64,000 nucleotides of DNA, from positions 1 to 64,000 of the forward strand of contig JAFRJC010000137.1 of assembly GCA_017432445.1 (NCBI GenBank), read 5' to 3'. Under the pieces are notes generated by a model. It was given only the letters and a program-made list of their open reading frames with translations. It did not search any database and was not told the DNA's origin. This DNA comes from Eggerthellaceae bacterium (lineage in GTDB: Bacteria; Actinomycetota; Coriobacteriia; Coriobacteriales; Eggerthellaceae). The number at the start of each line of letters is the position of its first letter. Positions within the stretch are counted from its first letter, which is position 1. This document shows, one piece after another, positions 1 to 64,000 of this stretch. The translations under genes and the position numbers were made by a program.

Positions 1-95
1 CCGGTCGCCTCCGCGACGCCGCGGACCGTCCCGCCTGCGTCCAGCGCCCTGCGGACGGCGCGCCAATCCTCTATCGAATACCTGCAGCCTCCCAT
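1..95 (-). CDS. Probable transposase, N-terminal fragment (runs off window)
   Basis: An open frame starts with ATG at 95 on the minus strand and runs off the left edge, so only about 31 residues are visible (MGGCRYSIEDWRAVRRALDA and onward). The short basic start followed by 'RRALDAGGTVRGVAEAT' resembles the helix-turn-helix that opens IS30-type and related transposases. An AGGAG ribosome site lies 7 bases upstream. The start codon and ribosome site sit in a perfect 10-bp inverted repeat, as often seen at insertion sequence ends. The family assignment is inference; a small HTH regulator is the alternative. The coding frame itself is well supported by the ribosome site. Confidence 0.5.
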   Translation of the reverse strand, partial: MGGCRYSIEDWRAVRRALDAGGTVRGVAEAT

Positions 96-124
96 TGCAC
101 CACTCCTTCTCGCATGGTGCAATG
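93..124 (-). repeat. Perfect 10-bp inverted repeat enclosing the transposase ribosome site
   Basis: CATTGCACCA (93-102) and TGGTGCAATG (115-124) are exact reverse complements separated by 12 bases. On the minus-strand transcript the AGGAG ribosome site lies in the loop and the ATG start lies in the 3' arm. It could be an RNA hairpin that limits translation, a terminal inverted repeat of an insertion sequence, or an operator. Confidence 0.6.
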
Positions 125-491
125 ACCGCTAGAATCCGCCCTTGAGAAGTGTCTCAATCTGCCGTTTCGATTCCAGGGCGCCTTGGAAAAACTGACACAG
201 TGAAGGCGCATCGCTTCGCAAAAGATGGGCCGTATTACGTTCGTTGCTCGGTAGATAATCGTTTTACCAGGCTTTATTCCCCAGCCATGGTTAATGGCAA
301 TCAAATTATCCTATGGAGATTATCGCGCTTGATGAACAGCAAAGATCTCCTACAGAGCTCGGCAAATCTAAATTTATTACTACATAAGTAGTATAAACAT
401 CAATAAAGGGCATATTCATCTATAGGTATAACATGTCAAGCTAACGAGCGATTGGCGCTCCTACTGCAGCCCACGATTAAAGGAGGGATCG
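125..491. other. Intergenic region upstream of the BCCT carrier
   Basis: About 370 bases with no convincing gene. The right half (about 230-440) is clearly more AT-rich than the rest of the window. It holds a short palindrome TACTAC-ATAA-GTAGTA at 378-393, which may be an operator for the gene that starts at 492. AGGAGG at 481-486 is that gene's ribosome site. An 80-codon frame at 149-391 has no ribosome site and no family resemblance and was not called. Confidence 0.5.
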
Positions 492-2138
492 GTGGAAGGG
501 AATGTAAAAGACGCCACAGGGAAAAAGCCCGATAGAACCGTGCTCATTGTATCGGCAATCATTGTCGTGCTGTTCACGGCTTGGGGATTGATCCTGCCAG
601 ATAATCTGGCTGACGTCATCAATGCGGTAAACGGATTTCTGTGCAACGACCTCGGCTGGCTGTATCTGCTGGCCATGATGGTTTTCTTGTTCTTCGGTTT
701 TTACATTGCGTTGTCTAAGTACGGAAACCTCAAGATGGGCAAGCCCGATGACGAACCGGAATTCAGCAACTTCCAATGGTTCGCCCTGCTGTTTGGCGGC
801 GGCATCGGCATCGGCCTGGTGTTCTGGTCGATTGCCGAACCCATGATGCATGCAAGCGGACTGGGCGGCTCCTACGGCGATGGTACAGTGTTCCAAAACG
901 CGCCTGTTGTCGCACTCGGGATGGAGCAGCTCATTGCGGCCAATTTTTCAACTGACATTCCCACGAGCGTGATCGATGCCATCAGAATCACGTTCATGCA
1001 TGAAGGCGTGCACTGCTGGGGCATCTTCGGCCTAGTTGGCATGTGCCTCGGTTATGCGGCATATCGCAAGGGCTTGCCGTTCCTCGTGAGCTCCACCCTG
1101 TATCCGCTCATTGGCGACCGCATCTATGGCGGAATCGGCAAGGCGGTCGACATCCTGGCCGTATTCGCGACCGTGTTCGGTGTTGCGACATCCCTCGGTT
1201 TGGGCGCCATGCAGATCGCTGGCGGCATCGAGTACGTCTACGGTGTTGAAGGACTGGGCACGAACAGCCTGGTCATCGCGATGATTATCGGCATCATCAC
1301 CGCCATCTTCACGTTGGCGACAGTTGCGGGTCTCGAGAAAGCCATGTCGGCCGTCGTGAATTTCAAGGTATGGCTGTCCATCTTCTTCATGGTGTTCCTG
1401 CTCGTGTTCGGCGGCACCACATTTATCCTGCGCGAGCTCACCTGGACGCTGGGGTCCTATATCACGACGTTCATGAACCAGTCGTTCTGGTATGGCGACA
1501 CCACGTGGCTGTCCAACTGGACCGTGTTCTACTGGGCATGGTGGATTGCCTGGGGTACGTTCTGCGGTACGTTCTTCGCCCGCGTCTCGAAGGGCCGTAC
1601 GCTGCGTCAGATGTTCCTCGGCGGTACGCTTCTGCCTGCAGGCTTCTCGTTCATCTGGATCGTCATCTTTGCCGGCGCTGCTTTCCACACCAATAGCATC
1701 ACCGACAATTCTGTCGTAATCGCAACGCAAGCCCAGTACACCACGGCAACGTTCGCGGTATTACAGCAGCTGCCCATTTTCCAAGTCATGGCACCGTTGA
1801 CGCTTGTCCTCATCGTCATCTGCTTCGTGGGTGCTGCTGACTCCGCAACGTTCGTCCTTCCGATGCTGACCTTCGGCGGCACGCAGGATCCGAGCAAATC
1901 AGCCCGTGCAGGTTGGGGCATCGCACAAGGCGCTGTGACCATCATCCTGATTCTCGTGAGCGGCTCCGGTGCTCTGGTGGCTTTGCAAACGGCTTCGGTA
2001 GTGGCTGCGCTTCCGTTCATGGTTGTAGTCGCGTTCATGTGCATCGCGCTGGCACGCCAGGTAGCCAAGGACTATAACGGAGACGAGCAAGACACAACCT
2101 GCTGGCTCGATGAGAGAGCTGTCAAAAAGAACAAGTGA
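492..2138 (+). CDS. BCCT family betaine/carnitine/choline transporter
   Basis: A 548-residue, 12-helix secondary transporter of the betaine/carnitine/choline family in the cytoplasmic membrane. The GGGIGIGLVFWSIAEPM stretch near residues 98-114 matches the family's glycine-rich substrate/ion motif, and the tryptophan-rich WAWWIAWGTFCGTFFARVSK segment near 345-365 is the family signature in helix 8. The length matches BetP/OpuD-type carriers. The start is GTG at 492, with AGGAGG five bases upstream. Hydrophilic tails are short, so a long BetP-type C-terminal osmosensor is absent. The exact substrate (betaine, carnitine, choline or another methylamine) cannot be read from sequence. No methyltransferase gene lies beside it to suggest a catabolic role. 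It stands alone, followed by a strong bidirectional palindrome. Confidence 0.92.
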   Translation: MEGNVKDATGKKPDRTVLIVSAIIVVLFTAWGLILPDNLADVINAVNGFLCNDLGWLYLLAMMVFLFFGFYIALSKYGNLKMGKPDDEPEFSNFQWFALLFGGGIGIGLVFWSIAEPMMHASGLGGSYGDGTVFQNAPVVALGMEQLIAANFSTDIPTSVIDAIRITFMHEGVHCWGIFGLVGMCLGYAAYRKGLPFLVSSTLYPLIGDRIYGGIGKAVDILAVFATVFGVATSLGLGAMQIAGGIEYVYGVEGLGTNSLVIAMIIGIITAIFTLATVAGLEKAMSAVVNFKVWLSIFFMVFLLVFGGTTFILRELTWTLGSYITTFMNQSFWYGDTTWLSNWTVFYWAWWIAWGTFCGTFFARVSKGRTLRQMFLGGTLLPAGFSFIWIVIFAGAAFHTNSITDNSVVIATQAQYTTATFAVLQQLPIFQVMAPLTLVLIVICFVGAADSATFVLPMLTFGGTQDPSKSARAGWGIAQGAVTIILILVSGSGALVALQTASVVAALPFMVVVAFMCIALARQVAKDYNGDEQDTTCWLDERAVKKNK

Positions 2139-2184
2139 TATGGCCAAGGCATCCGATCTTTCGGCCTGCTCGATTTTCGTTGCC

Positions 2185-2227
2185 GCAAAATCATTGAGGG
2201 GGACATAGTCCCCCTCAATGATTTTGC
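2185..2227. terminator. 20-bp perfect palindrome, probable bidirectional terminator
   Basis: GCAAAATCATTGAGGGGGAC (2185-2204) is followed by a 3-base loop (ATA) and its exact complement (2208-2227). It lies between the BCCT gene and the convergent PNPOx-like gene, with A/T runs at both outer ends, so it can end transcription from both sides. A 20-bp perfect stem is long for a simple terminator, so a small repeat element is also possible. Confidence 0.7.
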
Positions 2228-2268
2228 AAATCTTCATTTGTGCGCCATGTGGCGCGATGCAACTTGCG

Positions 2269-2679
2269 CTAGAACGTCTCGGTCCTTGTGGAACCCATAA
2301 AGCCTTCGACGAACGTAACCGTGGCGTCTTCCAGATGGAAAATCCCCATCTTCCAGCCGTTGGCGTCGTAGATTCCCTTCATCTCGGGCATCGTCTGGAA
2401 GCAGGCGTCGACAAGCGCCGGATCGTCGTCGCAGACTGCTTTCGCCGAGATTCGCAGCCAGCCGCTCTTGTCGGGTTTTGCAGCGCATACGTACACGTTG
2501 GGGTTGGCTGCGATTTGCGCATACACTTCCTTGAATGTGCCCACGCCGAAGTACAGCTCGTCGTCATGCATCATGTGGAAGCCGAGCGGGCGGGTGATAG
2601 GCGCGCCATCCTTTACCGTGGAGAAGAAGAACATGCCGCATTCGGTCAAGAACCCGTCGATTTCCTGCTTTACGGTCAT
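2269..2679 (-). CDS. Pyridoxamine 5'-phosphate oxidase-fold (PNPOx-like) protein
   Basis: A 136-residue cytoplasmic protein of the FMN-binding split-barrel fold. The opening MTVKQEIDGFLTECG, then 'FFFSTVKDGAPITRPLGF' and 'ELYFGVGTFKEVYAQIAANP', follow the layout of small PNPOx-like proteins (general stress protein 26 type). Members bind FMN, F420 or heme; the ligand here cannot be told from sequence. The start ATG is preceded by AAAGGGG. The gene lies 69 bases downstream of the ABC importer's last ATPase gene on the same strand and could be read through from it, but a functional link is not implied. Confidence 0.85.
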   Translation of the reverse strand: MTVKQEIDGFLTECGMFFFSTVKDGAPITRPLGFHMMHDDELYFGVGTFKEVYAQIAANPNVYVCAAKPDKSGWLRISAKAVCDDDPALVDACFQTMPEMKGIYDANGWKMGIFHLEDATVTFVEGFMGSTRTETF

Positions 2680-2748
2680 CTCGAACCCCTTTCATCGGAT
2701 GGTTATAGATTATCAGAAAGCGCAGGTTTACGCCCTGATGCGATCGCG

Positions 2749-3345
2749 TTAGCCAATCAGAACTTTGCGCGTGGCAACACGTTCGACGAGCGCAGGGCTG
2801 TGCGACACAAGCACAAGGCCCGCACCGGATTCCGCTTGCCAGTTGAGCAGGAAATGCCAGATCTGGGCTTGCGTGAGCGCGTCGAGCATCGTCGACACCT
2901 CGTCGGCAATAAGGTAATGAGGACGGCAGGTGACAGCGCGCGCGATACAGAACCGCTGTAGCTCGCCACCCGACAGCTCGTGAGGATAGCGTCGCATCCA
3001 CTCCTGCCGAATGCCGAGGGCGGCAAGCAACTCATCGGACACATCGCCCGCTTCAGCGAGGGTTTTCTCCATGCGCAGCCGCGGATCCACTGCGAGTTCT
3101 GGATGCTGTCCAATCAATTGGACGGGACAGGTGCCCGAAGACGGTAGGGGAGAGCCATCGCAGAGAACCTCTCCGCTCCAGGGGCGCTCGTAGCCAGCAA
3201 GTAGGCGGCAAAGCGTCGTCTTGCCACGACCCGATGGCGCCACGAGCGCCACACGTTCGCCTGGCGCTACCTCAAGCGAGTAGTCTTCGTAGAGGGGCTT
3301 GTCGCCCTTCGCGTATCCGAACGTGATGCTAAGCGCCTCTAGCAT
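2749..3345 (-). CDS. Peptide/nickel-type ABC transporter ATP-binding protein (second ATPase)
   Basis: A 198-residue ABC ATPase, the DppF/NikE-position partner of the preceding gene. It has a Walker A APSGRGKTT in which the usual first Gly is Ala, a signature LSGGELQR, and a Walker B YLIADEVSTMLD. It ends soon after the H-loop (VLVSHS) and lacks the C-terminal extension of typical Dpp/Opp ATPases, so it is shorter than the usual 250-330 residues. The ATG at 3345 overlaps the end of the upstream ATPase gene by 7 bases, with GGAGG ahead, which suggests translational coupling. It is the last gene of a five-gene importer operon. Confidence 0.88.
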   Translation of the reverse strand: MLEALSITFGYAKGDKPLYEDYSLEVAPGERVALVAPSGRGKTTLCRLLAGYERPWSGEVLCDGSPLPSSGTCPVQLIGQHPELAVDPRLRMEKTLAEAGDVSDELLAALGIRQEWMRRYPHELSGGELQRFCIARAVTCRPHYLIADEVSTMLDALTQAQIWHFLLNWQAESGAGLVLVSHSPALVERVATRKVLIG

Positions 3346-4310
3346 GTCGCATCGCCTCCGTCGGAAGAGCCGCCCTGTTCAAAGGCAGTCGATTGGATTG
3401 GGATAGGATGATCCTGATCATTTGCGCTGAACCCGTGTTCGGGAAGTGCGTGCCAGAGCGCTCGGCTAAACGGGTGTTCGAGCAAATCGGGAGAAGCGAA
3501 ATTCGCAACTGCCGTCTCTTCGACCACGGTACCGTCCTTGAATACGGCAACGCGATCGGCTACGCGCAGCGCAAGCTCGATGTCATGCGTGATGAGCAGC
3601 ACGCCCCCGCCTTCGTCGGCAAACGAACGGAAGTCGTCGAGCGCAGCGACGGCGAGATCCAGGTCGAGGCCGGGTGTGGGTTCGTCGGCGATGATGAGCT
3701 TCGGATCATCCATGAGTGCCGTGCAGAGAAGCACGCGCCGTGCCATGCCGCCGGATAGCTCATGGGGATAGAGCTGTGCCACTTCGGGTGCCAACCCGTA
3801 ACGGGAGAACAGCTTGTCGCGCCGGGCTGTTCGCTCGGTTTGCTCGGCGCGGGAATAGCCGAAGCCGTCAACTTGACGTCCTACTCTCATGAGCGGGTTC
3901 AGGTGGCTCACCCCTTGAGGGACGAGCGAGATGCCATGTCCGCGTGCAGCCGCAAGGTCCATAGCATCCATGGGCTCGCCGTCGAACCAGATTTCCCCAC
4001 GTACTTCGGCGTTCGGTTCAAACAGGCCCATGATGCAATCTGCGAGCAGCGTCTTGCCCGAGCCGGATGCACCCACCACGGCGACGATCTCCCCTTCGTG
4101 CACGGAGATGCTAAGGTCGTCGATGACGTTGACGGTGCGTTGTTCGGCCGATAAGAACGGCGCATCGATATCGTACATGCGAAAACCTACCGATAGGTGG
4201 CTCACCTGCAGTAGGTGGTGGCCATGCTCGTGGCGCGATGTGGTCGCATGGGCGTGATGGTGATGGAATTCGGCGTCGGCATGCGGAGGCGTGTTTTGGA
4301 TTTCGACCAT
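3339..4310 (-). CDS. Peptide/nickel-type ABC transporter ATP-binding protein with His-rich N-terminus
   Basis: A 323-residue ABC ATPase of the DppD/NikD group with Walker A GASGSGKT, Q-loop LVPQG, signature LSGGMARR and Walker B LIIADEPTPGLD. The start is ATG at 4310 with AGGAGG five bases upstream and 8 bases after the permease stop; a longer reading frame to 4430 overlaps the permease and was rejected. Residues about 8-33 carry roughly eleven histidines, including HHHHAHA and HEHGHH, ahead of the ATPase domain. Such tails are typical of nickel or other transition-metal handling proteins, so metal rather than peptide import is favoured. That is inference. Confidence 0.88.
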   Translation of the reverse strand: MVEIQNTPPHADAEFHHHHAHATTSRHEHGHHLLQVSHLSVGFRMYDIDAPFLSAEQRTVNVIDDLSISVHEGEIVAVVGASGSGKTLLADCIMGLFEPNAEVRGEIWFDGEPMDAMDLAAARGHGISLVPQGVSHLNPLMRVGRQVDGFGYSRAEQTERTARRDKLFSRYGLAPEVAQLYPHELSGGMARRVLLCTALMDDPKLIIADEPTPGLDLDLAVAALDDFRSFADEGGGVLLITHDIELALRVADRVAVFKDGTVVEETAVANFASPDLLEHPFSRALWHALPEHGFSANDQDHPIPIQSTAFEQGGSSDGGDATC

Positions 4311-4318
4311 CTTGCCTC

Positions 4319-5209
4319 CTATTCCTGCGAGCTGTGCGGATCGATGAGACGACGCAAGCTGGAGCCTGCCACATCGAAAAGCATGACGGTGACGATGAGG
4401 GCGAGGCCCGGGAACACGGCAAGCCACCACATGCCAGCCGACAGGTATGCCATCGACTCGCTCAAGATGACGCCGATCGCGGGCATGTCGCGCGACAATC
4501 CGAAGCCGAGGAACGTGATAGCCGCCTCATGCATGATGGCGTGCGGGAACAGCAGGATGAGCCCCACGAGGAATTGGGGGAACACGTATGGAACCATGTG
4601 TCGCAACGCAATGGACACGCGGCTTGCGCCAAGCTTGTGTGCATGGGCGACGAATTGCGATTCGCGGCATTGCAGGATCTCGGCGCGTAGCACGCGCGTG
4701 AGCGAGGGCCAATGGGTTACCGCTACGGCGATCACCACCCCCCAGAATCCCTTTCCGCAAGCATAGGAGATCAAGATGAGCAGAACGATATGAGGAATGC
4801 CCATGAACAAATCGACGAGCCAGGTGACAAACTCGTCGGCTCGCTTGCCGCCGAGCGCGGCGATGGATGCAAGCACGAGCGCCGCCACTGCCGAAACACT
4901 CGCTGCGAGCAATCCTACGAGTACGCTCGTAGAAAGTCCTGCGATGGTACGCAAGAACATGTCGCGTCCCATCCAGTCGGTTCCAAACGGGTGGTCAAGG
5001 CACGGGGACAGGTTCTTCTGCGAGAAGTCGGTTGCCGTGGCGACATCGTAGACCACACGCCCTGCCACCACGATGGCGATGAGCGCGACAAGAGCCACGA
5101 TGAGCGACACGAAGAGCACGCGACGGTTTGCCATACGCTGGCTGCGCGGCAAATGCAAGGCCGGTACTGCGCGAACCGCGCTCGATAGGGCAGAGGTAAG
5201 GCTAGACAT
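4319..5209 (-). CDS. Peptide/nickel-type ABC transporter permease (DppC/NikC-like)
   Basis: A 296-residue inner-membrane permease with an N-terminal helix (VLFVSLIVALVALIAIVVAG) followed by 'LDHPFGTDWMGRDMF', the conserved DppC/NikC entry motif, and five further helices. The binding-protein-dependent permease loop that contacts the ATPase (EAA region, 'SLTRVLRAEILQCRESQFV') lies near residues 165-190. The start ATG overlaps the upstream permease gene by 8 bases and has GGAGGG ahead. It pairs with the upstream permease to form the membrane channel. Confidence 0.9.
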   Translation of the reverse strand: MSSLTSALSSAVRAVPALHLPRSQRMANRRVLFVSLIVALVALIAIVVAGRVVYDVATATDFSQKNLSPCLDHPFGTDWMGRDMFLRTIAGLSTSVLVGLLAASVSAVAALVLASIAALGGKRADEFVTWLVDLFMGIPHIVLLILISYACGKGFWGVVIAVAVTHWPSLTRVLRAEILQCRESQFVAHAHKLGASRVSIALRHMVPYVFPQFLVGLILLFPHAIMHEAAITFLGFGLSRDMPAIGVILSESMAYLSAGMWWLAVFPGLALIVTVMLFDVAGSSLRRLIDPHSSQE

Positions 5210-6188
5210 GGCTGCCCTCCCCCCTGCGGATACGCGGGTCCACCACCCCGTACAGAATGTTGGCGATCAGGTTGCCCGCGAACACGAGTGCAGCAGAGAA
5301 CACGGCAATCGCTGCGAGAAGAGCCACGTCGCTGCCCAAACCGGCTGTCACAGCTGCTTGGCCCAGGCCAGGATAGGAAAACACTTGCTCGACGAGAACC
5401 GAGCCGCCGAATATCTCGGATATCGATGCAAACTGCAGCGTAATGGCGGGAAGCAAAAGGTTGCGTAGCCCGTGCGTGCGCAGCGCCTGCCATGACGTGA
5501 GGCCTCGGGCGCGGGCGAAGCGGATGCAATCGCTTTCCATGACGTCGATTGCTTTCTCGCGTGTGTGCATTGCGATATTGGCAACGCCCACGACCGATAG
5601 CGTAAGTGCTGGTAGAACGAGATGGTGGAGCGCGTCAGCCATCGTGACGTCAGCTGCTGACTTTCCGATGGGAACCGAAAAGCCGACGGGAAACCATCCG
5701 AGCCAAACGGCGAACACGATGAGGAACACGAGGCCGATCCAGAACGCGGGCGTGGCCGCCAGCACGAAGCAATACCCCTTCACCAGCTTGTCGATGACGC
5801 TTCCGCGTTTCATTGCTGCCACGACGCCAAGGGTGAATCCGAGTACGCCGCTTACAACCCACGCAACCAGCATGAGCATTAGCGTGTTGGTTGCCCGCGT
5901 TGAGATGACCTGAGCGACCGGAGCGTTGTAACGCAAAGAGGTGCCCAGGTCACCTTGCAGGAACGCACCCGCCCAATTGAGGTAGCGCTCCCATACCGGG
6001 ATGTCCGTGCCCCAATACTCTGCGAGGGCAGCACGCTTCTCGGGGCTCATGTTCAAGTATGCCGCCTGCCCCACGTTAGCTTGCACGGGGTCGATAGGGC
6101 TTGCCGACACGAGCACGAACACGACGATGCTCACTGCAAGCAGCAGGAGCACCAGTCTGGCAATCTGTCTCAGAATGCGTTTAGTCAT
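5202..6188 (-). CDS. Peptide/nickel-type ABC transporter permease (DppB/NikB-like)
   Basis: A 328-residue permease beginning MTKRILRQIARLVLLLLAVS, the usual DppB/NikB opening helix, followed by a long extracytoplasmic loop with 'WGTDIPVWERYLNW' and 'GDLGTSLRYNAPV', both typical of the DppB group, and then five more helices. ATG at 6188 is preferred because the N-terminus then matches the family; an upstream GTG at 6239 would add an unlikely 17-residue leader. It is separated from the binding-protein gene by a 75-base spacer with a hairpin, which may lower its expression relative to the binding protein. Confidence 0.9.
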   Translation of the reverse strand: MTKRILRQIARLVLLLLAVSIVVFVLVSASPIDPVQANVGQAAYLNMSPEKRAALAEYWGTDIPVWERYLNWAGAFLQGDLGTSLRYNAPVAQVISTRATNTLMLMLVAWVVSGVLGFTLGVVAAMKRGSVIDKLVKGYCFVLAATPAFWIGLVFLIVFAVWLGWFPVGFSVPIGKSAADVTMADALHHLVLPALTLSVVGVANIAMHTREKAIDVMESDCIRFARARGLTSWQALRTHGLRNLLLPAITLQFASISEIFGGSVLVEQVFSYPGLGQAAVTAGLGSDVALLAAIAVFSAALVFAGNLIANILYGVVDPRIRRGEGSHV

Positions 6189-6214
6189 GTTCTGCGAAAA
6201 CCTTGCATTAAAAC

Positions 6215-6241
6215 GCGTGGCGGAGACGAGCCCCGCCACGC
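6215..6241 (-). promoter_or_regulatory. Intercistronic hairpin between binding protein and permease
   Basis: GCGTGGCGG (6215-6223) and CCGCCACGC (6233-6241) form a 9-bp stem with a 9-base loop just after the binding-protein stop codon. Hairpins in this position in ABC operons commonly protect the upstream mRNA or partly end transcription, giving more binding protein than permease. Confidence 0.55.
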
Positions 6242-6263
6242 ATACATCGTCATCAGGTGCTAT

Positions 6264-7931
6264 TTACTTCCAGCTCCATTCGTCGACGTTGTTCAGGATG
6301 GACCAGCCGTGGCCATGAGGATGCGGTTTCTGCTCGGCAACCTGAAGGCCGTCGGTCACGAAGTACAGGTGATCGATGTTTGCCAGCCACACCCAAGCAG
6401 CATCGCCCTGGGGTGCCGGACCCTGGGAGCCATCCCAATAAGCCTGCTGCCATAAGCTGTAGGAATCTTCTACCGTCGGAGCGGCAAGGGCGGCTTCGAT
6501 GTGGGCATCGGTCGTCTTGTTGTTGTAGTTCGCAGCGTTGCTGTTACCCGTCGAGAAATAGATATTGTAGATCTCGATTGGCGCGTTGGAACCCCAGCCC
6601 CAGACGATCGGGTCAGAGTATTGATGCGCATAGAGCCCGTCGGGTGTCCACGTGGAACCAACCGGCGTCACCTCGATGCCGATTTCGGCCATTTGGTTTT
6701 TGAACTCCTCGGCGATGGCCTGACGGACCGAGTCACTCGAAGGATAGTACAGGTCGAAGGCGGCACGCTGGTCCCCCTTGGCGAACACACCGTCGTCGCC
6801 AAGCGTCCAGCCACCATCGGTCATGTATTTCTTCGCGGCTTCGACATTGGTTTCGACCTTCATGTCGTCGCTTGCCCACGGCATGCCGTCTCCAACCGAG
6901 TACGCAACCGTGCCGTGACCGTTCATCACGTTATTTACGAGCTGGTTGCGGTCGATGCCGTAATTGATGGCCTGGCGTACAGCCAGATCGCTCGTGACCG
7001 CATTGCCTACTGGATATGAGGTCTCGCCGTCGTCTTTCGTGCCGCCCGGCGCGTCAACTGGCAGGGAGATGCCGCGCGAGTCGACCGACTTGCACGAGAG
7101 CAGCTCGTAGCCGGCTGGCGTGCTGTCTGCCAGCGTGGCGGATGTCCAGGCGACGTTGACCTCGCCAGCTGCCGCGGCTGCGAGCGCCGCGTCTTCTTCC
7201 ATGAACAGCACGATGACACGCTGAATCTTGGGCGCCTCACCGTAGTAGTTGGGATTGGCTACGAGAATCGCCTGCTGGCCCTGATCCCACTGCTCCAGCA
7301 TGTAACGGCCCGATCCGATTGGATTTGTGCCGTAATCGTCGCCGTGTGCATGCTCAGGCACGATGCCGATGTTGGCGAGCTGGTAGAGCAACGCATTGAA
7401 CGGCCTGTTGAGCTTGATTTCAACCGTGGTGTCGTCGGTTGCGACCGCCTCGTCGACGAAGCTCAGATCGCACTCGGAGCCTTCGGAATTCTTGATGCCG
7501 TTAATCGTGAACGCGACATCCTTGGCTGTGAGCGGCTGGTCATCCGTGAACTTCACGTCGTCGCGAATCTTGAATGTCCATGTCAGGTTGTCTTTGGAAA
7601 CCTCGTAACCCGTTGCAAGATCGTTTTCGAACTCGAGGTCGATGTTGGTCTTGATGAGCGTGGACTGAATGAGCGGTTCGTGGACGTGCTCGCCGCAACC
7701 CCATGTGAAAAACGGGTCAAAGCCGGCTTCGGGTTCTGATGTGGTCGGAATCGCGATAATCACCTGCGATTCGTCTACCGCTGAATCCGAGGTGGAGCTG
7801 GGTGCGGCCGAACTGTCTGCTGCGCTTGAAGATGCGCTCGATCCTCCGCATCCCACGAGCGCGAACAGCCCTATCGCCATTAACGTACATGCAAAAATGG
7901 CGGTGAGCTTTTTCGCGATGTTCCTGTCCAT
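6264..7931 (-). CDS. ABC transporter substrate-binding lipoprotein (peptide/nickel family 5)
   Basis: A 555-residue extracytoplasmic solute-binding lipoprotein. The start is ATG at 7931 with AGGAGG four to five bases upstream. A signal peptide of about 27 residues ends in the lipobox LVGC, so it is lipid-anchored outside the membrane, followed by a Ser/Ala linker. The body follows the SBP family 5 layout: 'DNLTWTFKIRDDVKFTDDQP', 'YMLEQWDQGQQAILVANPNY', 'VRQAINYGIDRNQLVNNVM'. The last 25 residues hold PHPHGHGW, a histidine cluster, which together with the His-rich ATPase favours a metal (nickel or metal-chelate) ligand. Peptide or haem binding cannot be excluded. It is the first gene of the operon. 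Confidence 0.9.
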   Translation of the reverse strand: MDRNIAKKLTAIFACTLMAIGLFALVGCGGSSASSSAADSSAAPSSTSDSAVDESQVIIAIPTTSEPEAGFDPFFTWGCGEHVHEPLIQSTLIKTNIDLEFENDLATGYEVSKDNLTWTFKIRDDVKFTDDQPLTAKDVAFTINGIKNSEGSECDLSFVDEAVATDDTTVEIKLNRPFNALLYQLANIGIVPEHAHGDDYGTNPIGSGRYMLEQWDQGQQAILVANPNYYGEAPKIQRVIVLFMEEDAALAAAAAGEVNVAWTSATLADSTPAGYELLSCKSVDSRGISLPVDAPGGTKDDGETSYPVGNAVTSDLAVRQAINYGIDRNQLVNNVMNGHGTVAYSVGDGMPWASDDMKVETNVEAAKKYMTDGGWTLGDDGVFAKGDQRAAFDLYYPSSDSVRQAIAEEFKNQMAEIGIEVTPVGSTWTPDGLYAHQYSDPIVWGWGSNAPIEIYNIYFSTGNSNAANYNNKTTDAHIEAALAAPTVEDSYSLWQQAYWDGSQGPAPQGDAAWVWLANIDHLYFVTDGLQVAEQKPHPHGHGWSILNNVDEWSWK

Positions 7932-7943
7932 GTTCCCTCCTAG

Positions 7944-8014
7944 TGTTACGTATAATAAATAGGTAACAATTATTGTATAGGAGGGTCGTAATACTGTCAA
8001 TAAATTCGTAATAC
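7944..8014 (-). promoter_or_regulatory. Sigma-70 promoter and putative operators of the ABC importer
   Basis: On the minus strand TTGACA (8000-7995) and TACAAT (7977-7972) are separated by exactly 17 bases, a near-consensus promoter. The 9-mer TCGTAATAC occurs twice in direct repeat at 7986-7994 and 8006-8014, 20 bp apart, flanking the -35. An inverted repeat TGTTAC-N13-GTAACA (7944-7968) lies at the transcription start. These suggest one or two regulators. The NikR half-site GTATGA is not present, so the regulator cannot be named. Confidence 0.7.
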
Positions 8015-8066
8015 CACAGGTTAATTAGGGCTTATACAGATGGCATTATCGTGTTGAAACTTCGGT

Positions 8067-8615
8067 TTATATCAGACGACGTCGTGTTTCGATGAGAGAA
8101 CACATTTTGTCAGCCGCCGTGACTACGAAGCCGACAGCGTCATGAGGCGGCGTCAGGCAGCAGAATGGCCACATATGATGAAGGATTGCGTCCACCTGCA
8201 CCTCGTTCGCGCCAAACTCTTCTCGAGCAATGCGCGCCCCCTCTACAGGATGGGTGCGGCCTTTCTCGCTGGAGGGGCTGAGGAAGATGTCCTCTTCGGT
8301 CATTCCTATGTCATGCAGGAGGCTGGCGCGCACAACATCCTTCTCGCTGACTGATATCCCATGCTGGTTCAGCCATCGCGCGATTTGAAGGGCATAGCCT
8401 GCCGTTTCGAGGCTGTGAGCGGCAATGTTGCCGTTCTTGCTATGGTGGGGAACGTTTATAGCCGCGTCAAACCGCTCGGAAATAATAATGTCTCCTCCGA
8501 GATCGACCAAATCATTGAACAGCGAGTCATCCACAATTATCAATCCAGTTCTTTTTACTTTAATCTCTTCCGGACCGGGCTCCCGCCGATGGCAGTCTAA
8601 CGTCTTGCCATGCAT
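8067..8615 (-). CDS. HD domain protein, probable metal-dependent phosphohydrolase
   Basis: A 182-residue cytoplasmic protein with an HD-superfamily core: first His in 'AAHSLETAGYA', the HD pair in 'ASLLHDIGMTEED', the paired His in 'AILHHMWPF' and the distal Asp in 'VVTAADKMCS', matching the metal-binding set of HD phosphohydrolases. Its ATG at 8615 overlaps the cardiolipin synthase stop codon in TAATG, so the two are translationally coupled. A longer reading frame into the upstream gene was rejected. The substrate is unknown; coupling to a phospholipid enzyme hints at a role in phosphate-ester or lipid turnover, which is inference. Confidence 0.8.
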   Translation of the reverse strand: MHGKTLDCHRREPGPEEIKVKRTGLIIVDDSLFNDLVDLGGDIIISERFDAAINVPHHSKNGNIAAHSLETAGYALQIARWLNQHGISVSEKDVVRASLLHDIGMTEEDIFLSPSSEKGRTHPVEGARIAREEFGANEVQVDAILHHMWPFCCLTPPHDAVGFVVTAADKMCSLIETRRRLI

Positions 8616-10174
8616 TACATCATCGGGGCTGCCAACCTCAGGAGCAGGTGCCAGATGCGAATGGTGCCAACAGGATTGATGTAATCCTCGGTCACCTCGT
8701 GGCTCTGTTCGAACATCCACTCGAAGTCAGCCTTGGTGTCCATGACTGCGCTACATCCATAATAGAGGCAGCCGTTCTCGAAGTGATGATAAAGGCTGCG
8801 GTAGTCCAGGTTGATGGTGCCGCAGGTGGCAAGCAAATCGTCTGTCACGCTCATCTTTGCATGGCAGAAGCCGGGCGTGTACTCATAGATGCGTACGCCA
8901 TTGCGGACGAGCTGATAGTAGTACGAGCGGGTTAGAGAGTAAACCAGCTTCTTATCGGGGATGCCAGGCGTGATGATGCGCACGTCCACACCGCGCTGGG
9001 CGGCGAGGCTCAGCGCGCGCGTCATTTCGTCGGTGATGATGAGGTAGGGGGTTACGAACCAGACGTAGTCCTGCGCATATTCGGCTACGGAGATGTAGAC
9101 GTCCTCGCCGATCGGTTTGCCATCCATGGGACTGTCGGCATAGGGCAGCACGAAACCCCGGGCGCTCAAATTTGCAGGAACTTCAGGTATGTATTGCTCG
9201 TAGCTCGCGTCGTCTTCGTCGTTCTCGGCCGAGGCGTTCCACATCTCCAGAAACGCCGCCGTTAGGCTTTGGACTGCGGGGCCGACGAGTTTCACGCCAG
9301 TATCCTTCCAGTGTCCGAAAGGCTCGGTGAGATGGAAGTACTCATTTGCGAGGTTGTAGCCACCCGTGAAGCCGACAAGGCCGTCAATCACGGTGATCTT
9401 GCGATGGTCGCGGTTGTTAAGGAACGCGTTGAGGCCTGGCGCAAACGGGTTGAATACCTTTGCCTTGATACCCTTGGCCTTGAGGCGGTCCACGAAGTCG
9501 GTGTTCACGAATCCAATGGATCCCATGTCATCGTAGAAGACGCGCACTTCCACGCCTGCCTGGATGCGTTCCGCGAGAATATCTTGGATTGAATGCCAGC
9601 TCTCGGCATCCTGGATGGCGTGATACTCCATGAAAATAAAGCGTTCTGCCTTGCGCAGCTCCTCCTTCTGGGCTTCAAGGCCTTTGGCGGCGTCATCGTA
9701 GTAGGTTATGGCTGTGTCGTCGTAGAGGGGATAGGATGCCATGCGACGTACGTAGCGCGCGATGTTCGCCGCGCGGCGGTCGATTGAATCCAGGTGCGCG
9801 AGGGGGTCGTCTCCGCTCGTGAGCAGTGGCAACAGATTCTCGTCGACTTCCTCGAAGCGCCTGGTCATCTTCATCGAATGACCGTTCAGCCCGACGAGCA
9901 GATAGAAGGTGATACTGAAGATGGGCAGCGCCATGATGATGAGGATCCAGGTCATCTTCATGGCCGAGGGCTTGTTCTCGTTGTAGATGAACAGCACCAG
10001 GAGGGCGCCTAGCAGGCGCGTCCCGATGGAAAACCAAAGCATCTTCTCGGCAAAGTAATAGTTAACGAGGAAGATGGCGAGAACTTGCAGGCCGATTGCT
10101 ATGCAGGCGAAGATAAGCCGCTTGTTACCGTTTTTGACGTCCGCCTCTGTTTCGATGGTGCTATCGCTGTTCAT
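8615..10174 (-). CDS. cls: Cardiolipin synthase (phospholipase D superfamily)
   Basis: A 519-residue membrane enzyme that joins two phosphatidylglycerols into cardiolipin. Three N-terminal helices (about residues 20-95) precede two phospholipase D domains. The first HKD motif is HRKITVID with the following GFTGGYNLANEY, and the second is HAKMSVTD followed by TCGTINLDYRS; both catalytic His and Lys are present. The length fits bacterial Cls (480-520). The ATG at 10174 has AAGGAG upstream. The gene is translationally coupled to the HD protein downstream. Confidence 0.93.
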   Translation of the reverse strand: MNSDSTIETEADVKNGNKRLIFACIAIGLQVLAIFLVNYYFAEKMLWFSIGTRLLGALLVLFIYNENKPSAMKMTWILIIMALPIFSITFYLLVGLNGHSMKMTRRFEEVDENLLPLLTSGDDPLAHLDSIDRRAANIARYVRRMASYPLYDDTAITYYDDAAKGLEAQKEELRKAERFIFMEYHAIQDAESWHSIQDILAERIQAGVEVRVFYDDMGSIGFVNTDFVDRLKAKGIKAKVFNPFAPGLNAFLNNRDHRKITVIDGLVGFTGGYNLANEYFHLTEPFGHWKDTGVKLVGPAVQSLTAAFLEMWNASAENDEDDASYEQYIPEVPANLSARGFVLPYADSPMDGKPIGEDVYISVAEYAQDYVWFVTPYLIITDEMTRALSLAAQRGVDVRIITPGIPDKKLVYSLTRSYYYQLVRNGVRIYEYTPGFCHAKMSVTDDLLATCGTINLDYRSLYHHFENGCLYYGCSAVMDTKADFEWMFEQSHEVTEDYINPVGTIRIWHLLLRLAAPMM

Positions 10175-10236
10175 GCATCTCTCCTTGTCAGCGCAGGTGT
10201 TGATGAGGGTTTTGTCTGCTTCGCGTTTTCGAGCTC

Positions 10237-11394
10237 CTACTCTTCGTCGGCAGGCAACCGGGTCTTCTCGACGCCTTCGCCGTAAATGGTTGACCAGTCA
10301 TCTCGCATCGAGATGGGCGTCCATCCAGCCTCTGCTGCCTTGCTGAGCATGTCTGCTGCTTTGTCTGGGTTGCCATATTCGCGTTCGGTATCGTCGGCGA
10401 TGACGAGGAATGCTGCAGAGGGGTACTCATCGTTGTCAAGGGCGTAGTTGAGCATAGCGAAATCGCCCGAGCTATTGCCAAATGCCAGCACGGGATGCTT
10501 GCCAATTTCGCGCTGGATGGCAATGACCTTGTTGGTTTTGCCCGTTTCCCCAAGATAGTATCCCGCAATAATCAGATCGTCGGCTTTCTCATACGTGTAG
10601 TCGCGCCCTTCCTCGTCGCCCTGGTTCGTCGCCGTATAAGCCCAGTCGCTGCCTATGACGTGGGATGCGTCAATACCCAGCGGCTCGACTATTGCGCGGA
10701 CCACCTCACGTTCGCTGGCAGTGACCACGTACACATCAAAACTGTTGGCTTGAAGGTAGGAGATGACCTCGAGCATGGGCAGATAGAACGACTCGCCGTA
10801 CGTCATGCCCGAGAACCCCTCGACATCCACATTGGCCATGAAGTCGGCAACGTAGGCATGGAACTCGTCGAAGGTCATACCCGCGAACGATTCGGCCAGC
10901 GCATCGTTCTTCTTATAGGCTCGGTCTGCGTCGTTAAGCGGGATCCTCTCGTTGGCAGACGCCCTGATTTCATCACAGAGCTCGCGCATCTCGTCAGTTG
11001 GAGTAAAGTTCGGGTCGTCTTGGACGCGGTGGAGGAGCAGCATGTAGTCTGCATACACAGGTGCCTTTTCGCAAAGGAACGTTCCGTCCATATCGAACAC
11101 CGCAATCCGGTTCTCTGGCGGCACGTAGCTTTCGCCACCTTCCTCGGTCGCTGCCTCGACGAAAGAGACGAGTGCTGCGAGAGATTCCGCATCCTCGTTC
11201 CACGAGACGAACGCGGTACTGTCTTCTTCGGCGGCGGGAATGTCGGTTGCCTGCATCGACGCCTCAGAAGACTGGGCGCTTTCCGAAGGTTGGGAGCTTT
11301 CCGAGCTGCTCTGAGATTTGGCAGGTGCGGCGCACCCCGTCAGGCAGGCGATCGTGGCAAGAAGGGCTATGAGCACAAATAGGTGCTTTCTCAT
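10237..11394 (-). CDS. Secreted HAD-superfamily phosphatase lipoprotein
   Basis: A 385-residue lipoprotein. The ATG at 11394 has AAGGAGG upstream, and the signal peptide MRKHLFVLIALLATIACLTG ends at the lipobox Cys (LTGC). A Ser/Gln-rich linker of about 40 residues leads to a haloacid dehalogenase core. Motif I is 'VFDMDGTFL' (nucleophile and acid/base Asp), a threonine-bearing motif II lies in 'VYVVTASEREVV', and motif III/IV is 'PVLAFGNSSGDFAML'. It is therefore an extracytoplasmic phosphomonoesterase of the acid phosphatase/phosphoserine phosphatase-like group; the substrate is unknown. It lies 62 bases upstream of cls on the same strand, and both may share a transcript. Confidence 0.85.
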   Translation of the reverse strand: MRKHLFVLIALLATIACLTGCAAPAKSQSSSESSQPSESAQSSEASMQATDIPAAEEDSTAFVSWNEDAESLAALVSFVEAATEEGGESYVPPENRIAVFDMDGTFLCEKAPVYADYMLLLHRVQDDPNFTPTDEMRELCDEIRASANERIPLNDADRAYKKNDALAESFAGMTFDEFHAYVADFMANVDVEGFSGMTYGESFYLPMLEVISYLQANSFDVYVVTASEREVVRAIVEPLGIDASHVIGSDWAYTATNQGDEEGRDYTYEKADDLIIAGYYLGETGKTNKVIAIQREIGKHPVLAFGNSSGDFAMLNYALDNDEYPSAAFLVIADDTEREYGNPDKAADMLSKAAEAGWTPISMRDDWSTIYGEGVEKTRLPADEE

Positions 11395-11622
11395 GGGTTC
11401 CTCCTTATCTACCCAGTGATGCGCAGAGTATAGCATCAAGCCCGCAGGTAACAGATCATCCCAAAGTGTGGAAAATGCATCCAATCCAAACGCCAAGTTG
11501 GTGATGCCGCATAAGCTTGCATCGCCAGCTTGGTCGAATGCGCTGCGTTCTGGAAATGGGTGCTCTCGTACTCGCGTACGCCAGCAGTCCCGTTATCCCG
11601 ACGTCTCCGAGGTTGTCACAAA

Positions 11623-11919
11623 CTAGACGCGGATTCCCTCTAGTTCGAAATCTCCCTTGTTCGATTGGACGTCGATGTGCAGATTGTCACCTGTGACTTT
11701 GCCCCGAAGGGTATAGTCGATCTTGCCCATGAGCTTGATTTTTCCCGAGCCCCGGGTAGTAAACGTGTCGCCTTCGGCAACTCCCTCAGCGTGCCTCTTG
11801 CCGATGATGGGCGCATCGATGTCGGCGTACACGGTGTTTCCCTCAGTTCGCAGGACTACGGTGCCATCTTTGCGGCCGAAGGGGGCATCGATTTCAAATT
11901 TGTAGGTGCCGTCAATCAT
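11623..11919 (-). CDS. Small beta-rich hypothetical protein
   Basis: A 98-residue protein starting at ATG 11919 with AAAAGGA upstream; an upstream extension to 12030 lacks support. The sequence 'MIDGTYKFEIDAPFGRKDGT' continues with regular alternation of strand-like segments and 'GEGDTFTTRG'-style turns, and the last half repeats a similar pattern (DYTLRGKVTGDNLHIDV). This looks like a small antiparallel beta barrel with no signal peptide. Similar short proteins occur in anaerobes, but I cannot name a function. It stands alone between HAD phosphatase and AAA+ genes. Confidence 0.7.
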   Translation of the reverse strand: MIDGTYKFEIDAPFGRKDGTVVLRTEGNTVYADIDAPIIGKRHAEGVAEGDTFTTRGSGKIKLMGKIDYTLRGKVTGDNLHIDVQSNKGDFELEGIRV

Positions 11920-12086
11920 CTTGGGGTCCTTTTCTGTAGTTGAAAACCTGATGCGGGACAGGTTTCCTGTCAGGGTATTGCTTGATGTAGGCCAACTTCG
12001 AGAAGAAGGCAGATTCGAACAGAAGCACAATCCAGGATAGCCAACTGATCGCGCAACCTGGCAAGGAATCTGTTCCCTTGCCAGGT

Positions 12087-13841
12087 TTAGTCGTGCATGT
12101 GCTTGGCGGCTTCGATGTCGTCAAGCGTAATGGCAACCAGGGCTTCCCGAGTCAATTCTTCCTCGCTTGCTAACCGATTGGCCTGGCAAGTAATCACGTC
12201 CTCGAAGAAATTGCGCACCGTGCGCCCGTTTGCGAAGCTCGGGTCATGGCGTTCGACGAGCGCCGTAAAATGTTCGCCTGCCGCTTCGCATGCTTCCTCA
12301 GTGGGCTCCATGCTGTTCTTCGAGCACTGACTCTTAAAGATTTCCAGCAGCTCGTCGGGCGTGAAGTCCTCGAACAAGATGAACTTGTTGAAGCGGCTGC
12401 GCAGACCGGGATTCGAGTCGAGGAAGGCCTGCATGGGCTCGGTATAGCCAGCAACAATGACCACCAAATCGTCGCGATGGTCCTCCATGCCCTTGAGCAG
12501 GGTATCGATTGCTTCCTGGCCGAAGTCGGACTCACCCCGGTGAACGCTCAACGCATAAGCCTCGTCGATGAACAGCACGCCGCCGAGGGCCTTCTCGATG
12601 ACTCCGGCTGTCTTGAGGGCGGTCTGTCCGACGTAGCCCGCAACGAGACCAGAGCGGTCAACTTCGACCAAATGCCCCTTGGACAGGATGCCGAGTTTCT
12701 TGTAGAAGCGTGAGACCAGGCGGGCAACTGTGGTCTTTCCGGTGCCGGGGTTTCCATAGAACACCAGGTGAAGCGAAAGGACGTTCTGCTTGATCCCGTG
12801 CTCCTCGCGCGCTTTCTGGATACGCGCCAAGTTTACGAGCGACGAGATTTCCTGCTTCACCTGTTTCATGCCGGTGAGGGAGTTGAGCTCCTCGAGCAGC
12901 TCCTCGAGTGTGGCTTCGTCCTCGGGTTCTTCGGCTTTTGCTTCTGAGGCTTCCTGTTGGGCTGCATTCTCGCTTTGGTCACTCGCCGTGCTCTGCGCCT
13001 GGGTGCCTGATTCGCCTGTAGCGGAAGGACCCATCCGCAGGCTGTCGTAGCTCGGGGACAGCGCAAGGGATGAAATGCGCGGTTTGCCCTCCCATGAGTC
13101 GAGCTTTTCCACGAGCAGGTCTTGCACGGTTGTGACGAGAGTCGTGAAATTGTCGACCTCGACATCTCCCATGCCGCCGTCGCATACGAGGATTTCCTCG
13201 CAGAGCGTCTTAAGCGTTTGCAGGAACAGCTCGGAGCAGCTGTCATCAGGGTTTCGCGTTTCGGCGTAGAGGAGGTTGTCGTAGACGACGGCCGCCACGA
13301 ACGATTGCGGGGGAGTGCTGAAGAATTCATCTCCTGAACTTTTTGCTGACTTGGCGCATTCGCGGAGCGCCGCTTCGTCAAGGTCGAGGCCAAGCGCGCC
13401 GTTTATAAGCGCAATCTCTTCTGGCGACACCTTTTCGTCCGAGAGCGCTAGGCGACAGGCTATGCATTCCAGATCGAGGTTGAACTGCTCGCAGATGCCG
13501 CGACCGAGGTAGTCGCGCATGCTATTGCCCCGCTGGGCGTCAAGCTCGTCGAAGCGCTCTCCATAACCTCGAACGCGGTCTATGGAAGACGCCATGGTTT
13601 CCCCGATAATCTGCCAGGTCATGGCATTCAAATCGGACGTGAGGCTCGTCAGGCGGACGTTGTTGGGTTCGTTTCCGCCCTTCTGCCCAGAGTCGCCTTT
13701 GGGTGCGCTTTTCAGCCAATCGCCAATCGGGTCGAACAGTTCGAGCATTTTAGAGGACGGATAGCTTTCACCGCACGACTTGCACGTGAATCGGTCGGCT
13801 TGAAAGTCGAACAAGCTGTTTCCGCAAGCTGGACATCTCAT
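12087..13841 (-). CDS. AAA+ ATPase of CbbX/SpoVK type with N-terminal zinc ribbon
   Basis: A 584-residue cytoplasmic protein. The start MRCPACGNSLFDFQADRFTC with a second CxxC (CKSC) is a zinc ribbon. Residues about 90-260 are helical and acidic, with a 'LACRLALSDEKVSPEEIALI' segment resembling TerB-like domains. A Ser/Glu-rich linker (about 270-310) precedes the AAA+ domain: Walker A GNPGTGKTT near 362, Walker B VLFIDEAYAL near 420, and the arginine-containing SRFNKFILFEDF. The AAA+ part matches the CbbX/SpoVK/EccA group, which remodels protein complexes. No type VII secretion or RuBisCO genes lie nearby, so the client is unknown. Confidence 0.85.
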   Translation of the reverse strand: MRCPACGNSLFDFQADRFTCKSCGESYPSSKMLELFDPIGDWLKSAPKGDSGQKGGNEPNNVRLTSLTSDLNAMTWQIIGETMASSIDRVRGYGERFDELDAQRGNSMRDYLGRGICEQFNLDLECIACRLALSDEKVSPEEIALINGALGLDLDEAALRECAKSAKSSGDEFFSTPPQSFVAAVVYDNLLYAETRNPDDSCSELFLQTLKTLCEEILVCDGGMGDVEVDNFTTLVTTVQDLLVEKLDSWEGKPRISSLALSPSYDSLRMGPSATGESGTQAQSTASDQSENAAQQEASEAKAEEPEDEATLEELLEELNSLTGMKQVKQEISSLVNLARIQKAREEHGIKQNVLSLHLVFYGNPGTGKTTVARLVSRFYKKLGILSKGHLVEVDRSGLVAGYVGQTALKTAGVIEKALGGVLFIDEAYALSVHRGESDFGQEAIDTLLKGMEDHRDDLVVIVAGYTEPMQAFLDSNPGLRSRFNKFILFEDFTPDELLEIFKSQCSKNSMEPTEEACEAAGEHFTALVERHDPSFANGRTVRNFFEDVITCQANRLASEEELTREALVAITLDDIEAAKHMHD

Positions 13842-14024
13842 GGGTCATCACCGGTTTCGCGAATCGGATGGTTTCACATCATGATACGCCACGATGCGGC
13901 CATATTGCTCCGAGTTTGCCGAGCTTCGCAGACTTGTGCTCTGAAATGGACAATTCGGGCTGCTTGCTACCCTTCGCTTTCGCCCTGAGATATCGACCCG
14001 AAGCCGCTAAGCGCCGAAGTCAAG

Positions 14025-15647
14025 TTATACGCTGCTTTTGTGGGCCTCTTGCAAGTCTTCATAAGCCGCTTTGCCGATCTGCTTCATGGTATCGAGGGCG
14101 GCGTCTTCGCCATACCCTTTTCCACCGCAAAGCGTCACGATGATGAAGGGCCGCTTGCCCTCCACAATGCCGCCGTCGTGGCGCACCGTGCTAAGAGAGC
14201 CGGTTTTGTGCGCGAATATCGTACCCTCTGGCAATCCTTTGGAGATGCACCTGTTGTCTGTCTGGGCCTCTAGGCACTCGAGCATAAAAGCGCTCATCTC
14301 CTTGTTGACGAACGTCTTGTCGTAGACCATCTTGAGTAGTATCCCAAGGTCATCTGCGCATGTGTAGTTGTTAAGCCCCTTTTCTTCGGCCTTGGTATCC
14401 ATCATGTGCCGCTCTAGGGATGTGCATGTGAGCCCGAGCCTCTTGGCCTCTTCGTTTATGGCATCTATGCCGCACTGGTCGATGAGAACGTTGGCGGCGA
14501 CGTTGTCGCTCTCGGAAATCATGAGCTTCAGCATCTCGCGCTTGGTAACTTTAGCGCCGGCGCCTCTACCTCCCAGCGACCCGGCACCGCCCACGATATC
14601 GGTTGCCTTGAGTACATAGACGTCGTCAAAAGCATGTTTGCCGTCAGCAACCTGCCTCAGGAACGTCTCCGCGATGAGGAGTTTTATCATGCTTGCTGAG
14701 AGCATTTTCTTGTCGGACTGATAGGAAGCCGTAGCGCCCGAGCTAAGATCCAAGGCGTACACGCAGACCTCCATGCCTGATGCTTTGGCTAAGCGTTCGA
14801 AATCCGTCTTCCACTTATTTGCCAGGGTTGCGTCTTCCGTTTTTTTCGCCGTTTCCGTCTTTTCCGTCTTTTCTGGTTGACGCAACTCGCGCTCGAGTCC
14901 CTTGAGCCTCACTTTCTTGCCGCAGTTCTTTTTTGTGAAGACCTTTGCGTACCTCTTCGCATAGGTCTTGTTGGCTTTGATGGTGCCCACAAGCACATTT
15001 ACAGTAGCAATAGCTGAATCTTTCAGGGACTTTCTCACGTTTGATTTCTTCAGCTTGGTGGATTTAACGGTTATTGCTTTGAGCTTTTTCGCGTTTTTGA
15101 GGGCGTAAGCTCCGATTTTCACGAGCTTTACGCTGCCCAAGGGAGCGCATTGCCTTAACGTCTCGCAATCGCTAAACGCATAGGCGCCGACGTTCTGCAC
15201 AGAAGCGCCGCCAGCCACCTCGGTGAGCTTTGCGCATCCGGAAAAAGCCGAATTCCCGATGCGCGTTACGTTATCGCCGATCCTGGCGCGCGTAAGCCTC
15301 TTCGCAGCTCTGAAGGCTTTTGGACCGACGGCCGTCACCCTGTAGACCTTGCCGCGGATTTTTACAGCGGCTGGAATCGTGATGCTCTTGGTGTTCTTCG
15401 CTTTTGTGAGCATCGCCGTGCTTCTGGCGTTGCTCGTCACCTTATACATGTTGCCGGCGATCTTGCGTATCGAACCGACCTCGGCCCCCGGCTGTGTCGC
15501 TGTCGCCTCGATTTTTGCCGCAGCGCTGGTAACGTATGCGTGGGCCGGTTCGTCTGCCAAGGCCGGTTGCGGCAAAGCCAAGGTGAGCGAAACCATAAAT
15601 GCAAACGCGACGAGCATTCGAGTTGCCAATCTTGTTGTGATATGCAC
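14025..15647 (-). CDS. Secreted BspA-repeat protein fused to a class A beta-lactamase-fold serine hydrolase
   Basis: A 540-residue exported protein. The preferred start is GTG at 15647 (GGGGTGA upstream), which places a signal peptide ending ALA-DE at the N-terminus; in-frame ATGs at 15698 and 15761 are alternatives. Residues about 50-240 hold BspA-type leucine-rich repeats such as 'RIGNSAFSGCAKLTEV' and 'NVGAYAFSDCETLRQC'. The C-terminal half is a class A beta-lactamase-like domain with the catalytic SMIK (near 317), SDN in 'SESDNVAANVL', an omega-loop ExxLN in 'EEKGLNNY', and KTG in 'FAHKTGS'. All catalytic residues are kept, so it may be active as a hydrolase, possibly on a cell-wall peptide. 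The domain pairing is unusual. Confidence 0.85.
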   Translation of the reverse strand: MHITTRLATRMLVAFAFMVSLTLALPQPALADEPAHAYVTSAAAKIEATATQPGAEVGSIRKIAGNMYKVTSNARSTAMLTKAKNTKSITIPAAVKIRGKVYRVTAVGPKAFRAAKRLTRARIGDNVTRIGNSAFSGCAKLTEVAGGASVQNVGAYAFSDCETLRQCAPLGSVKLVKIGAYALKNAKKLKAITVKSTKLKKSNVRKSLKDSAIATVNVLVGTIKANKTYAKRYAKVFTKKNCGKKVRLKGLERELRQPEKTEKTETAKKTEDATLANKWKTDFERLAKASGMEVCVYALDLSSGATASYQSDKKMLSASMIKLLIAETFLRQVADGKHAFDDVYVLKATDIVGGAGSLGGRGAGAKVTKREMLKLMISESDNVAANVLIDQCGIDAINEEAKRLGLTCTSLERHMMDTKAEEKGLNNYTCADDLGILLKMVYDKTFVNKEMSAFMLECLEAQTDNRCISKGLPEGTIFAHKTGSLSTVRHDGGIVEGKRPFIIVTLCGGKGYGEDAALDTMKQIGKAAYEDLQEAHKSSV

Positions 15648-16076
15648 CGAGTCACCCCGCGATTTCCAGGCGGACGAAGGCCGCGCTTTTCGTTTCATTC
15701 CATGATAGAGCAAGTCGTGAGCTCTTCGGCCGTCAGCAATTTCATTGAGCTGCAGTCTCATGGCAATGCGGTTTATTCAGGTTTTGCCTTCTGAGATCGT
15801 CCAAATTGACCGTCAATCGAGAGCTGGGGAATAGCGTACCCGTTTTCGTTCAGCGTCGATGTCGACCTGGCCGAACGTTCCGCGTTTTGAAAAGGGCGTG
15901 CTATTCCACCGAGAGTCATCATGCAAGCTGGTTTCTTGGGCGCTCAAAGTGCGCCAATCGCTTAGAGCGAACTATTGTCGGGCTCTCTTTTCAAGCTGTC
16001 ATGGTCTTGTTCAGATTGTGGTGGTATTATGTAGCAACCTGATAAACGACCGTTTTTCGAAGACAGGAGGTGTGCG
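15648..16076. other. Intergenic region between divergent genes
   Basis: About 430 bases that hold the upstream regions of the BspA/beta-lactamase gene and of cydA. No gene, RNA or clear Rex- or ArcA-type palindrome was seen. The stretch from about 15990 to 16050 is AT-richer and likely contains the cydA promoter, but no near-consensus pair of hexamers with good spacing was found. AGGAGG (16067-16072) is the cydA ribosome site. Confidence 0.5.
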
Positions 16077-17567
16077 ATGGAGCTGTTAACCGACGTAGTA
16101 TTCCTTTCGCGTCTGCAGTTTACGCTCACGGTGGCGTTCCACTTCGTGTTCGTCCCGCTTTCCATCGGCATCGGGCTCATCACGGCCATTGCGGTAACGC
16201 GACATTACCGGTCGGGAAATCCCAAGGATGGTGTCGCAGCGCGTTTCTGGGTGAAGATATTCACCACGACATTTGTCATTGGCGTTGCCACTGGCATCAC
16301 GATGGAGTTCTCCTTCGGCACGAACTGGGCCGATTACTCGCGTTTCGTGGGTGATATCTTCGGCGCGCCACTTGCCGCCGAGGCCTTGTTCGCCTTTTTC
16401 CTCGAATCGGTGTTCCTTGGCGTGCTATTGTTCGGGCGCGAAAAGGTGTCGCCCAAGTTCTATTGCGTCTCAGCTTGGCTCGTATGGGGTGGCTCGTGCT
16501 TGTCGGCTCTTTGGATTCTCATCGCGAACTCGTGGATGCAGACGCCCGCCGGCGCCGAGCTTGCAGCCGACGGCTCGAGGGCATTGCTCACCGACTTCCT
16601 GGCTGCCGCATTCAATCCCACTACGGGCTTGCGCTACTTCCATGTCATCACGTCAGCGCTGGTCATGGGTGGGTTAGTTGCCATTTCTGTGGCGGCGTAC
16701 AACCACCTTAAGGGCAAGAACCTCGATTTCGCCAATAAGACGATGAAGACGGGCCTTGTCGTCATGGTAGTTGCAACGTGCGCGCTGTTCGTGTCGGCCC
16801 ACTCCACTGCCGTGGGCGTGTGGGAGGAGCAGCCCACAAAGCTGGCCGCCATGGAGGGTCAATACGAGGACGAGGTTCCGCCGCTGTACTTCTTCGGTTA
16901 TGTTGACGAGGAAAACCAGCGTGTCATCGGTCCCGGTATCCCGGGCTTTACGAGCTTCCTTGCAACGTTTACGTTCGACACGGTATATCCGGGTCTGAAC
17001 ACGCTTGCGGAATCAGAGCAGTTTGGCGATATGGATCCCGCCGAGCTTCCCGTGAACGCTATTTTCCAGGCCTACCACTTCATGGTTGCAATCTCTGGCG
17101 TTTTAGCTCTGCTCATCATTTTGCTTATCATAGGGTTGGTTACGAAGAAATTCCCGAAGTGGAAATGGCTCCAGAGGCTGTTGATCATAGCGCCCATCTT
17201 CCCGCTCCTGGCTATCGAGGCTGGCTGGTTCACTGCAGAGCTCGGCCGCCAACCTTGGGTCGTGTATCCCGCGACATCCAGCCCCGATGGCGTGGTGCTG
17301 CTTACCGCCGAAGCGGCGTCGAAGTCGGTGACGGCACCCGAGCTCCTGCTGACCATCGTGTTGTTCTGCGCGGTGTACCTGCTTCTGTTTGTTGCATGGT
17401 TGCGTTTGGTCGGAAGATTCGTGAAAGAAGGCCCCGAAAAGCTTGACAACGAGCCTGCCGAAGGCGTGAACGTGCTTCCCGTCATCGTTTCGAAGCTCGT
17501 GGGCGAAAGCTCCGAGGAAGGCGCTCTCGCAACGGGTGATTCTGCCGGACTGAAGGGTGGTGAGTAG
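16077..17567 (+). CDS. cydA: Cytochrome bd quinol oxidase subunit I
   Basis: A 496-residue, nine-helix subunit of the bd-type oxidase, which reduces O2 with quinol electrons at the membrane. 'RLQFTLTVAFHFVFVPLSIG' carries the heme ligand His of helix 1, 'YFHVITSALVMGG' the second heme His, and 'YHFMVAISG' the Met ligand. The GRQPWVVYP motif follows the quinol loop, which is of the short (Q-loop S) type. AGGAGG precedes the ATG. The cydB gene follows after 1 base. No cydDC genes are next to it. In an anaerobe this enzyme most likely scavenges traces of oxygen. Confidence 0.96.
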   Translation: MELLTDVVFLSRLQFTLTVAFHFVFVPLSIGIGLITAIAVTRHYRSGNPKDGVAARFWVKIFTTTFVIGVATGITMEFSFGTNWADYSRFVGDIFGAPLAAEALFAFFLESVFLGVLLFGREKVSPKFYCVSAWLVWGGSCLSALWILIANSWMQTPAGAELAADGSRALLTDFLAAAFNPTTGLRYFHVITSALVMGGLVAISVAAYNHLKGKNLDFANKTMKTGLVVMVVATCALFVSAHSTAVGVWEEQPTKLAAMEGQYEDEVPPLYFFGYVDEENQRVIGPGIPGFTSFLATFTFDTVYPGLNTLAESEQFGDMDPAELPVNAIFQAYHFMVAISGVLALLIILLIIGLVTKKFPKWKWLQRLLIIAPIFPLLAIEAGWFTAELGRQPWVVYPATSSPDGVVLLTAEAASKSVTAPELLLTIVLFCAVYLLLFVAWLRLVGRFVKEGPEKLDNEPAEGVNVLPVIVSKLVGESSEEGALATGDSAGLKGGE

Positions 17568-17568
17568 C

Positions 17569-18597
17569 ATGACAGCCCTGGGTATCTTGTGGTACTTCCT
17601 CATCTTCCTGCTGATTGCGGGCTATTTCGTGTTCGACGGTTTCGACCTCGGCGCAGGCGTGCTCTATCCCTTCCTGGCAAAGACCGACGAAGAGAAGGAG
17701 CTCGTGCGCCACAGCATCGGCCCGGTATGGGACGGTAACGAGGTATGGCTCCTCACGGCCGGCGGTGCCCTGTTCGCGGCTTTCGCGCCAGCCTATGCCA
17801 CCACGTTTTCGGGGTTCTATCTGGCCATCATGCTCGTACTGTTCGGGCTTATCCTGCGTGGCGTCTCGGTCGAATATGCCAGCAGGGATCGTGATTGGTC
17901 CAAGCTGTGGAACGCTTGCTTCTTCGTTGGCTCGCTGCTTCCGGCTCTCCTGTTCGGCGTTGCGGTAGGCAACATCTACGCGGGCATTCCCATGGACGCC
18001 GCTGGAAACTACATCGGCATTCCGCTGCTCGGTCTCGTGACTCCCTTCACGCTCCTATGCGGGCTTTTGGGTCTCGCCATGTTCATCGTGGCAGGTGCAT
18101 CTTGGATTTCCCTGAAGGCACCCCTCGATTCGGAACTCAGGCAGCGTGCCGTGAAGTTCCGCTTCGTGGGGCAGCTTGCTGCTGCGGTCCTGTTCGTCCT
18201 CGTTTCAGTTTATGGGCACTTCCTCATCCATCCCGTTATGGAGCCATCGCTTGTAATCGTGCGCTTCATCTTTGCCATCCTGTTCGTCGTGGCCTTGATG
18301 GGCTCCATCGTGTACGGTCGCAATGGAGAGCGGGACCTGCATGCGTTCCTCGCCCAGGCCGTTGCTGCCGTCGCTTTGGTGTTCTTGCTGGCCACGTCCA
18401 TGTTCCCCAACTTGGTCGTTGCGTCGGCCGGCAGTATCGGTCCTGCCGTCACCGTGGCCACTGCTGCTTCTTCCGATACGGCGCTCGGTTGGATGACGGG
18501 CATAGCGTGCGTAGGCGTGCCGCTCGTTCTGGTGTATCACGTCTTTGCTTACCGCACATTCAGAGGTCGTCTGAAGCTCGGAGATCGCTACGAGTAG
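17569..18597 (+). CDS. cydB: Cytochrome bd quinol oxidase subunit II
   Basis: A 342-residue, eight-helix partner of CydA. The opening 'ILWYFLIFLLIAGYFVFDGFD' and 'DLGAGVLYPFLAKTDEEKEL' with 'GPVWDGNEVWLLTAGGALFA' are the classic CydB signatures. The start is ATG at 17569, overlapping the cydA stop region, with GGTGGTGAG as a weak ribosome site; an upstream in-frame GTG at 17557 is less likely. A terminator hairpin follows the stop codon. Confidence 0.96.
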   Translation: MTALGILWYFLIFLLIAGYFVFDGFDLGAGVLYPFLAKTDEEKELVRHSIGPVWDGNEVWLLTAGGALFAAFAPAYATTFSGFYLAIMLVLFGLILRGVSVEYASRDRDWSKLWNACFFVGSLLPALLFGVAVGNIYAGIPMDAAGNYIGIPLLGLVTPFTLLCGLLGLAMFIVAGASWISLKAPLDSELRQRAVKFRFVGQLAAAVLFVLVSVYGHFLIHPVMEPSLVIVRFIFAILFVVALMGSIVYGRNGERDLHAFLAQAVAAVALVFLLATSMFPNLVVASAGSIGPAVTVATAASSDTALGWMTGIACVGVPLVLVYHVFAYRTFRGRLKLGDRYE

Positions 18598-18632
18598 CGC
18601 AAAGCTGACAGTCACTCAACCCAAAGGACAGC

Positions 18633-18656
18633 GCGGGTCGGCATGAGCCGGCCCGC
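18633..18656 (+). terminator. Terminator of cydAB
   Basis: GCGGGTCGGC (18633-18642), loop ATGA, then GCCGGCCCGC (18647-18656): a 10-bp stem with one G-U pair, 36 bases after the cydB stop and followed by ACCGTTTAATT. Confidence 0.7.
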
Positions 18657-18806
18657 ACCGTTTAATTGGCACTCGGTTATCCCAGGGAAACCGCTCAGTG
18701 GTGGCGATTTCATTTAGAGCTACCTCTAACCCGAGGCATGGTTTGGTTACGAACGCCGACGGGGCGCTACATGTGAATCAAGCACGGTCAAGATGTGTGC
18801 TAGAGT

Positions 18807-19556
18807 ATGCATATGAAACTTCCGAACTTGCCATATCCAAGTCCCGATCCGAATTCGCCGCACGCGCCGGTTTGGACTCCTTCTCAGTTCAAAGACGCCA
18901 AACCCAACATCTTCAAGGGACATCCGCTGGAAGTTTACTCGCTCGGCGAAACCATAGCCAATGCCGTCTCGAACGGCGTGGCTGCCGCACTGTCGATCGC
19001 TGGGCTTGTCATCCTCGTGGTCACGGCAGTTCTGCACGGAGGGGGCGTACGCGTTTTGGCTGCGCTTGCGTTCTCGGTGCCGATGCTGCTGGCTTTTCTC
19101 ATGTCGACGCTTTACCATGCCTTGCCCGGAGAAACGCCGAAGCGCGTATTCAAGGTGCTCGGCCATGATTTCGTATTCTTCTATATTGCAGGCGCTGTCA
19201 CCCCGTATTGCGTGCTTTTGCTCGGCGAAACGAATGGCATGGTGCTGTGCAGCATCGAATGGACGCTAGCCGTTGCAGGCGTGCTCATCGAATCAATTTG
19301 GCTGTCGCGCCCGAAGTGGGTCCCGTTGGTTTTGTGCGGGGCCATGTTCGTCGCAGGCTTGGCATTTGCCCCTTCGCTTGCCGCGGTTTTGCCTCCGGCG
19401 GGCTGGTGGCTGCTCGTGGCTGCCGTCATCTGCTTCTGCCTGGGAATCGTGTTCTACCTCTTGCGCAGGTTCCCGTATCTGTGGTTCGTGTCGCACCTAG
19501 TCGTGTTGGGCGGATCAATTTGCTTGTTTTTGTCTGTGGCGCTGTTCGTGATTTAG
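18807..19556 (+). CDS. PAQR family membrane protein (hemolysin III type)
   Basis: A 249-residue, seven-helix protein. 'SLGETIANAVSNGVAAALS' followed by 'VPMLLAFLMSTLYHALP' matches the PAQR/HlyIII family, whose conserved Ser, Asp and His residues coordinate a metal; the SxxxH (STLYHA) and 'HDFVFFYIAGAVTPYC' motifs are present, while the final HxxxH motif is only partly visible ('FVSHLVVLGG'). Bacterial members are thought to act on membrane lipids; the activity is not proven. The start is ATG at 18807 (an in-frame ATG at 18813 is possible) without a clear ribosome site. The next gene begins 9 bases after its stop. Confidence 0.82.
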   Translation: MHMKLPNLPYPSPDPNSPHAPVWTPSQFKDAKPNIFKGHPLEVYSLGETIANAVSNGVAAALSIAGLVILVVTAVLHGGGVRVLAALAFSVPMLLAFLMSTLYHALPGETPKRVFKVLGHDFVFFYIAGAVTPYCVLLLGETNGMVLCSIEWTLAVAGVLIESIWLSRPKWVPLVLCGAMFVAGLAFAPSLAAVLPPAGWWLLVAAVICFCLGIVFYLLRRFPYLWFVSHLVVLGGSICLFLSVALFVI

Positions 19557-19565
19557 GAGTATTCG

Positions 19566-20408
19566 ATGTCAAAAGACGCACGGGAGGGCGATAGTCCCAA
19601 ACCCGGTTTTCTGGAGGGCTTGAAGGAAGCGTTTGGGCGGGGGAAACGCCAGGTTTCCGAAGACGAGATCAAAGAGCTCGTCGACGATGCGGACGAGCTG
19701 CTCGAAGACGAAAAGCGCATGATCGGCGAGATTCTCGACTTGGATGAACTCACAGTTAGCGACGTCATGCAACCCCGCGTTGACATCATTGCCGTAGAAG
19801 ATGACGAGAGCGTTCGCGCGGCGCTCGACCGCATGAGAGGCACGGGCTATTCGCGCCTCCCCGTATACCATGAAGGACTCGACCACATCATCGGCATCGT
19901 GCACTACAAAGATCTCATCCCAGCGGTTTTGGATGGAGAAGTGGACGGGCCGGTTACCGAGTACATGCACGACGCGTTGTTCGTTCCAGAGACCAAGGAT
20001 CTTTTCCCTCTGCTCTCCGAGATGCAAACGAATCGGCAACAGATGGCCATAGTGGTAGACGAGTATGGTGGCACCGATGGTTTAATAACTCTCGAGGATA
20101 TCGTGGAGGAAATCGTCGGCGACATCATCGACGAGACCGATTCCGAGGCGCCTTATGTGACTGAAGTGGCTCCCGGGGAATGGCGGGCAGATGGCCGTTT
20201 TCCCGTTGAGTCGGCTTTGGAGCTGGGATGGCCTGTTGTTGAATCGGACCAGTACGAGACCATCGCTGGTTGGTTGCTCGACACTGTGGATGCCGTGCCC
20301 CAACTTGGCGACGAGTTCGTTGTCGATGGATATCGCTTTAAAGTGTGTACCATGCGCCGTCGACGCATCAGCAGCCTCCATGTGACCCGGTTGGAGCAAG
20401 AGGAATAA
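19566..20408 (+). CDS. CBS-domain protein of HlyC/CorC type
   Basis: A 280-residue cytoplasmic protein with GGAG 10 bases after the PAQR stop. It has an acidic N-terminus, two CBS domains (about 60-180, 'MQPRVDIIAVEDDESVRAAL' and 'TEYMHDALFVPETKD'), and then the CorC/HlyC-associated domain (about 195-275, 'GEWRADGRFPVESALELG'). It lacks the DUF21 membrane domain of the larger CNNM/TlyC Mg2+/Co2+ proteins and resembles soluble CorC (about 290 residues). A role in divalent cation handling or envelope integrity is known for the family, not shown here. It follows the PAQR gene as an operon. Confidence 0.85.
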   Translation: MSKDAREGDSPKPGFLEGLKEAFGRGKRQVSEDEIKELVDDADELLEDEKRMIGEILDLDELTVSDVMQPRVDIIAVEDDESVRAALDRMRGTGYSRLPVYHEGLDHIIGIVHYKDLIPAVLDGEVDGPVTEYMHDALFVPETKDLFPLLSEMQTNRQQMAIVVDEYGGTDGLITLEDIVEEIVGDIIDETDSEAPYVTEVAPGEWRADGRFPVESALELGWPVVESDQYETIAGWLLDTVDAVPQLGDEFVVDGYRFKVCTMRRRRISSLHVTRLEQEE

Positions 20409-20444
20409 GCTAGGCGCTTTCATGGCGCCAAGAGGGTTGGCGGT

Positions 20445-21257
20445 TTGGCGACCATGGAGCGGCAATCGTTGAAACTTCAGTTAAGCCGTTCGCAGAATGC
20501 CTGCCTTGGAGGCGTTTGCGCTGGTTTGGCTGAGCATTTTGACCTTGACCCTATCGTCGTGCGTATCCTTGCCATCCTGATTGCGGCTATCACGTTGGGA
20601 TTGGGCGCCATAGTTTATATAGTTCTATGGGCTGTTCTTCCGCTCGGCCCTCCTCAATACACGCCGTTCGATGTTTCTCCCGAGCAAGCTGAGTCGATCG
20701 CCTACGGATGCGTTGACTGCGCGTCCCATGCCGATGGCAATCGTGACGCAGAGGGGCTTTCCATCGTGATCTGGCTGGCCATCGTCGTGTGTCTGGTGAT
20801 GCTCTTCCTCCTAGTGGCGCTGAACATTTCACCTATGGTGAGCGGATCACGTTGGTGGCAGTTCTGGCCGGCGGCCTTTGTCATAGGGGGCGTATGCCTG
20901 GTGGTGGTGCCGCTGAAAGGGCAGAGGCAGATGGCCTGGCATGCACTTGGCGTGGTCATTGTCGCGTTAGCGACGGCGTGCCTGCCCATGAGCTTGGGGA
21001 TTGTTTCATGGCGAACCCTAGCTCTTGCGCTTAGGCATCTATGGCCTATCGTCGTATTGGCGGTTGTGCTCTATGGCGTGGGGTTGCATCGGTCGAACAG
21101 CGCTCTAGCAGTGGTGGCCGCTTTGCTCATGGTTGTATTCTGCCTTGTGATGCTGACGTCTTTTATCGTTCCGGGAGACGTAGCGCACTTGCTGATTTTC
21201 ATGCCCGATGGCCGCTCCCTGCGTATCGCCCTGGCAAGCGCGTTGCCGTTTTTCTAA
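20445..21257 (+). CDS. PspC domain membrane protein
   Basis: A 270-residue membrane protein. Residues about 10-70 are a PspC domain: 'LSRSQNACLGGVCAGLAEHF', 'DLDPIVVRILAI' and a helix ending 'YIVLWAVLPLGP'. Six further hydrophobic segments follow, resembling a DUF5668/LiaF-type membrane region. PspC proteins respond to envelope stress in E. coli; the role here is inferred. The TTG at 20445 is chosen because AGAGGG lies about 8 bases ahead; an ATG at 20454 has worse spacing. It lies 36 bases after the CBS gene and may belong to that operon. Confidence 0.78.
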   Translation: MATMERQSLKLQLSRSQNACLGGVCAGLAEHFDLDPIVVRILAILIAAITLGLGAIVYIVLWAVLPLGPPQYTPFDVSPEQAESIAYGCVDCASHADGNRDAEGLSIVIWLAIVVCLVMLFLLVALNISPMVSGSRWWQFWPAAFVIGGVCLVVVPLKGQRQMAWHALGVVIVALATACLPMSLGIVSWRTLALALRHLWPIVVLAVVLYGVGLHRSNSALAVVAALLMVVFCLVMLTSFIVPGDVAHLLIFMPDGRSLRIALASALPFF

Positions 21258-21392
21258 ACGACGCTCATTTGCAATCGTTCAGGATGAAACATGGATGCGA
21301 AGGCTTAGAACGGGTGATTATGGGATCGCCTTAATCTTGAAGGGCATGCTAGTTCGCCAATCTAATCGATTTACGCGCGGGTTGCGAGGCGT

Positions 21393-21516
21393 CCGTTTGT
21401 TCGCGTTTTTCAAAACAGCCGTTTTCGAAATGTTGGGGATTGCGGCAAGCAGACGCAATATTTAGTGCCAAAAAAGCTTGCCGACAATGCCCCGCGTACT
21501 CCAATCGAACAAACGG
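21393..21516. repeat. Nested inverted repeats (REP-like element or structured RNA)
   Basis: An outer perfect 11-bp pair, CCGTTTGTTCG (21393-21403) with CGAACAAACGG (21506-21516), encloses an inner imperfect pair, GGGGATTGCGGCAAGC (21435-21450) with its near complement (21476-21493), plus a small TTCAAAAC/GTTTTCGAA stem at about 21409-21429. The whole folds as a branched hairpin of about 124 bases. Its role is unknown. Confidence 0.6.
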
Positions 21517-21577
21517 TGAAGGGCTACTCCACAAAAAATTGCAGACCAGAGGGGGTGTGCGGTAAAATATCGCCCAT

Positions 21578-21596
21578 GCGATGGCTTCCCCATCGC
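21578..21596 (+). promoter_or_regulatory. 5'-leader hairpin upstream of the lysozyme-like gene
   Basis: GCGATGG (21578-21584), loop CTTCC, CCATCGC (21590-21596): a 7-bp stem that ends 2 bases before the GAGGA ribosome site of the gene starting at 21612. It may stabilise the leader or influence ribosome loading. Confidence 0.4.
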
Positions 21597-21611
21597 GTGA
21601 GGATTTGAAAT

Positions 21612-22508
21612 ATGAGTCGGAAACAGCCTAAACGTACAGCCGGCAATGTGGTCCTAAAAGCCATGGCCGGCGTTTTTATTTGCGCCCTTATTTGCGGGGT
21701 TGGCTTCAGTGTGGCCTCGGCAGATTCGTCGGATGATGTCGCGCGTGCAGGCGGTCTTGGATTCGACGAAGCAACCCAGGTCGCGACTTCTTCTACCCAA
21801 CACCAAGTTTCCGATGTCGCCTCCGACGAGCAGTACATCGAGCAATCTGCCCTCGCAGCTACCTCCGCGCGCACTATCGATGCGGGTCTCGAGCTAATCG
21901 CGGAAAAGGAGGAGGCTGAACGCCAGCGCATTGCCGCCGAGAAGGAAGCCGAGCGCAAGCGCATAGAGGCCGAGAAGGAAGCCGAGCGCCAGCGGCTCGA
22001 AGAAGAGCGCAAGCGCATCGAGGCCGAAAACGCTGCGGCCCTCGAGCGCGTGGCAGCTAATATGGCGCGCCAAGGCGTTTACGCTTCCGAAGGCTCGGCA
22101 GAAGGACGTTACGAGTACGGACTTCCCGCTGTTGACTGGACGGTTGGTCGCCAGGCTTTCGTCGAAGAGTGGACGGCGCGCATCGATAGTTACCTTTCCG
22201 GTTCGGCCCTCGCGGGTTATGGCTATGCTTTTGCGGAGGCCGCTTGGGATAACGGCGTCGATCCACGCTGGTCTCCTGCTATTTCGGCAACAGAGAGCGG
22301 GAGAGGCTCCGTGTGCTTCCTGCCCTGCAACGCGTGGGGATGGGGCGAGTCGTCTTGGGGAGATTGGGATAGCGCCATTCGCGCCCATGTTGTCGGTCTC
22401 GCGAATGGATATGGCTACAGCATCACCTACTCGGCAGCGTCGGTATACTGCCCTCCGAACACCGATTTCTGGTATTCGAACACCTTCGATCAGATGTCAT
22501 GGATGTAG
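21612..22508 (+). CDS. Secreted coiled-coil protein with lysozyme-like C-terminal domain
   Basis: A 298-residue exported protein. An N-terminal signal/anchor helix (MAGVFICALICGVGFSVASA, about 18-38) is followed by a short linker, then a highly charged repetitive coiled coil (about 95-155) built of 'RIEAEKEAERQR' units. The C-terminal 120 residues (from WTARIDSYLSGS) contain 'PRWSPAISATESGRGSVCF', 'CNAWGWGES' and 'AIRAHVVGLANGYGYS', a lysozyme/transglycosylase-like fold found in Gram-positive surface hydrolases, with the likely catalytic Glu in ATESG. A role in peptidoglycan turnover is likely. The ATG is preceded by GAGGA. The gene stands alone. Confidence 0.78.
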   Translation: MSRKQPKRTAGNVVLKAMAGVFICALICGVGFSVASADSSDDVARAGGLGFDEATQVATSSTQHQVSDVASDEQYIEQSALAATSARTIDAGLELIAEKEEAERQRIAAEKEAERKRIEAEKEAERQRLEEERKRIEAENAAALERVAANMARQGVYASEGSAEGRYEYGLPAVDWTVGRQAFVEEWTARIDSYLSGSALAGYGYAFAEAAWDNGVDPRWSPAISATESGRGSVCFLPCNAWGWGESSWGDWDSAIRAHVVGLANGYGYSITYSAASVYCPPNTDFWYSNTFDQMSWM

Positions 22509-22609
22509 ACCGCGAAATGAGGCCGAATCGCTTACGCGCAGTTCCGATAGCCCAGAAAAAGGTGAGCGGAAGACCCGCACCCCTTCTCTAAGCATTTGAA
22601 AGGATAGCT

Positions 22610-23269
22610 ATGCGCAATGTGATCGTAGTCGGTTGCGGACGCGTCGGATCGAGGCTCGCCGACATGCTCTCAGATGCCGGCGCAAACGTGTGTGTAGTCG
22701 ATTGGCGCGCAGAGGCCTTCAACAATTTGGGGCGTAGCTTCAACGGCTCCACGGTCCAAGGCATCGGCTACGATGAGGACACTCTTGTGAAAGCTGGCGT
22801 AGAAGACTGTGACGTTGTTGCCGCGGTAACCCAAAATGACAACGCCAACCTCATGGTAACCGAGGTGGCAAGCCGTCTGTACGGAGTGCCGCACGTCATT
22901 GCCCGCCTCTACAATCACGACCACGAACGTGCTTACATGCAATTGGGCATCGACTACGTGTGCGGAACCACGCTCGTCGCCGAAGAGGTTTTCAGCAAGG
23001 CGCTTGCAGGCCATGGCTCGCACATCGATTCCTTCGGCGATTACGAGGTGCTGCGTTTCTCGATGGATTTGGCTTGGCACGAGCGCAAGGCAATCCGTGT
23101 GGGCGAGATCGAGCGGGATCACGACATACGCATCATTGCTTTCGAGCGCAAAGACGGATCGGCATCTTCGATTCCAACGGGCGAGTCTACTCTGTATCAT
23201 GGCGATACGGTTCTCGCGTGCGTGCATCACAACCTCGTGGATGCTTTCTCGAAATACATCCAGTCGTAA
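22610..23269 (+). CDS. TrkA-type NAD-binding K+ channel/uptake regulator, first copy
   Basis: A 219-residue cytoplasmic protein with an N-terminal Rossmann RCK domain (VVGCGRVGSRLADML, with the nucleotide-binding Asp in CVVDWR) and a C-terminal TrkA-C domain from about residue 140. Such proteins gate Trk/Ktr potassium uptake in response to nucleotides. AAAGGA lies upstream. A second, similar gene follows 11 bases after the stop. No TrkH/KtrB membrane subunit lies in the window, so the partner must be elsewhere. Confidence 0.88.
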   Translation: MRNVIVVGCGRVGSRLADMLSDAGANVCVVDWRAEAFNNLGRSFNGSTVQGIGYDEDTLVKAGVEDCDVVAAVTQNDNANLMVTEVASRLYGVPHVIARLYNHDHERAYMQLGIDYVCGTTLVAEEVFSKALAGHGSHIDSFGDYEVLRFSMDLAWHERKAIRVGEIERDHDIRIIAFERKDGSASSIPTGESTLYHGDTVLACVHHNLVDAFSKYIQS

Positions 23270-23280
23270 GAGAGGGTCGC

Positions 23281-23952
23281 ATGTACATCATCATTACGGG
23301 TGGCGGCAAGGTTGGCGAATATCTGGCGACCGTTTTGCTGCGAAGCGGCAACGAAGTGGCCATTATCGAGCGCGATGTGAAAGTGGCTGACAAGCTCTCC
23401 ATGATCCTGCAGGGGCGCTACCTCATCATTCGCGGCGATGGTTGCGACTCCCGCTACCAGGAAGACGCCGGGATTCGCAAAGCCGACGTGTTCGTGGCGG
23501 CTACCGGCCAAGACGACAACAACCTCGTGGCTTGCGAAATCGCTTCACGCATTTACAATGTGCCGCGTTGCATTGCCCGCGTGAACGCCCCGAAAAACCA
23601 GCGTATCTTCCGAGCCCTCGACATCGAGTGCATTTCTTCGACCGAGATGATTGCGAATCTCATTGAAGAAGAAACACTCATGGGTTCGGTGAACGTCGTA
23701 TCCTCGCTCACGCATGGCAACGTCGTGCTCACAGAAATTGCCGTGCCGCACATGCACAACCACAGCAACGACGATGGTGTGCTCGCCTTCGACGTCGAGA
23801 TGCCCGAGAACAGCCTCATCGTGGCAGTGTCCTCGAAAGACGACGTGGAAGTAGTGGGAGAGAACACGCGCCTGTATCCTGGCGATACCGCCGTTATAGC
23901 CGCCGATCGCGACCAGGTAGCTGAAGTGCGCTCCGTCTTCCGCGAACTATAG
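23281..23952 (+). CDS. TrkA-type NAD-binding K+ channel/uptake regulator, second copy
   Basis: A 223-residue RCK protein starting 'MYIIITGGGKVGEYLATVLL' (GGGKVG nucleotide loop, acidic residue in IIERD), followed by a TrkA-C domain ('MPENSLIVAVSSKDDVEVVG'). The start is ATG at 23281; a longer frame from 22960 overlaps the first copy and was rejected. The pair most likely acts as two subunits or as regulators of two channels. They share a transcript, separated by 11 bases with AGAGGG ahead of the ATG. Confidence 0.88.
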   Translation: MYIIITGGGKVGEYLATVLLRSGNEVAIIERDVKVADKLSMILQGRYLIIRGDGCDSRYQEDAGIRKADVFVAATGQDDNNLVACEIASRIYNVPRCIARVNAPKNQRIFRALDIECISSTEMIANLIEEETLMGSVNVVSSLTHGNVVLTEIAVPHMHNHSNDDGVLAFDVEMPENSLIVAVSSKDDVEVVGENTRLYPGDTAVIAADRDQVAEVRSVFREL

Positions 23953-24119
23953 AAAGCATCAACTGCAAAATCGCTCACACTTTCGTCGTGTCCCGCGTAG
24001 CAAACAAGCTCTAGCATCACCAAGTCCTTCCCGGCCGATTTGCGATTGTTCACTCTGAAAGCGAGAGATCGTTTGGCGTGGTATCCTTGATTCACCACAT
24101 TAGGGGCTAGGAGGACTTC

Positions 24120-25463
24120 ATGATCAGTCGCTATACGCGCCCGGCTATGGGTCGCATCTGGGAAATGCAGAACAAGTTCGAGATTTGGAAAGAAATCGAA
24201 ATCTTGGCCTGCGAAGCGCAAGCCGAGTTAGGGGCGGCAGGCATCACGAAAGAGGAAGCTGCTTGGATCCGCGAGCATGCCGACTTCACCGTCGAGCGTA
24301 TCGACGAGATCGAACGCACGACGAACCATGACGTCATCTCCTTCCTCACCAACATGGCAGAATACATCGACGTCAATCTGCCGGAAGGCTGGGAGCCGCC
24401 GAGCCGTTGGGTGCATTACGGCATGACGAGCAGCGATTTGGGTGACATGGCCTTGTGCTATCAGATTACCCAGGCCTGCGACATCATCATCGACGACATC
24501 AAGCGTTTGGGCGAGATTTGCAAGGCGCGCGCCTTCGAGTTCAAAGACACGCTTTGCGTGGGTCGCACGCACGGCATTTCCGCCGAGCCCATGACCTTCG
24601 GCATGAAGTTCGGCAGCTGGGCGTGGATGCTGCGCCGCGATCTCACGCGCATGCAGGAAGCTCGCGCCATGATTGCGACGGGCGCCATCTCGGGTGCCGT
24701 GGGATCCTATTCCAGCATCGATCCTTTCGTGGAGGAATATGTTTGCGAGAAGCTCGGCCTTACGCCCGATCCGCTCTCCACCCAAGTTATCGCGCGCGAT
24801 CGTCACGCGCAGGTCATGTGCGCTCTTGCAACCGTGGCAGCCACCCTTGAGGCTATCGCCATGCAGGTGCGCTTGCTTCAACAGACCGATGTCATCGAAG
24901 CAGAGGAGCCGTTCAAGAAAGGCCAGAAGGGCTCATCGGCCATGCCGCACAAGCGCAATCCCATCACGGTGGAGCGCGTCTGCGGCCTCTCGCGCAACGT
25001 GAAAGCAAACGCTCAGGTGGCGCTCGACAACGTCGCATTGTGGTACGAGCGCGACATCAGCCACTCCGGCACCGAGCGCACGGCGCTGGCAGACAGCTTT
25101 ATTGCGCTGGACTATATGTTTGCAAAGATGGAACCATTGATGGAGGGGCTGTTCACCTATCCCGCAAAGATGGAGCACAACCTGTGGCGTACCCGCGGGC
25201 TCATCTTCAGTTCCAAGGTCATCCTTGCGCTCGTGCAAACGGGCATTACGCGCGAAGACGCCTATGTCATCGTGCAGCGTAACGCCATGAAGGTGTGGGA
25301 GGACATCCAAAACGCCGTCGACGGACCCACGTATCGCGAACGTCTGGAAGCCGATCCGGATTGCGCGTTGACAGCTGAGCAGCTCGACGAGATCTTCGAT
25401 CCCTGGGCATTCCTCACCCGCAAGGACGAAATCTTCAAGCGTCTGGAAGCTATGGAATTCTAG
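24120..25463 (+). CDS. purB: Adenylosuccinate lyase
   Basis: A 447-residue cytoplasmic enzyme that removes fumarate from SAICAR and from adenylosuccinate in purine synthesis. The family signature 'KGSSAMPHKRNPITVERV' lies near residue 270, the catalytic His in 'VGRTHGISAEPMTFG' and the 'HYGMTSSDLGDMA' substrate loop are all present. The length is standard. The ATG has GGAGG upstream. It stands alone, while purC lies 6 kb away on the other strand. Confidence 0.96.
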   Translation: MISRYTRPAMGRIWEMQNKFEIWKEIEILACEAQAELGAAGITKEEAAWIREHADFTVERIDEIERTTNHDVISFLTNMAEYIDVNLPEGWEPPSRWVHYGMTSSDLGDMALCYQITQACDIIIDDIKRLGEICKARAFEFKDTLCVGRTHGISAEPMTFGMKFGSWAWMLRRDLTRMQEARAMIATGAISGAVGSYSSIDPFVEEYVCEKLGLTPDPLSTQVIARDRHAQVMCALATVAATLEAIAMQVRLLQQTDVIEAEEPFKKGQKGSSAMPHKRNPITVERVCGLSRNVKANAQVALDNVALWYERDISHSGTERTALADSFIALDYMFAKMEPLMEGLFTYPAKMEHNLWRTRGLIFSSKVILALVQTGITREDAYVIVQRNAMKVWEDIQNAVDGPTYRERLEADPDCALTAEQLDEIFDPWAFLTRKDEIFKRLEAMEF

Positions 25464-25628
25464 CGTATGCCATGAAAAGGGATAGCGTTTAATCGGCGAG
25501 GCGAGACAGTGGAGTATGAGCGATTCTACAGGCACTTACTTCAAAACTGCATAGGTTAAGCCGAAGCCAAGCGAATACCCCACCGCCCCGCCTCGCCGGG
25601 TAGACTACGTGCGCTATCTATATACCTA

Positions 25629-27155
25629 TTACCTGATCTTGGCGATGCGGCCCGTTTGTCGGCTGGACTTGCGACGATGGCCAGATTCGTCACACAGCGG
25701 GATGTGTATGGTGAAGCATGCGCCTTCGCCCTTGCGGCCTTCGACCTGAACCCAACCATCGTGGCGATCGACGATTTCCTTGACTACCGTCAATCCTACG
25801 CCCAAGCCGCCGCTCTCGCGGTCACGGCCTGAGTCTGCACGCCAGAAGCGTTGGAATACCATGCGGGCCTCGTCGGGTGTCAGGCCAATGCCCGTGTCGC
25901 GCACGGAGATTTGGGCCATGGTCTCACCGCGCTTCACGCGCACGTAGATGTGTCCGCCCTCGTCGGTGTAGCGCACTGCGTTCGAAATCAGGTTGGCTGT
26001 GGCTTGGCGAATGAGATCGGGGTCGCCCATGATGTAAACGTCCTCGTCGGCTTTGTAGTGCAACGTCAGGCCCGATTCGGCAACATACGCTTCATGCGTG
26101 GCGATAATGCCCGATACCACTTCGCCGACATCGACGAGCTCGTGCTTGTTCGGATTGGCGCGATTTTCCAGACGAGAAAGCTTCAGGAGGGAGTCGACGA
26201 GGCGCGAAAGCCTCATGACCTCGGAATCCACCGTCATCAGGCGCTGCTCGTCGACGGGCAGCACGCCGTCAACCATGGCCTCGACCGTGGCCTGAATTGC
26301 CATGAGGGGGGTTCGCAACTCGTGTGCGACGTCAGTCGTCAGGCGCCGCTCGAGCTTGCGATCACGTTCCACGGCGGCGGCCATGGCGTCGAAGGTTTGG
26401 CCGAGTTGCGAAATCTCGTCCTCGCCTTGCATGTTCGTACGCGCGGTTAGGTCGCCTTCCTTGAGCGCCACTGCCGTGTCGGTCAAGGAGCGGATAGGCC
26501 GAACGAGCGTGCGCGCGAAGAAATAGCCGAGCACCGAAGCCAAGATGATAGCCGCGATGGTTGCGAAAATCATCGCCTGGTAAGAGCGGTCACGGAATTC
26601 CTGGTCGGCGGCGCGCAGGAGCTTGTCAGAGCCGTACACCCACACGCGGACCGAGCCGACCGCCTTGTTGTCGACGATAATCGGGGCATGCGCCATGTTC
26701 TCTTGCCCCTGTTGGGGAGCGATGGAGGGTGGCACGATGCCCTCTTCGCCGATTGCCAGCGTCGTGGAGTCGAATAGCACCTTATTGTCGGCGTCGACCA
26801 CCTGCATGCCGACACCTCGGTACACGGTGATTGCATTGCTCGCCGGTTGCAGTACCGAGTCGTCGAACTTGTCAACCTTCGCATAGCGCTTCGCAATCTG
26901 CTCGGCGGTGGTTTCGGCGACCGCGCTCATGTTGTCCTGCGTATAGGCGTGGAAATACTGTTCCCAGACCACCGAAACGACGCCAATGGCCACGAGCGCC
27001 GTCATGGCGGCGATGAGCGAGAACGAGATGGTGACGCGTGCCGTATACGACAAGTTGCGCCATCCGACTCCCTTGGCGCGACGCCCCTCTTCAGGCTCGA
27101 CGTCCTCGTCGTCCTCTATCGGGGTGTAATCTTGGCCCTTTTCGCTGTTAGCCAC
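25629..27155 (-). CDS. Two-component sensor histidine kinase (HAMP type)
   Basis: A 508-residue membrane kinase. An acidic N-terminus precedes TM1 (about 40-62, 'ISFSLIAAMTALVAIGVVSV'), an extracytoplasmic sensor domain of about 125 residues, TM2 (about 188-210), HAMP, and HisKA with the phospho-acceptor His in 'DVAHELRTPLMAIQA' near 276. The HATPase domain has N-box 'TANLISNAVRY', G1 'VRDTGIGL' and G2 'GLGVGLTV'. Twelve bases downstream of the response regulator gene, so the two form an operon. The signal is unknown. Confidence 0.94.
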   Translation of the reverse strand: MANSEKGQDYTPIEDDEDVEPEEGRRAKGVGWRNLSYTARVTISFSLIAAMTALVAIGVVSVVWEQYFHAYTQDNMSAVAETTAEQIAKRYAKVDKFDDSVLQPASNAITVYRGVGMQVVDADNKVLFDSTTLAIGEEGIVPPSIAPQQGQENMAHAPIIVDNKAVGSVRVWVYGSDKLLRAADQEFRDRSYQAMIFATIAAIILASVLGYFFARTLVRPIRSLTDTAVALKEGDLTARTNMQGEDEISQLGQTFDAMAAAVERDRKLERRLTTDVAHELRTPLMAIQATVEAMVDGVLPVDEQRLMTVDSEVMRLSRLVDSLLKLSRLENRANPNKHELVDVGEVVSGIIATHEAYVAESGLTLHYKADEDVYIMGDPDLIRQATANLISNAVRYTDEGGHIYVRVKRGETMAQISVRDTGIGLTPDEARMVFQRFWRADSGRDRESGGLGVGLTVVKEIVDRHDGWVQVEGRKGEGACFTIHIPLCDESGHRRKSSRQTGRIAKIR

Positions 27156-27167
27156 GGTTCTGCAAGC

Positions 27168-27881
27168 TTAAGCGGACGTGGACTTGGACGGATCTTCGAA
27201 GCGGTAGCCGACGCCATGGACGGTGTGCAACCACGTGGGGTTGCGTGGATTGTCGCCGATCTTGGCGCGCAGGTTCTTAACATGCGAGTCGATTGTGCGC
27301 TCATAGCCTTCGAAGTCGTAGCCGAGAACCTTCTCGACAAGCTCCATACGCGAGTACACGCGTCCCGGATAGCGAGATAGCGTTGTCAGCAGCTTGAATT
27401 CGGAAGCGGTCAGATCCACTTCCTTGCCCGAAACCAGCACCTTGTGGCCAGATACGTCGATGGTCAGCTCGCCGAATTCCAGCACCTCGCGCTGAGGCTC
27501 TGAGTCTGCATGCACGCGGCGCAGAAGCGCACGCACGCGAGCTACGAGTTCGCGGGGGCTGAACGGCTTGATGAGGTAGTCATCGGCGCCAAGCTCAAGG
27601 CCGATGATGCGGTCTTCAACCTCGCCCTTCGCTGTGAGCATGATGATGGGCACGTCGGAGTTGTCGCGAATGGTGCGGCATACACGCTCGCCGGGAACGC
27701 GGGGAAGCATGAGGTCGAGGATGATGAGGTCAAAATGATGCTTGGCGAACTCGTCGAGCGCGTCCTGGCCGTCGCCGATGGCTGTGACCCAGTAGTTCTC
27801 GCGCTCGAGATAGGCTGTCACGGCGTCGCGGATAGCCTTCTCGTCTTCTACCAACATGATGCGCCGGGTCTCGTTGCTCAT
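27168..27881 (-). CDS. OmpR-family response regulator
   Basis: A 237-residue DNA-binding regulator. The receiver domain has VEDEKA acidic residues, phospho-acceptor Asp56 in LIILDLMLP, Thr in 'MLTAKGEV' and Lys in 'YLIKPFS'. The winged helix (about 135-230) contains 'LTASEFKLLTTLSRYPGRVY' and 'RTIDSHVKNLRAKIGDNP'. It pairs with the kinase downstream and resembles MtrA/PhoP-type regulators. A palindrome CACCCA-N4-TGGGTG lies 57 bases upstream of the start and may be an operator. The Tat-exported gene 28035 is divergent from it. Confidence 0.94.
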   Translation of the reverse strand: MSNETRRIMLVEDEKAIRDAVTAYLERENYWVTAIGDGQDALDEFAKHHFDLIILDLMLPRVPGERVCRTIRDNSDVPIIMLTAKGEVEDRIIGLELGADDYLIKPFSPRELVARVRALLRRVHADSEPQREVLEFGELTIDVSGHKVLVSGKEVDLTASEFKLLTTLSRYPGRVYSRMELVEKVLGYDFEGYERTIDSHVKNLRAKIGDNPRNPTWLHTVHGVGYRFEDPSKSTSA

Positions 27882-27937
27882 TTCGTCTCCTTACCTGTTT
27901 GAATTCTTCGTTTCTGTCCGTGTTCAACATACGTTAA

Positions 27938-27953
27938 CACCCACACGTGGGTG
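27938..27953. promoter_or_regulatory. Palindrome between the response regulator and the Tat protein gene
   Basis: CACCCA (27938-27943), CACG, TGGGTG (27948-27953): a perfect 6-bp inverted repeat in the 153-base divergent spacer, in the position of a shared operator. The regulator is not known. Confidence 0.35.
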
Positions 27954-28034
27954 CATGTTTGCATTTGGGTTTAATTATATCTTTTGTGACCGAACGGTAA
28001 TCGCAGGGCTTTGCAAATGACATAATTCGTCTCC

Positions 28035-29408
28035 ATGAGCAAGCAAGCGCCAAAACACAGCATTTCATCGGGAGCGCCGACCAGCGCGGTACCGCCGACA
28101 CCCACCGAGCGTTCGAGCAATCAGACGCTCATCAGCCGGAGGGGCTTCTTGTACGGCGCCATGGGCGTGGGCGCCCTGGCGGCTGTCGGCGTCGGCGCTG
28201 CTGTCACCAGCTCCCTTCCCGACGTCGGCGATCCGGGCATCAGCTACCTCGAGGTGCCCGACAACGCCCTGACGTCCCTTGCCGAATTGGATGTCGTGGA
28301 CAACTACGAGGACGTCGTCACGCTCCTTGGCACGTTCGAGCTTCCTTATGGCACTTTGGTTTGGGTAAACGATGACGATTTGGCTGCATGTCTGCTTCCG
28401 ACGGAAGTGGGATCGCCGTTAGCGCAGATCGGGCTTCTGCTCTTGGGCAGCGGCACCTTGGCCACTGTTGTCCAGCAGGCCGTCGGCACAGACGAACGTT
28501 TCGAGATATACGATGTGCGCGCCACGTCGAAGGGGATGATCTGGACCGAGGCCAACGTGCTGGAAGGGACATGGCGTATCTATGCCGCGCCCGTGACCAG
28601 CGCGACCCCCGGCTCTCCCGTTCTTCTGGAAGAAGGCGACGATGCCTACGATACCCCCACGCTGGCAGTTGTGGGAAATCGGGCCTTCTGGCAGGTGATG
28701 CCCAAGTTGCCGAACGACCAGGGTTTGACCTCCCGCCTCATGAGCGCGACCTTCGGCAAGGAAGACGCTGCTTGCGTATTCGAATCGCAGCGGCGCATGT
28801 GCACTGCTCCGTACGCCACGCAGGATTCTGTGGTCATCACGCCGCGCGCCGATATGTCTTCGGTCTATTACCAGCTCACCAACATCGACGCCAAGTCAGG
28901 CGCGGTGCTCGACCAGTTGACCTTGCCTCGCGCCATGACGCCGCTGGAAGCAGGGTATGGCGTGAACGGCTTCATGTTCTCGTTCCCCGATATCTACGAT
29001 TACGGTGGCGGCATATCCAACCTTGGAACATACACGCCTATGGAAAAGCCTTCAGACGGTGACTACAGCGCTTCCCAGTGGTTTGGCTTTGCCCGCACTC
29101 CCACGGCGGCACCTGCTTGGTGCCAGAATCTGCTCATCGTGAAATCGAGCTATTCGGTGTGCGGCGTCGACCTGAAAGCAGGATCGTATTTCGCCATCGA
29201 CGTGGACGATGGTGCTGACACTTACGGCGATTACCTTGCCACAACGGGCACCCGCGATAACTTCGTCACGTATGCCAACATCGATCACACCCCCGTCAAT
29301 GGCGAGCTGAAGCACGTTTGCCGCGTTAAGGTCTGGCGTCCGTTGACGGAGGCCGAGCGCAAAACCCGGGAGACCGAAAAGGCCGAAGAGGAAACGGTGG
29401 AAGCGTAA
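28035..29408 (+). CDS. Tat-exported protein of unknown function
   Basis: A 457-residue protein with a twin-arginine signal: 'LISRRGFLYGAMGVGALAAV' near residues 36-56. The mature part has regular beta-rich segments with repeated 'GTFELPYGTLVWVND', 'SKGMIWTEANVLEGTWRIYA' patterns suggesting a beta-propeller or similar repeat fold, and ends in a Glu/Lys-rich tail. Tat export points to a protein folded before export. No known family was recognised. The gene has its own divergent promoter region next to the response regulator, which may control it. Confidence 0.7.
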   Translation: MSKQAPKHSISSGAPTSAVPPTPTERSSNQTLISRRGFLYGAMGVGALAAVGVGAAVTSSLPDVGDPGISYLEVPDNALTSLAELDVVDNYEDVVTLLGTFELPYGTLVWVNDDDLAACLLPTEVGSPLAQIGLLLLGSGTLATVVQQAVGTDERFEIYDVRATSKGMIWTEANVLEGTWRIYAAPVTSATPGSPVLLEEGDDAYDTPTLAVVGNRAFWQVMPKLPNDQGLTSRLMSATFGKEDAACVFESQRRMCTAPYATQDSVVITPRADMSSVYYQLTNIDAKSGAVLDQLTLPRAMTPLEAGYGVNGFMFSFPDIYDYGGGISNLGTYTPMEKPSDGDYSASQWFGFARTPTAAPAWCQNLLIVKSSYSVCGVDLKAGSYFAIDVDDGADTYGDYLATTGTRDNFVTYANIDHTPVNGELKHVCRVKVWRPLTEAERKTRETEKAEEETVEA

Positions 29409-29435
29409 AGCTCCGCCGATGCCCGGCTTTAAGCT

Positions 29436-30125
29436 TTATGCGTTGGCGGTTGCGGCTTCGCGCTTGTCGGCGTTGCGCGTAAGGAAATAGAAGATCGGGG
29501 TGTCGAGGGCAGCCAAGGCGAGCTTGCACAGGTACTGGCCCACCATCATGGCTCCGAGTTGGCCGATCAGAGCTGGGTCGAAAAGCCAGCCGAAACCGAT
29601 GCCGAAGGCGATGCCGATAAACACGACGGTGTCGATGAGCTGGGATGTCATCGTCGACGCATTGTTCCAGATCCAACGGCTGCGCACCGACCCACCTCGC
29701 GCGAGCACATGGTCGCGGATCTTGTGGAACACGAACACGTCCCATGACTGGGCGAGCAGGTAGCCAGTCATGCTGGCAACCACGAACACCCCGTTTTGGC
29801 CGAGCAGCATATCAAAGGATGCTTGCATTTCTGGATCGGCGGCAGGGAGCGCTTGTGCCAACAGGATGAGGCACAATGCCAGCACCTGGCAGGCGAAACC
29901 GCCGAATACGATGGTGCGCGCCTCCTTGCGGCCCCAGATCTCTCCAACGATGTCGGTCATCAGAAACGTCACGCAGTAGCATACGACGGCGCTGGGGACC
30001 AAGATGGTGCTTCCGAAAAGCGGGATGCCTGTCTGAACGGTCTTAGCCGTCACGACGTTGGCAATAACAAGCGCCACGGCAAACACCATGGCGCAGATCA
30101 TTAGGTTAGCAGTTGTTTTCTTCAC
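29436..30125 (-). CDS. Queuosine precursor transporter (YhhQ/COG1738)
   Basis: A 229-residue, six-helix membrane protein. 'VNDIVGEIWGRKEARTIVFG'-type sequence (here 'MTDIVGEIWGRKEARTIVFG') and 'TSQLIDTVVFIGIAFG' are the signatures of the COG1738 family that imports queuine/preQ0/preQ1. The GTG start at 30125 lies 6 bases after the AAGGA ribosome site, which forms part of a preQ1-I riboswitch. This is strong independent support for its substrate. The gene is on the same strand as the 231-residue membrane gene upstream, but its own leader suggests separate control. Confidence 0.92.
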   Translation of the reverse strand: MKKTTANLMICAMVFAVALVIANVVTAKTVQTGIPLFGSTILVPSAVVCYCVTFLMTDIVGEIWGRKEARTIVFGGFACQVLALCLILLAQALPAADPEMQASFDMLLGQNGVFVVASMTGYLLAQSWDVFVFHKIRDHVLARGGSVRSRWIWNNASTMTSQLIDTVVFIGIAFGIGFGWLFDPALIGQLGAMMVGQYLCKLALAALDTPIFYFLTRNADKREAATANA

Positions 30126-30131
30126 GTTGTG

Positions 30132-30168
30132 TCCTTAGTATTTTTAAGGTTGGATGTTGCGAACAACC
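30132..30168 (-). ncRNA. preQ1-I riboswitch
   Basis: The minus-strand leader reads P1 GGUUG (30168-30164), loop with UUCGCA, P1 3' strand CAACC (30152-30148), an A-rich tail UUAAAAAUACUAA, and then AAGGA. P2 is formed by UCC of the loop region with the GGA of the ribosome site (30134-30132), the pseudoknot that hides the ribosome site when preQ1 binds. This matches the class I preQ1 aptamer of Thermoanaerobacter tengcongensis type (UCGCA loop, A-rich tail). It sits directly upstream of the queuosine precursor transporter. Predicted action: preQ1 represses translation. Confidence 0.85.
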
Positions 30169-30232
30169 CCCTGGATACGGCCAGGGACCGGTTGTGGCCT
30201 GTTGTCTCTAAAGTGTGCAGTCCGTTACGAGC

Positions 30233-30928
30233 CTATTTGGATTCCGAGTCGCTTGCCGCGCTCTTTTTCGCCTTGTCGGATTCGGATGAATCGGCTTCCG
30301 AGGAGTTTTCCGCTGCGTCTGCGTCCTTCTTGTCCTTACCGAACAATCCGAACAGGCCCTTCTTTTCGGGTTTCTCGGTTTCGGCAGCCTCGGCGGCCTC
30401 GCGCTTCTCGGCAGCTTCCTTTTCCTGTTCGCGCATTTCGGCACGCAGCTTCTTCTGCTCCTTGCGGGCTTCCTTCGACTTGTCGTTTGCGAGGGTCGCG
30501 TTAAAGATCTTGCGCTCCTTGCGGATCTTGCCCAAATCGATATAGAACGCAATGATGATCAGCACGTAAGCCATGATCATGATGCCCATGGACAAGCCGT
30601 TTAGTTCCTCGTTACGTTGGGTGATGAACGATGTCACAGTGCACGCGATGGCGCCGCCCAGCGCTATCCACCACATGCGGCGCAGCTTTTTGTACCCTTC
30701 GGTTTCCTCAAAGCGGGCTTGCAGGGCGGTGCTCTTCTCCGCAGCCTTGCGTTCGCGTTCTTTGGCTTCCGCCTTTTTCTGCTTTGCAGTCTTGGGTGCT
30801 GGTTCGCGTATGGTTGCAGCACGTTGGGCCTTGGGCTTCGCAGAAGCCGAGCTCTTGCGTGTCTTGCCTGTGCGCTTTTCGTCGCTTGAGGTGTTGTAGC
30901 GGTCGTTCAGTGGGTTGCGCTGAGTCAT
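30233..30928 (-). CDS. Membrane protein with coiled-coil C-terminal tail
   Basis: A 231-residue protein. A basic, low-complexity N-terminus (about 1-80, Lys/Arg-rich) precedes two helices ('MWWIALGGAIACTVTSFI' and 'LSMGIMIMAYVLIIIAFYID'), then a highly charged helical tail rich in Lys/Glu/Ala repeats ending in acidic residues. It is probably membrane-anchored with both tails in the cytoplasm. Function unknown. The ATG lies 4 bases after the purC stop codon on the same strand, so it is likely cotranscribed with purC. AGGAAG lies 12 bases upstream. Confidence 0.75.
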   Translation of the reverse strand: MTQRNPLNDRYNTSSDEKRTGKTRKSSASAKPKAQRAATIREPAPKTAKQKKAEAKERERKAAEKSTALQARFEETEGYKKLRRMWWIALGGAIACTVTSFITQRNEELNGLSMGIMIMAYVLIIIAFYIDLGKIRKERKIFNATLANDKSKEARKEQKKLRAEMREQEKEAAEKREAAEAAETEKPEKKGLFGLFGKDKKDADAAENSSEADSSESDKAKKSAASDSESK

Positions 30929-30932
30929 ATGC

Positions 30933-31799
30933 TTAGAACTTCCTGCCGGTTATCTTTTCGTATGCCTGGATGTACTTCTGGGTCGTCTTCTCGATGACTT
31001 CTTGGGGCAGATGGGGAGGCGTTCCCGTCTTGTCCCAGTTGGCGGTCAGCCAATCGCGCACGTACTGCTTGTCGAAGCTAGGCTGGTCAGTGCCCGGCTC
31101 ATACGTGTCGCCAGGCCAGAAGCGCGACGAATCGGGCGTGAGCACTTCGTCGGCCAGGATGATTTTCCCATCCCGACGGCCGAACTCGAATTTGGTGTCG
31201 GCGATGATGATGCCTTGCTTTTCGGCATGGTCGCGTGCTTTCGTGTACACGGCCAGCGAGAGGTCGCGCAAGAAAGCCGCGTCTTCGTCGCCGATGATCT
31301 GCGCGCAGCGCTCGAAGCTGATGTTCTCGTCGTGTTCGCCGATCTCAGCCTTGGTGGACGGGGTGAAGATGGGCTCGGGAAGCTTCGAGGAATTGACCAG
31401 CCCTTCCGGAAGCTCGATTCCGCACACTGTACCCTGGCGCTTGTACTCCTTGAGGCCGCTGCCTGCGAGGTAGCCGCGCACGATGCATTCGATCGGGAAG
31501 ATCTCGACCTTGTTCACCAGCATGAAGCGGCCGCGCAGATAATCGGCGTAGGGCTTGAATTGCTCGGGAAGGTCGGCCACGTCGGTGGAGATGAGGTGGT
31601 TTTCAACCACGCCCTCGAGCAGCTCGAACCAGAAGCACGAGATGCGCGTGAGCACTTCGCCCTTGCAGGGGATTTCGTCTTCGAGGATGTAGTCGAAGGC
31701 GGAGATACGGTCGGTTGCGACGAGCAGAAGCTTATCGCCCAGGTCGTACAGGTCGCGCACTTTGCCCTGCGCGTCGGGTTTGATATCGATGCCAGCCAT
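30933..31799 (-). CDS. purC: SAICAR synthase (phosphoribosylaminoimidazole-succinocarboxamide synthase)
   Basis: A 288-residue cytoplasmic enzyme that joins CAIR and aspartate with ATP in purine synthesis. The signature 'PIFTPSTKAEIGEHDENIS' and 'VEIFPIECIVRGYLAGSGLK' match the long PurC form, and the terminal 'ITGRKF' fits. AGGAGG precedes the ATG. It shares the purine pathway with purB 6 kb away; the 231-residue membrane gene follows in the same operon. Confidence 0.96.
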   Translation of the reverse strand: MAGIDIKPDAQGKVRDLYDLGDKLLLVATDRISAFDYILEDEIPCKGEVLTRISCFWFELLEGVVENHLISTDVADLPEQFKPYADYLRGRFMLVNKVEIFPIECIVRGYLAGSGLKEYKRQGTVCGIELPEGLVNSSKLPEPIFTPSTKAEIGEHDENISFERCAQIIGDEDAAFLRDLSLAVYTKARDHAEKQGIIIADTKFEFGRRDGKIILADEVLTPDSSRFWPGDTYEPGTDQPSFDKQYVRDWLTANWDKTGTPPHLPQEVIEKTTQKYIQAYEKITGRKF

Positions 31800-32096
31800 G
31801 TATTCCTCCTCGGATTTGCAACCTATCTATTGTAACGGCATCGTCGGGAAACGGGTTCGGCTGTGAGTAAATCCGAGAACGCTACAGAACTCTCATGACA
31901 AAGCGGCAACAGTTTGCCATGCCCAGCGATTAGCAGATAACCTTGGCACAACTGCAGTGAAGCCGGCGGAGAGCCCGTTTCCGTGCTAGATTGGCGGCAA
32001 CGAGACCCAAGGCGGAATGTGGTGACCTCGTAAAAAGGTATCGTTGCAGGACAATTCAAAGTATACTGTCGATATCTTTCGTCAAAGGAGGCTCGT
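31800..32096. other. Divergent intergenic region
   Basis: About 297 bases with the upstream regions of purC (minus) and the YARHD gene (plus). No strong promoter with correct spacing and no purine-riboswitch fold was recognised. Confidence 0.4.
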
Positions 32097-33005
32097 ATGC
32101 GTTGTGTCGAGTGTGGTCACGAGATAAAGGACGGCGCGGTATTCTGCATCCGATGCGGTGCCATGCAGACGTCGAACAAGGCGTCTCAAGGTCAGGTCGC
32201 AGGCGGTACTGCCGGCGGGGGGACGGCTCCACGTCCCGTTAAGCAATTCGAGCCGACGCCCAAGCGCGCCGGTGGCGGCACCGTCGTCTTCGTCATTGCG
32301 GCAATCGCGGTGCTCGCAGCCATCGTGGCGTTGGCCATGTTCATGCTGAACCCGGGTTCTTCGAGCGGCAGCGCGTCTGCTGGCTCAAAGGGCGGTATGA
32401 CCATCTCGACCACGAGTTCTTCGGCGTCCGACTCATCGGCATCGACCTCGTCTGCGTCTTCGACTTCCTCGTCCTCGAAGTCCACTTCTTCGACCAGTTC
32501 CAAGTCCGCTTCCTCGGCATCCACTTCGGCGGGTGCAACAGCTTCGGCAAGTGCTTCGAGTGCGGCGGGCAATGCCACTGGGCAAGCTACCGGAACCAAC
32601 AACCAGGGTGGCACCGCCCAGCAGCAACAGCAGCAAGCGCAGCCCCAGCAGCAGCAACAGCAACAGCAAAACGTGGCGCCCGCACCTGCGCCCGCGCCTG
32701 CCCCTACCGAGGACTGGGGCGAGATGTGCTATGACAGCAACGTACGCGTCATGTCCAAGTCCGAGCTGCAGGAGTACAGCACCGACTCGCTGTGGATTGC
32801 CCGTAACGAGGTCTTCGCACGTCATGGCCGCGGGTTCAGGGATCAGTACTTGCAGAATTACTTCAACAGCAAGTCGTGGTACTCCTACCGCTATTCGCCC
32901 GATGAGTGGGATAAGTACCATTCAGGTGATTTGGATTCCATCGAAAGGGCAAATGTGGCAACCATGATGGAAATCGAAAAAGAGCGTGGATCGAGCCATC
33001 TCTAG
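32097..33005 (+). CDS. Zinc-ribbon, single-pass membrane protein with YARHD domain
   Basis: A 302-residue protein. An N-terminal zinc ribbon ('CVECGHEIKDGAVFCIRCG') in the cytoplasm is followed by a basic linker, a TM helix (about 60-82, 'VVFVIAAIAVLAAIVALAMF'), a 110-residue Ser/Thr/Ala-rich then Gln-rich linker (runs of up to 9 Gln), and a C-terminal YARHD domain: 'SLWIARNEVFARHGRGFRDQ'. Such proteins occur in Firmicutes and Actinobacteria with the YARHD domain outside the cell; the role is unknown. The repeats are low-complexity and could vary in length. AAAGGAGG precedes the ATG; a terminator follows. Confidence 0.85.
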   Translation: MRCVECGHEIKDGAVFCIRCGAMQTSNKASQGQVAGGTAGGGTAPRPVKQFEPTPKRAGGGTVVFVIAAIAVLAAIVALAMFMLNPGSSSGSASAGSKGGMTISTTSSSASDSSASTSSASSTSSSSKSTSSTSSKSASSASTSAGATASASASSAAGNATGQATGTNNQGGTAQQQQQQAQPQQQQQQQQNVAPAPAPAPAPTEDWGEMCYDSNVRVMSKSELQEYSTDSLWIARNEVFARHGRGFRDQYLQNYFNSKSWYSYRYSPDEWDKYHSGDLDSIERANVATMMEIEKERGSSHL

Positions 33006-33041
33006 TCACTGAAAGCTTTTTGCTGACGGATTAAAAGCAAG

Positions 33042-33062
33042 GGGGTCGTCTGAGACGACCCC
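33042..33062 (+). terminator. Rho-independent terminator after the YARHD gene
   Basis: GGGGTCGTC (33042-33050), loop TGA, GACGACCCC (33054-33062), then TTTTT. Confidence 0.9.
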
Positions 33063-33118
33063 TTTTTGTGTCGAAAAAAGCTTTTAGTCTATCGCTCCAA
33101 GCGAAGCGATACTTCGGC

Positions 33119-33601
33119 TCAGCGCTGATTGTCGGCGCTTCCAAGGTCGCCCAATTGGGCAAACAAGCGCTCTACGGCACGCTCGGCATAGCCGAATTCA
33201 GGGTTTGCCCAGTTGGCATAGGGGTGGATGGCGATGCCCCCGCGCGGAACAAACAAACCTTTCACCTCTATGTACTTTGGCTGCATGAGCTCTATCAAGT
33301 CGTTCATGATGATGTTGGTCACATCCTCGTGGAAGTCTCCGTGGTTGCGGAAGCTGAACAGGTACAGCTTCAACGACTTGCTCTCGACCATGCGCTTGTC
33401 GGGAATGTAGTTTATGAGCAGCGTGCCAAAATCTGGTTGGCCGGTGATGGGGCACAGCGTCGTGAACTCGGGGCAACGGAGCGTCACCAGATAGTCGCGG
33501 TCGGGATGCGCGTTCTCGAAGGTCTCGAGGACCTGGGGGGCATAATCGGTGGGAATGGCGGCCTTCGAACCCAGAATCGTCAGCTCATCATGGTTTGACA
33601 T
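33119..33601 (-). CDS. queF: preQ1 synthase (NADPH-dependent 7-cyano-7-deazaguanine reductase)
   Basis: A 160-residue cytoplasmic enzyme that reduces preQ0 to preQ1 in queuosine synthesis. The catalytic Cys50 and Asp57 lie in '[13 protein letters not shown]', and the QueF motif ESKSLK is at 73-78, followed by '[13 protein letters not shown]'. The length matches the short unimodular QueF. It lies 3 kb from the riboswitch-controlled queuosine precursor transporter; queC, queD and queE are not in the window. The two together suggest that preQ0 may be imported and reduced, which is inference. Confidence 0.96.
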
Positions 33602-33771
33602 GGGAGAACTCCTTACTCGCGAAACATAGGGTATGATAACCCATAATCGGAACCACGGAAACGCGCCGTTTCATCCTTGCGGGTATTGGCGAAGACCCCC
33701 GCGAAGCGGGTTGCGCAGCTTGGACCAAGCAGCTTTTCCCATCATGGGCGCGTTTCGATGAGGAGGTGCGC

Positions 33772-34878
33772 GTGGCTAGGCACGCCAACAGCAACGATGA
33801 TGAATTGAAGAGAGCGGCGCAGGATGCGTCGAATCTGCTAACCGCGCGTAACGCGACACGTCGCCAACAAACGCAAGGCGACGAGAAAAACGCCAATCGT
33901 GACGCATCAGATTTGATTAGGGACCATAGTGCAACGCGCAGGAGTCGTGCTGGCAGCTACTCTGACCCTGACGCCTACAGGCGAGTGTCGCGGCCGGCTC
34001 AGGCTCATGCGGCCACGCAGAAACCAGCTTCACGCATGACGTTGTTCGAATACATAAGCTCGAATGCCGTTTACATTGTGGGTGCTGCAGCAGTTGTGGC
34101 AATCGTGTGCGTGCTGCTCGTGGCTGTGAGGTCGTGTGTGCCCACCGAGACCTACGATTTCGAAGGCGAGCTCGATTTCTACTATGAGAGTTCATTCGAC
34201 TGGAACAATCTAGAAATGTCCGACAACGGTCGCTTCGTATATGTCGACAACGGCAAGGTTCGTTCGAAAACCGGCATCGATGTGTCCGAAAACCAGGGTG
34301 AAATCGATTGGAAGGCGGTTGCGGGAGACGGAATCGATTTCGCGATGATTCGCTTGGGTTACCGGGGAGCAACCACCGGAGAGCTCTACACCGATCCGCT
34401 CTTTGCCGATAACCTGGCTGGCGCCAAGGATGCGGGCGTTGCGTGCGGGGTGTACTTTTTCTCGCAGGCGACCAGTGTCAAGGAAGCTCGTCAGGAGGCG
34501 GATTACATCGTAAAGAAGCTTGATGGCGCGCAGCTCGAGTACCCGGTTGCGCTGGATTACGAAACGGCTGTAGCCGGCGTCGAGGTGCCGCGCGGGTCGA
34601 ATCTGGGGAAAGATCGCATGACCGAGATCGCCAAAGCTTTCGGCGAGCGCATCGAGAAGGCGGGTTACCGCTTTATGATCTACGGTAACTACTACGACCT
34701 TGATTTGTACCATTACGAGAGTCTGCAGAACCGCGCTATCTGGTGGGCCGAGTATGACACGTGGGTGCCGAACCCCAACTTGGACATCGTCATCTGGCAA
34801 TACAGCAACGGGGGCTGGGTTGATGGCATCCAGACGGCGGTCGATATGAACATCGACTTGGCGGACGCGCTCGAATAG
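33772..34878 (+). CDS. Membrane-anchored GH25 lysozyme (N-acetylmuramidase)
   Basis: A 368-residue protein. The start is GTG at 33772 with AGGAGG five bases upstream; the GTG at 33766 overlaps that site and is unlikely. An N-terminal cytoplasmic, charged segment of about 95 residues precedes one TM helix (about 99-120, 'YIVGAAAVVAIVCVLLVAV'), a short linker and the GH25 catalytic domain: 'GIDVSENQGEIDWKAVAGDG', 'FAMIRLGYRG' and the DxE pair in 'YPVALDYETA'. This places the enzyme outside, acting on peptidoglycan. The helicase gene begins 3 bases after the stop codon, an odd operon partner. Confidence 0.93.
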   Translation: MARHANSNDDELKRAAQDASNLLTARNATRRQQTQGDEKNANRDASDLIRDHSATRRSRAGSYSDPDAYRRVSRPAQAHAATQKPASRMTLFEYISSNAVYIVGAAAVVAIVCVLLVAVRSCVPTETYDFEGELDFYYESSFDWNNLEMSDNGRFVYVDNGKVRSKTGIDVSENQGEIDWKAVAGDGIDFAMIRLGYRGATTGELYTDPLFADNLAGAKDAGVACGVYFFSQATSVKEARQEADYIVKKLDGAQLEYPVALDYETAVAGVEVPRGSNLGKDRMTEIAKAFGERIEKAGYRFMIYGNYYDLDLYHYESLQNRAIWWAEYDTWVPNPNLDIVIWQYSNGGWVDGIQTAVDMNIDLADALE

Positions 34879-34881
34879 GCG

Positions 34882-37425
34882 ATGGTTATGGACGAAATCA
34901 CCCTCGAAGAGCTGGCAGTCCGCGCACGCGAAGACAAAGTTGAGCCCGATGGAGCGCTCGAGCTGTTCATGGAGTGGCAAGAGGCGCAAGGGATTGAGCT
35001 GTGGCCCCATCAGGAAGATGCCTGCTTTGCCCTTGCCCTGGGCGATCACGTGATATTGGGCACGCCCACGGGAAGCGGGAAGTCCATCGTCGCCTTGTGG
35101 CTCGCTTTCCTAGCGCTGTGCACGGGTAGGCGCATGTACTACACCGCTCCGATAAAAGCACTGGTAAGCGAGAAGTTCTTCGATTTCGTGGATGTGCTTG
35201 GACGAGATAACGTCGGTATGCTCACCGGCGATGTGGCCCTGAACGGCGACGCTCCTGTCATCTGCTGCACGGCCGAGATCCTGGCAAACGATGCCCTGCG
35301 CTACGGCGATGACGGCGAAGTGGCGTTCGCCGCCATGGACGAGTTCCATTACTTTGGGGACCCGCAGCGCGGCTGGGCGTGGCAAGTGCCGCTCCTCGCG
35401 CTCAAGTCGGTCCAGTTCCTACTGATGAGCGCTACGCTGGGCGATACTGCGGCCATAACGGCGAAGATTGAGGAACAGTCGGGCCGCGCGGTGACGACCA
35501 TCGCCGATGCTCCGCGCCCGGTGCCGCTTACTTACGAGTTCGCCGACTCTTCGCTGCTCGAGGGCACGATTGAGCTTGCGCTCAAGCGCGATCTGGCACC
35601 TGTCTACATCGTGCATTTCGCCCAGGATGCTGCGCTCAAAAGCGCCCAATCGTTGGCAAGCTTCGGCGTTTCCACAAAGGAGCAGCGCGAGGCCATAAAG
35701 GAGGCCATACGAGGCGTGCGCTTCACCACCGCCTTCGGGAAAACCTTGAAGCGACTTTTGCTCATGGGGGTCGGCGTGCACCATGCCGGCATGCTGCCAC
35801 GTTACCGTCGCTGTGTCGAGCGGTTGGCGCAGGCGGGCGTGCTTCCCGTCATCTGCGGTACCGATACCTTGGGCGTGGGCATCAACGTTCCCATCCGCAC
35901 GGTGCTGCTCACGGCATTGGCCAAATTCGACGGTTTCCGCGAACGTCGTCTGAACGCGCGAGAGTTCCACCAAATTGCAGGGCGCGCCGGACGCAGCGGT
36001 TTCGACAACGAGGGTACGGTTATCGCGCAGGCGACCGTCTACGACATCGAACGCAACAGGGCGCTGGCCAAGGCGGGTGGAGATCCCAGGAAAGCGCGCA
36101 AGATCAAGACGCCCAAGCCGCCGGAGGGTTTTGTGGGCTGGAACGAGCAGACGTTCACGCGCCTGATCGAGACGCAGCCCGAGCCGCTGCGGCCCCGCAT
36201 GCGCGTGACGCACGCCATGGTGCTTGCCGAGGTCATGCAGGGGGGCGATGCGTGGCTGCGCATGCATGACCTGGTGGAGTCCAGCATGCAGACCGATGAG
36301 CAGAAAGAGCGGTTAAGCCAGCGTACCGATGAGGTGTTCGCCACGCTCGAGGCTGCGGGTATGATAGGCCGCGAGCAAGAAGGCGATGGTGAATCGTGGT
36401 TCCTCGAAGAGGAGATGCCCGACCGCTTCGCGCTCGACCAACCGCTCTCTCCGTTCTTGTTGGCCTCGCTGGAGCTGTTGGATCGCGAGGATCCCTCGTA
36501 TGCGCTCAACGTCATCTCGATGATGGAAGCGACGCTCGAGGATCCCCGCCAGATTCTGCGCGCGCAGGAACGTTCGGCGCGCGATGCGGCCATGGCCGCT
36601 ATGAAGGCGGAAGGGGTTGAATACGACGAGCGCATGGAGCGTCTGCGCGAAGTGACGTATCCAAAACCTCTTGACGAACTTCTGGCGGGTGCATTCGAGC
36701 TGTACTGCCTCGAAGTTCCGTGGGCAACAGATTTCGCGCTTTCACCGAAATCGGTGTTGCGCGACATGATAGAGACCGCGAGCGACTTCAAAACGTACAT
36801 CCAGCGCTATGGACTTTCGCGTTGCGAAGGGATCCTCTTGCGTTACCTGGCCGATGCGTACCGCGTGCTCGACCGAACGATACCGCCCGACTTCTTCGAC
36901 GAGCGCCTGGACGACATCGTGCATTGGCTGGGGTGGCTCGTGCGCGCCATCGACTCGAGCCTGTTTGACGAGTGGGCTGGCGTGGAATACTCCGACGATG
37001 CCGATGCCGCAGCCCCATTGGATGCCGATGTAGTGGTGGCTGATCGACGTGCCATGACGCTGCTCGTCCGAAACGCGCTGTTCGCACGCGTGCGCTTGGC
37101 GGCTGATGATCGCGCTGACGAGCTGGGGGCCCTCGATGCCGAATGGGATTGGCCTGCCGCGCGATGGCAGGCGGCGCTCGACGAGTTCTACGGTGAACAT
37201 GAAGAGCTTCTAACGGACGCATCCGCTCGCTCGACGCGTTATTTCGAGGTGGACGAGACCCCAGAACGCTCGGAACACCTTTGGCATGTGCGGCAGATAT
37301 TCCTCGACGTTGACGAGGACCTCGATTTCCGCATCATGGCCGACTTGGATTTGGACGCCACCCAAGAACAGGGCGAGGCTGTCTTCACAAACTATCAAGT
37401 CGGCTTCGTGGAGGACTTGCAATAG
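34882..37425 (+). CDS. Ski2-like DEAD/DEAH helicase with DUF3516-type C-terminus
   Basis: An 847-residue superfamily II helicase. Motif I 'GTPTGSGKSIVAL', motif II (DEFH) in 'AAMDEFHYFGD', motif III 'LMSATLGD', motif V 'GTDTLGVGINVPIRTV' and motif VI 'QIAGRAGRSG' are all present, in the Ski2/HelY order. The C-terminal half (about 420-847) is helical and matches the DUF3516 region of actinobacterial homologues. RNA or DNA as substrate is not settled. The ATG at 34882 (a second at 34888) follows the lysozyme stop by 3 bases with no strong ribosome site, suggesting coupling. Confidence 0.9.
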   Translation: MVMDEITLEELAVRAREDKVEPDGALELFMEWQEAQGIELWPHQEDACFALALGDHVILGTPTGSGKSIVALWLAFLALCTGRRMYYTAPIKALVSEKFFDFVDVLGRDNVGMLTGDVALNGDAPVICCTAEILANDALRYGDDGEVAFAAMDEFHYFGDPQRGWAWQVPLLALKSVQFLLMSATLGDTAAITAKIEEQSGRAVTTIADAPRPVPLTYEFADSSLLEGTIELALKRDLAPVYIVHFAQDAALKSAQSLASFGVSTKEQREAIKEAIRGVRFTTAFGKTLKRLLLMGVGVHHAGMLPRYRRCVERLAQAGVLPVICGTDTLGVGINVPIRTVLLTALAKFDGFRERRLNAREFHQIAGRAGRSGFDNEGTVIAQATVYDIERNRALAKAGGDPRKARKIKTPKPPEGFVGWNEQTFTRLIETQPEPLRPRMRVTHAMVLAEVMQGGDAWLRMHDLVESSMQTDEQKERLSQRTDEVFATLEAAGMIGREQEGDGESWFLEEEMPDRFALDQPLSPFLLASLELLDREDPSYALNVISMMEATLEDPRQILRAQERSARDAAMAAMKAEGVEYDERMERLREVTYPKPLDELLAGAFELYCLEVPWATDFALSPKSVLRDMIETASDFKTYIQRYGLSRCEGILLRYLADAYRVLDRTIPPDFFDERLDDIVHWLGWLVRAIDSSLFDEWAGVEYSDDADAAAPLDADVVVADRRAMTLLVRNALFARVRLAADDRADELGALDAEWDWPAARWQAALDEFYGEHEELLTDASARSTRYFEVDETPERSEHLWHVRQIFLDVDEDLDFRIMADLDLDATQEQGEAVFTNYQVGFVEDLQ

Positions 37426-37841
37426 CAATTATCGCCGTTCCGCCTGGCCAGACGAGGTGGTGCGCGGGGCATGCGCGTGCTAACCGCTCGTCGCTTCGGC
37501 ACGGCAGTTGGGCCGAGCGCTCGGAAAACGAGCCAGTGGCTCGTTTTCAGCGAGGCCGGGCAAGCTTCAGCTTGCCCCTGTACATGCTTCCAGTACTATT
37601 TCCTGAACGCGCATAGCGCGATCAGGAACAGTCCTCGCTCCCGCCGTGCCTGCGCTTCCTCGCAGCACGCGAAAGCCCCGCGCACCACCTCGTCTGGCCA
37701 GCCATGGAACGGCAACAATCTGTCCCCAAATGGTTATGTAACGGTAGGATGTGCGTTTGGGGAATTGTTCTAGATTGCGCTATCATGAGGGCGATTTCAA
37801 AAGACTGCAACGGAGCAGTTTGGAAGAGAAAGGATTTTGGG
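37426..37841. other. Intergenic region almost filled by a 280-bp palindromic element
   Basis: 416 bases between the helicase and the zinc-ribbon gene. Nearly all of it is the nested inverted repeat at 37434-37713; the rest, about 130 bases, contains the leader of the zinc-ribbon gene with GAAAGGA as its ribosome site. No coding potential was seen. Confidence 0.6.
37434..37713. repeat. 280-bp multi-hairpin palindromic element (MITE-like or structured RNA)
   Basis: Outer arms pair in two blocks: GCCGTTCC (37434-37441) with GGAACGGC (37706-37713), and a perfect 27-bp block, 37444-37470 with 37675-37701. The inner arm GCGTGC/GCACGC continues it. Inside are three tight perfect hairpins: AAAACGAGCC/GGCTCGTTTT (37525-37547), GGGCAAGCT/AGCTTGCCC (37558-37577), and a stem TTCCTGA/TCAGGAA enclosing CGCGC-ATA-GCGCG (37600-37628). 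The result is a stem with three arms. No ORF and no clear target duplication were seen. It may be a miniature transposon, a REP-type element or a non-coding RNA. Confidence 0.8.
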
Positions 37842-38696
37842 ATGAAGTGCGTCAACTGCGGCATCGAGCTCGCCGAGGATTTATCGTTCTGCACGAATTG
37901 CGGAACTCCCGTAGCGGTGACGGATGCTGCTCAGGCTACCGTGAGCCCAAGCGAGCTGGGTTCGTCGCTCGCTTCTGCCGTCGAGGCAAACCAGGAGGTC
38001 ATCGACGAGATTGAATCACATGGCGAAATCGCCGACGAAGCAGCTGCCCGCTGGGCGGAAGCTGCCGACGAAGCACAAGTCGACACGCCTTCGCTGTCGG
38101 ACGCATACCAGCCGCCAAGCGCTGGCCAACCCGAAGCACCTGCGGGCTATCAGCCACCTAGCTATGGTCAGCCCGCTTCCCAGAGCCAGGACGTAGCTGC
38201 TGGAGCAGCTGCTGCCGCCGCAGGAGCGGCGAGCGTGCCGTTCTATCAACAGGGAGCTTCTCCTAATGCGCATTACAGCAGCCAGCGCTCTTATGACGAG
38301 AATCCCTATGGGCAAGATGTCGGCCAGCAGGGTCAACCTGCCTACCAGCAACCTTCGTACTATCAGGGACCTCAGTCTCAAGCCGAGCAGAAGGTGTGGC
38401 CGGATCAGTCGGCCACGAAGCGCGCGTTTGCCATGACGTTGTACGTCGCTGGCCTGCTTGGGCTTATCTTCGGCCTGGCTGTGCGCGACAAGAACGATGA
38501 ATTCATCACGCATCACCTCAACAACGTGGCCATCATCACCATCGGCATCGTGATCGCGAGCTTCCTCTCGGCCATTATCATCGGCGTGTTCCTGGGTATT
38601 TACCTGTTGGTCATGGCCATCATGGGCATTGTGAGCGCTTACAACGGCACTATGGAAGAACTGCCGCTCATCGGCAAGATTCACATCGTGAAGTAA
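37842..38696 (+). CDS. Zinc-ribbon membrane protein with DUF4870-like domain
   Basis: A 284-residue protein. The ATG at 37842 is chosen because 'MKCVNCGIELAEDLSFCTNC' then opens with a two-CxxC zinc ribbon; GAAAGGA lies upstream. A long acidic, then Pro/Gln/Tyr-rich linker (about 30-190, PPSYGQP-like repeats) leads to three hydrophobic segments ('TLYVAGLLGLIFGLAV', 'NVAIITIGIVIASFLSAIII', 'VFLGIYLLVMAIMGIV') with 'THHLNN', resembling the DUF4870/Tic20-like membrane domain. Function unknown. A strong hairpin follows. Confidence 0.82.
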   Translation: MKCVNCGIELAEDLSFCTNCGTPVAVTDAAQATVSPSELGSSLASAVEANQEVIDEIESHGEIADEAAARWAEAADEAQVDTPSLSDAYQPPSAGQPEAPAGYQPPSYGQPASQSQDVAAGAAAAAAGAASVPFYQQGASPNAHYSSQRSYDENPYGQDVGQQGQPAYQQPSYYQGPQSQAEQKVWPDQSATKRAFAMTLYVAGLLGLIFGLAVRDKNDEFITHHLNNVAIITIGIVIASFLSAIIIGVFLGIYLLVMAIMGIVSAYNGTMEELPLIGKIHIVK

Positions 38697-38720
38697 ACGC
38701 CGCGTAATGCGAAAAGAAGA

Positions 38721-38753
38721 GGGCGGGCGCCGGTTTGCACCCGACGCCCGCCC
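38721..38753. terminator. Bidirectional terminator between convergent genes
   Basis: GGGCGGGCG (38721-38729) pairs with CGCCCGCCC (38745-38753), with an additional inner CGG/CCG pairing. It lies between the zinc-ribbon gene and the convergent CoA ligase. Confidence 0.75.
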
Positions 38754-38777
38754 TGCTTCATCTTGAGAGGTATCGGC

Positions 38778-40421
38778 CTAGCCCCTCGTTTCGTCTGCTA
38801 CCAGGTTTGCGACTCCGTAGCGTTGGCGCAACGCGGGCTTGTCGATCTTGCCGGTGGAGTTGCGCGGGACCTCGGCGAAGATATAGCGGCGCGGGCGCTT
38901 GTAGCGCGGCATGTCGAGGCAGAACTCCTCCATCTGGGCCTGAGTGCACTCGTGGCCTTCCTTCAACTCGATGACCGCGCAGGCGATTTCGCCGAGGCGC
39001 TCGTCGGGCGTGCCGATGACGGCGACGTCTTTGACCGCGTCGTTACCGCGGATGAACGATTCGATCTGCACGGGGTAGAGGTTCTCGCCACCGGTGATGA
39101 TGACGTCCTTCGCGCGGTCGACGAGCGTGATGAAGCCGTCTGCGTCGATTTTGGCGACATCGCCAGTGTAGAGCCACCCGTCGCGCAGCGATTCGGCGGT
39201 GGCCTCGGGGTTGTTGTAGTACTCGACCATGACGCAGTTGCCCTTCAGGCACAACTCGCCCACATCGGGGCTGCCGGGCTCTACGACCGAGCCATCCTCA
39301 CGGCGGATTTCGGCCTCCCAGCCCCAGCCAGGCACGCCGTTGGTCTCCAGGTGATCGAAATTCTCGACTCCGAGGTGGATGCTTCCCGGCCCCATGCCTT
39401 CGGACAGGCCGTAGTTGTTGTCGTAGTCGTGGTTCGGGAACTGCTTCTTCCAGCGGCGCACGAGAGAGGGCGGCACAGGCTGGGCGCCGATGTGCATGAG
39501 GCGCCACTGGTCCAGGCGGTAGTCGTCGAGGTTGACCTTGCCATCGTCGATGGCGTCCAGGATGTCCTGGGCCCAGGGGACGAGCAACCACACGAGCGTG
39601 CAGTGCTCCTCCGAGACCGTCCGCAAGATCCAGTCAGGGCGCACGCCGCGCAGGATGACGCCCTTGCTGCCGCTGATGAGGCTGCCGAACCAGTGGATCT
39701 TCGCGCCGGTGTGGTAGAGCGGCGGGATGCACAGGAAGCAGTCGTCACGCGTCTGGCCGTGGTGCTGCTGCTCGCACTGGCCTGCCTGCATGAGGCTCAG
39801 GTGGTTGTGCAAAATGGCCTTGGGGAAGCCGGTCGTGCCGCTGCTGAAGTAGATGGCTGCATCGTCTTCGTCGGTGATCTCCACGTTGGGCTCTTCCGAG
39901 GAGAAGTGCACGACGCGCTGGTTGTAGCTGCGCGAGAACGGCGGGCAGTCCTCGCCGACGTAGTACATACGCTGGATCTGCGGGATCTGGTCAGAGATTT
40001 CCTCGATGCGCCCGACGAACTCGGGTCCGAACACGAGAACCTCGCAGTCGGCGAGCTCCAGGCAGTATTTGATCTCGTCGGCGGCGTAGCGGTAGTTCAG
40101 CGGGACGGCCACGCAGCCCGCCTTCAGCACGCCGAAGTAGATAGGCAGCCACTCCAGGCAGTTCATCAGCAGGATGGCGACCTTCGTGCCGCGCTCCGCC
40201 ACGCCCGTCTCGATCAGCAGGTGTGCAAAGCGGTTCGCCTGGTCGTTGAACGCGCGCCACGTAATCTCGCGGCGGTAGCGCTGCGACGGCGGCGTCTCAA
40301 CAAGCTCGTAGTCGCGCCACGTCTTTCCTCGCTCGTCGCGGATCGCAGGGTTGACTTCGACGAGCGCAATCTCGTCGGGATATTTTGCGGCATTCATGAT
40401 CAAGTAGTCTGTTGCTGGCAT
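38778..40421 (-). CDS. AMP-forming acyl-CoA ligase
   Basis: A 547-residue cytoplasmic adenylate-forming enzyme. The P-loop 'AAIYFSSGTTGFPKAILHNH' (A3), 'NNYGLSEGMGPGSIH' (A5), 'GWLYTGDVAKIDADGFITLV' (A7) with 'RAKDVIITGGENLYPVQIE' (A8) and the C-terminal Lys in 'NSTGKIDK' (A10) are all present. The ATG at 40421 has AAGGAG about 9 bases ahead; longer frames have no support. The substrate may be a fatty, aromatic or carnitine-like acid; it cannot be told. It stands alone between divergent and convergent genes. Confidence 0.92.
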   Translation of the reverse strand: MPATDYLIMNAAKYPDEIALVEVNPAIRDERGKTWRDYELVETPPSQRYRREITWRAFNDQANRFAHLLIETGVAERGTKVAILLMNCLEWLPIYFGVLKAGCVAVPLNYRYAADEIKYCLELADCEVLVFGPEFVGRIEEISDQIPQIQRMYYVGEDCPPFSRSYNQRVVHFSSEEPNVEITDEDDAAIYFSSGTTGFPKAILHNHLSLMQAGQCEQQHHGQTRDDCFLCIPPLYHTGAKIHWFGSLISGSKGVILRGVRPDWILRTVSEEHCTLVWLLVPWAQDILDAIDDGKVNLDDYRLDQWRLMHIGAQPVPPSLVRRWKKQFPNHDYDNNYGLSEGMGPGSIHLGVENFDHLETNGVPGWGWEAEIRREDGSVVEPGSPDVGELCLKGNCVMVEYYNNPEATAESLRDGWLYTGDVAKIDADGFITLVDRAKDVIITGGENLYPVQIESFIRGNDAVKDVAVIGTPDERLGEIACAVIELKEGHECTQAQMEEFCLDMPRYKRPRRYIFAEVPRNSTGKIDKPALRQRYGVANLVADETRG

Positions 40422-40711
40422 AAAACGGTGTCTCCTTGTATGTGGTTTTCCGCCGCCCAATTTGCGGCAAGCTCTCATTCTAATCCAAGGGCATGTGCGC
40501 ATTCCGCGATGCTATAAATTCCCCAGAGGATTCCGCATCATTGCGGCAAGTGTGGATTATTCGCCGCTCGTTGCGCTTTGCATCATCACTGATAGAATAC
40601 GTAAGATAAAAAAACGGCACGAGCCGCGCGGATTGACGATGCGCTTTGCGCGTACGGTAAATCATACACAGAGCAGAATCGGAACGCCTCGCGCGCAGGA
40701 AGAGGGGATAG
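40422..40711. other. Divergent intergenic region
   Basis: About 290 bases with the leader regions of the CoA ligase and of the amino acid ABC operon. It holds TTGCGGCAAG twice (40462-40471 and 40541-40550) and a CCGCA-TCAT-TGCGG palindrome (40533-40546). These may be regulatory. No gene was seen. Confidence 0.4.
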
Positions 40712-41374
40712 ATGGACTTCGCTGCAATGGCAGACTACTTGCCGTTGTTCACGCAGGCCATGTGGCTTACCCTGCGCATCGGCTGGGTGGGCATCCTAGG
40801 TTCGTTGGTCATCGGTCTTGTCGTGGCCATGATTACGCATTACAAAGTGCCGGTGCTCTACCAAATCTCCCTGTTCTACATTGAGCTGTATCGCAATACG
40901 CCCCTGCTCATACAGCTGTTCTTCATGTATTTCGCCCTGCCGCGCGTGCTGGGCTTCGGAATAAACGCCGAAGCATGCGGCATGTTGGGACTGGCGCTTC
41001 TGGGCGGTGCTTACATGGCCGAATCGTTCCGTAGCGGACTTGAAGCCGTCGAACCCATCCAGACCGAAAGCGCCCTCTCGCTCGGTATGACGAATTCGCA
41101 GGTCATGCGCTATATCGTGTTGCCACAGGCCGTATCGCTGTCCGTGCAGTCCTTTGTCGCGAACATCATTTTCCTGCTGAAGGAGACGAGCGTGTTCTCG
41201 GCAATCAGCCTGATGGACCTCATGTTCGTGGCAAAAGACCTCATCGGCCTGTACTACAACACGACCGAATGCCTGGTGCTGCTCGTCATCTTCTATCTGA
41301 TCATCATCCTGCCCGTGTCAATTATTGGAACCGTAGTCGAAAGGAAGCTTCGCTATGGAGCTTTTGGGTCTTGA
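40712..41374 (+). CDS. Polar amino acid ABC transporter permease
   Basis: A 220-residue HisM/GlnP-type permease with about five helices. 'YIELYRNTPLLIQLFFMYFA' is the conserved N-terminal motif and 'TESALSLGMTNSQVMRYIVL' the EAA loop contacting the ATPase. GAGGGGAT precedes the ATG. It overlaps the second permease by 20 bases. It is the first gene of a four-gene operon (two permeases, ATPase, binding protein). Confidence 0.93.
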   Translation: MDFAAMADYLPLFTQAMWLTLRIGWVGILGSLVIGLVVAMITHYKVPVLYQISLFYIELYRNTPLLIQLFFMYFALPRVLGFGINAEACGMLGLALLGGAYMAESFRSGLEAVEPIQTESALSLGMTNSQVMRYIVLPQAVSLSVQSFVANIIFLLKETSVFSAISLMDLMFVAKDLIGLYYNTTECLVLLVIFYLIIILPVSIIGTVVERKLRYGAFGS

Positions 41375-42032
41375 TGTCCTGTTCAAGGGCAGCAACGCCA
41401 TGCGGCTACTCCAAGGCCTGGGCGTTGCGGTCGAAATCAGCGTCATTTCGGTGGTCATCAGCTTGGTGCTGGGTATGCTCTTCGGCGTCTTCATGACGTG
41501 GAAGAACCCAGTTGCCCGCGTAATAAGCCGCATCTATTTGGAGATCGTGCGCATCATGCCGCAGCTGGTGCTGCTGTTCATCGTGTTTTTCGGCGCCACG
41601 CGTGCGTTGAACATCAACATTTCGGCCGAACTCAGCTCCATTATCGTGTTTAGCTTCTGGGGCGTGGGCGAGATGGGCGATCTGGTTCGCGGTTCGCTCG
41701 AGAGCATCCCCGTGCACCAGTACGAGAGCGCTGCTGCCTTAGGCATGACCAAAGGGCAGATTTACTACCATGTAGTCATTCCGCAGGCGGTGCGCCGTCT
41801 CATCCCGATGTCGATCAACCTGGTTACGCGTATGATCAAGACCACGAGCCTCATCCTGATGATCGGCGTTGTCGAGGTCATGAAGGTTGGCCAGCAAATC
41901 ATCGAGGCAAACCGCATGGCCAGCCCCAATGCGGTGTTCGGTATCTATGGCACCATCCTGCTGCTGTATTTCCTGGTGTGTTGGCCCATCAGCATGTTGG
42001 CGCGCCACCTCGAGAAGAAGTGGAGTAATTAG
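41355..42032 (+). CDS. Polar amino acid ABC transporter permease, second subunit
   Basis: A 225-residue partner permease of the same family; 'IYLEIVRIMPQLVLLFIVFF' and the EAA loop 'ESAAALGMTKGQIYYHVVIP' are present. AAAGGAAG precedes the ATG, which lies within the end of the first permease gene. Two different permease genes suggest a heterodimeric channel. Confidence 0.93.
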   Translation: MELLGLDVLFKGSNAMRLLQGLGVAVEISVISVVISLVLGMLFGVFMTWKNPVARVISRIYLEIVRIMPQLVLLFIVFFGATRALNINISAELSSIIVFSFWGVGEMGDLVRGSLESIPVHQYESAAALGMTKGQIYYHVVIPQAVRRLIPMSINLVTRMIKTTSLILMIGVVEVMKVGQQIIEANRMASPNAVFGIYGTILLLYFLVCWPISMLARHLEKKWSN

Positions 42033-42086
42033 AAAACTGTAAAAGGGGAGACCTTCCTTAGCGGTTTTTGAAACAGAGAGGGCATT

Positions 42087-42860
42087 ATGGCAAACGAGGG
42101 CGTACTTCGAATCGAGAAGCTTCGCAAGCAATTCGGCGACAACGTGGTCATCGACGGACTTGACCTTACAGTACAACCAGGTGAAGTCGTTGTTGTCATC
42201 GGCCCTTCGGGATGCGGCAAGTCCACGCTTCTGCGCTGCATTAACGGTTTGGAAGAGATTCAGGGCGGACGCATTCTGCTCGACGATGACGAGGTTGATG
42301 GACGTTCCAAGAACATTGCCCAAATTCGCCAACGGCTTGGCATGGTGTTTCAAAGCTATGACCTGTTCCCGCACAAGACCATCATCGAAAACGTTACGCT
42401 CTCGCCCATCGTGGTGCAAAAGCGCCCGAAGGATGAAGCCATAGCAGAGGGCGAAGCGTTACTCGAGCGCGTGGGCTTGCTTGACAAGCGCGACGATTAT
42501 CCGCGTCAGCTCTCCGGCGGACAGAAGCAGCGCGTGACCATTGCCCGCGCGCTTGCCATGAAACCCGAGATCATGCTGCTCGACGAAATCACTGCCGCAC
42601 TTGATCCCGAAATGGTTCACGAAGTGCTCGATGTCATCCTGGACCTGGCCCGCGAAGGCAAGACCATGATCATCGTCACCCATGAGATGAGCTTTGCCCG
42701 CGCAGTTGCCGACCGCGTTATTTTCCTGGAGGGCGGCCGCATCGTCGAGGAGGGCATTCCCGAGCAGTTCTTCACGAACCCCAAGACCGAGCGCGCCCGC
42801 GCTTTCCTGCACACCTTCGAGTTCGCTGCCGTCCGTTCGCACGTGGCTCAAGAAGACTGA
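42087..42860 (+). CDS. Polar amino acid ABC transporter ATP-binding protein
   Basis: A 257-residue GlnQ/HisP-type ATPase: Walker A '[18 protein letters not shown]', Q-loop '[13 protein letters not shown]', signature '[15 protein letters not shown]', Walker B '[16 protein letters not shown]' and H-loop '[10 protein letters not shown]'. The spacing and length are standard for the family. AGAGAGGG lies ahead of the ATG. Translated as the third gene of the operon. Confidence 0.96.
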
Positions 42861-43083
42861 TCGCCTCTCCCTAAGGTTATCGACCGCCTTCGGACAGCTG
42901 ATCGCAAAACTTATCGTGCCGTGCATGATGCGTAAAATCGAACGTGAATGTTCGCAATCTTTAATATCAACGAAACGCCATGTGCGAGTATCATGTCATA
43001 AGCTGAGATTAGCAAAAGCAGGAGGGGCTTGCGCATAGCGTGAGCGACCGTCGAGCGTGACGGTAAGGAACAAGGAGAAGATC

Positions 43084-43989
43084 ATGAAGAAGAGAGTTAT
43101 TGGAATCGCGGCACTTGTTGCGGCGTTTGCCCTAGCAGCGTTTGTGCTGACTGGTTGCGGCGGGTCCTCGAGCAGCGCGTCGGCATCGGCAAGCGCGTCG
43201 GGTGAGAGCGCGGCCGCGAGCGCAGAGGCATCCGGCGGCGTGTTCCGTACGCTGGATGAGATCAAGGACAGCGGCAAGATCATCATCGGCGTATTCAGCG
43301 ACAAGCATCCGTTCGGCTACGTGGACGAGGGCGGCGAGTACGCCGGTTACGACGTCGAGCTGGCGAATCGCCTGGCTAAGGATCTGGGCGTCGAGGTCGA
43401 ATACGTGTCTACCGAGGCAGCTAACCGCGTCGAATACCTGGAGACCGGCAAGGTTGACGTCATCTTGGCGAACTTCACCGTCACGGCAGAGCGCGCCGAG
43501 AAGGTTGACTTCTGCGACGCTTACATGAACGTGGCGCTGGGCGTCGTCTCGCATAAAGACAACGTGATCACCGACCTGTCCCAGATCGGCGAGGGCGACG
43601 AGGTTATCGTCATCACTGGCACCACCGCCGAGACGTACCTGACCGAGAACAACCCCGAGATCGCGCTGAAGAAGTTCGAAACCTATGCCAACGCCAAGAC
43701 TGCTTTCGAGAACAAAGAGGGCGTGGCCTGGGCTAATGACAACACCGAGGTCATTGCGTTTGCGAACGGGGCAGAAGGCTTTACGGTGGGCATCGAGGAG
43801 CTCGGAAGCCTCGACACCATTGCTCCGGCCGTATCGAAGGGCAACACGGAACTGCTCGAGTGGATCAACGAGGATATGGAAAAGCTCGGAGCCGAGAAAT
43901 TCTTCCATGCTGCCTACGAGAAGACGTTGCTTGAAGTGTACGGCGCCGACTATGAAGACACCCTCGTAGTGGAGCCGGGCCAGAAATAG
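43084..43989 (+). CDS. Polar amino acid ABC transporter substrate-binding lipoprotein
   Basis: A 301-residue lipoprotein of the SBP family 3. The start is ATG at 43084 with AAGGAGAAG ahead; the signal peptide ends in the lipobox LTGC, followed by a Ser/Ala linker. The core has 'GKIIIGVFSDKHPFGYVDEG', 'YAGYDVELANRLAKDLG', 'ETGKVDVILANFTVTAERAE' and 'SQIGEGDEVIVITGTTAETY', matching GlnH/cystine-type binding proteins. The ligand is not identified. It is preceded by 223 bases with no clear terminator and may have its own promoter. Confidence 0.92.
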   Translation: MKKRVIGIAALVAAFALAAFVLTGCGGSSSSASASASASGESAAASAEASGGVFRTLDEIKDSGKIIIGVFSDKHPFGYVDEGGEYAGYDVELANRLAKDLGVEVEYVSTEAANRVEYLETGKVDVILANFTVTAERAEKVDFCDAYMNVALGVVSHKDNVITDLSQIGEGDEVIVITGTTAETYLTENNPEIALKKFETYANAKTAFENKEGVAWANDNTEVIAFANGAEGFTVGIEELGSLDTIAPAVSKGNTELLEWINEDMEKLGAEKFFHAAYEKTLLEVYGADYEDTLVVEPGQK

Positions 43990-44018
43990 TCTTTCAGGCT
44001 GAATAACAATCGAGATGA

Positions 44019-44042
44019 GGGGGCCGCCATGTGGCGGCCCCC
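44019..44042 (+). terminator. Terminator of the amino acid ABC operon
   Basis: GGGGGCCGCC (44019-44028), loop ATGT, GGCGGCCCCC (44033-44042), 30 bases after the stop codon. Confidence 0.8.
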
Positions 44043-44088
44043 GCGGGTTTCTGAATGACCAATCATCCCAGAACCAGGCGATCAAAGG

Positions 44089-45894
44089 CTATGATTTCCT
44101 GCGTTTTACAGGTCTGACAAGGCATTTTTCATCATAGCCGATGAGGTCTTCGCGACCTGCGCGGCGAAGGGCTTCGCGCACGAGGTCATGGTTTTTGGGA
44201 TTGCGGTATTGGATCAAGGCGCGTTGCAGGGCCTTCTCGTGGGGAGACCTGGGCACATAGACGGGCTGCATCGTGCGCGGGTCGACGCCGGTGTAGTAAA
44301 TGCAGGTTGAAACCGTGGCTGGCGTGGGGTAGAAGTCTTGTACCTGTTCGGGATTAAACCCTAGGTCACGACAGTATTCGGCAAGCTCGACAGCCTCCTT
44401 GAGCGTGGAGCCCGGGTGCGAAGACATCAGATAGGGCACCACGTACTGCTCCTTGCCAGCCTCCTTGCAGATGCGGTCAAATTCTGCGACGAACTGCTCA
44501 TACACATCGTGGCTGGGCTTTCCCATGACACCCAGCACCGAATCGGACACATGCTCGGGTGCCACGCGAAGCTGTCCGCTCACGTGGTGCTCGACCAGTT
44601 CGCGCAAAAATGTGGGATTGGGGTCGAGTAACGCGTAATCGAAGCGTATACCGCTTCGTACGAATACCTTTTTCACCTTGGGCAGAGCGCGTAGCTCGCG
44701 GAGCAGCTTGACGTAGTCCCTGTGGGTGACGCGCAGGTGCCTGCAGGGCTTGGGCGATAGGCAGCGTCTGTGGGAACAAGCTCCTCGTGCGAGTTGTTTC
44801 TGGCAGGCGGGGATGCGAAAGTTCGCTGTCGGACCACCCACGTCATGGATATAGCCTTTGAAATCGGGGTCTTCGCACATCAGGCGCGCTTCGGCCAGGA
44901 TCGATTCGTGGCTGCGCGCCTGGATGATTCGGCCTTGATGGTAATTGAGCGCGCAAAACGCGCATTCGCCCAGACAGCCCCGGTTACTCGTGAGCGAGAA
45001 TTTCACCTCTGCAAGTGCCGGTACACCGCCAGCCGCATCGTAGGAGGGATGCCATGTGCGCTCATAGGGGAGCTCATAGACGGCATCGAATTCTTCGGTG
45101 CTCAGCGGTTCTGAAGGCGGATTCTGCACGACGAACACGCCATGCGGATACTCTTCGACCAACGGATGGCCCGCAAACGGATTCAAATTGTCTATCTGCA
45201 GCTTGAAGCTTCGCGCATAGTCCAGCTTATCGGCTTGCATCTGCTCGAACGTGGGCAATACGACAGGTTCGTAGACATGATCGACGTTGCGTGCGCGATA
45301 CGCTGTGCCGGGGATAAAGGTCACATCTTGGATGGAGAGCCCGGCTGCAAGCGCCTCGGCGATGGCGATGATGGACTTCTCTCCCATGCCGTACGAGATC
45401 AGGTCTGCTCCAGAGTCCAGCAGAACCGATCGTTTGAGCTTGTCGGACCAATAATCGTAATGGGCAAGGCGCCTCAAGCTCGCTTCGATTCCGCCGAGCA
45501 CGATAGGTGTCTTCTTGAAACTCTGCCTGATGAGGTTGCCGTACACTACACAGGCGCGGTCAGGCCGCAACCCCGCTTTCCCGCCAGGGGAATACGCATC
45601 CGAACTGCGGCGTTTCTTGGCAACAGTGAAGTGGTTCACCATGGAGTCCATGTTGCCGGCTGACACCAGGAAGGCCAGGCGCGGCTCGCCGAACACGCCG
45701 ATGCTTTCCGGGCTGCGCCAGTCGGGCTGCGCGATGATTCCCACGCGATATCCGTGCGCTTCGAGCAGCCGCGTGATGATGGCGCTTCCGAATGAAGGAT
45801 GGTCTACATAGGCGTCTCCGCATACATAGACGAAGTCGACCGCATCCCATCCGCGCTCGCGCATTTCCTGGTATGTCGTGGGAAGAAAGGCCAT
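44089..45894 (-). CDS. YgiQ-family radical SAM protein
   Basis: A 601-residue cytoplasmic enzyme. 'AFLPTTYQEMRERGWD' and 'FVYVCGDAYVDHPSFGSAII' are the YgiQ opening motifs, the CxxxCxxC iron-sulfur cluster lies in 'RGCLGECAFCALNYHQGR' near residue 306, and the DUF3362-type C-terminus ends in basic residues. The reaction is not known. The start is ATG at 45894, matching family N-termini; the 29-residue extension upstream was rejected. No strong ribosome site is visible. Confidence 0.92.
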   Translation of the reverse strand: MAFLPTTYQEMRERGWDAVDFVYVCGDAYVDHPSFGSAIITRLLEAHGYRVGIIAQPDWRSPESIGVFGEPRLAFLVSAGNMDSMVNHFTVAKKRRSSDAYSPGGKAGLRPDRACVVYGNLIRQSFKKTPIVLGGIEASLRRLAHYDYWSDKLKRSVLLDSGADLISYGMGEKSIIAIAEALAAGLSIQDVTFIPGTAYRARNVDHVYEPVVLPTFEQMQADKLDYARSFKLQIDNLNPFAGHPLVEEYPHGVFVVQNPPSEPLSTEEFDAVYELPYERTWHPSYDAAGGVPALAEVKFSLTSNRGCLGECAFCALNYHQGRIIQARSHESILAEARLMCEDPDFKGYIHDVGGPTANFRIPACQKQLARGACSHRRCLSPKPCRHLRVTHRDYVKLLRELRALPKVKKVFVRSGIRFDYALLDPNPTFLRELVEHHVSGQLRVAPEHVSDSVLGVMGKPSHDVYEQFVAEFDRICKEAGKEQYVVPYLMSSHPGSTLKEAVELAEYCRDLGFNPEQVQDFYPTPATVSTCIYYTGVDPRTMQPVYVPRSPHEKALQRALIQYRNPKNHDLVREALRRAGREDLIGYDEKCLVRPVKRRKS

Positions 45895-46126
45895 GCTAGT
45901 GTTTAATTTGTCGGTATCGGATATCCAATTGCGCGTTGGTGCGTTGACAAGTTCTGTAGAAATATGGGGCGAACAAGTCAAAGAACCTGGCCTAACAGTT
46001 AACGGAGCGAGCGACGTCGAGGTGCGTCAGGTCCGTGGGATCGTGCGTCCGCCGCGTGCCTTGCGCACGCAAGGTCGCAGGATCGCGCGGAGATGGCGTG
46101 CATCGGCGCCGCACAGCGTGTAGCAA

Positions 46127-46149
46127 AAAGTCGTCCGTAGGACGACTTT
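46127..46149 (-). terminator. Terminator downstream of tRNA-Leu
   Basis: On the minus strand AAAGTCGTCC, loop TAC, GGACGACTTT followed by TT, 10 bases after the tRNA 3' end; a 10-bp stem with a short T-run. Confidence 0.85.
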
Positions 46150-46158
46150 ACTTCATGA

Positions 46159-46242
46159 TGGTGCCCGAGGAGAGATTCGAACTCTCACGTGTTTCCACAA
46201 CGGTTTTTGAGACCGCCACGTCTGCCATTCCGTCACTCGGGC
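46159..46242 (-). tRNA. tRNA-Leu (anticodon CAA)
   Basis: An 84-base tRNA on the minus strand. The acceptor is GCCCGAG with CTCGGGC, the discriminator is A, and CCA is encoded. The anticodon loop CUCAAAA holds CAA (codon UUG); a long variable arm marks a type II tRNA, and the T arm contains GTTCGAATC. It has its own promoter at 46255-46284 and terminator at 46127-46149. Confidence 0.95.
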
Positions 46243-46254
46243 ACGTAACCAAAC

Positions 46255-46284
46255 ATTATAGCCGAAGCTTTTCCTTTCGTTCAA
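46255..46284 (-). promoter_or_regulatory. Sigma-70 promoter of tRNA-Leu
   Basis: On the minus strand TTGAAC (46284-46279) and a perfect TATAAT (46260-46255) are separated by 18 bases, 12 bases upstream of the tRNA 5' end. Confidence 0.8.
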
Positions 46285-46409
46285 GAACGATGAATATTCC
46301 CCAGAGGTTCTGTATCATTTAGCGCCATAATGTGCTTTTGGAGACAACAATATGGGAAGTGAGCCAGAATCCTTCGGGATACCTGCATCATTTCTGAAAG
46401 GACAGCGTT

Positions 46410-47093
46410 GTGGAGTTCGATCTGCTTAGCATTATCAGCCAGATTCCGGTGACGACGATCATCGATTATCTGGGCGTCATGGTCGGTGTCATCGCAGGGA
46501 CCCTGTTTGCCATTGACCGCGAGATGGACATCATGGGAGCGGTGTCGCTCGGGCTGGTGACGGGGTTTGGCGGCGGCGTCATTCGCGACCTCTTGCTTCA
46601 AAATCAGGGCATCTTCTTCATGGAGCATCCCATGTATGTCCTGGCCAGCATCTGCTTGAGCATGGCCCTTTCGCTTGGCAGGCGACATCTGACTAATTTC
46701 TACAAGTACCTATTCCATTTGGATGCGTTTACGATGGCTTGGTATGTGCTTGCTGGTGCGAGCAAGTCGTGGTTTGCGGGATCCGGCGCTGTCATTTCCA
46801 TCATCTTGGGAAGCGTGACCGCTGTGGGTGGCGGTGCGCTACGTGATATCTGTACTGGCGAGATTCCGCGGGTGTTTCTGCCAGGAAAGTATTACGGAGT
46901 TTCGAGCGTCATCGCCGCCGCTTGCTACGTCATCCCGGTGGAGTTCGGAGCGCCCCAGGACATTTCGTCAATCTTGTGTGTTGCCGTGGGATATGCGCTC
47001 ACCGTGCTGAGCGAGCGTTTCAACTGGCACACTCACGGAGGTTCTGCGCCAAGACGAGATTGCGAACGTTGCGGTGAGGCTGCAGACGAGTGA
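46410..47093 (+). CDS. TRIC-type cation channel / UPF0126 protein
   Basis: A 227-residue membrane protein with seven helices and two copies of the TRIC repeat: 'LGLVTGFGGGVIRDLLLQ' and 'GSVTAVGGGALRDICTGEIP', each with the GGG-RD motif. The YicG/UPF0126 family has members proposed to be cation channels or glycine carriers. GTG at 46410 is preceded by GAAAGGA. It stands alone downstream of the tRNA's divergent promoter. Confidence 0.9.
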   Translation: MEFDLLSIISQIPVTTIIDYLGVMVGVIAGTLFAIDREMDIMGAVSLGLVTGFGGGVIRDLLLQNQGIFFMEHPMYVLASICLSMALSLGRRHLTNFYKYLFHLDAFTMAWYVLAGASKSWFAGSGAVISIILGSVTAVGGGALRDICTGEIPRVFLPGKYYGVSSVIAAACYVIPVEFGAPQDISSILCVAVGYALTVLSERFNWHTHGGSAPRRDCERCGEAADE

Positions 47094-47164
47094 AACGCGG
47101 TTAAACCTGGGCACGATCGCCCCCTCTTTCTCGCCGTGATGTTAAAGTGCCTGCTCCCAAATGG

Positions 47165-47191
47165 CCAGCAGCGGCACTGGGCCGCTGCTGG
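47165..47191. terminator. Terminator hairpin between convergent genes
   Basis: CCAGCAGCGGC (47165-47175), loop ACTGG, GCCGCTGCTGG (47181-47191): an 11-bp perfect stem between the TRIC gene and the beta-helix lipoprotein gene. Confidence 0.7.
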
Positions 47192-47223
47192 TTGGGAAAG
47201 GGATGGAATGGAGGAGTATTCGT

Positions 47224-48816
47224 TTAGTTGTTGGCTGAAGAGCTAGTTGACGAGCTATCGGATTTCGCGGGCGGTTCGCCGCTCGGCTTCTCCCCATCGG
47301 GCTTTGCAGGCGGTTTGCCGCTCGGTTTCTCCCCGCTGGGAGGCGCTCCGTGTGAACTCTTCTCGCCGTTCGACATGTCGGGAGGCGTGCCTCCGCTGCC
47401 GTGATCGCCTGCCGTGGAGTTGGCAACAACCTCGATGGCTTTGCCAGTCGATGCGGCGCCCTCTTTGTAAGCCTCGCCGTTGATGTAAAGGGTGTGTCCG
47501 TTCAGATTGATGGAGTCGGCATCGCAAGTCAGGCTGGTGATATACGAATCTGCTGTAAGGGTCCAGGTTGAACCGCCGGCAAGCTCAACGTACACTTCGC
47601 CTGCCTGGCCATCAGTGTTGATAGCGCCTTTGAATGTGGAGCTGTCCTTGAGGTAAAGATTCAGGTTCGACACCTTGTCAACCACCATGTCACCGTCTAT
47701 GGCCTGGCTCTTGGCGTTGAGCGTAACCTGTCCGCCGTTCGAACCTTCGTTACCCCAGCCTGCTGCTGCCGCACGCAGGAACACGCCGTCGGATTCGTTT
47801 ACGATGCTCGCGTTTGTCAGCGAGATGTTGGCAACCGTGTTATTGATGAAGAACACGTCGCCGTTCTTGTTGGTCAAGCTGCCTCCGTTCATCGTGAAGG
47901 CTGCCTCGCCCTGGGCCGCATCGCCCGACATGGACTGGTAGATCATGACGGCCTGATAGTAATCGGATTTGTCCGAGTTCTTGGTGTTGTTGTCCGCTAC
48001 GAGCTCAACGTCGTTGAGCGTGACGGAGTTCTTCCCCTCGACCACAATGCCTTGCGAGGCGGTTGAGGTCATCTCGGCTCTGTTCACGGTGATGTCCGCC
48101 GTCGAATAGACAACTGGTGAACCAGTTCCATTGGTCGTGTACACGCCACCGTCGACGTTGACCGTTCCGCCGCCGCGGTCCGACCTGATGGCGGCTGAAG
48201 ACCTGCCTTGCGTGGTAATGCGCAGGTTATTGGCGTTCATGGTGCCGCCGCCGGTGGTCATGAGCCCGCCCGAGCAGTCGCCGGTCGTCTCGATGACCGA
48301 ATCGGAGATGTTGACGGTTGTGCCCTCGCCATAGCTGAACACGGCGTTGGCATGCGTTCCATTTGTCTCAACGGTGATTTTGCTCAAGTCGAGCGTAGCG
48401 CCGTTCGTGGCGAAGATGGCCGAGTTTTCGCCATAAAAGTCAGCTTCGTCGCCATCCGCCTCGCCCGTTTTGGATACGGCTACGTTTGCATAGCTTTCAG
48501 TCGAGCCGTCCGCCTCTATAGCATGCTCGCCATCAGCCGCGTTCTCGATGGTTTCATTAACCGTGATTTCGTCTTTTGCAGGCGTAGCGCTTGCAGACGA
48601 TTCAGCGGTGCTTGCGCTAGAAGAAGCTTTCGAGCTGTCGACGGCTTCGCTGCTCGCGGATTCAACGGCAACTGCCGCTTCCGAGGAAGTGCCGGCGCTC
48701 TGCGAGCTTTCCGAAGCAGCAGTTGTGCTGCAGGCAGTGAGGGTGAGTGCCAAGCTGGCGCTCACGAGGGCCGCCGCGAATCCGGTCCAGCGGCCTTTCT
48801 CGGTCATGATGCTCAT
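47224..48816 (-). CDS. Surface lipoprotein with parallel beta-helix repeats
   Basis: A 530-residue lipoprotein. The signal peptide ends at the lipobox LTAC and is followed by a Ser/Ala/Glu-rich linker (about 30-85). Residues 90-450 are built of repeated 'TVNVDGGVYTTNGTG', 'TVNRAEMTSTASQG' and 'INLNGHTLYINGEA' strand-turn units, typical of a pectate-lyase-type beta helix. The C-terminal 70 residues are a Gly/Pro/Lys-rich tail with PSGEKPSGKPPAKPDG-like repeats and ending in Ser/Asn. GGAG lies 9 bases before the ATG (an in-frame ATG nine bases on is possible). It may be a polysaccharide-binding or adhesion protein. Confidence 0.82.
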   Translation of the reverse strand: MSIMTEKGRWTGFAAALVSASLALTLTACSTTAASESSQSAGTSSEAAVAVESASSEAVDSSKASSSASTAESSASATPAKDEITVNETIENAADGEHAIEADGSTESYANVAVSKTGEADGDEADFYGENSAIFATNGATLDLSKITVETNGTHANAVFSYGEGTTVNISDSVIETTGDCSGGLMTTGGGTMNANNLRITTQGRSSAAIRSDRGGGTVNVDGGVYTTNGTGSPVVYSTADITVNRAEMTSTASQGIVVEGKNSVTLNDVELVADNNTKNSDKSDYYQAVMIYQSMSGDAAQGEAAFTMNGGSLTNKNGDVFFINNTVANISLTNASIVNESDGVFLRAAAAGWGNEGSNGGQVTLNAKSQAIDGDMVVDKVSNLNLYLKDSSTFKGAINTDGQAGEVYVELAGGSTWTLTADSYITSLTCDADSINLNGHTLYINGEAYKEGAASTGKAIEVVANSTAGDHGSGGTPPDMSNGEKSSHGAPPSGEKPSGKPPAKPDGEKPSGEPPAKSDSSSTSSSANN

Positions 48817-49053
48817 TTTAATCTCCGTTCGCTTTGTTGTTTCGATGATTGCACTCTAGCGCTATGTCCTTAAGCGAATCTGAAAGGGTATTGCCGAATC
48901 GGTATGGCGGGCTGCATCTATGAGGTGTAGTTTGGCGATTTGCTGCAGTGGTACCATGTGGGCGAGAGGCAGAAACGGATTGTGAGAGAGGTTTCGCCCA
49001 GTCCGCCATGAGAAGTTTTCGCCATGGGAGAGGGCGACAGAACGGGAGCGAGC

Positions 49054-50448
49054 ATGCAAGACACGCTGCAACAAGAGATAGATGCCTACCTCGAAAACCA
49101 TTGGGAAGATGTGGTTTCAGATATGGATGCGCTGGTTCGCATTCAAAGTGTCGAGCAGCTTGATGCTGCAGCACCTGGGGCGCCCTACGGACCGGGTCCC
49201 CGTGCAGCGCTGAGCAAGGCGCTCGCGATTGCCGAGCGCATGGGCCTGGACACGCATGATTGCGAAGGGCATATCGGTTATGCGGATCTGCCTGGCGTGA
49301 GCGAGACGCAGGTTGGCATCATAGGCCATGTTGATGTCGTGCCAGCGGGTCCCGGTTGGCATTTCGAGCCCTTTGCGGTTACGCGCCAGGGAGAATACCT
49401 GATGGGACGTGGGGTTGCCGACGACAAGGGCCCGCTCATCACTGCTCTGCATGCCGTGAAGTTCTGGCGCGACCGAGGCGAACAGCTGCCTTACACCATT
49501 CGCGTGCTGTTCGGCGCGAATGAAGAGACGAACATGAAGGATGTCGCATACTATCGAGACCGTTATGAAGATCCGGTGTTTCTGTTCACGCCCGATGCGG
49601 AGTTTCCCGTGTGCTATGGCGAGGCGGGCATCTGCAGCGGGTTGCTTACGAGCGCTCCGATCGAAGGCGGATCGATTGCCAAGATGGAAGGCGGCGTCGC
49701 CGTAAACGCCGTGCCGGGGCTTGCCCAGGCGTCTATCTCGAGCCCATGCGCTCTCGAGCCGGGTGACAAGATATCTCTGGAAAGAGAAGGAGACGAGCTG
49801 CTCGTCTGCGCCCACGGGAAATCAGCACATGCCTCTACGCCGCATTTGGGCGAAAACGCTATCGACCTGTTGGCCTCGTATTTGATTTCCAGCGGCTGTC
49901 TCGCGCCTTCCGAAGAGGTGTTTCTCGGGCTTGTTCGCAAGGTCACCTCGTGTTTTGACGGTTCGGGTTTGGGGGTGCAGGCGCAAGACGAGCACTTCGG
50001 CAGCCTGACTGCGGTAGGCGGGACCATTCGGCTTCGCGACGGTCGCCTACAACTCAGCATCGATTTCCGCTATCCGACCACGATAGCCTCATCAGAAATA
50101 GAGCAGCGCGTTGACGAGGTCGCGCGGGCGTACGGCGCTCGCTTCGAAATGCAACACGATAAAACGCCGTTTCTCATGGACCTGAATTCGCCAGCCGTGC
50201 GAGCGTTGATTCAGGCTTATAACGAAGTCACGGACGAGCAAGCCGAGCCTTTTACCATGAAGGGCGGCACGTATGCGCGCGTTTTCGCGACGGGCGTGAG
50301 TTTCGGACCCGAAAAGCCCTGGGAGGAAAAGCCCGATTGGGTTGGCAGCATGCACGGACCAGATGAGGGCATACGCGAAGATCTCTTAAAACAGGCGTTT
50401 GCCATTTATGTGCGCGCAATCGGGGAACTCATGGAGCTTGAACTATAG
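49054..50448 (+). CDS. M20-family dipeptidase (PepV/Sapep type)
   Basis: A 464-residue metallo-dipeptidase. The zinc ligands and catalytic residues are visible: His and Asp in 'GIIGHVDVVPAGPGW', the bridging Asp in 'GRGVADDKGPLI', Glu-Glu in 'FGANEETNMKD', and a further ligand in 'TPDAEFPVCYGEAG'. The extra middle domain (about 200-330) is the PepV/Sapep type. ATG at 49054 has GGGAGCGAGC ahead and matches family N-termini; an ATG at 49024 is possible. It stands alone. Confidence 0.9.
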   Translation: MQDTLQQEIDAYLENHWEDVVSDMDALVRIQSVEQLDAAAPGAPYGPGPRAALSKALAIAERMGLDTHDCEGHIGYADLPGVSETQVGIIGHVDVVPAGPGWHFEPFAVTRQGEYLMGRGVADDKGPLITALHAVKFWRDRGEQLPYTIRVLFGANEETNMKDVAYYRDRYEDPVFLFTPDAEFPVCYGEAGICSGLLTSAPIEGGSIAKMEGGVAVNAVPGLAQASISSPCALEPGDKISLEREGDELLVCAHGKSAHASTPHLGENAIDLLASYLISSGCLAPSEEVFLGLVRKVTSCFDGSGLGVQAQDEHFGSLTAVGGTIRLRDGRLQLSIDFRYPTTIASSEIEQRVDEVARAYGARFEMQHDKTPFLMDLNSPAVRALIQAYNEVTDEQAEPFTMKGGTYARVFATGVSFGPEKPWEEKPDWVGSMHGPDEGIREDLLKQAFAIYVRAIGELMELEL

Positions 50449-50739
50449 GGTGATGCGGGTGCACCATTGGCCACGCGTCGTAAGGAGCCGCTTTCCGTCG
50501 GTTTTGCCCACCGAGTGGGCTTGTGGCCTGGATGAGACAGCCATTTCGAAGACAATTCGGCACTTTGCGCAAATTGCACTCAAATGGACAGTTTCGTCTA
50601 AACCAGCGGGAGGCTACCACTTGCGCTATTCTCGGATAAGCGGTACATTCGGAGTTGTTAACGGTTTCTATTTGGCGGTTAACGGCAACTTGGAAATACG
50701 AAGTAATTCGGTTAGGGTTTTTTCTGGGAGGGGGTTCCA
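50449..50739. other. Intergenic region upstream of the LytTR regulator
   Basis: About 291 bases with no gene. It holds the tandem GTTAACGG repeats at 50657-50685 and AGGGGG as the ribosome site of the LytTR gene. Confidence 0.45.
50657..50685 (+). promoter_or_regulatory. Tandem direct repeats, putative LytTR binding sites
   Basis: GTTAACGG occurs at 50657-50664 and again at 50678-50685, 21 bp apart, two helical turns. This is the known arrangement of LytTR-domain sites (a GTTNA-like core in direct repeat with 12-13 bases between), and the sites lie just upstream of a LytTR regulator gene. Confidence 0.55.
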
Positions 50740-51453
50740 ATGCTCAAGGCAATCATCGTCGACGACGAGGCGCCTGCGCGGTCGGAGCTCAGGTACCTGC
50801 TCGATGAGCTTGGCCAGACAGACGTAGTGGCCGAGGCGGCGAGCGTTCGCGAGGCCATCGAGAAGCTGAAAGAATATCCGTGCGATGTCATGTTTTTAGA
50901 CATCAATATGCCCGAGGCAAACGGCCTCAAACTTGCCGAGGGCTTGCAAACGCTCAAGTTCCCCCCAGCTGTCGTGTTCGTCACGGCCTATAGCGAATTT
51001 GCCCTTGACGCGTTCAAGGTGAACGCCATCGATTATCTCGTCAAGCCCGTCGAGACGGAGCGCCTAGCACAGGCTATCGCCCGCGTGCGCGACAACGTCG
51101 CCCTGCACATGCAAGCGCAGAAGTCCGAGCGCATCTCGGTTGAAAAGGGTGGAAAGAAGATTCTCATCAACATCGACAAGATCTGCTTCGTCATGGCGCG
51201 CGACGATTATGCCTACTTGCAGACCGATACCGATCGCTACTTCTCTACCGTCAGCCTTGCCCAGCTCGAAAAACGCCTGGAAGGCCATGGGTTCTTCCGC
51301 GCCCATCGGGGCTATTTAGTTAACCTTGCCATGGTCGAGGAAGTCGAGCCCGTGCCTGGCGGCACGCTGCTCCTCACGCTCAGCGGCACCGCCGAGAAAA
51401 TCCCCGTTTCTCGCCGTCGCGTGTCCTTGCTGAAAAAAACATTGGGAATATAA
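50740..51453 (+). CDS. LytTR-family response regulator (orphan)
   Basis: A 237-residue DNA-binding regulator. The receiver has Asp8/9 in IIVDDEAPAR, phospho-acceptor Asp54 in 'MFLDINMPEANG', Thr in 'VFVTAYSEFA' and Lys in 'YLVKPVET'. The LytTR domain (about 130-237) contains 'DDYAYLQTDTDRYFSTVSLA', 'FFRAHRGYLVNLAMVEEVEP' and ends 'PVSRRRVSLLKKTLG'. No histidine kinase gene lies beside it, so the partner is elsewhere. Tandem repeats in its leader suggest autoregulation. Two hairpins follow the stop codon. Confidence 0.93.
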   Translation: MLKAIIVDDEAPARSELRYLLDELGQTDVVAEAASVREAIEKLKEYPCDVMFLDINMPEANGLKLAEGLQTLKFPPAVVFVTAYSEFALDAFKVNAIDYLVKPVETERLAQAIARVRDNVALHMQAQKSERISVEKGGKKILINIDKICFVMARDDYAYLQTDTDRYFSTVSLAQLEKRLEGHGFFRAHRGYLVNLAMVEEVEPVPGGTLLLTLSGTAEKIPVSRRRVSLLKKTLGI

Positions 51454-51480
51454 GTAGAGCGTGCTGCAAGCACGCTCTAC
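51454..51480 (+). terminator. Terminator hairpin after the LytTR regulator
   Basis: GTAGAGCGTGCT (51454-51465), loop GCA, AGCACGCTCTAC (51469-51480): a perfect 12-bp stem beginning at the base after the stop codon. Confidence 0.75.
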
Positions 51481-51494
51481 CGCTCAGCGCTGCG

Positions 51495-51518
51495 AAGCTC
51501 CGAGGCACCTCGGAGCTT
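51495..51518 (+). terminator. Second terminator hairpin between LytTR and upp
   Basis: AAGCTCCGAGG (51495-51505), loop CA, CCTCGGAGCTT (51508-51518), followed by TTGTTT on the plus strand. It also lies just downstream of the convergent upp gene. Confidence 0.8.
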
Positions 51519-51532
51519 TTGTTTGGATGGCG

Positions 51533-52162
51533 CTATTTCGTACCGAAGATGCGGTCGCCGGCATCGCCTAAGCCGGGCACGATGTAGGCGTTCTCGTTGA
51601 GGCGCTCGTCGATAGATGCGACGTAGATGTCGACGTCGGGATGCCTTTCCTGTATGACTTTTATGCCCTCGGGAGCAGCCACTAAGTTCATCAGGCGGAT
51701 ATCCTTGCAGCCACGCTTCTTCAGACTGTCGATGGCGTCTGCTGCGCTTCCGCCGGTGGCCAGCATCGGGTCGACCACGATCACGACGGAATTTTCGACG
51801 TGCTGCGGCATCTTGAAATAGTACTCGATGGGCTGATGCGTGTTCTCGTCGCGGTATAGGCCGATGTGCCCAACGTGCGCGAAGGGCATGAGCTCGAGCA
51901 AGCCGTCGACCATTCCCAGGCCAGCGCGTAGAATCGGCACGATGGTGAAGAAGTTCTGCTTGAGCATGGGAAACGTGCCCATGCAGATCGGGGTTTCGAC
52001 GGACACGGGCTTCGTTTCGAAATTGCGGGTGACCTCGTAGCCCATGAGCATGGATATCTCCCTGAGCAGCAGGCGGAATTCCTGCGTCGAAGTACTTACG
52101 CGGCGCATGCGGGTGAGCTTGTCGGAAATCAGCGGATGGTCGAAGACGTGAACGGTGCTCAT
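51533..52162 (-). CDS. upp: Uracil phosphoribosyltransferase
   Basis: A 209-residue cytoplasmic enzyme that makes UMP from uracil and PRPP. '[15 protein letters not shown]' is the PRPP-binding loop, and '[13 protein letters not shown]' with the preceding 'IVP' is the family C-terminus that binds uracil. The length is exact for the family. GGAAGGA precedes the ATG. It is divergent from the uracil permease, a common arrangement for salvage. Confidence 0.97.
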
Positions 52163-52270
52163 CGGTAAATCCTTCCTTCGGGAGATGCTGCATCCATTAT
52201 AATCATCACAAGAGAATTGCGCGTCAACAGGCCGCGAATATCAGCAAGGCGATTGGATGGAGAGCGGGAT

Positions 52271-53623
52271 ATGGTAGAGCACGACGTTCCCACAATGGGA
52301 GCGCAAGATCAACAAGGCGCAGTGTACGATGCGCGCACGTTGGGCAAGCCGCGGATGGTGCTGTTCGGATTCCAGCACATGTTCGCCATGTTTGGCGCCA
52401 CTATTCTGGTGCCAGTGCTCACGGGGCTTTCCGTGCAGGCGACGCTTCTGTTTGCCGGCTTGGGCACGTTGCTGTTCCATTTCCTGTCTAGGGGAAAGGT
52501 GCCAGCGTTCTTGGGGTCGTCATTCGCCTTCATCGCAGGTTATGCGGCCATAGCGCCCAATGGCGAACCCGAGCTCCTTCCTTATGCTTGCTTGGGCGTT
52601 GCCTGCGCAGGCCTCCTGTATCTGGTTTTGTCGGCCTTGTTCCGCGTGTTCGGGGCTAACCGCGTTATGCGTTACTTCCCGCCGGTGGTAACCGGTCCCA
52701 TCGTTATCGCAATCGGGCTCATCCTGTCGAGCTCGGCAATCGAGACCTGCTCGAGCAACTGGATCATCGCGCTCATCGCCATCGTCACCATCATCGTATG
52801 CAACGTGTGGGGGCGCGGTATGATCAAGGTCATTCCCATCTTGATGGGCGTGATAGTGTCGTATATCTGTGCCATCGTCATGGGCGAGGTAGATTTTTCG
52901 GGCGTGGCCGCCGCGCCTTGGGTTGGACTTCCCGTCCTGATGGAGAACACCGTATTTGGCCTTGCTACTCCTGATTTTGATTCCGGTTTGGCTATCACCG
53001 CCATCATCACCATCATGCCGCTTGCGTTTGCCACGATGATCGAGCATATCGGTGACATTTCCGCCATCAGCTCCACCTGCAATCGCAATTACATTGCTGA
53101 GCCGGGTCTGCATCGCACGCTTCTGGGCGACGGCTTGGCCACCATTCTGGCGTCCCTGTTTGGCGCTCCGGCCAACACCACGTACGGCGAGAACACCGGC
53201 GTGTTGGCGCTCACTCGCGTGTTTGACCCGCGCGTCGTGCGCCTTGCGGCTTGCTTTGCCATCGTGTTCTCGTTCTGCCCGAAGTTCGCCGCCGTCATCG
53301 GCGCCATGCCAGCAAGCGTCATCGGTGGCGTATCGCTGATCCTGTACGGCATGATTTCGGCCGTTGGCGTGCGCAATCTGATCGAGAACCGCGTCGACTT
53401 CCTGAAGAGTCGCAACATCATCATCGCCGCGCTCATCCTGGTGCTTTCGATTGGCATCGCGTACAGCACAGCTGGCGCCATTGTTATCCCGGCAGGTAGC
53501 ATCACGATTTCGCTGTCCGGTCTGGCTATCGGCTCGCTTGTGGGCATCATTCTCAACATCATCCTGCCTTACGGCGACGAGTACGAAGTGACCAAGCCTC
53601 CGACTCCTGAAATCAGGCATTAG
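52271..53623 (+). CDS. uraA: Uracil permease (NCS2/UraA family)
   Basis: A 450-residue, 14-segment NCS2 transporter. ATG at 52271 has GGAG nine bases ahead; upstream extension was rejected. 'GFQHMFAMFGATILVPVLTG', 'YFPPVVTGPIVIAIGLILSS', the conserved Glu in 'TMIEHIGDISAIS' and 'FGAPANTTYGENTGVLALTR' match UraA-type carriers. The neighbour upp makes uracil the likely substrate; xanthine is less likely. Confidence 0.94.
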   Translation: MVEHDVPTMGAQDQQGAVYDARTLGKPRMVLFGFQHMFAMFGATILVPVLTGLSVQATLLFAGLGTLLFHFLSRGKVPAFLGSSFAFIAGYAAIAPNGEPELLPYACLGVACAGLLYLVLSALFRVFGANRVMRYFPPVVTGPIVIAIGLILSSSAIETCSSNWIIALIAIVTIIVCNVWGRGMIKVIPILMGVIVSYICAIVMGEVDFSGVAAAPWVGLPVLMENTVFGLATPDFDSGLAITAIITIMPLAFATMIEHIGDISAISSTCNRNYIAEPGLHRTLLGDGLATILASLFGAPANTTYGENTGVLALTRVFDPRVVRLAACFAIVFSFCPKFAAVIGAMPASVIGGVSLILYGMISAVGVRNLIENRVDFLKSRNIIIAALILVLSIGIAYSTAGAIVIPAGSITISLSGLAIGSLVGIILNIILPYGDEYEVTKPPTPEIRH

Positions 53624-54106
53624 CGCAACAAAACTGATTGCAAACAACGCTGCTTCACCTTCAGGGTGCTGATGCGTTGCAGTTTTGCGTTGAAAAAAAC
53701 GAGTAATGTTTGAATTTGAGCAAAAACGTACGAATTCTGTTAGAAAAGCCGAATATTGTTTGATTTTTTAAACATGATTAATATTATCATGTTTAAGGTC
53801 GGGCTTCTCATCAGGTCAAAAAGGAACCGCTTTTCTAAAAAAGAAGAATGGGCTTGGAGAAATCAAACAATATTCAAGATTTGTAACACTCAGAGCCATC
53901 TAATTGGGAAAATCAAACATAACTCAGAAAAACCAACCAAATTTTTGAAGGTTGATTATCCCCCCCAAGCAAAGAAAGGCCTTCCAAGACGTCCAATCAC
54001 CCGTAAGACAGACGATTGGCAGCTAATCATCGGAGGTATTTGAATTGCCGCCGACATTTTCCAATTGTGATTCGTATTATGTGGTGAAGGCGGAAAGGGG
54101 AGCTCC
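53624..54106. other. AT-rich spacer with crossing inverted repeats
   Basis: 483 bases, AT-rich from about 53690 to 54060 and clearly unlike the surrounding DNA. A TGTTTGA-type core occurs four times, twice forward (53707, 53757) and twice reversed (53863, 53913). A perfect 16-bp inverted repeat joins 53751-53766 with 53860-53875, and a 10-bp one joins 53740-53749 with 53829-53838; they cross rather than nest. A 95-codon frame (53756-54043) overlaps these repeats and was not called. The region could carry sites for the sigma factor gene downstream or be a foreign insertion. Confidence 0.6.
53769..53795. promoter_or_regulatory. 10-bp perfect palindrome in the AT-rich spacer
   Basis: TAAACATGAT (53769-53778), TAATATT, ATCATGTTTA (53786-53795). 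The size and spacing fit a dimeric-regulator operator; it lies about 310 bases upstream of the sigma factor gene. Confidence 0.45.
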
Positions 54107-54622
54107 TTGGAAGCGAAAAAGAACATCCAGCGCCAAGATGGCGGCCCGGTGCAGAACAACCCGGGCGATATCGCGGGAATCTTCTCGCGGCATGTTAAGA
54201 CGGTTTACCGTCTGTGCTACTCGTATTTGGCATCACCGCACGATGCCGAAGATGCGACGCAGGCGGTTTTCATGAAGTTGGTGGCCAAGCCACGCACCTT
54301 CGAGGACGCCGAGCACGAAAAAGCGTGGCTGCTCGTCGTGGCTGCCAACTACTGCAAGGACGTGCTTAAGAGCGCCGAGCGTGCGAGGGCGGCGGAAATG
54401 CCACCTGACGTGGCCGACCCAAGCGCAAAATCCGAGCCGAATGACGTATTGGAGGCTGTTTTGGCCTTGCCCCCGCTGTACAAGGACTGCGTGTACTTGT
54501 ACTACTACGAAGGGTACAAAGCCGACGAAATAGCCAAAATGACCGAGACCCCGCCTTCTACGATCCGGAACCGATTACGCGATGCACGCGCATTGCTGAA
54601 GACCGCATTGGAAGGTGAGTAG
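54107..54622 (+). CDS. ECF-type sigma factor
   Basis: A 171-residue sigma-70-family factor. Region 2 has 'YSYLASPHDAEDATQAVFMK' and region 4 'LPPLYKDCVYLYYYEGYKAD' with the helix-turn-helix 'ETPPSTIRNRLRDARAL'. The TTG start at 54107 has AAAGGGGAG just ahead. The VWA-domain gene follows after 2 bases, so the pair is translationally coupled and the VWA protein probably controls the factor. The target genes are unknown. Confidence 0.92.
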   Translation: MEAKKNIQRQDGGPVQNNPGDIAGIFSRHVKTVYRLCYSYLASPHDAEDATQAVFMKLVAKPRTFEDAEHEKAWLLVVAANYCKDVLKSAERARAAEMPPDVADPSAKSEPNDVLEAVLALPPLYKDCVYLYYYEGYKADEIAKMTETPPSTIRNRLRDARALLKTALEGE

Positions 54623-54624
54623 CC

Positions 54625-56595
54625 ATGACGAACGACAAGTTAAACGCGCAGTCGATCGCATCCGGCGAGATAAGCGTGGAAGAAATATCCGATACCCAGC
54701 TGGAACAAGCCCTGAAGGGCGCCTACGAAAGCATGGATCCCTCCGCCGAGCAGGAAGAGCGTATGCTCGAGGCCTTGCTGGCAGCGCAAGCCCAGGCTGA
54801 GTTGCAAGCCGAAGACGAAGCAGAAGGCGCGTCCCAGCAAGTCGAAGCGCAAGAGCCTGACGAAAAGAAGCAGGCTGCGCGAAACCGTGCACGTTCCTTC
54901 AGGAAGTGGAGGGTAGCGCTGCCCTTGGCGGCTTGCCTGGTCTTGGTTGCCGTGGTTTTCGGAGTGGCGAACGCGCCTTCGCCGAGTCAGGTGGAATCTC
55001 CTGCGCCATCGCAGGTCTCCCAGCCGACATCCTCGACGACTGATAACAAGGACGCTGGTGTTTCGACGGATGGTCTCATCGAAATCACTACCGATGAGCC
55101 GCTTGGCATGGCTGCCTCGACGTCGGAGGAGTACGAATACGCCGCAACCGATTCGGCATACGAGGCCGATGCTTACTACATCGAGGACATCGATTTCAAC
55201 ACCGAGGAATACAGTGCCATAAAGGAGACCGGCTTCATTTCCACGAAGGCAAACCCGCTGTCTACGGTGTCTGCCGACGTCGACACGGCCTCGTATTGCA
55301 ACCTGCGACGCATGATTAACGATGGCTATTCGGTTTCCGATCTGCCCTCTGGCGCCGTGCGTATCGAGGAGATGCTGAACTATTTCAACTACGACTACAA
55401 GGCTCCGACGGGATCTGACCTGTTCAGCATTCAGGCACAGGCCGCGCAATGCCCTTGGAATCCCGATTCGCAGCTGCTCGTCCTGGGGTTTGCAACCGCA
55501 CCCGAGAGCCAGGCGGCTTCCAAGGGCTCGAACCTCGTGTTCCTGATCGATGTATCCGGCTCTATGAATTCTTCCGACAAGCTTGATCTTCTGCAGGATT
55601 CTTTCGCAACGCTGCTCGAGAGCCTGGGCCCGAACGATCGCGTCTCGATCGTCACCTATGCCAGCGGCGAGGAAATCGTGCTGGAAGGCGCACACGGCGA
55701 TGATGAGCGGACCATCATCAAGGCCATCTACAAGCTGCACGCCAATGGTTCCACCAACGGTGAAGCTGGCTTGAAGCAGGCATACGAGGTGGCCGAGCGC
55801 AACTTTATCGAGGGCGGCGTGAACCGTATCATCATGGCCTCCGATGGCGATTTGAACGTGGGCATCTCGAGCGAATCCGACCTGTACGACTTCGTGGACG
55901 GCAAGCGCGAGACCGGCATCTACCTCTCGGTGCTGGGATTTGGCTCGGGTAACTACAAGGACAACAAGATGGAGACCTTGGCCGACCACGGCAACGGTTC
56001 GTACCACTACATCGACAGCATCGAGGAAGCCGAGCGCGTGCTGAAAGAGAAGCTGACCGCCAACCTGATTCCTTTCGCCGATGACGTGAAGGTCCAGGTA
56101 GAGTTCAATCCGGCGCAGGTGAAGGCCTATCGCCTGATTGGCTACGAGAACCGCGAGCTGGCAGACGAGGATTTCCGCAACGATGCGGTTGACGCAGGCG
56201 ACGTGGGGCCGAATGCGCAGTTCACGGTGGCCTATGAAGTCGTGCTAGCCGACTCGGCCCAGAAAATCGAAGAGCCCGAGCTCAAGTACGGATCGGCACC
56301 CCAGGCCTACGAGAACGCCAGCAGCGATTGGCTGACCTGCTCGATGCGCTATCACGCCTTCGATGGTGACGAGATGCGCGAACAGCAGCTGGCAGTTGAC
56401 GCGAGCACCGTGGCTGCCCAGCCCGATGCCGACTGGAACCTGGCAGCAGCCGTCATCGAATTCGGGATGCTGGCACGAGATTCCGAGTACGCGGGCACTT
56501 CGAATGAGGACGGCATCCTGGACCTGCTGGCCGCCGCCCCCGCCAATGACCAGACGGATTCCTTCAGGAAGCTCGTCGTGAACGCGCTAGACTAG
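54625..56595 (+). CDS. Membrane VWA-domain protein with putative anti-sigma N-terminus
   Basis: A 656-residue protein. A cytoplasmic N-terminus of about 90 residues, acidic and helical ('QLEQALKGAYESMDPSAEQE'), resembles the tail of sigma-partner regulators. A TM helix (about 95-117, 'VALPLAACLVLVAVVFGVA') follows, then a Thr/Ser/Pro linker and an acidic region. The 'STVSADVDTASYCNLRRMIN' segment opens the YfbK-type region, and the VWA domain (about 305-480) has a complete MIDAS, 'FLIDVSGSMNSSDK'. The C-terminal 150 residues match the YfbK-type DUF3520 region. It lies 2 bases after the sigma gene, so it is probably its membrane-bound regulator, which is inference. Confidence 0.85.
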   Translation: MTNDKLNAQSIASGEISVEEISDTQLEQALKGAYESMDPSAEQEERMLEALLAAQAQAELQAEDEAEGASQQVEAQEPDEKKQAARNRARSFRKWRVALPLAACLVLVAVVFGVANAPSPSQVESPAPSQVSQPTSSTTDNKDAGVSTDGLIEITTDEPLGMAASTSEEYEYAATDSAYEADAYYIEDIDFNTEEYSAIKETGFISTKANPLSTVSADVDTASYCNLRRMINDGYSVSDLPSGAVRIEEMLNYFNYDYKAPTGSDLFSIQAQAAQCPWNPDSQLLVLGFATAPESQAASKGSNLVFLIDVSGSMNSSDKLDLLQDSFATLLESLGPNDRVSIVTYASGEEIVLEGAHGDDERTIIKAIYKLHANGSTNGEAGLKQAYEVAERNFIEGGVNRIIMASDGDLNVGISSESDLYDFVDGKRETGIYLSVLGFGSGNYKDNKMETLADHGNGSYHYIDSIEEAERVLKEKLTANLIPFADDVKVQVEFNPAQVKAYRLIGYENRELADEDFRNDAVDAGDVGPNAQFTVAYEVVLADSAQKIEEPELKYGSAPQAYENASSDWLTCSMRYHAFDGDEMREQQLAVDASTVAAQPDADWNLAAAVIEFGMLARDSEYAGTSNEDGILDLLAAAPANDQTDSFRKLVVNALD

Positions 56596-56627
56596 GGATC
56601 GATTCGCAGAAGAGGGCACGTCAAGGG

Positions 56628-56665
56628 GCGGGCTGCATGTCACGCACGAGCGACATGCAGCCCGC
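56628..56665 (+). terminator. Terminator of the sigma/VWA operon
   Basis: GCGGGCTGCATGTC (56628-56641), 10-base loop, GACATGCAGCCCGC (56652-56665): a 14-bp perfect stem 33 bases after the stop codon, followed by TTCCC. Confidence 0.75.
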
Positions 56666-56804
56666 TTCCCATGAGTCCGAGTTGCAGGCAGTCCTGCGGC
56701 TCGTTCCGAATAGAACGATTTGCCGATAACGCGTGAGAGTTAGCGCAGCTGCATCGCGCAGTGCATGTTTATGGTTGGGAGAGGCCCCATTAAAAAGACC
56801 TTCA

Positions 56805-56837
56805 CTTGATGATGGAGCAACTCGCTCCATCATCAAG
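56805..56837. terminator. Hairpin upstream of the glycosyltransferase gene
   Basis: CTTGATGATGGAGC (56805-56818), loop AACTC, GCTCCATCATCAAG (56824-56837): a 14-bp perfect stem. On the minus strand it is followed by TTTTT after ten bases; no minus-strand gene ends here. It may be a leftover terminator or an attenuator in the glycosyltransferase leader. Confidence 0.45.
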
Positions 56838-56941
56838 CCTACAACCCCCCCGCATCCTCCTTTCAGGCTAATTCAAGGCGCCTCATGCATCATGACCGCA
56901 TGATCGACGACCGGAGCTGAGTTGGAAGGAGGTCGCGAGTC

Positions 56942-58066
56942 ATGAACGTTGTTATTATCATCCCTGCAATCGACCCTGATGGGAAGCTGAAAAACCTTGT
57001 CGATGAGCTACGCAGCCGAGGGTTTACCCGCTTCATCGTCGTGGACGACGGCAGCGGCGCCGAAAGCGAGGAGCTGTTCGCGGATCTTGAGCTTGATGGC
57101 GCCCACGTGCTTCATCATGCAGTCAACCTCGGCAAGGGAGCGGCGCTGAAAACGGGGTTATCCGCTGTTCGGACGCTGTTTCCCGAAGCCGCTCACGTAG
57201 TCACTGTAGATGCAGACGGCCAGCATCTGCCAAAGGACGTGGAACGGGTTGCACGTGCAGCTGAAGGAAGTCACGATCACGTGGTAATCGGAACCCGCGA
57301 TTTGCAGGATCGCAACGTCCCGTTGCGCAGTCGCATAGGAAATGCCTTCAGCTCGATATATTTCAAGTTGGACACCGGGCTCGGCTGCCCCGATACGCAG
57401 ACCGGTTTGCGCGCTATTCCCGTTTCGCTCCTGTCTTTCGCGCTTTCCGTTCCGGGAATGCGTTATGAATACGAGATGAACTTCCTCACAGCCGTGGCCA
57501 AACGCTCTATTCCTTTGGTTATGGTGCCCATCAGCGCGGTTTACATGGACGGCAATGCGGGCTCACACTTCTCGACGATGCGTGATTCCCTGCGCATTTT
57601 CGACCAGTTCTTCCGATTTACGGGAAACTCGATTGTCTGCGCCGTTGTCGACCTTCTGATATTCGCGTTGATTTCCTCAGCCCTCAACTTGCAGACCGCG
57701 GTTCTCGTGACCTTGGCGACTGTAGTGGCGCGTTTGGCTTCTGGTGTGCTGAACTTCGGCCTCAACCGAGGCTTTAGTTTCCAGGATTTGGGGAGCGGCA
57801 GCGGCGATGTGCGCACCCAGGGCGTGCGGTACACGATGCTTTTCCTCGTGCAGATGTGTGCGAGCGCATTGCTGGTCGTCGCGCTATCCATCATGCCGTT
57901 ACCTCTTGTGATGGTGAAGGCGTTCGTCGACGGTTCGCTGTTTGTTCTGAGCTACTTTGTGCAGCGGAACTGGGTTTTCAAAAGAGACACGCACATGCAA
58001 GCTGTCAGAGCGAAAGGAGGCAAGCGTGGCGAAGTCAAATCGAAAAAGACATACTCGGCTATCTAG
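56942..58066 (+). CDS. GT2 glycosyltransferase fused to a GtrA-type membrane domain
   Basis: A 374-residue protein. The N-terminal GT2 domain (about 1-215) has 'VVIIIPAIDPDGKL', 'FIVVDDGSG', the DXD in 'VVTVDADGQHLPKDVERVAR' and the acceptor loop 'GCPDTQTGLRAIP', as in dolichyl/undecaprenyl-phosphate sugar transferases. Four helices from about 225 match GtrA ('QTAVLVTLATVVARLASGVL', 'SYFVQRNWVFK'). It probably makes a lipid-linked sugar and flips it or helps to. The ATG has AAGGAGG upstream. The next gene overlaps it by 41 bases. Confidence 0.88.
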   Translation: MNVVIIIPAIDPDGKLKNLVDELRSRGFTRFIVVDDGSGAESEELFADLELDGAHVLHHAVNLGKGAALKTGLSAVRTLFPEAAHVVTVDADGQHLPKDVERVARAAEGSHDHVVIGTRDLQDRNVPLRSRIGNAFSSIYFKLDTGLGCPDTQTGLRAIPVSLLSFALSVPGMRYEYEMNFLTAVAKRSIPLVMVPISAVYMDGNAGSHFSTMRDSLRIFDQFFRFTGNSIVCAVVDLLIFALISSALNLQTAVLVTLATVVARLASGVLNFGLNRGFSFQDLGSGSGDVRTQGVRYTMLFLVQMCASALLVVALSIMPLPLVMVKAFVDGSLFVLSYFVQRNWVFKRDTHMQAVRAKGGKRGEVKSKKTYSAI

Positions 58067-59267
58067 CGATACGTGGGTATACGTCGCGTCGGCTCTCCTG
58101 ACTGTGTTCACCGTATTCGTGCTGCTGGATACCTTTGCAATAGCCCGCGTTCAACAAGTGGCACAGGCTGCTGATTACTCGAGCATCGTTGCAGCTCAGG
58201 AAAACGCTCAAAGAGAAAGCACGGAAGAAGCCGCCGCTTCGGAGAGCGTCGGCGCAAACGCTGCCGAATCCGCGGCTGATTCAGGTGAATCGCATAACGG
58301 CACCAGCTCGTCTGATTCGTCCTCCTCTTCGGAAGAAGAGTCAACTGCTTCGAGCTCCTCGACACAATCACGCGGCCACCACGGCCCGCATGGCGGTTCC
58401 TCGTCAGGTGAGAACGGAGCCTCTTCGGGGTCAACGTCATCATCGAAGGGGAAGGGCGGTTCCTCGGAATCGACCTCGTCGACGAATTCAGCGGTCGGCG
58501 CCTCTCAAGTCGTGGCGGGAGCGGCGTCCGCCGCAACATCGGGCACGCAAATCGGCAGCTATTCCGACGAGAACATGCAGATAACCGTATCGAAGCTTCG
58601 TGCGTACGACACAGATATCTATGTAGCTGACGTGCAGGTCACAAGCGCCGAGTATCTGAAGACGGCTCTTGCGCAGGGATCTTACGGGCGCAACCTGAAG
58701 GACACGACCTCGAACATAGCCGAGAGCGTTGATGCGGTCTTGGCCGTGAACGGCGACTATTACGGCTTCAGGGACGAGGGTTACGTGCTGCGCAACGGCG
58801 TGTTGTATCGCGATACTGCAGCAAGCGATACCGATGCGCTCGTGATATCTGGTGACGGCACGATGACGGCAACGTCTCAGGACGAAACGACGGCACAGCA
58901 ACTCAAGGAATCTGGTGCTTGGCAAGTACTCTCCTTCGGTCCTGCGCTGGTCAACGATTCGCAGATCGTCGTAGACGCGAACGAGGACGTCAGCCGGTCC
59001 ATGGGCAGCAACCCGCGCACCGCGATCGGCATGGTCAGCCCCCTGCATTACGTCGTCGTGGTTTCCGACGGGCGTACGGACGAGAACGCCGGGCTTTCGC
59101 TCTACGAACTGGCACAAGTGCTCATCGACAACGGGGCAACCTTCGCCTACAACCTGGATGGCGGTGGGTCGACCACAATGTACTTCCAAGGGGAGGTTAT
59201 CAACAATCCCACGAGCGGCAACCGCGATGGCGAGAGGAGCGTGAGCGACATTGTCTACTTCGGCTAA
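58026..59267 (+). CDS. Membrane-anchored phosphodiester glycosidase (NAGPA domain) protein
   Basis: A 413-residue protein. GTG at 58026 has AAAGGAGG ahead and lies inside the end of the glycosyltransferase gene. A basic N-terminus and one TM helix (about 17-40, 'YVASALLTVFTVFVLLDTFA') lead to a Ser/Gly-rich linker (about 70-175), then the NAGPA domain with 'VLAVNGDYYGF', 'LSFGPALVND', 'NPRTAIGMVS', 'VVVVSDGR' and the signature 'AYNLDGGGSTTMYFQGEVIN'. The domain hydrolyses or transfers on glycosyl-phosphodiester links. Coupling to a GT2-GtrA gene points to wall-glycan or teichoic-type polymer processing. Confidence 0.88.
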   Translation: MAKSNRKRHTRLSSDTWVYVASALLTVFTVFVLLDTFAIARVQQVAQAADYSSIVAAQENAQRESTEEAAASESVGANAAESAADSGESHNGTSSSDSSSSSEEESTASSSSTQSRGHHGPHGGSSSGENGASSGSTSSSKGKGGSSESTSSTNSAVGASQVVAGAASAATSGTQIGSYSDENMQITVSKLRAYDTDIYVADVQVTSAEYLKTALAQGSYGRNLKDTTSNIAESVDAVLAVNGDYYGFRDEGYVLRNGVLYRDTAASDTDALVISGDGTMTATSQDETTAQQLKESGAWQVLSFGPALVNDSQIVVDANEDVSRSMGSNPRTAIGMVSPLHYVVVVSDGRTDENAGLSLYELAQVLIDNGATFAYNLDGGGSTTMYFQGEVINNPTSGNRDGERSVSDIVYFG

Positions 59268-59694
59268 GGTGTTGCGTCCTGCGGAGGAAGCGAAACATGA
59301 CGATAAGGCACGAGGATCCGCATCTTGCGCACAACGCCTGCCTCATGGTGGAGTGGCTTTGCGCTATGGGCTGGCCGCTGCGGGATCCGCGCTCTTTGCG
59401 CTGGTATATGCGCAGTTCAGTCATGGGGTACACAGTGTTTTCATGACGTATATGTTCGCAATCCTGCTCGTCGGAGGCGTCATTCCCGCGCTTGTCTTGC
59501 ATCTGGCGAAGGCAAAGCCCATCCCTCGCTTCGCGCGTCAAGCCTGGGCGTTGGCCCTTGCATCGCTTTGTATGGGGAGCTGCTTGTGCGGCATATTCGA
59601 AATCGCCGGCACAGGTTCGGTATATCTTGTGGTCTATCCAGTGCTGGCTGCCGTTTTCGCGGTTATGGCTGTCATAGGCCTCTTCAGGAAATAA
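59251..59694 (+). CDS. Four-helix membrane protein
   Basis: A 147-residue protein. A hydrophilic N-terminus of about 37 residues precedes four hydrophobic helices ('LRYGLAAAGSALFALVYA', 'FMTYMFAILLVGGVIPALVL', 'AWALALASLCMGSCLCGIFE', 'YLVVYPVLAAVFAVMAVIGL'). The TTG start overlaps the NAGPA gene by 17 bases with AGGAG about 11 bases ahead; a GTG at 59269 is possible. No family was recognised. Overlap and helix count suggest a partner of the NAGPA/GT2-GtrA genes. Confidence 0.65.
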   Translation: MSTSAKVLRPAEEAKHDDKARGSASCAQRLPHGGVALRYGLAAAGSALFALVYAQFSHGVHSVFMTYMFAILLVGGVIPALVLHLAKAKPIPRFARQAWALALASLCMGSCLCGIFEIAGTGSVYLVVYPVLAAVFAVMAVIGLFRK

Positions 59695-59850
59695 ACCAAT
59701 ATATCTGCGATACGTGAACGGTTTGTTTTTATGTATGCTGTCTCTCCCAGTTACCGTTTGAGAGGTTAAGGCTTGCGCTCGTCATCGCGCACTTTCCCAA
59801 CAGTTCGGGTATAGTAAGTGCATGCGAAAAACCCGGGAGATGGGGGAGTC

Positions 59851-62526
59851 ATGCACGAGAGGCAAGCGCCCAAGGGTCAAACGAATTCGGCATCGGGCAC
59901 CATCAATGCCCAACCGTCCAACCAACCGCGTCCACATGCTCAATCGGGTTCGTCCGGGACGGCTTCGGGCCAAACCCTCGAACAATTGCTCACGCAATCT
60001 TTATCCGACTCGCAGGGGGCGACTGCCTCCACGCAGTCTCAGCAGAGCAGCACGCACGTGCACGTACGTCCCGAAGGGCAGTCGCAGCTCAGCATGACGC
60101 CCGAAGCTCAGGCGCAGGTGCAAGCTCAAACCCAGGCGCAGGCACAAGCCAACAGCCAAGCTCAGGCGCAGCCTAAGCCGCAACCCCAATCCCAACCGCA
60201 ACCGCAGGCCAATACGCACCAGCACGTTCGTCCCGAAGGAATGCCCGGCTCCCAATCCACGAGCCCCTCGACCGCGAATCCCCAGGCTTCCGGCACTTTC
60301 GGCGCCCCTTCGAACAACCAGCAGCCAAGCCAGCAGCCTGCGCAAGCTAACAACCAGAGCGGAGGCTCTGGGCGCTCCATCGGGCTGCCTGCCATCATAG
60401 CCGTCATCTTGATCTTGCTGTTCCTGTTCTTCGGTTCGGGGTGCGCTCAGACGAGCAGCGCGCAGGATTCCGCTTCCGATTCCAGCGCAGCAGCAGAAGA
60501 GACCGTGACCGTTTCCGACCTGATTGCCAACGACGAGGGCTCGCTGGAAGAAACGCCGGTCATGCAACGCGGCAACAGCCTCTTCGAGCTGCTGTTCGGT
60601 TTCGACCCCACAGCCGGCTACACGACCACGTACGATTCTTCGCAATACACGTCAGCTTATGAGATAGACCCGGCGCTTGGCCAGGGCAACCCCAACGAGA
60701 CGTGGACCATCCTCATGTACCTGTGCGGCTCTGACCTCGAAAGCACAGCAACGCGGCAAGGCGGTGGGCAGGCGACGAACAACCTCGTGGAGTTGACGAA
60801 GGCCAACCTCGGTCAAAACGTGAAGTTCGTTGTGGAGACGGGCGGCGCGAAAAGGTGGCAAAACGACGTCATCAGCCCCAAGTACTTGAGCCGCTATACC
60901 ATTGAGGGCGGCAAGCTGGCGCTGCAGGATCGTCAGCCTTCGGCTTCGATGGCCGCCGAGTCCACGTTTGCCGACTTCCTCAAGTGGGGGACGGCCAACT
61001 TCCCCGCAGATCATTACATGCTCGTGATCTGGGATCATGGTGGAGGATCGATAACGGGCGTGTGCCAAGACGATATCTATCCCTATGATTCGAAGGGGGG
61101 TGCCGATTCTCTTACGTTGCCCGAAATGCGCGACGCCCTGAAGAAGTCGGGTGCCAAATTCGATGTCATAGGCTTCGACACCTGCCTCATGGCTACGCTC
61201 GAGACCGCGCAGATTCTCTCTCCGTACGCCAAGTGCATGGTCGCATCCGAAGAGTCCGAGCCAGGAGCTGGCTGGGATTACACGTCATGGCCCAACTGGC
61301 TTGCGGCGCATCCTGGAACGCCGGCAGCCGATTTGGGCACGGTCATCTGCCAGACGTACTACAACAAGTGCGCCTCGTACCGCCAGCAGGGCATGGCCAC
61401 GCTTTCGGTTATTGACCTGAGCAAGGTCGGCAAAGTGTCCAAGGCTTTCGAGAATGCATCCGATGATATCGCGCTGGCAACGATTGACCCCACGTCGCTG
61501 CGCCAGTTGCAGCAGGGTGCCAAGTCGGCCGAAAGCTATGGCAATTCGGGCTTCTTCTCGATGAACATGGTGGATCTGGGCGACCTCATGTCGAAGACGA
61601 GCAGCGTCGTGGGCAGTGATGCAAATACGGTGGTGAAAGCCGTCAACGATGCCGTCGTTTACGAAGTGCACGGTCGCAACCGCGCAAGCGCGTCGGGTCT
61701 CTCGGTGTACTTCCCGCTCAAGATCACGGACCGCAAGGACTTCAACCGCTATGCGGAGATTACCGACAACACGCCTTACCTGCAATTCCTCGCCGTCTTG
61801 TTCGGGGTGTACAACAAGTACAACTGGACCGAATACGACAATTACGTATCGCTGAACGGCGAGCCTGTGGCCGAGAAGGACGTGAAGATCAAGTACAAGC
61901 AGACCGTGAACAAAGACGGTCACGTCCAGCTGAAGATAACCGACGGCATCGATCAGGTGGCCAATGTCTCGTTCGAGATGTACGTGTACCTCGACCAGCT
62001 CGGCATCCTGTGCTATCTGGGCTCTGACAACGACATGAGCGGTTCTTACGAGCTGGGCACGTTCGTCGATAACTTCCAGGACGATTGGCTGACCATCGAT
62101 GGCCATTACGTCAGCGCGGCGCTGTGCGAAGTGGGCGACGGCTACAACTTGTACTACATCCCCATTCTGCTCAACGGCGAGCGAACCGGGCTTGTCATCG
62201 AGTATGCGTACGCCACGAACAGCTACAAGGTATTGTGCGTGATGGATGAGCCCAACCAGGAAACGGGCATGGCGGGAAAGACGGGCCGTCTTCTCGAGAA
62301 GGGTGACAAGGTCCAGTTCCTGTTCCCGGCCGAGAACGCCAAGACAGGGATAAGCGACGTCATCCCGCTCGAGACGATGGAATGGCACGATAACGTATCC
62401 GTTGTATATGAGGGCCTCGGCGATGGCAACTTCGCGTTCCGCTACGAGATCACCGACGTTTTGGGCAACAAGATCAACACCGAACTCGTCTACCAGCGTT
62501 ATAAGAACGGCAAGGTCGTCAAGTAG
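59851..62526 (+). CDS. Membrane-anchored clostripain-family (C11) cysteine protease
   Basis: An 891-residue protein. ATG at 59851 with GGGGGAG ahead is preferred over 59818. Residues 1-175 are Gln/Ala/Ser/Pro-rich and unstructured ('QAQAQANSQAQAQPKPQPQ'-type repeats) in the cytoplasm, then a TM helix (about 177-198, 'IGLPAIIAVILILLFLFFG'), a linker, and the C11 domain: 'WTILMYLCGSDLESTATRQG', catalytic His in 'LVIWDHGGGS' near 395 and catalytic Cys in 'DVIGFDTCLMA' near 444. The C-terminal third is beta-rich and may bind substrate. It is an extracytoplasmic protease with Arg/Lys specificity as the family usually has. A terminator follows. Confidence 0.88.
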   Translation: MHERQAPKGQTNSASGTINAQPSNQPRPHAQSGSSGTASGQTLEQLLTQSLSDSQGATASTQSQQSSTHVHVRPEGQSQLSMTPEAQAQVQAQTQAQAQANSQAQAQPKPQPQSQPQPQANTHQHVRPEGMPGSQSTSPSTANPQASGTFGAPSNNQQPSQQPAQANNQSGGSGRSIGLPAIIAVILILLFLFFGSGCAQTSSAQDSASDSSAAAEETVTVSDLIANDEGSLEETPVMQRGNSLFELLFGFDPTAGYTTTYDSSQYTSAYEIDPALGQGNPNETWTILMYLCGSDLESTATRQGGGQATNNLVELTKANLGQNVKFVVETGGAKRWQNDVISPKYLSRYTIEGGKLALQDRQPSASMAAESTFADFLKWGTANFPADHYMLVIWDHGGGSITGVCQDDIYPYDSKGGADSLTLPEMRDALKKSGAKFDVIGFDTCLMATLETAQILSPYAKCMVASEESEPGAGWDYTSWPNWLAAHPGTPAADLGTVICQTYYNKCASYRQQGMATLSVIDLSKVGKVSKAFENASDDIALATIDPTSLRQLQQGAKSAESYGNSGFFSMNMVDLGDLMSKTSSVVGSDANTVVKAVNDAVVYEVHGRNRASASGLSVYFPLKITDRKDFNRYAEITDNTPYLQFLAVLFGVYNKYNWTEYDNYVSLNGEPVAEKDVKIKYKQTVNKDGHVQLKITDGIDQVANVSFEMYVYLDQLGILCYLGSDNDMSGSYELGTFVDNFQDDWLTIDGHYVSAALCEVGDGYNLYYIPILLNGERTGLVIEYAYATNSYKVLCVMDEPNQETGMAGKTGRLLEKGDKVQFLFPAENAKTGISDVIPLETMEWHDNVSVVYEGLGDGNFAFRYEITDVLGNKINTELVYQRYKNGKVVK

Positions 62527-62540
62527 GATTTTCTGTCTGG

Positions 62541-62590
62541 ATGATATGAACGCCCCGGTAACGCACAGTCTTCTGGGGCGTTCATATCAT
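62541..62590 (+). terminator. Terminator of the clostripain gene
   Basis: ATGATATGAACGCCCC (62541-62556), 18-base loop, GGGGCGTTCATATCAT (62575-62590): a perfect 16-bp stem 15 bases after the stop codon. Confidence 0.75.
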
Positions 62591-62687
62591 TCGGCTCTTT
62601 AGGCTGTTCAGTAATTATGCACAACGGCATGTTATACTTCACGGCTGTGATAGCTGGTATATCCATCCGGACAAAAGGAGATTAATC

Positions 62688-63929
62688 ATGGCAGGCCGCG
62701 ATATCACGATTCCCTTTGGACCCGACAGGACAGGTGGCATGGACTTGTCGTCCTTGATTCCCGAAGTGGAGTCGACACAGCAGGCTGAGGAGGAGTTTGC
62801 CGAGACGGGCGTGCTTCCCGACTCCGCTTTCGAAGCTGCCCCCCAACAGAGCTACGGTGGCGATGAAGCGGAAGAGGCTCCCTTGGCAGAGTATCCGCAG
62901 GATGAGCCGCTTGTCGTCGAGTCGGATATCTCGGATCAGGCGTATGACGAAGCTGCCTCTCCACTTGAAGAGGAGCTTGTCGAGGATACCGAAGAAGAAC
63001 TTGACGAATCTGCTGCTCCCAAGGTTGACGTTCAGGCGAGTCTTCTCGCCTTGAAGGATTCGATCGATCAAGGTCGCGAGCTGAAGGCCCGCGAGAGGGA
63101 ACGTGACGAATTCGGCCAAAAACTCGACGCTGATCGCGAAGAGCTTGCCGATCGCGAGAACATCCTGGCCAATTATCATCAGCTCGTTGCCGAGCAGGAT
63201 GCCATCATTGACGAATGCACCAGTCAGCGCGATGCGAGGAAGTTCGAGCTTTCCCAGCTCGTGGCCCAGCAAGATGAAACGACCGAAACTCTGCAGCGCA
63301 TGCGCGATTACCACGATTCGCAGCTGCAGCCGCTCGAAACGGCCTTGGGACGCGCCAAGGCAACCGCCGAGCAGGCCAAGAATGACGAACGCAGTCGAAA
63401 GTCGGAGCTCAATGCCGCAGAAATCGCGAAGCGCAAGGCTGAAGGCGGCGACGATGCTGCCATGACGCTCGCGCGTTACGAAGTGGCCCAGCAGGCCTAC
63501 GAGGAAGCGGCCTCGCGCAGCGGCATGGCGAAAGAGGCTCTCGACAAGGCCCAGCTCCAGTATGACGATCTGCGTGAGCAGGTCGAGCAGGCAGAAGCGC
63601 CCCTGGAGCGCAGCCTCGAAGACTTAGAAAAGAAGATCGAGGAGCTCAAGGAGAGCGTCAACCGTCTGGGCGAGGATATCTCTGTAGCTCGCAAACGCCG
63701 CCAGTATTGCGATACCGTCTACCAGTATCCAGACGAGACGGCCAAGCTGCGTGCGAGCGTCGAGGCTGACGAGGAAACTGCGCGCCGCATGGACGAGGAG
63801 AACGACGAGTTGCGCGATCGTCTGGCTGATAGCAAGCAGCGCTCCAAGACGGCGAAGCTTGCCATTGCTGCCGTCATAGCGATCATCATCGTTCTCATCG
63901 TGGTGTTCGTCGTAGTCGGCGGCAAGTAG
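62688..63929 (+). CDS. Tail-anchored coiled-coil protein
   Basis: A 413-residue protein with an acidic N-terminus (about 1-110, Glu/Asp-rich) and a long coiled coil (about 115-380, heptad-like 'LEDLEKKIEELKESVNRLGE' and similar) ending in one TM helix (about 388-410, 'AIAAVIAIIIVLIVVFVVVG'). It is probably tail-anchored with the coiled coil in the cytoplasm, acting as a scaffold at the membrane. No enzymatic motif was seen. AAAAGGAG precedes the ATG. A terminator follows. Confidence 0.78.
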   Translation: MAGRDITIPFGPDRTGGMDLSSLIPEVESTQQAEEEFAETGVLPDSAFEAAPQQSYGGDEAEEAPLAEYPQDEPLVVESDISDQAYDEAASPLEEELVEDTEEELDESAAPKVDVQASLLALKDSIDQGRELKARERERDEFGQKLDADREELADRENILANYHQLVAEQDAIIDECTSQRDARKFELSQLVAQQDETTETLQRMRDYHDSQLQPLETALGRAKATAEQAKNDERSRKSELNAAEIAKRKAEGGDDAAMTLARYEVAQQAYEEAASRSGMAKEALDKAQLQYDDLREQVEQAEAPLERSLEDLEKKIEELKESVNRLGEDISVARKRRQYCDTVYQYPDETAKLRASVEADEETARRMDEENDELRDRLADSKQRSKTAKLAIAAVIAIIIVLIVVFVVVGGK

Positions 63930-63971
63930 AGAATAGGCTTAGGGCACGCTGCCATATATATGTAGCACAGA

Positions 63972-63997
63972 CGGGCTGGGGATTCCCAGCCCGTTTT
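63972..63997 (+). terminator. Rho-independent terminator after the coiled-coil gene
   Basis: CGGGCTGGG (63972-63980), loop GATT, CCCAGCCCG (63985-63993), followed by TTTT. Confidence 0.9.
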
Positions 63998-64000
63998 CAA

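Follow-up and report, generated by a model that had tools for sequence, protein, structure and literature searches.

The palindrome at positions 37434–37713 of the window (i.e. the whole 64-kb stretch of Eggerthellaceae DNA that was analysed) raises the question of what kind of sequence lies at this gene junction and how it came to be formed. It starts 8 bp past the stop codon of a DUF3516 DEAD-box helicase gene, and the gene beyond it encodes a zinc-ribbon protein. Named relatives of the helicase come from Olsenella, Gordonibacter and other Coriobacteriales (65–68%), in agreement with the coriobacterial placement made from the sequence alone. Positions 37434–37441 pair with 37706–37713 (8 bp) and positions 37444–37470 pair with 37675–37701 (27 bp), both without mismatch. 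Among the perfect palindromes of the window it alone has arms longer than 20 bp. The DNA fold of 37424–37723 has a free energy of −114 kcal/mol versus −61 ± 3.6 kcal/mol for 200 dinucleotide shuffles (z = −14.5), and none of the 200 is as good.

A sequence-only reading had described a nested inverted repeat with these two outer blocks, and its coordinates and pairing are confirmed, although two further stems within the arms were overlooked (37474–37481/37664–37671 and 37498–37505/37643–37650). Three perfect inner hairpins were also described. Those at 37525–37547 and 37558–37577 are indeed perfect, but the one at 37600–37628 has 12 of 13 bp paired, with a single central A·A mismatch. The three had been taken as arms of one element; they belong instead to a separate nested element, here termed C. 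The surrounding element is termed B, and the parts of the locus are as follows.

37434–37470, no strand: left outer arm of B, locus-specific (8-bp and 27-bp blocks), pairs with 37675–37713; sequence absent from the other copies
37471–37473/37672–37674: 3 × 3 internal loop between the B outer arm and stem a
37474–37481, plus strand: B stem a, 5′ side, CGCGTGCT, pairs with 37664–37671; covaries in 26 copies
37482–37497, plus strand: B unpaired 5′ strand, AACCGCTCGTCGCTTC, conserved in alignment A1
37498–37505, plus strand: B stem b, 5′ side, GGCACGGC, pairs with 37643–37650; 7 of 8 pairs show double-sided changes
37510–37628, plus strand: element C (hairpins 37525–37547, 37558–37577 and 37600–37628), in place of the B central hairpin; 13 dispersed copies in the same genome
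37629–37642, plus strand: B inner strand, CAGTCCTCGCTCCC, near-invariant columns of A1
37643–37650, plus strand: B stem b, 3′ side, GCCGTGCC, covarying
37651–37663, plus strand: B unpaired 3′ strand, TGCGCTTCCTCGC, conserved in A1
37664–37671, plus strand: B stem a, 3′ side, AGCACGCG, pairing and covarying
37675–37713, no strand: right outer arm of B, locus-specific, inverted copy of the left arm by its pairing with it
37471–37681, plus strand: whole B core by covariance model R1 (62.4 bits, E = 4.8e-14)

A 306-base query gives 48 matches in the genome of the window, and these resolve into modules. Positions 37465–37510 and 37627–37680 correspond to the dispersed element B, and the outermost arms have almost no match elsewhere in that genome. 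The copies have in common a core of about 110–130 nt. Twenty-six copies of the same genome can be aligned over 120 nt (alignment A1), and in these the unpaired strands are nearly invariant, i.e. GCAGCTGCGGAACTC ... TCARACAGTCCTCGCTCCCGC, and CTAACCGCTCGTCGCTTC / CTCCTCGCAG. The R1 match of the window copy shows element C as a long insertion at the B centre.

The covariance model finds 29 copies of B in the genome of the window and about 150 over 14 of the 15 genomes of the genus. Across the order, 17 of 199 sampled genomes contain B; 16 of these are additional to the genome of the window and are spread over four other families, and no other genus of its own family is among the matches listed for this sample. 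Plasmids, phages and IMG/VR viral contigs gave no match to B. For many copies, between two and four species have B at the corresponding gene junction. At the junction studied here, six congeners with the same helicase (72–74% identity in the C-terminal part) have no B detected after it, and in one of these six, G010, a palindrome built on another core lies there. Thus another family has struck at this helicase junction.

The sequence-only reading had offered three options, i.e. a non-autonomous transposon, a REP-type element or a structured RNA. A mobile palindromic element is right in kind, because there are dozens of dispersed copies and no B was found at the orthologous helicase junction of the six congeners; the strict REP and MITE forms do not fit, and the RNA is disfavoured. 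The window feature is best explained as one copy of the mobile palindromic DNA element B with the unrelated element C lodged at its centre, and this explanation, taken jointly with an origin of the arms by fold-back copying, is probably correct. A literature search turned up no description of comparable elements from Coriobacteriales.

Stems a and b and the central hairpin of B vary in sequence and keep their pairing. Nineteen of 29 pairs are changed on both sides, and none of 500 shuffles has a covariation score as high. Conserved unpaired strands joined to covarying stems, in copies that recur at orthologous gene junctions of several species, are what a structured non-coding RNA (or an RNA 3′ end) would display if its stems were kept by selected compensatory mutation. 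Under selection for RNA folding, G·T pairs are expected to be much commoner than A·C mismatches. In the B arms there are however 54 G·T versus 83 A·C in all. Arms are unrelated between copies whose cores are identical, copies within coding sequences lie in both orientations and in different frames, and the Rfam 15 covariance models give nothing relevant to the element at E ≤ 1. An RNA is therefore a very unlikely explanation. The covariation, overwhelming at first, was rejected as a sign of RNA for the arms, since G-U pairs are not enriched and identical cores are joined to different arms. A covariance analysis had been put forward as a means of separating RNA from mobile element; it does reveal covarying stems, but these do not identify the arms as RNA. 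Strong covariation without G-U pairs may stem from copying of DNA, and it can be mistaken for a conserved RNA.

Almost all B copies lie within long palindromes. In the outer arms beyond the core, 122 copies provide 3,333 columns, with 3,145 Watson-Crick pairs, 41 G·T, 49 A·C, 87 other mismatches and 11 gaps; the arms are perfect in 47 copies. When the outer arms are read on the opposite strand the G·T to A·C ratio becomes 49:41. As G·T is no commoner than A·C, selection on RNA is not the maker of the arms. The arms are also unique to each locus, and just 6 of 7,381 outer-arm pairs have a 12-mer in common. In G012 the cores of loci L212 and L214 are identical over 110 of 110 nt, yet the near-perfect arms around them (46 and 32 bp, respectively) bear no relation to each other. 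Core pairs of 96–97% identity in G009, G002 and G007 likewise have different arms. Here again, in a genome of another family (G037), the cores of loci L421 and L430 are almost the same whereas their palindromic arms differ (115 and 52 bp, ungapped), and L411 of G100 has a perfect arm of 84 bp. Identical cores with unrelated perfect arms rule out slow compensatory evolution as the source. Arms arise anew at each locus, and rapidly.

This pattern agrees in part with what the sequence-only reading had expected of a mobile element, i.e. many dispersed, near-identical copies with target duplications. The many dispersed copies are found. Only the cores are shared, the outer arms being locus-unique, and direct target-site duplication is not apparent: 21 copies have a flanking repeat of at least 3 bp, versus about 23 expected from shuffled flanks.

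The origin of the arms can be read in priA. The motif RRR(M/L)RG is kept at one point of PriA in 14 of 14 genomes examined, genera without B included. In both G009 and G004 the element lies directly after this motif, at the conserved RRRMRGM codons. These codons (CGCATGCGAGGCATGC and GCATGAGAGGCATGCC) open the left arm, and at the close of the right arm the version particular to each species is repeated exactly in inverted form. The priA genes of G008, G005, G002, G000 and G006, which lack B, have no such palindrome. As a separate observation, the priA gene of G014 (L386) has the RMRGM codons repeated in inverted form but no B core, an apparent scar of a lost insertion.

A conserved zinc-ribbon gene of G006 is a second case. 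The protein ends in CKRLLVVE-stop, and the LLV(I/V)E ending is kept in nearly all congeners. The last codons and the stop codon are within the left arm of B, and a 21-nt inverted copy of them is located past B. None of 19 orthologues of this gene has an inverted copy longer than 10 nt. In priA and in the zinc-ribbon gene, then, one arm is native coding sequence and the other is its inverted copy, which the unaltered allele lacks. At most intergenic loci the orthologous flanks are too diverged to tell which arm is native, with a hint at L274 only.

These two loci bear on the possibility that B enters the loops of existing long palindromes or terminators, the arms being old and owned by the host. 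The position of B is in keeping with this, since it is mostly found just past stop codons, where terminators lie. The reach of the palindromes counts also in favour of arms copied from the locus: the gap between palindrome and gene is a median of 20 nt at 3′ ends, with 42% within 15 nt, versus a median of 94 nt at 5′ ends, and at L268, L269 and L278 the arms extend through the stop codons. The absence of a palindrome from relatives without B, at both loci where this is testable, argues against insertion into a pre-existing hairpin. In addition, arms of 40–115 bp far exceed terminators, and no other perfect arm longer than 20 bp exists in the window. An origin of the arms in the host is thus unlikely.

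A more familiar proposal is that B is an ordinary MITE or REP moved by a host transposase through conserved ends of its own, the unique arms being secondary to palindrome instability. B is indeed small, non-coding, dispersed and hairpin-forming, and most congeners encode Y1 transposases. However, B fails the MITE features that were tested, having neither common terminal inverted repeats nor direct target-site duplication, and the core has no fixed GTAG or CGTC tag; in several copies the CGTC of the 5′ internal loop gives way to another tetranucleotide, e.g. CATC, CTTC or CCTC. The Y1 transposase domain PF01797 is detected in 12 other genomes of the genus, but has no match in the genome of the window, with its 29 copies, or in G005 and G008, all of them B-bearing drafts. 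A Y1 transposase was considered as the mover and rejected, its presence showing no correlation with that of B. There is only a slight chance that B is of this ordinary type. REPs are 20–40 bp long with GTAG or CGTC tags (PMC3733652). B resembles the REP/RAYT system as a high-copy, mostly intergenic palindromic repeat, and differs in its larger size, in lacking a fixed tag and in the lack of a detected Y1 transposase in the genome of the window.

Sixteen B copies, a count that covers open frames only, lie in reading frames that are open throughout the element. Simple open reading frame calling gives shadow genes in this G+C-rich genome, and a hexamer score was used instead; host-gene domains are from Pfam, and MurD and Mfd were named from domain content and motifs. 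The copies are in MurD (four species), Mfd (three), U32 peptidase (three) and PriA (two), and once each in PurL/PurQ, an ABC transporter, a transketolase and a frame that is uncertain. At the place of a short linker in the MurD of other congeners, the insert contributes some 55–75 residues. The four MurD copies are at the same position and in different frames and orientations, thus it is not the peptide that is conserved, and either repeated hits or flipping of the core has occurred. Additions of roughly 55–75 residues to essential proteins, MurD, Mfd and PriA among them, constitute a natural experiment in protein tolerance. The U32 peptidase gene of G004 (L275) has apparently two B-like inserts and a short tandem peptide duplication.

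The open frames also bear on whether the palindromes arose during assembly or library preparation. The genus is represented by draft genomes, probably metagenome-assembled, and hairpins promote chimeras in vitro, so fold-back chimeras might be formed at them. The palindromes are however present in many independent assemblies from several families, the frames are open through 16 in-gene copies, mismatches are scattered in the arms, and some arms are common to two close species. An artefact is exceedingly improbable.

The reading that remains preferred, a likely one with the enzymology deduced, is that B is an RPE-like mobile hairpin: as it inserts or is maintained, fold-back synthesis would copy the neighbouring DNA and leave the target duplicated in inverted orientation. 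B would spread as a hairpin core of about 110 nt. Its self-complementary core would let a strand end fold back on itself (snap-back) and prime synthesis, a polymerase would copy about 20–110 nt of the adjoining flank in inverted form, and the strand would then rejoin its original template. The product would be an inverted target duplication in place of a direct one. Template switching at later times may keep the stems perfectly paired and convert mismatches, and further rounds could lengthen the arms until sequence protected by selection is reached. The polymerase fold-back would occur at insertion or soon after, and a mover of the core is presumed. The strand switch is deduced from sequence comparison rather than from fresh insertions in isolate or population series. 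A stronger form of the model is that fold-back synthesis is itself the insertion step, B being a transposase-free, self-priming hairpin that makes inverted target duplications, a route that several unrelated cores (B, and D and F below) would use. This is possible but tentative. The scar at each copy is an inverted target copy with a readable start and end, at dozens of loci in several species; as the scar records the event, the model of fold-back insertion is directly testable.

Comparison of orthologous junctions indicates what may follow insertion. Loci L274 and L320 are an orthologous pair whose core has a common locus-specific variant, CTCGCAAAACC, and whose arms and stem b are different. 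The core can thus be inherited as the stems around it are exchanged, in keeping with repeated conversion by template switching. Inner stems a and b also have double-sided changes between orthologues, so that a single insertion event does not suffice and repeated conversion, or slow co-evolution, must be at work as well. In the closest pair, L331 and L333 (G006 and G010, flanks 91–95%), uncompensated changes are mostly in one arm. About nine positions differ in the left arm and one in the right, an asymmetry that counts against the model.

Small palindromic repeats are common in bacteria, and their way of moving is mostly unknown. Copies of an RPE family share their palindromic arms, whereas in B, which is from another phylum, only the core is common and the arms are locus-unique; this comparison is by description. 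RPE and the Wolbachia palindromic elements are short, mobile and found both between genes and in frame in conserved protein-coding genes (PMC2229807). RPE families are given there and in another source as 105–146 bp, with repeat identity lost over time (PMC2229807, PMC6649704). B is alike in size class (about 100–150 bp), in its dispersal and in lying both between genes and in frame in open reading frames (16 of about 150 copies are in genes).

Perfect, locus-specific arms as in B are found in nematomorph (Nematomorpha) mitochondrial genes, where long perfect inverted repeats lie in coding genes and template switching is proposed for their origin and upkeep; the text available describes no shared mobile core, whereas each B palindrome centres on a conserved one (PMC6649704). 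As far as these excerpts describe them, neither the RPE nor the nematomorph palindromes combine a shared mobile core with unique arms. Quasipalindrome-associated template-switch mutation in E. coli is fold-back copying at imperfect inverted repeats (PMC7202029), i.e. the step proposed for B, but it is a general mutation process, unlinked to any dispersed seeding element. The hairpin-forming and double-hairpin elements of fungal and sponge mitochondria are likewise dispersed hairpins, occasionally within genes; they are organellar, and no flank-derived, locus-specific arms are described in the available text (PMC2800124). Yersinia YPAL/RU-2 is a palindromic repeat of about 168 bp near dyad symmetry with direct target duplications of 3–26 bp (PMC2229807). 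B is also palindromic, but has no detectable direct target duplication.

Two other core families are similarly arranged. Family D (CGCCTACAGC...AAGCGGCG) has palindromic arms that vary by locus and is found in four congeners, with copies at L106:2547–2677, L334:5010–5140 (in G010, at the helicase junction of the window), L332:4588–4644, L320:2503–2628 and L274:5607–5728. Family F (CTGAGCGCC...AAGCGAAG) has a spacer of about 140 nt and arms of 26–27 bp that are different in each copy, i.e. L259:5310–5503 in G007 and L305:7405–7595 in the genome of the window. A spacer-less 26-bp perfect palindrome, GGTGCCCTGGCCCC..., is at L334:5445–5496 (G010). G004 contains a distinct repeated hairpin, TTGAACATTACCCCAGGG..., e.g. 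at L278:6531–6621 and L280:6887–6970.

The 13 copies of element C are mostly away from B. C was considered as a second element with unique arms, and such arms were not seen; one copy has a 39-bp direct repeat instead. In this copy (L313/L008, contig C73:236439–236564 of the same genome) the repeat flanks C across the apparent start of a gene that presumably encodes a deaminase. At L312 (contig C23:26343–26715 of the same genome) three C copies lie head-to-tail, 126–132 bp apart. In the window itself, a 20-bp perfect hairpin with a 3-nt loop at 2185–2227 is probably an ordinary terminator.
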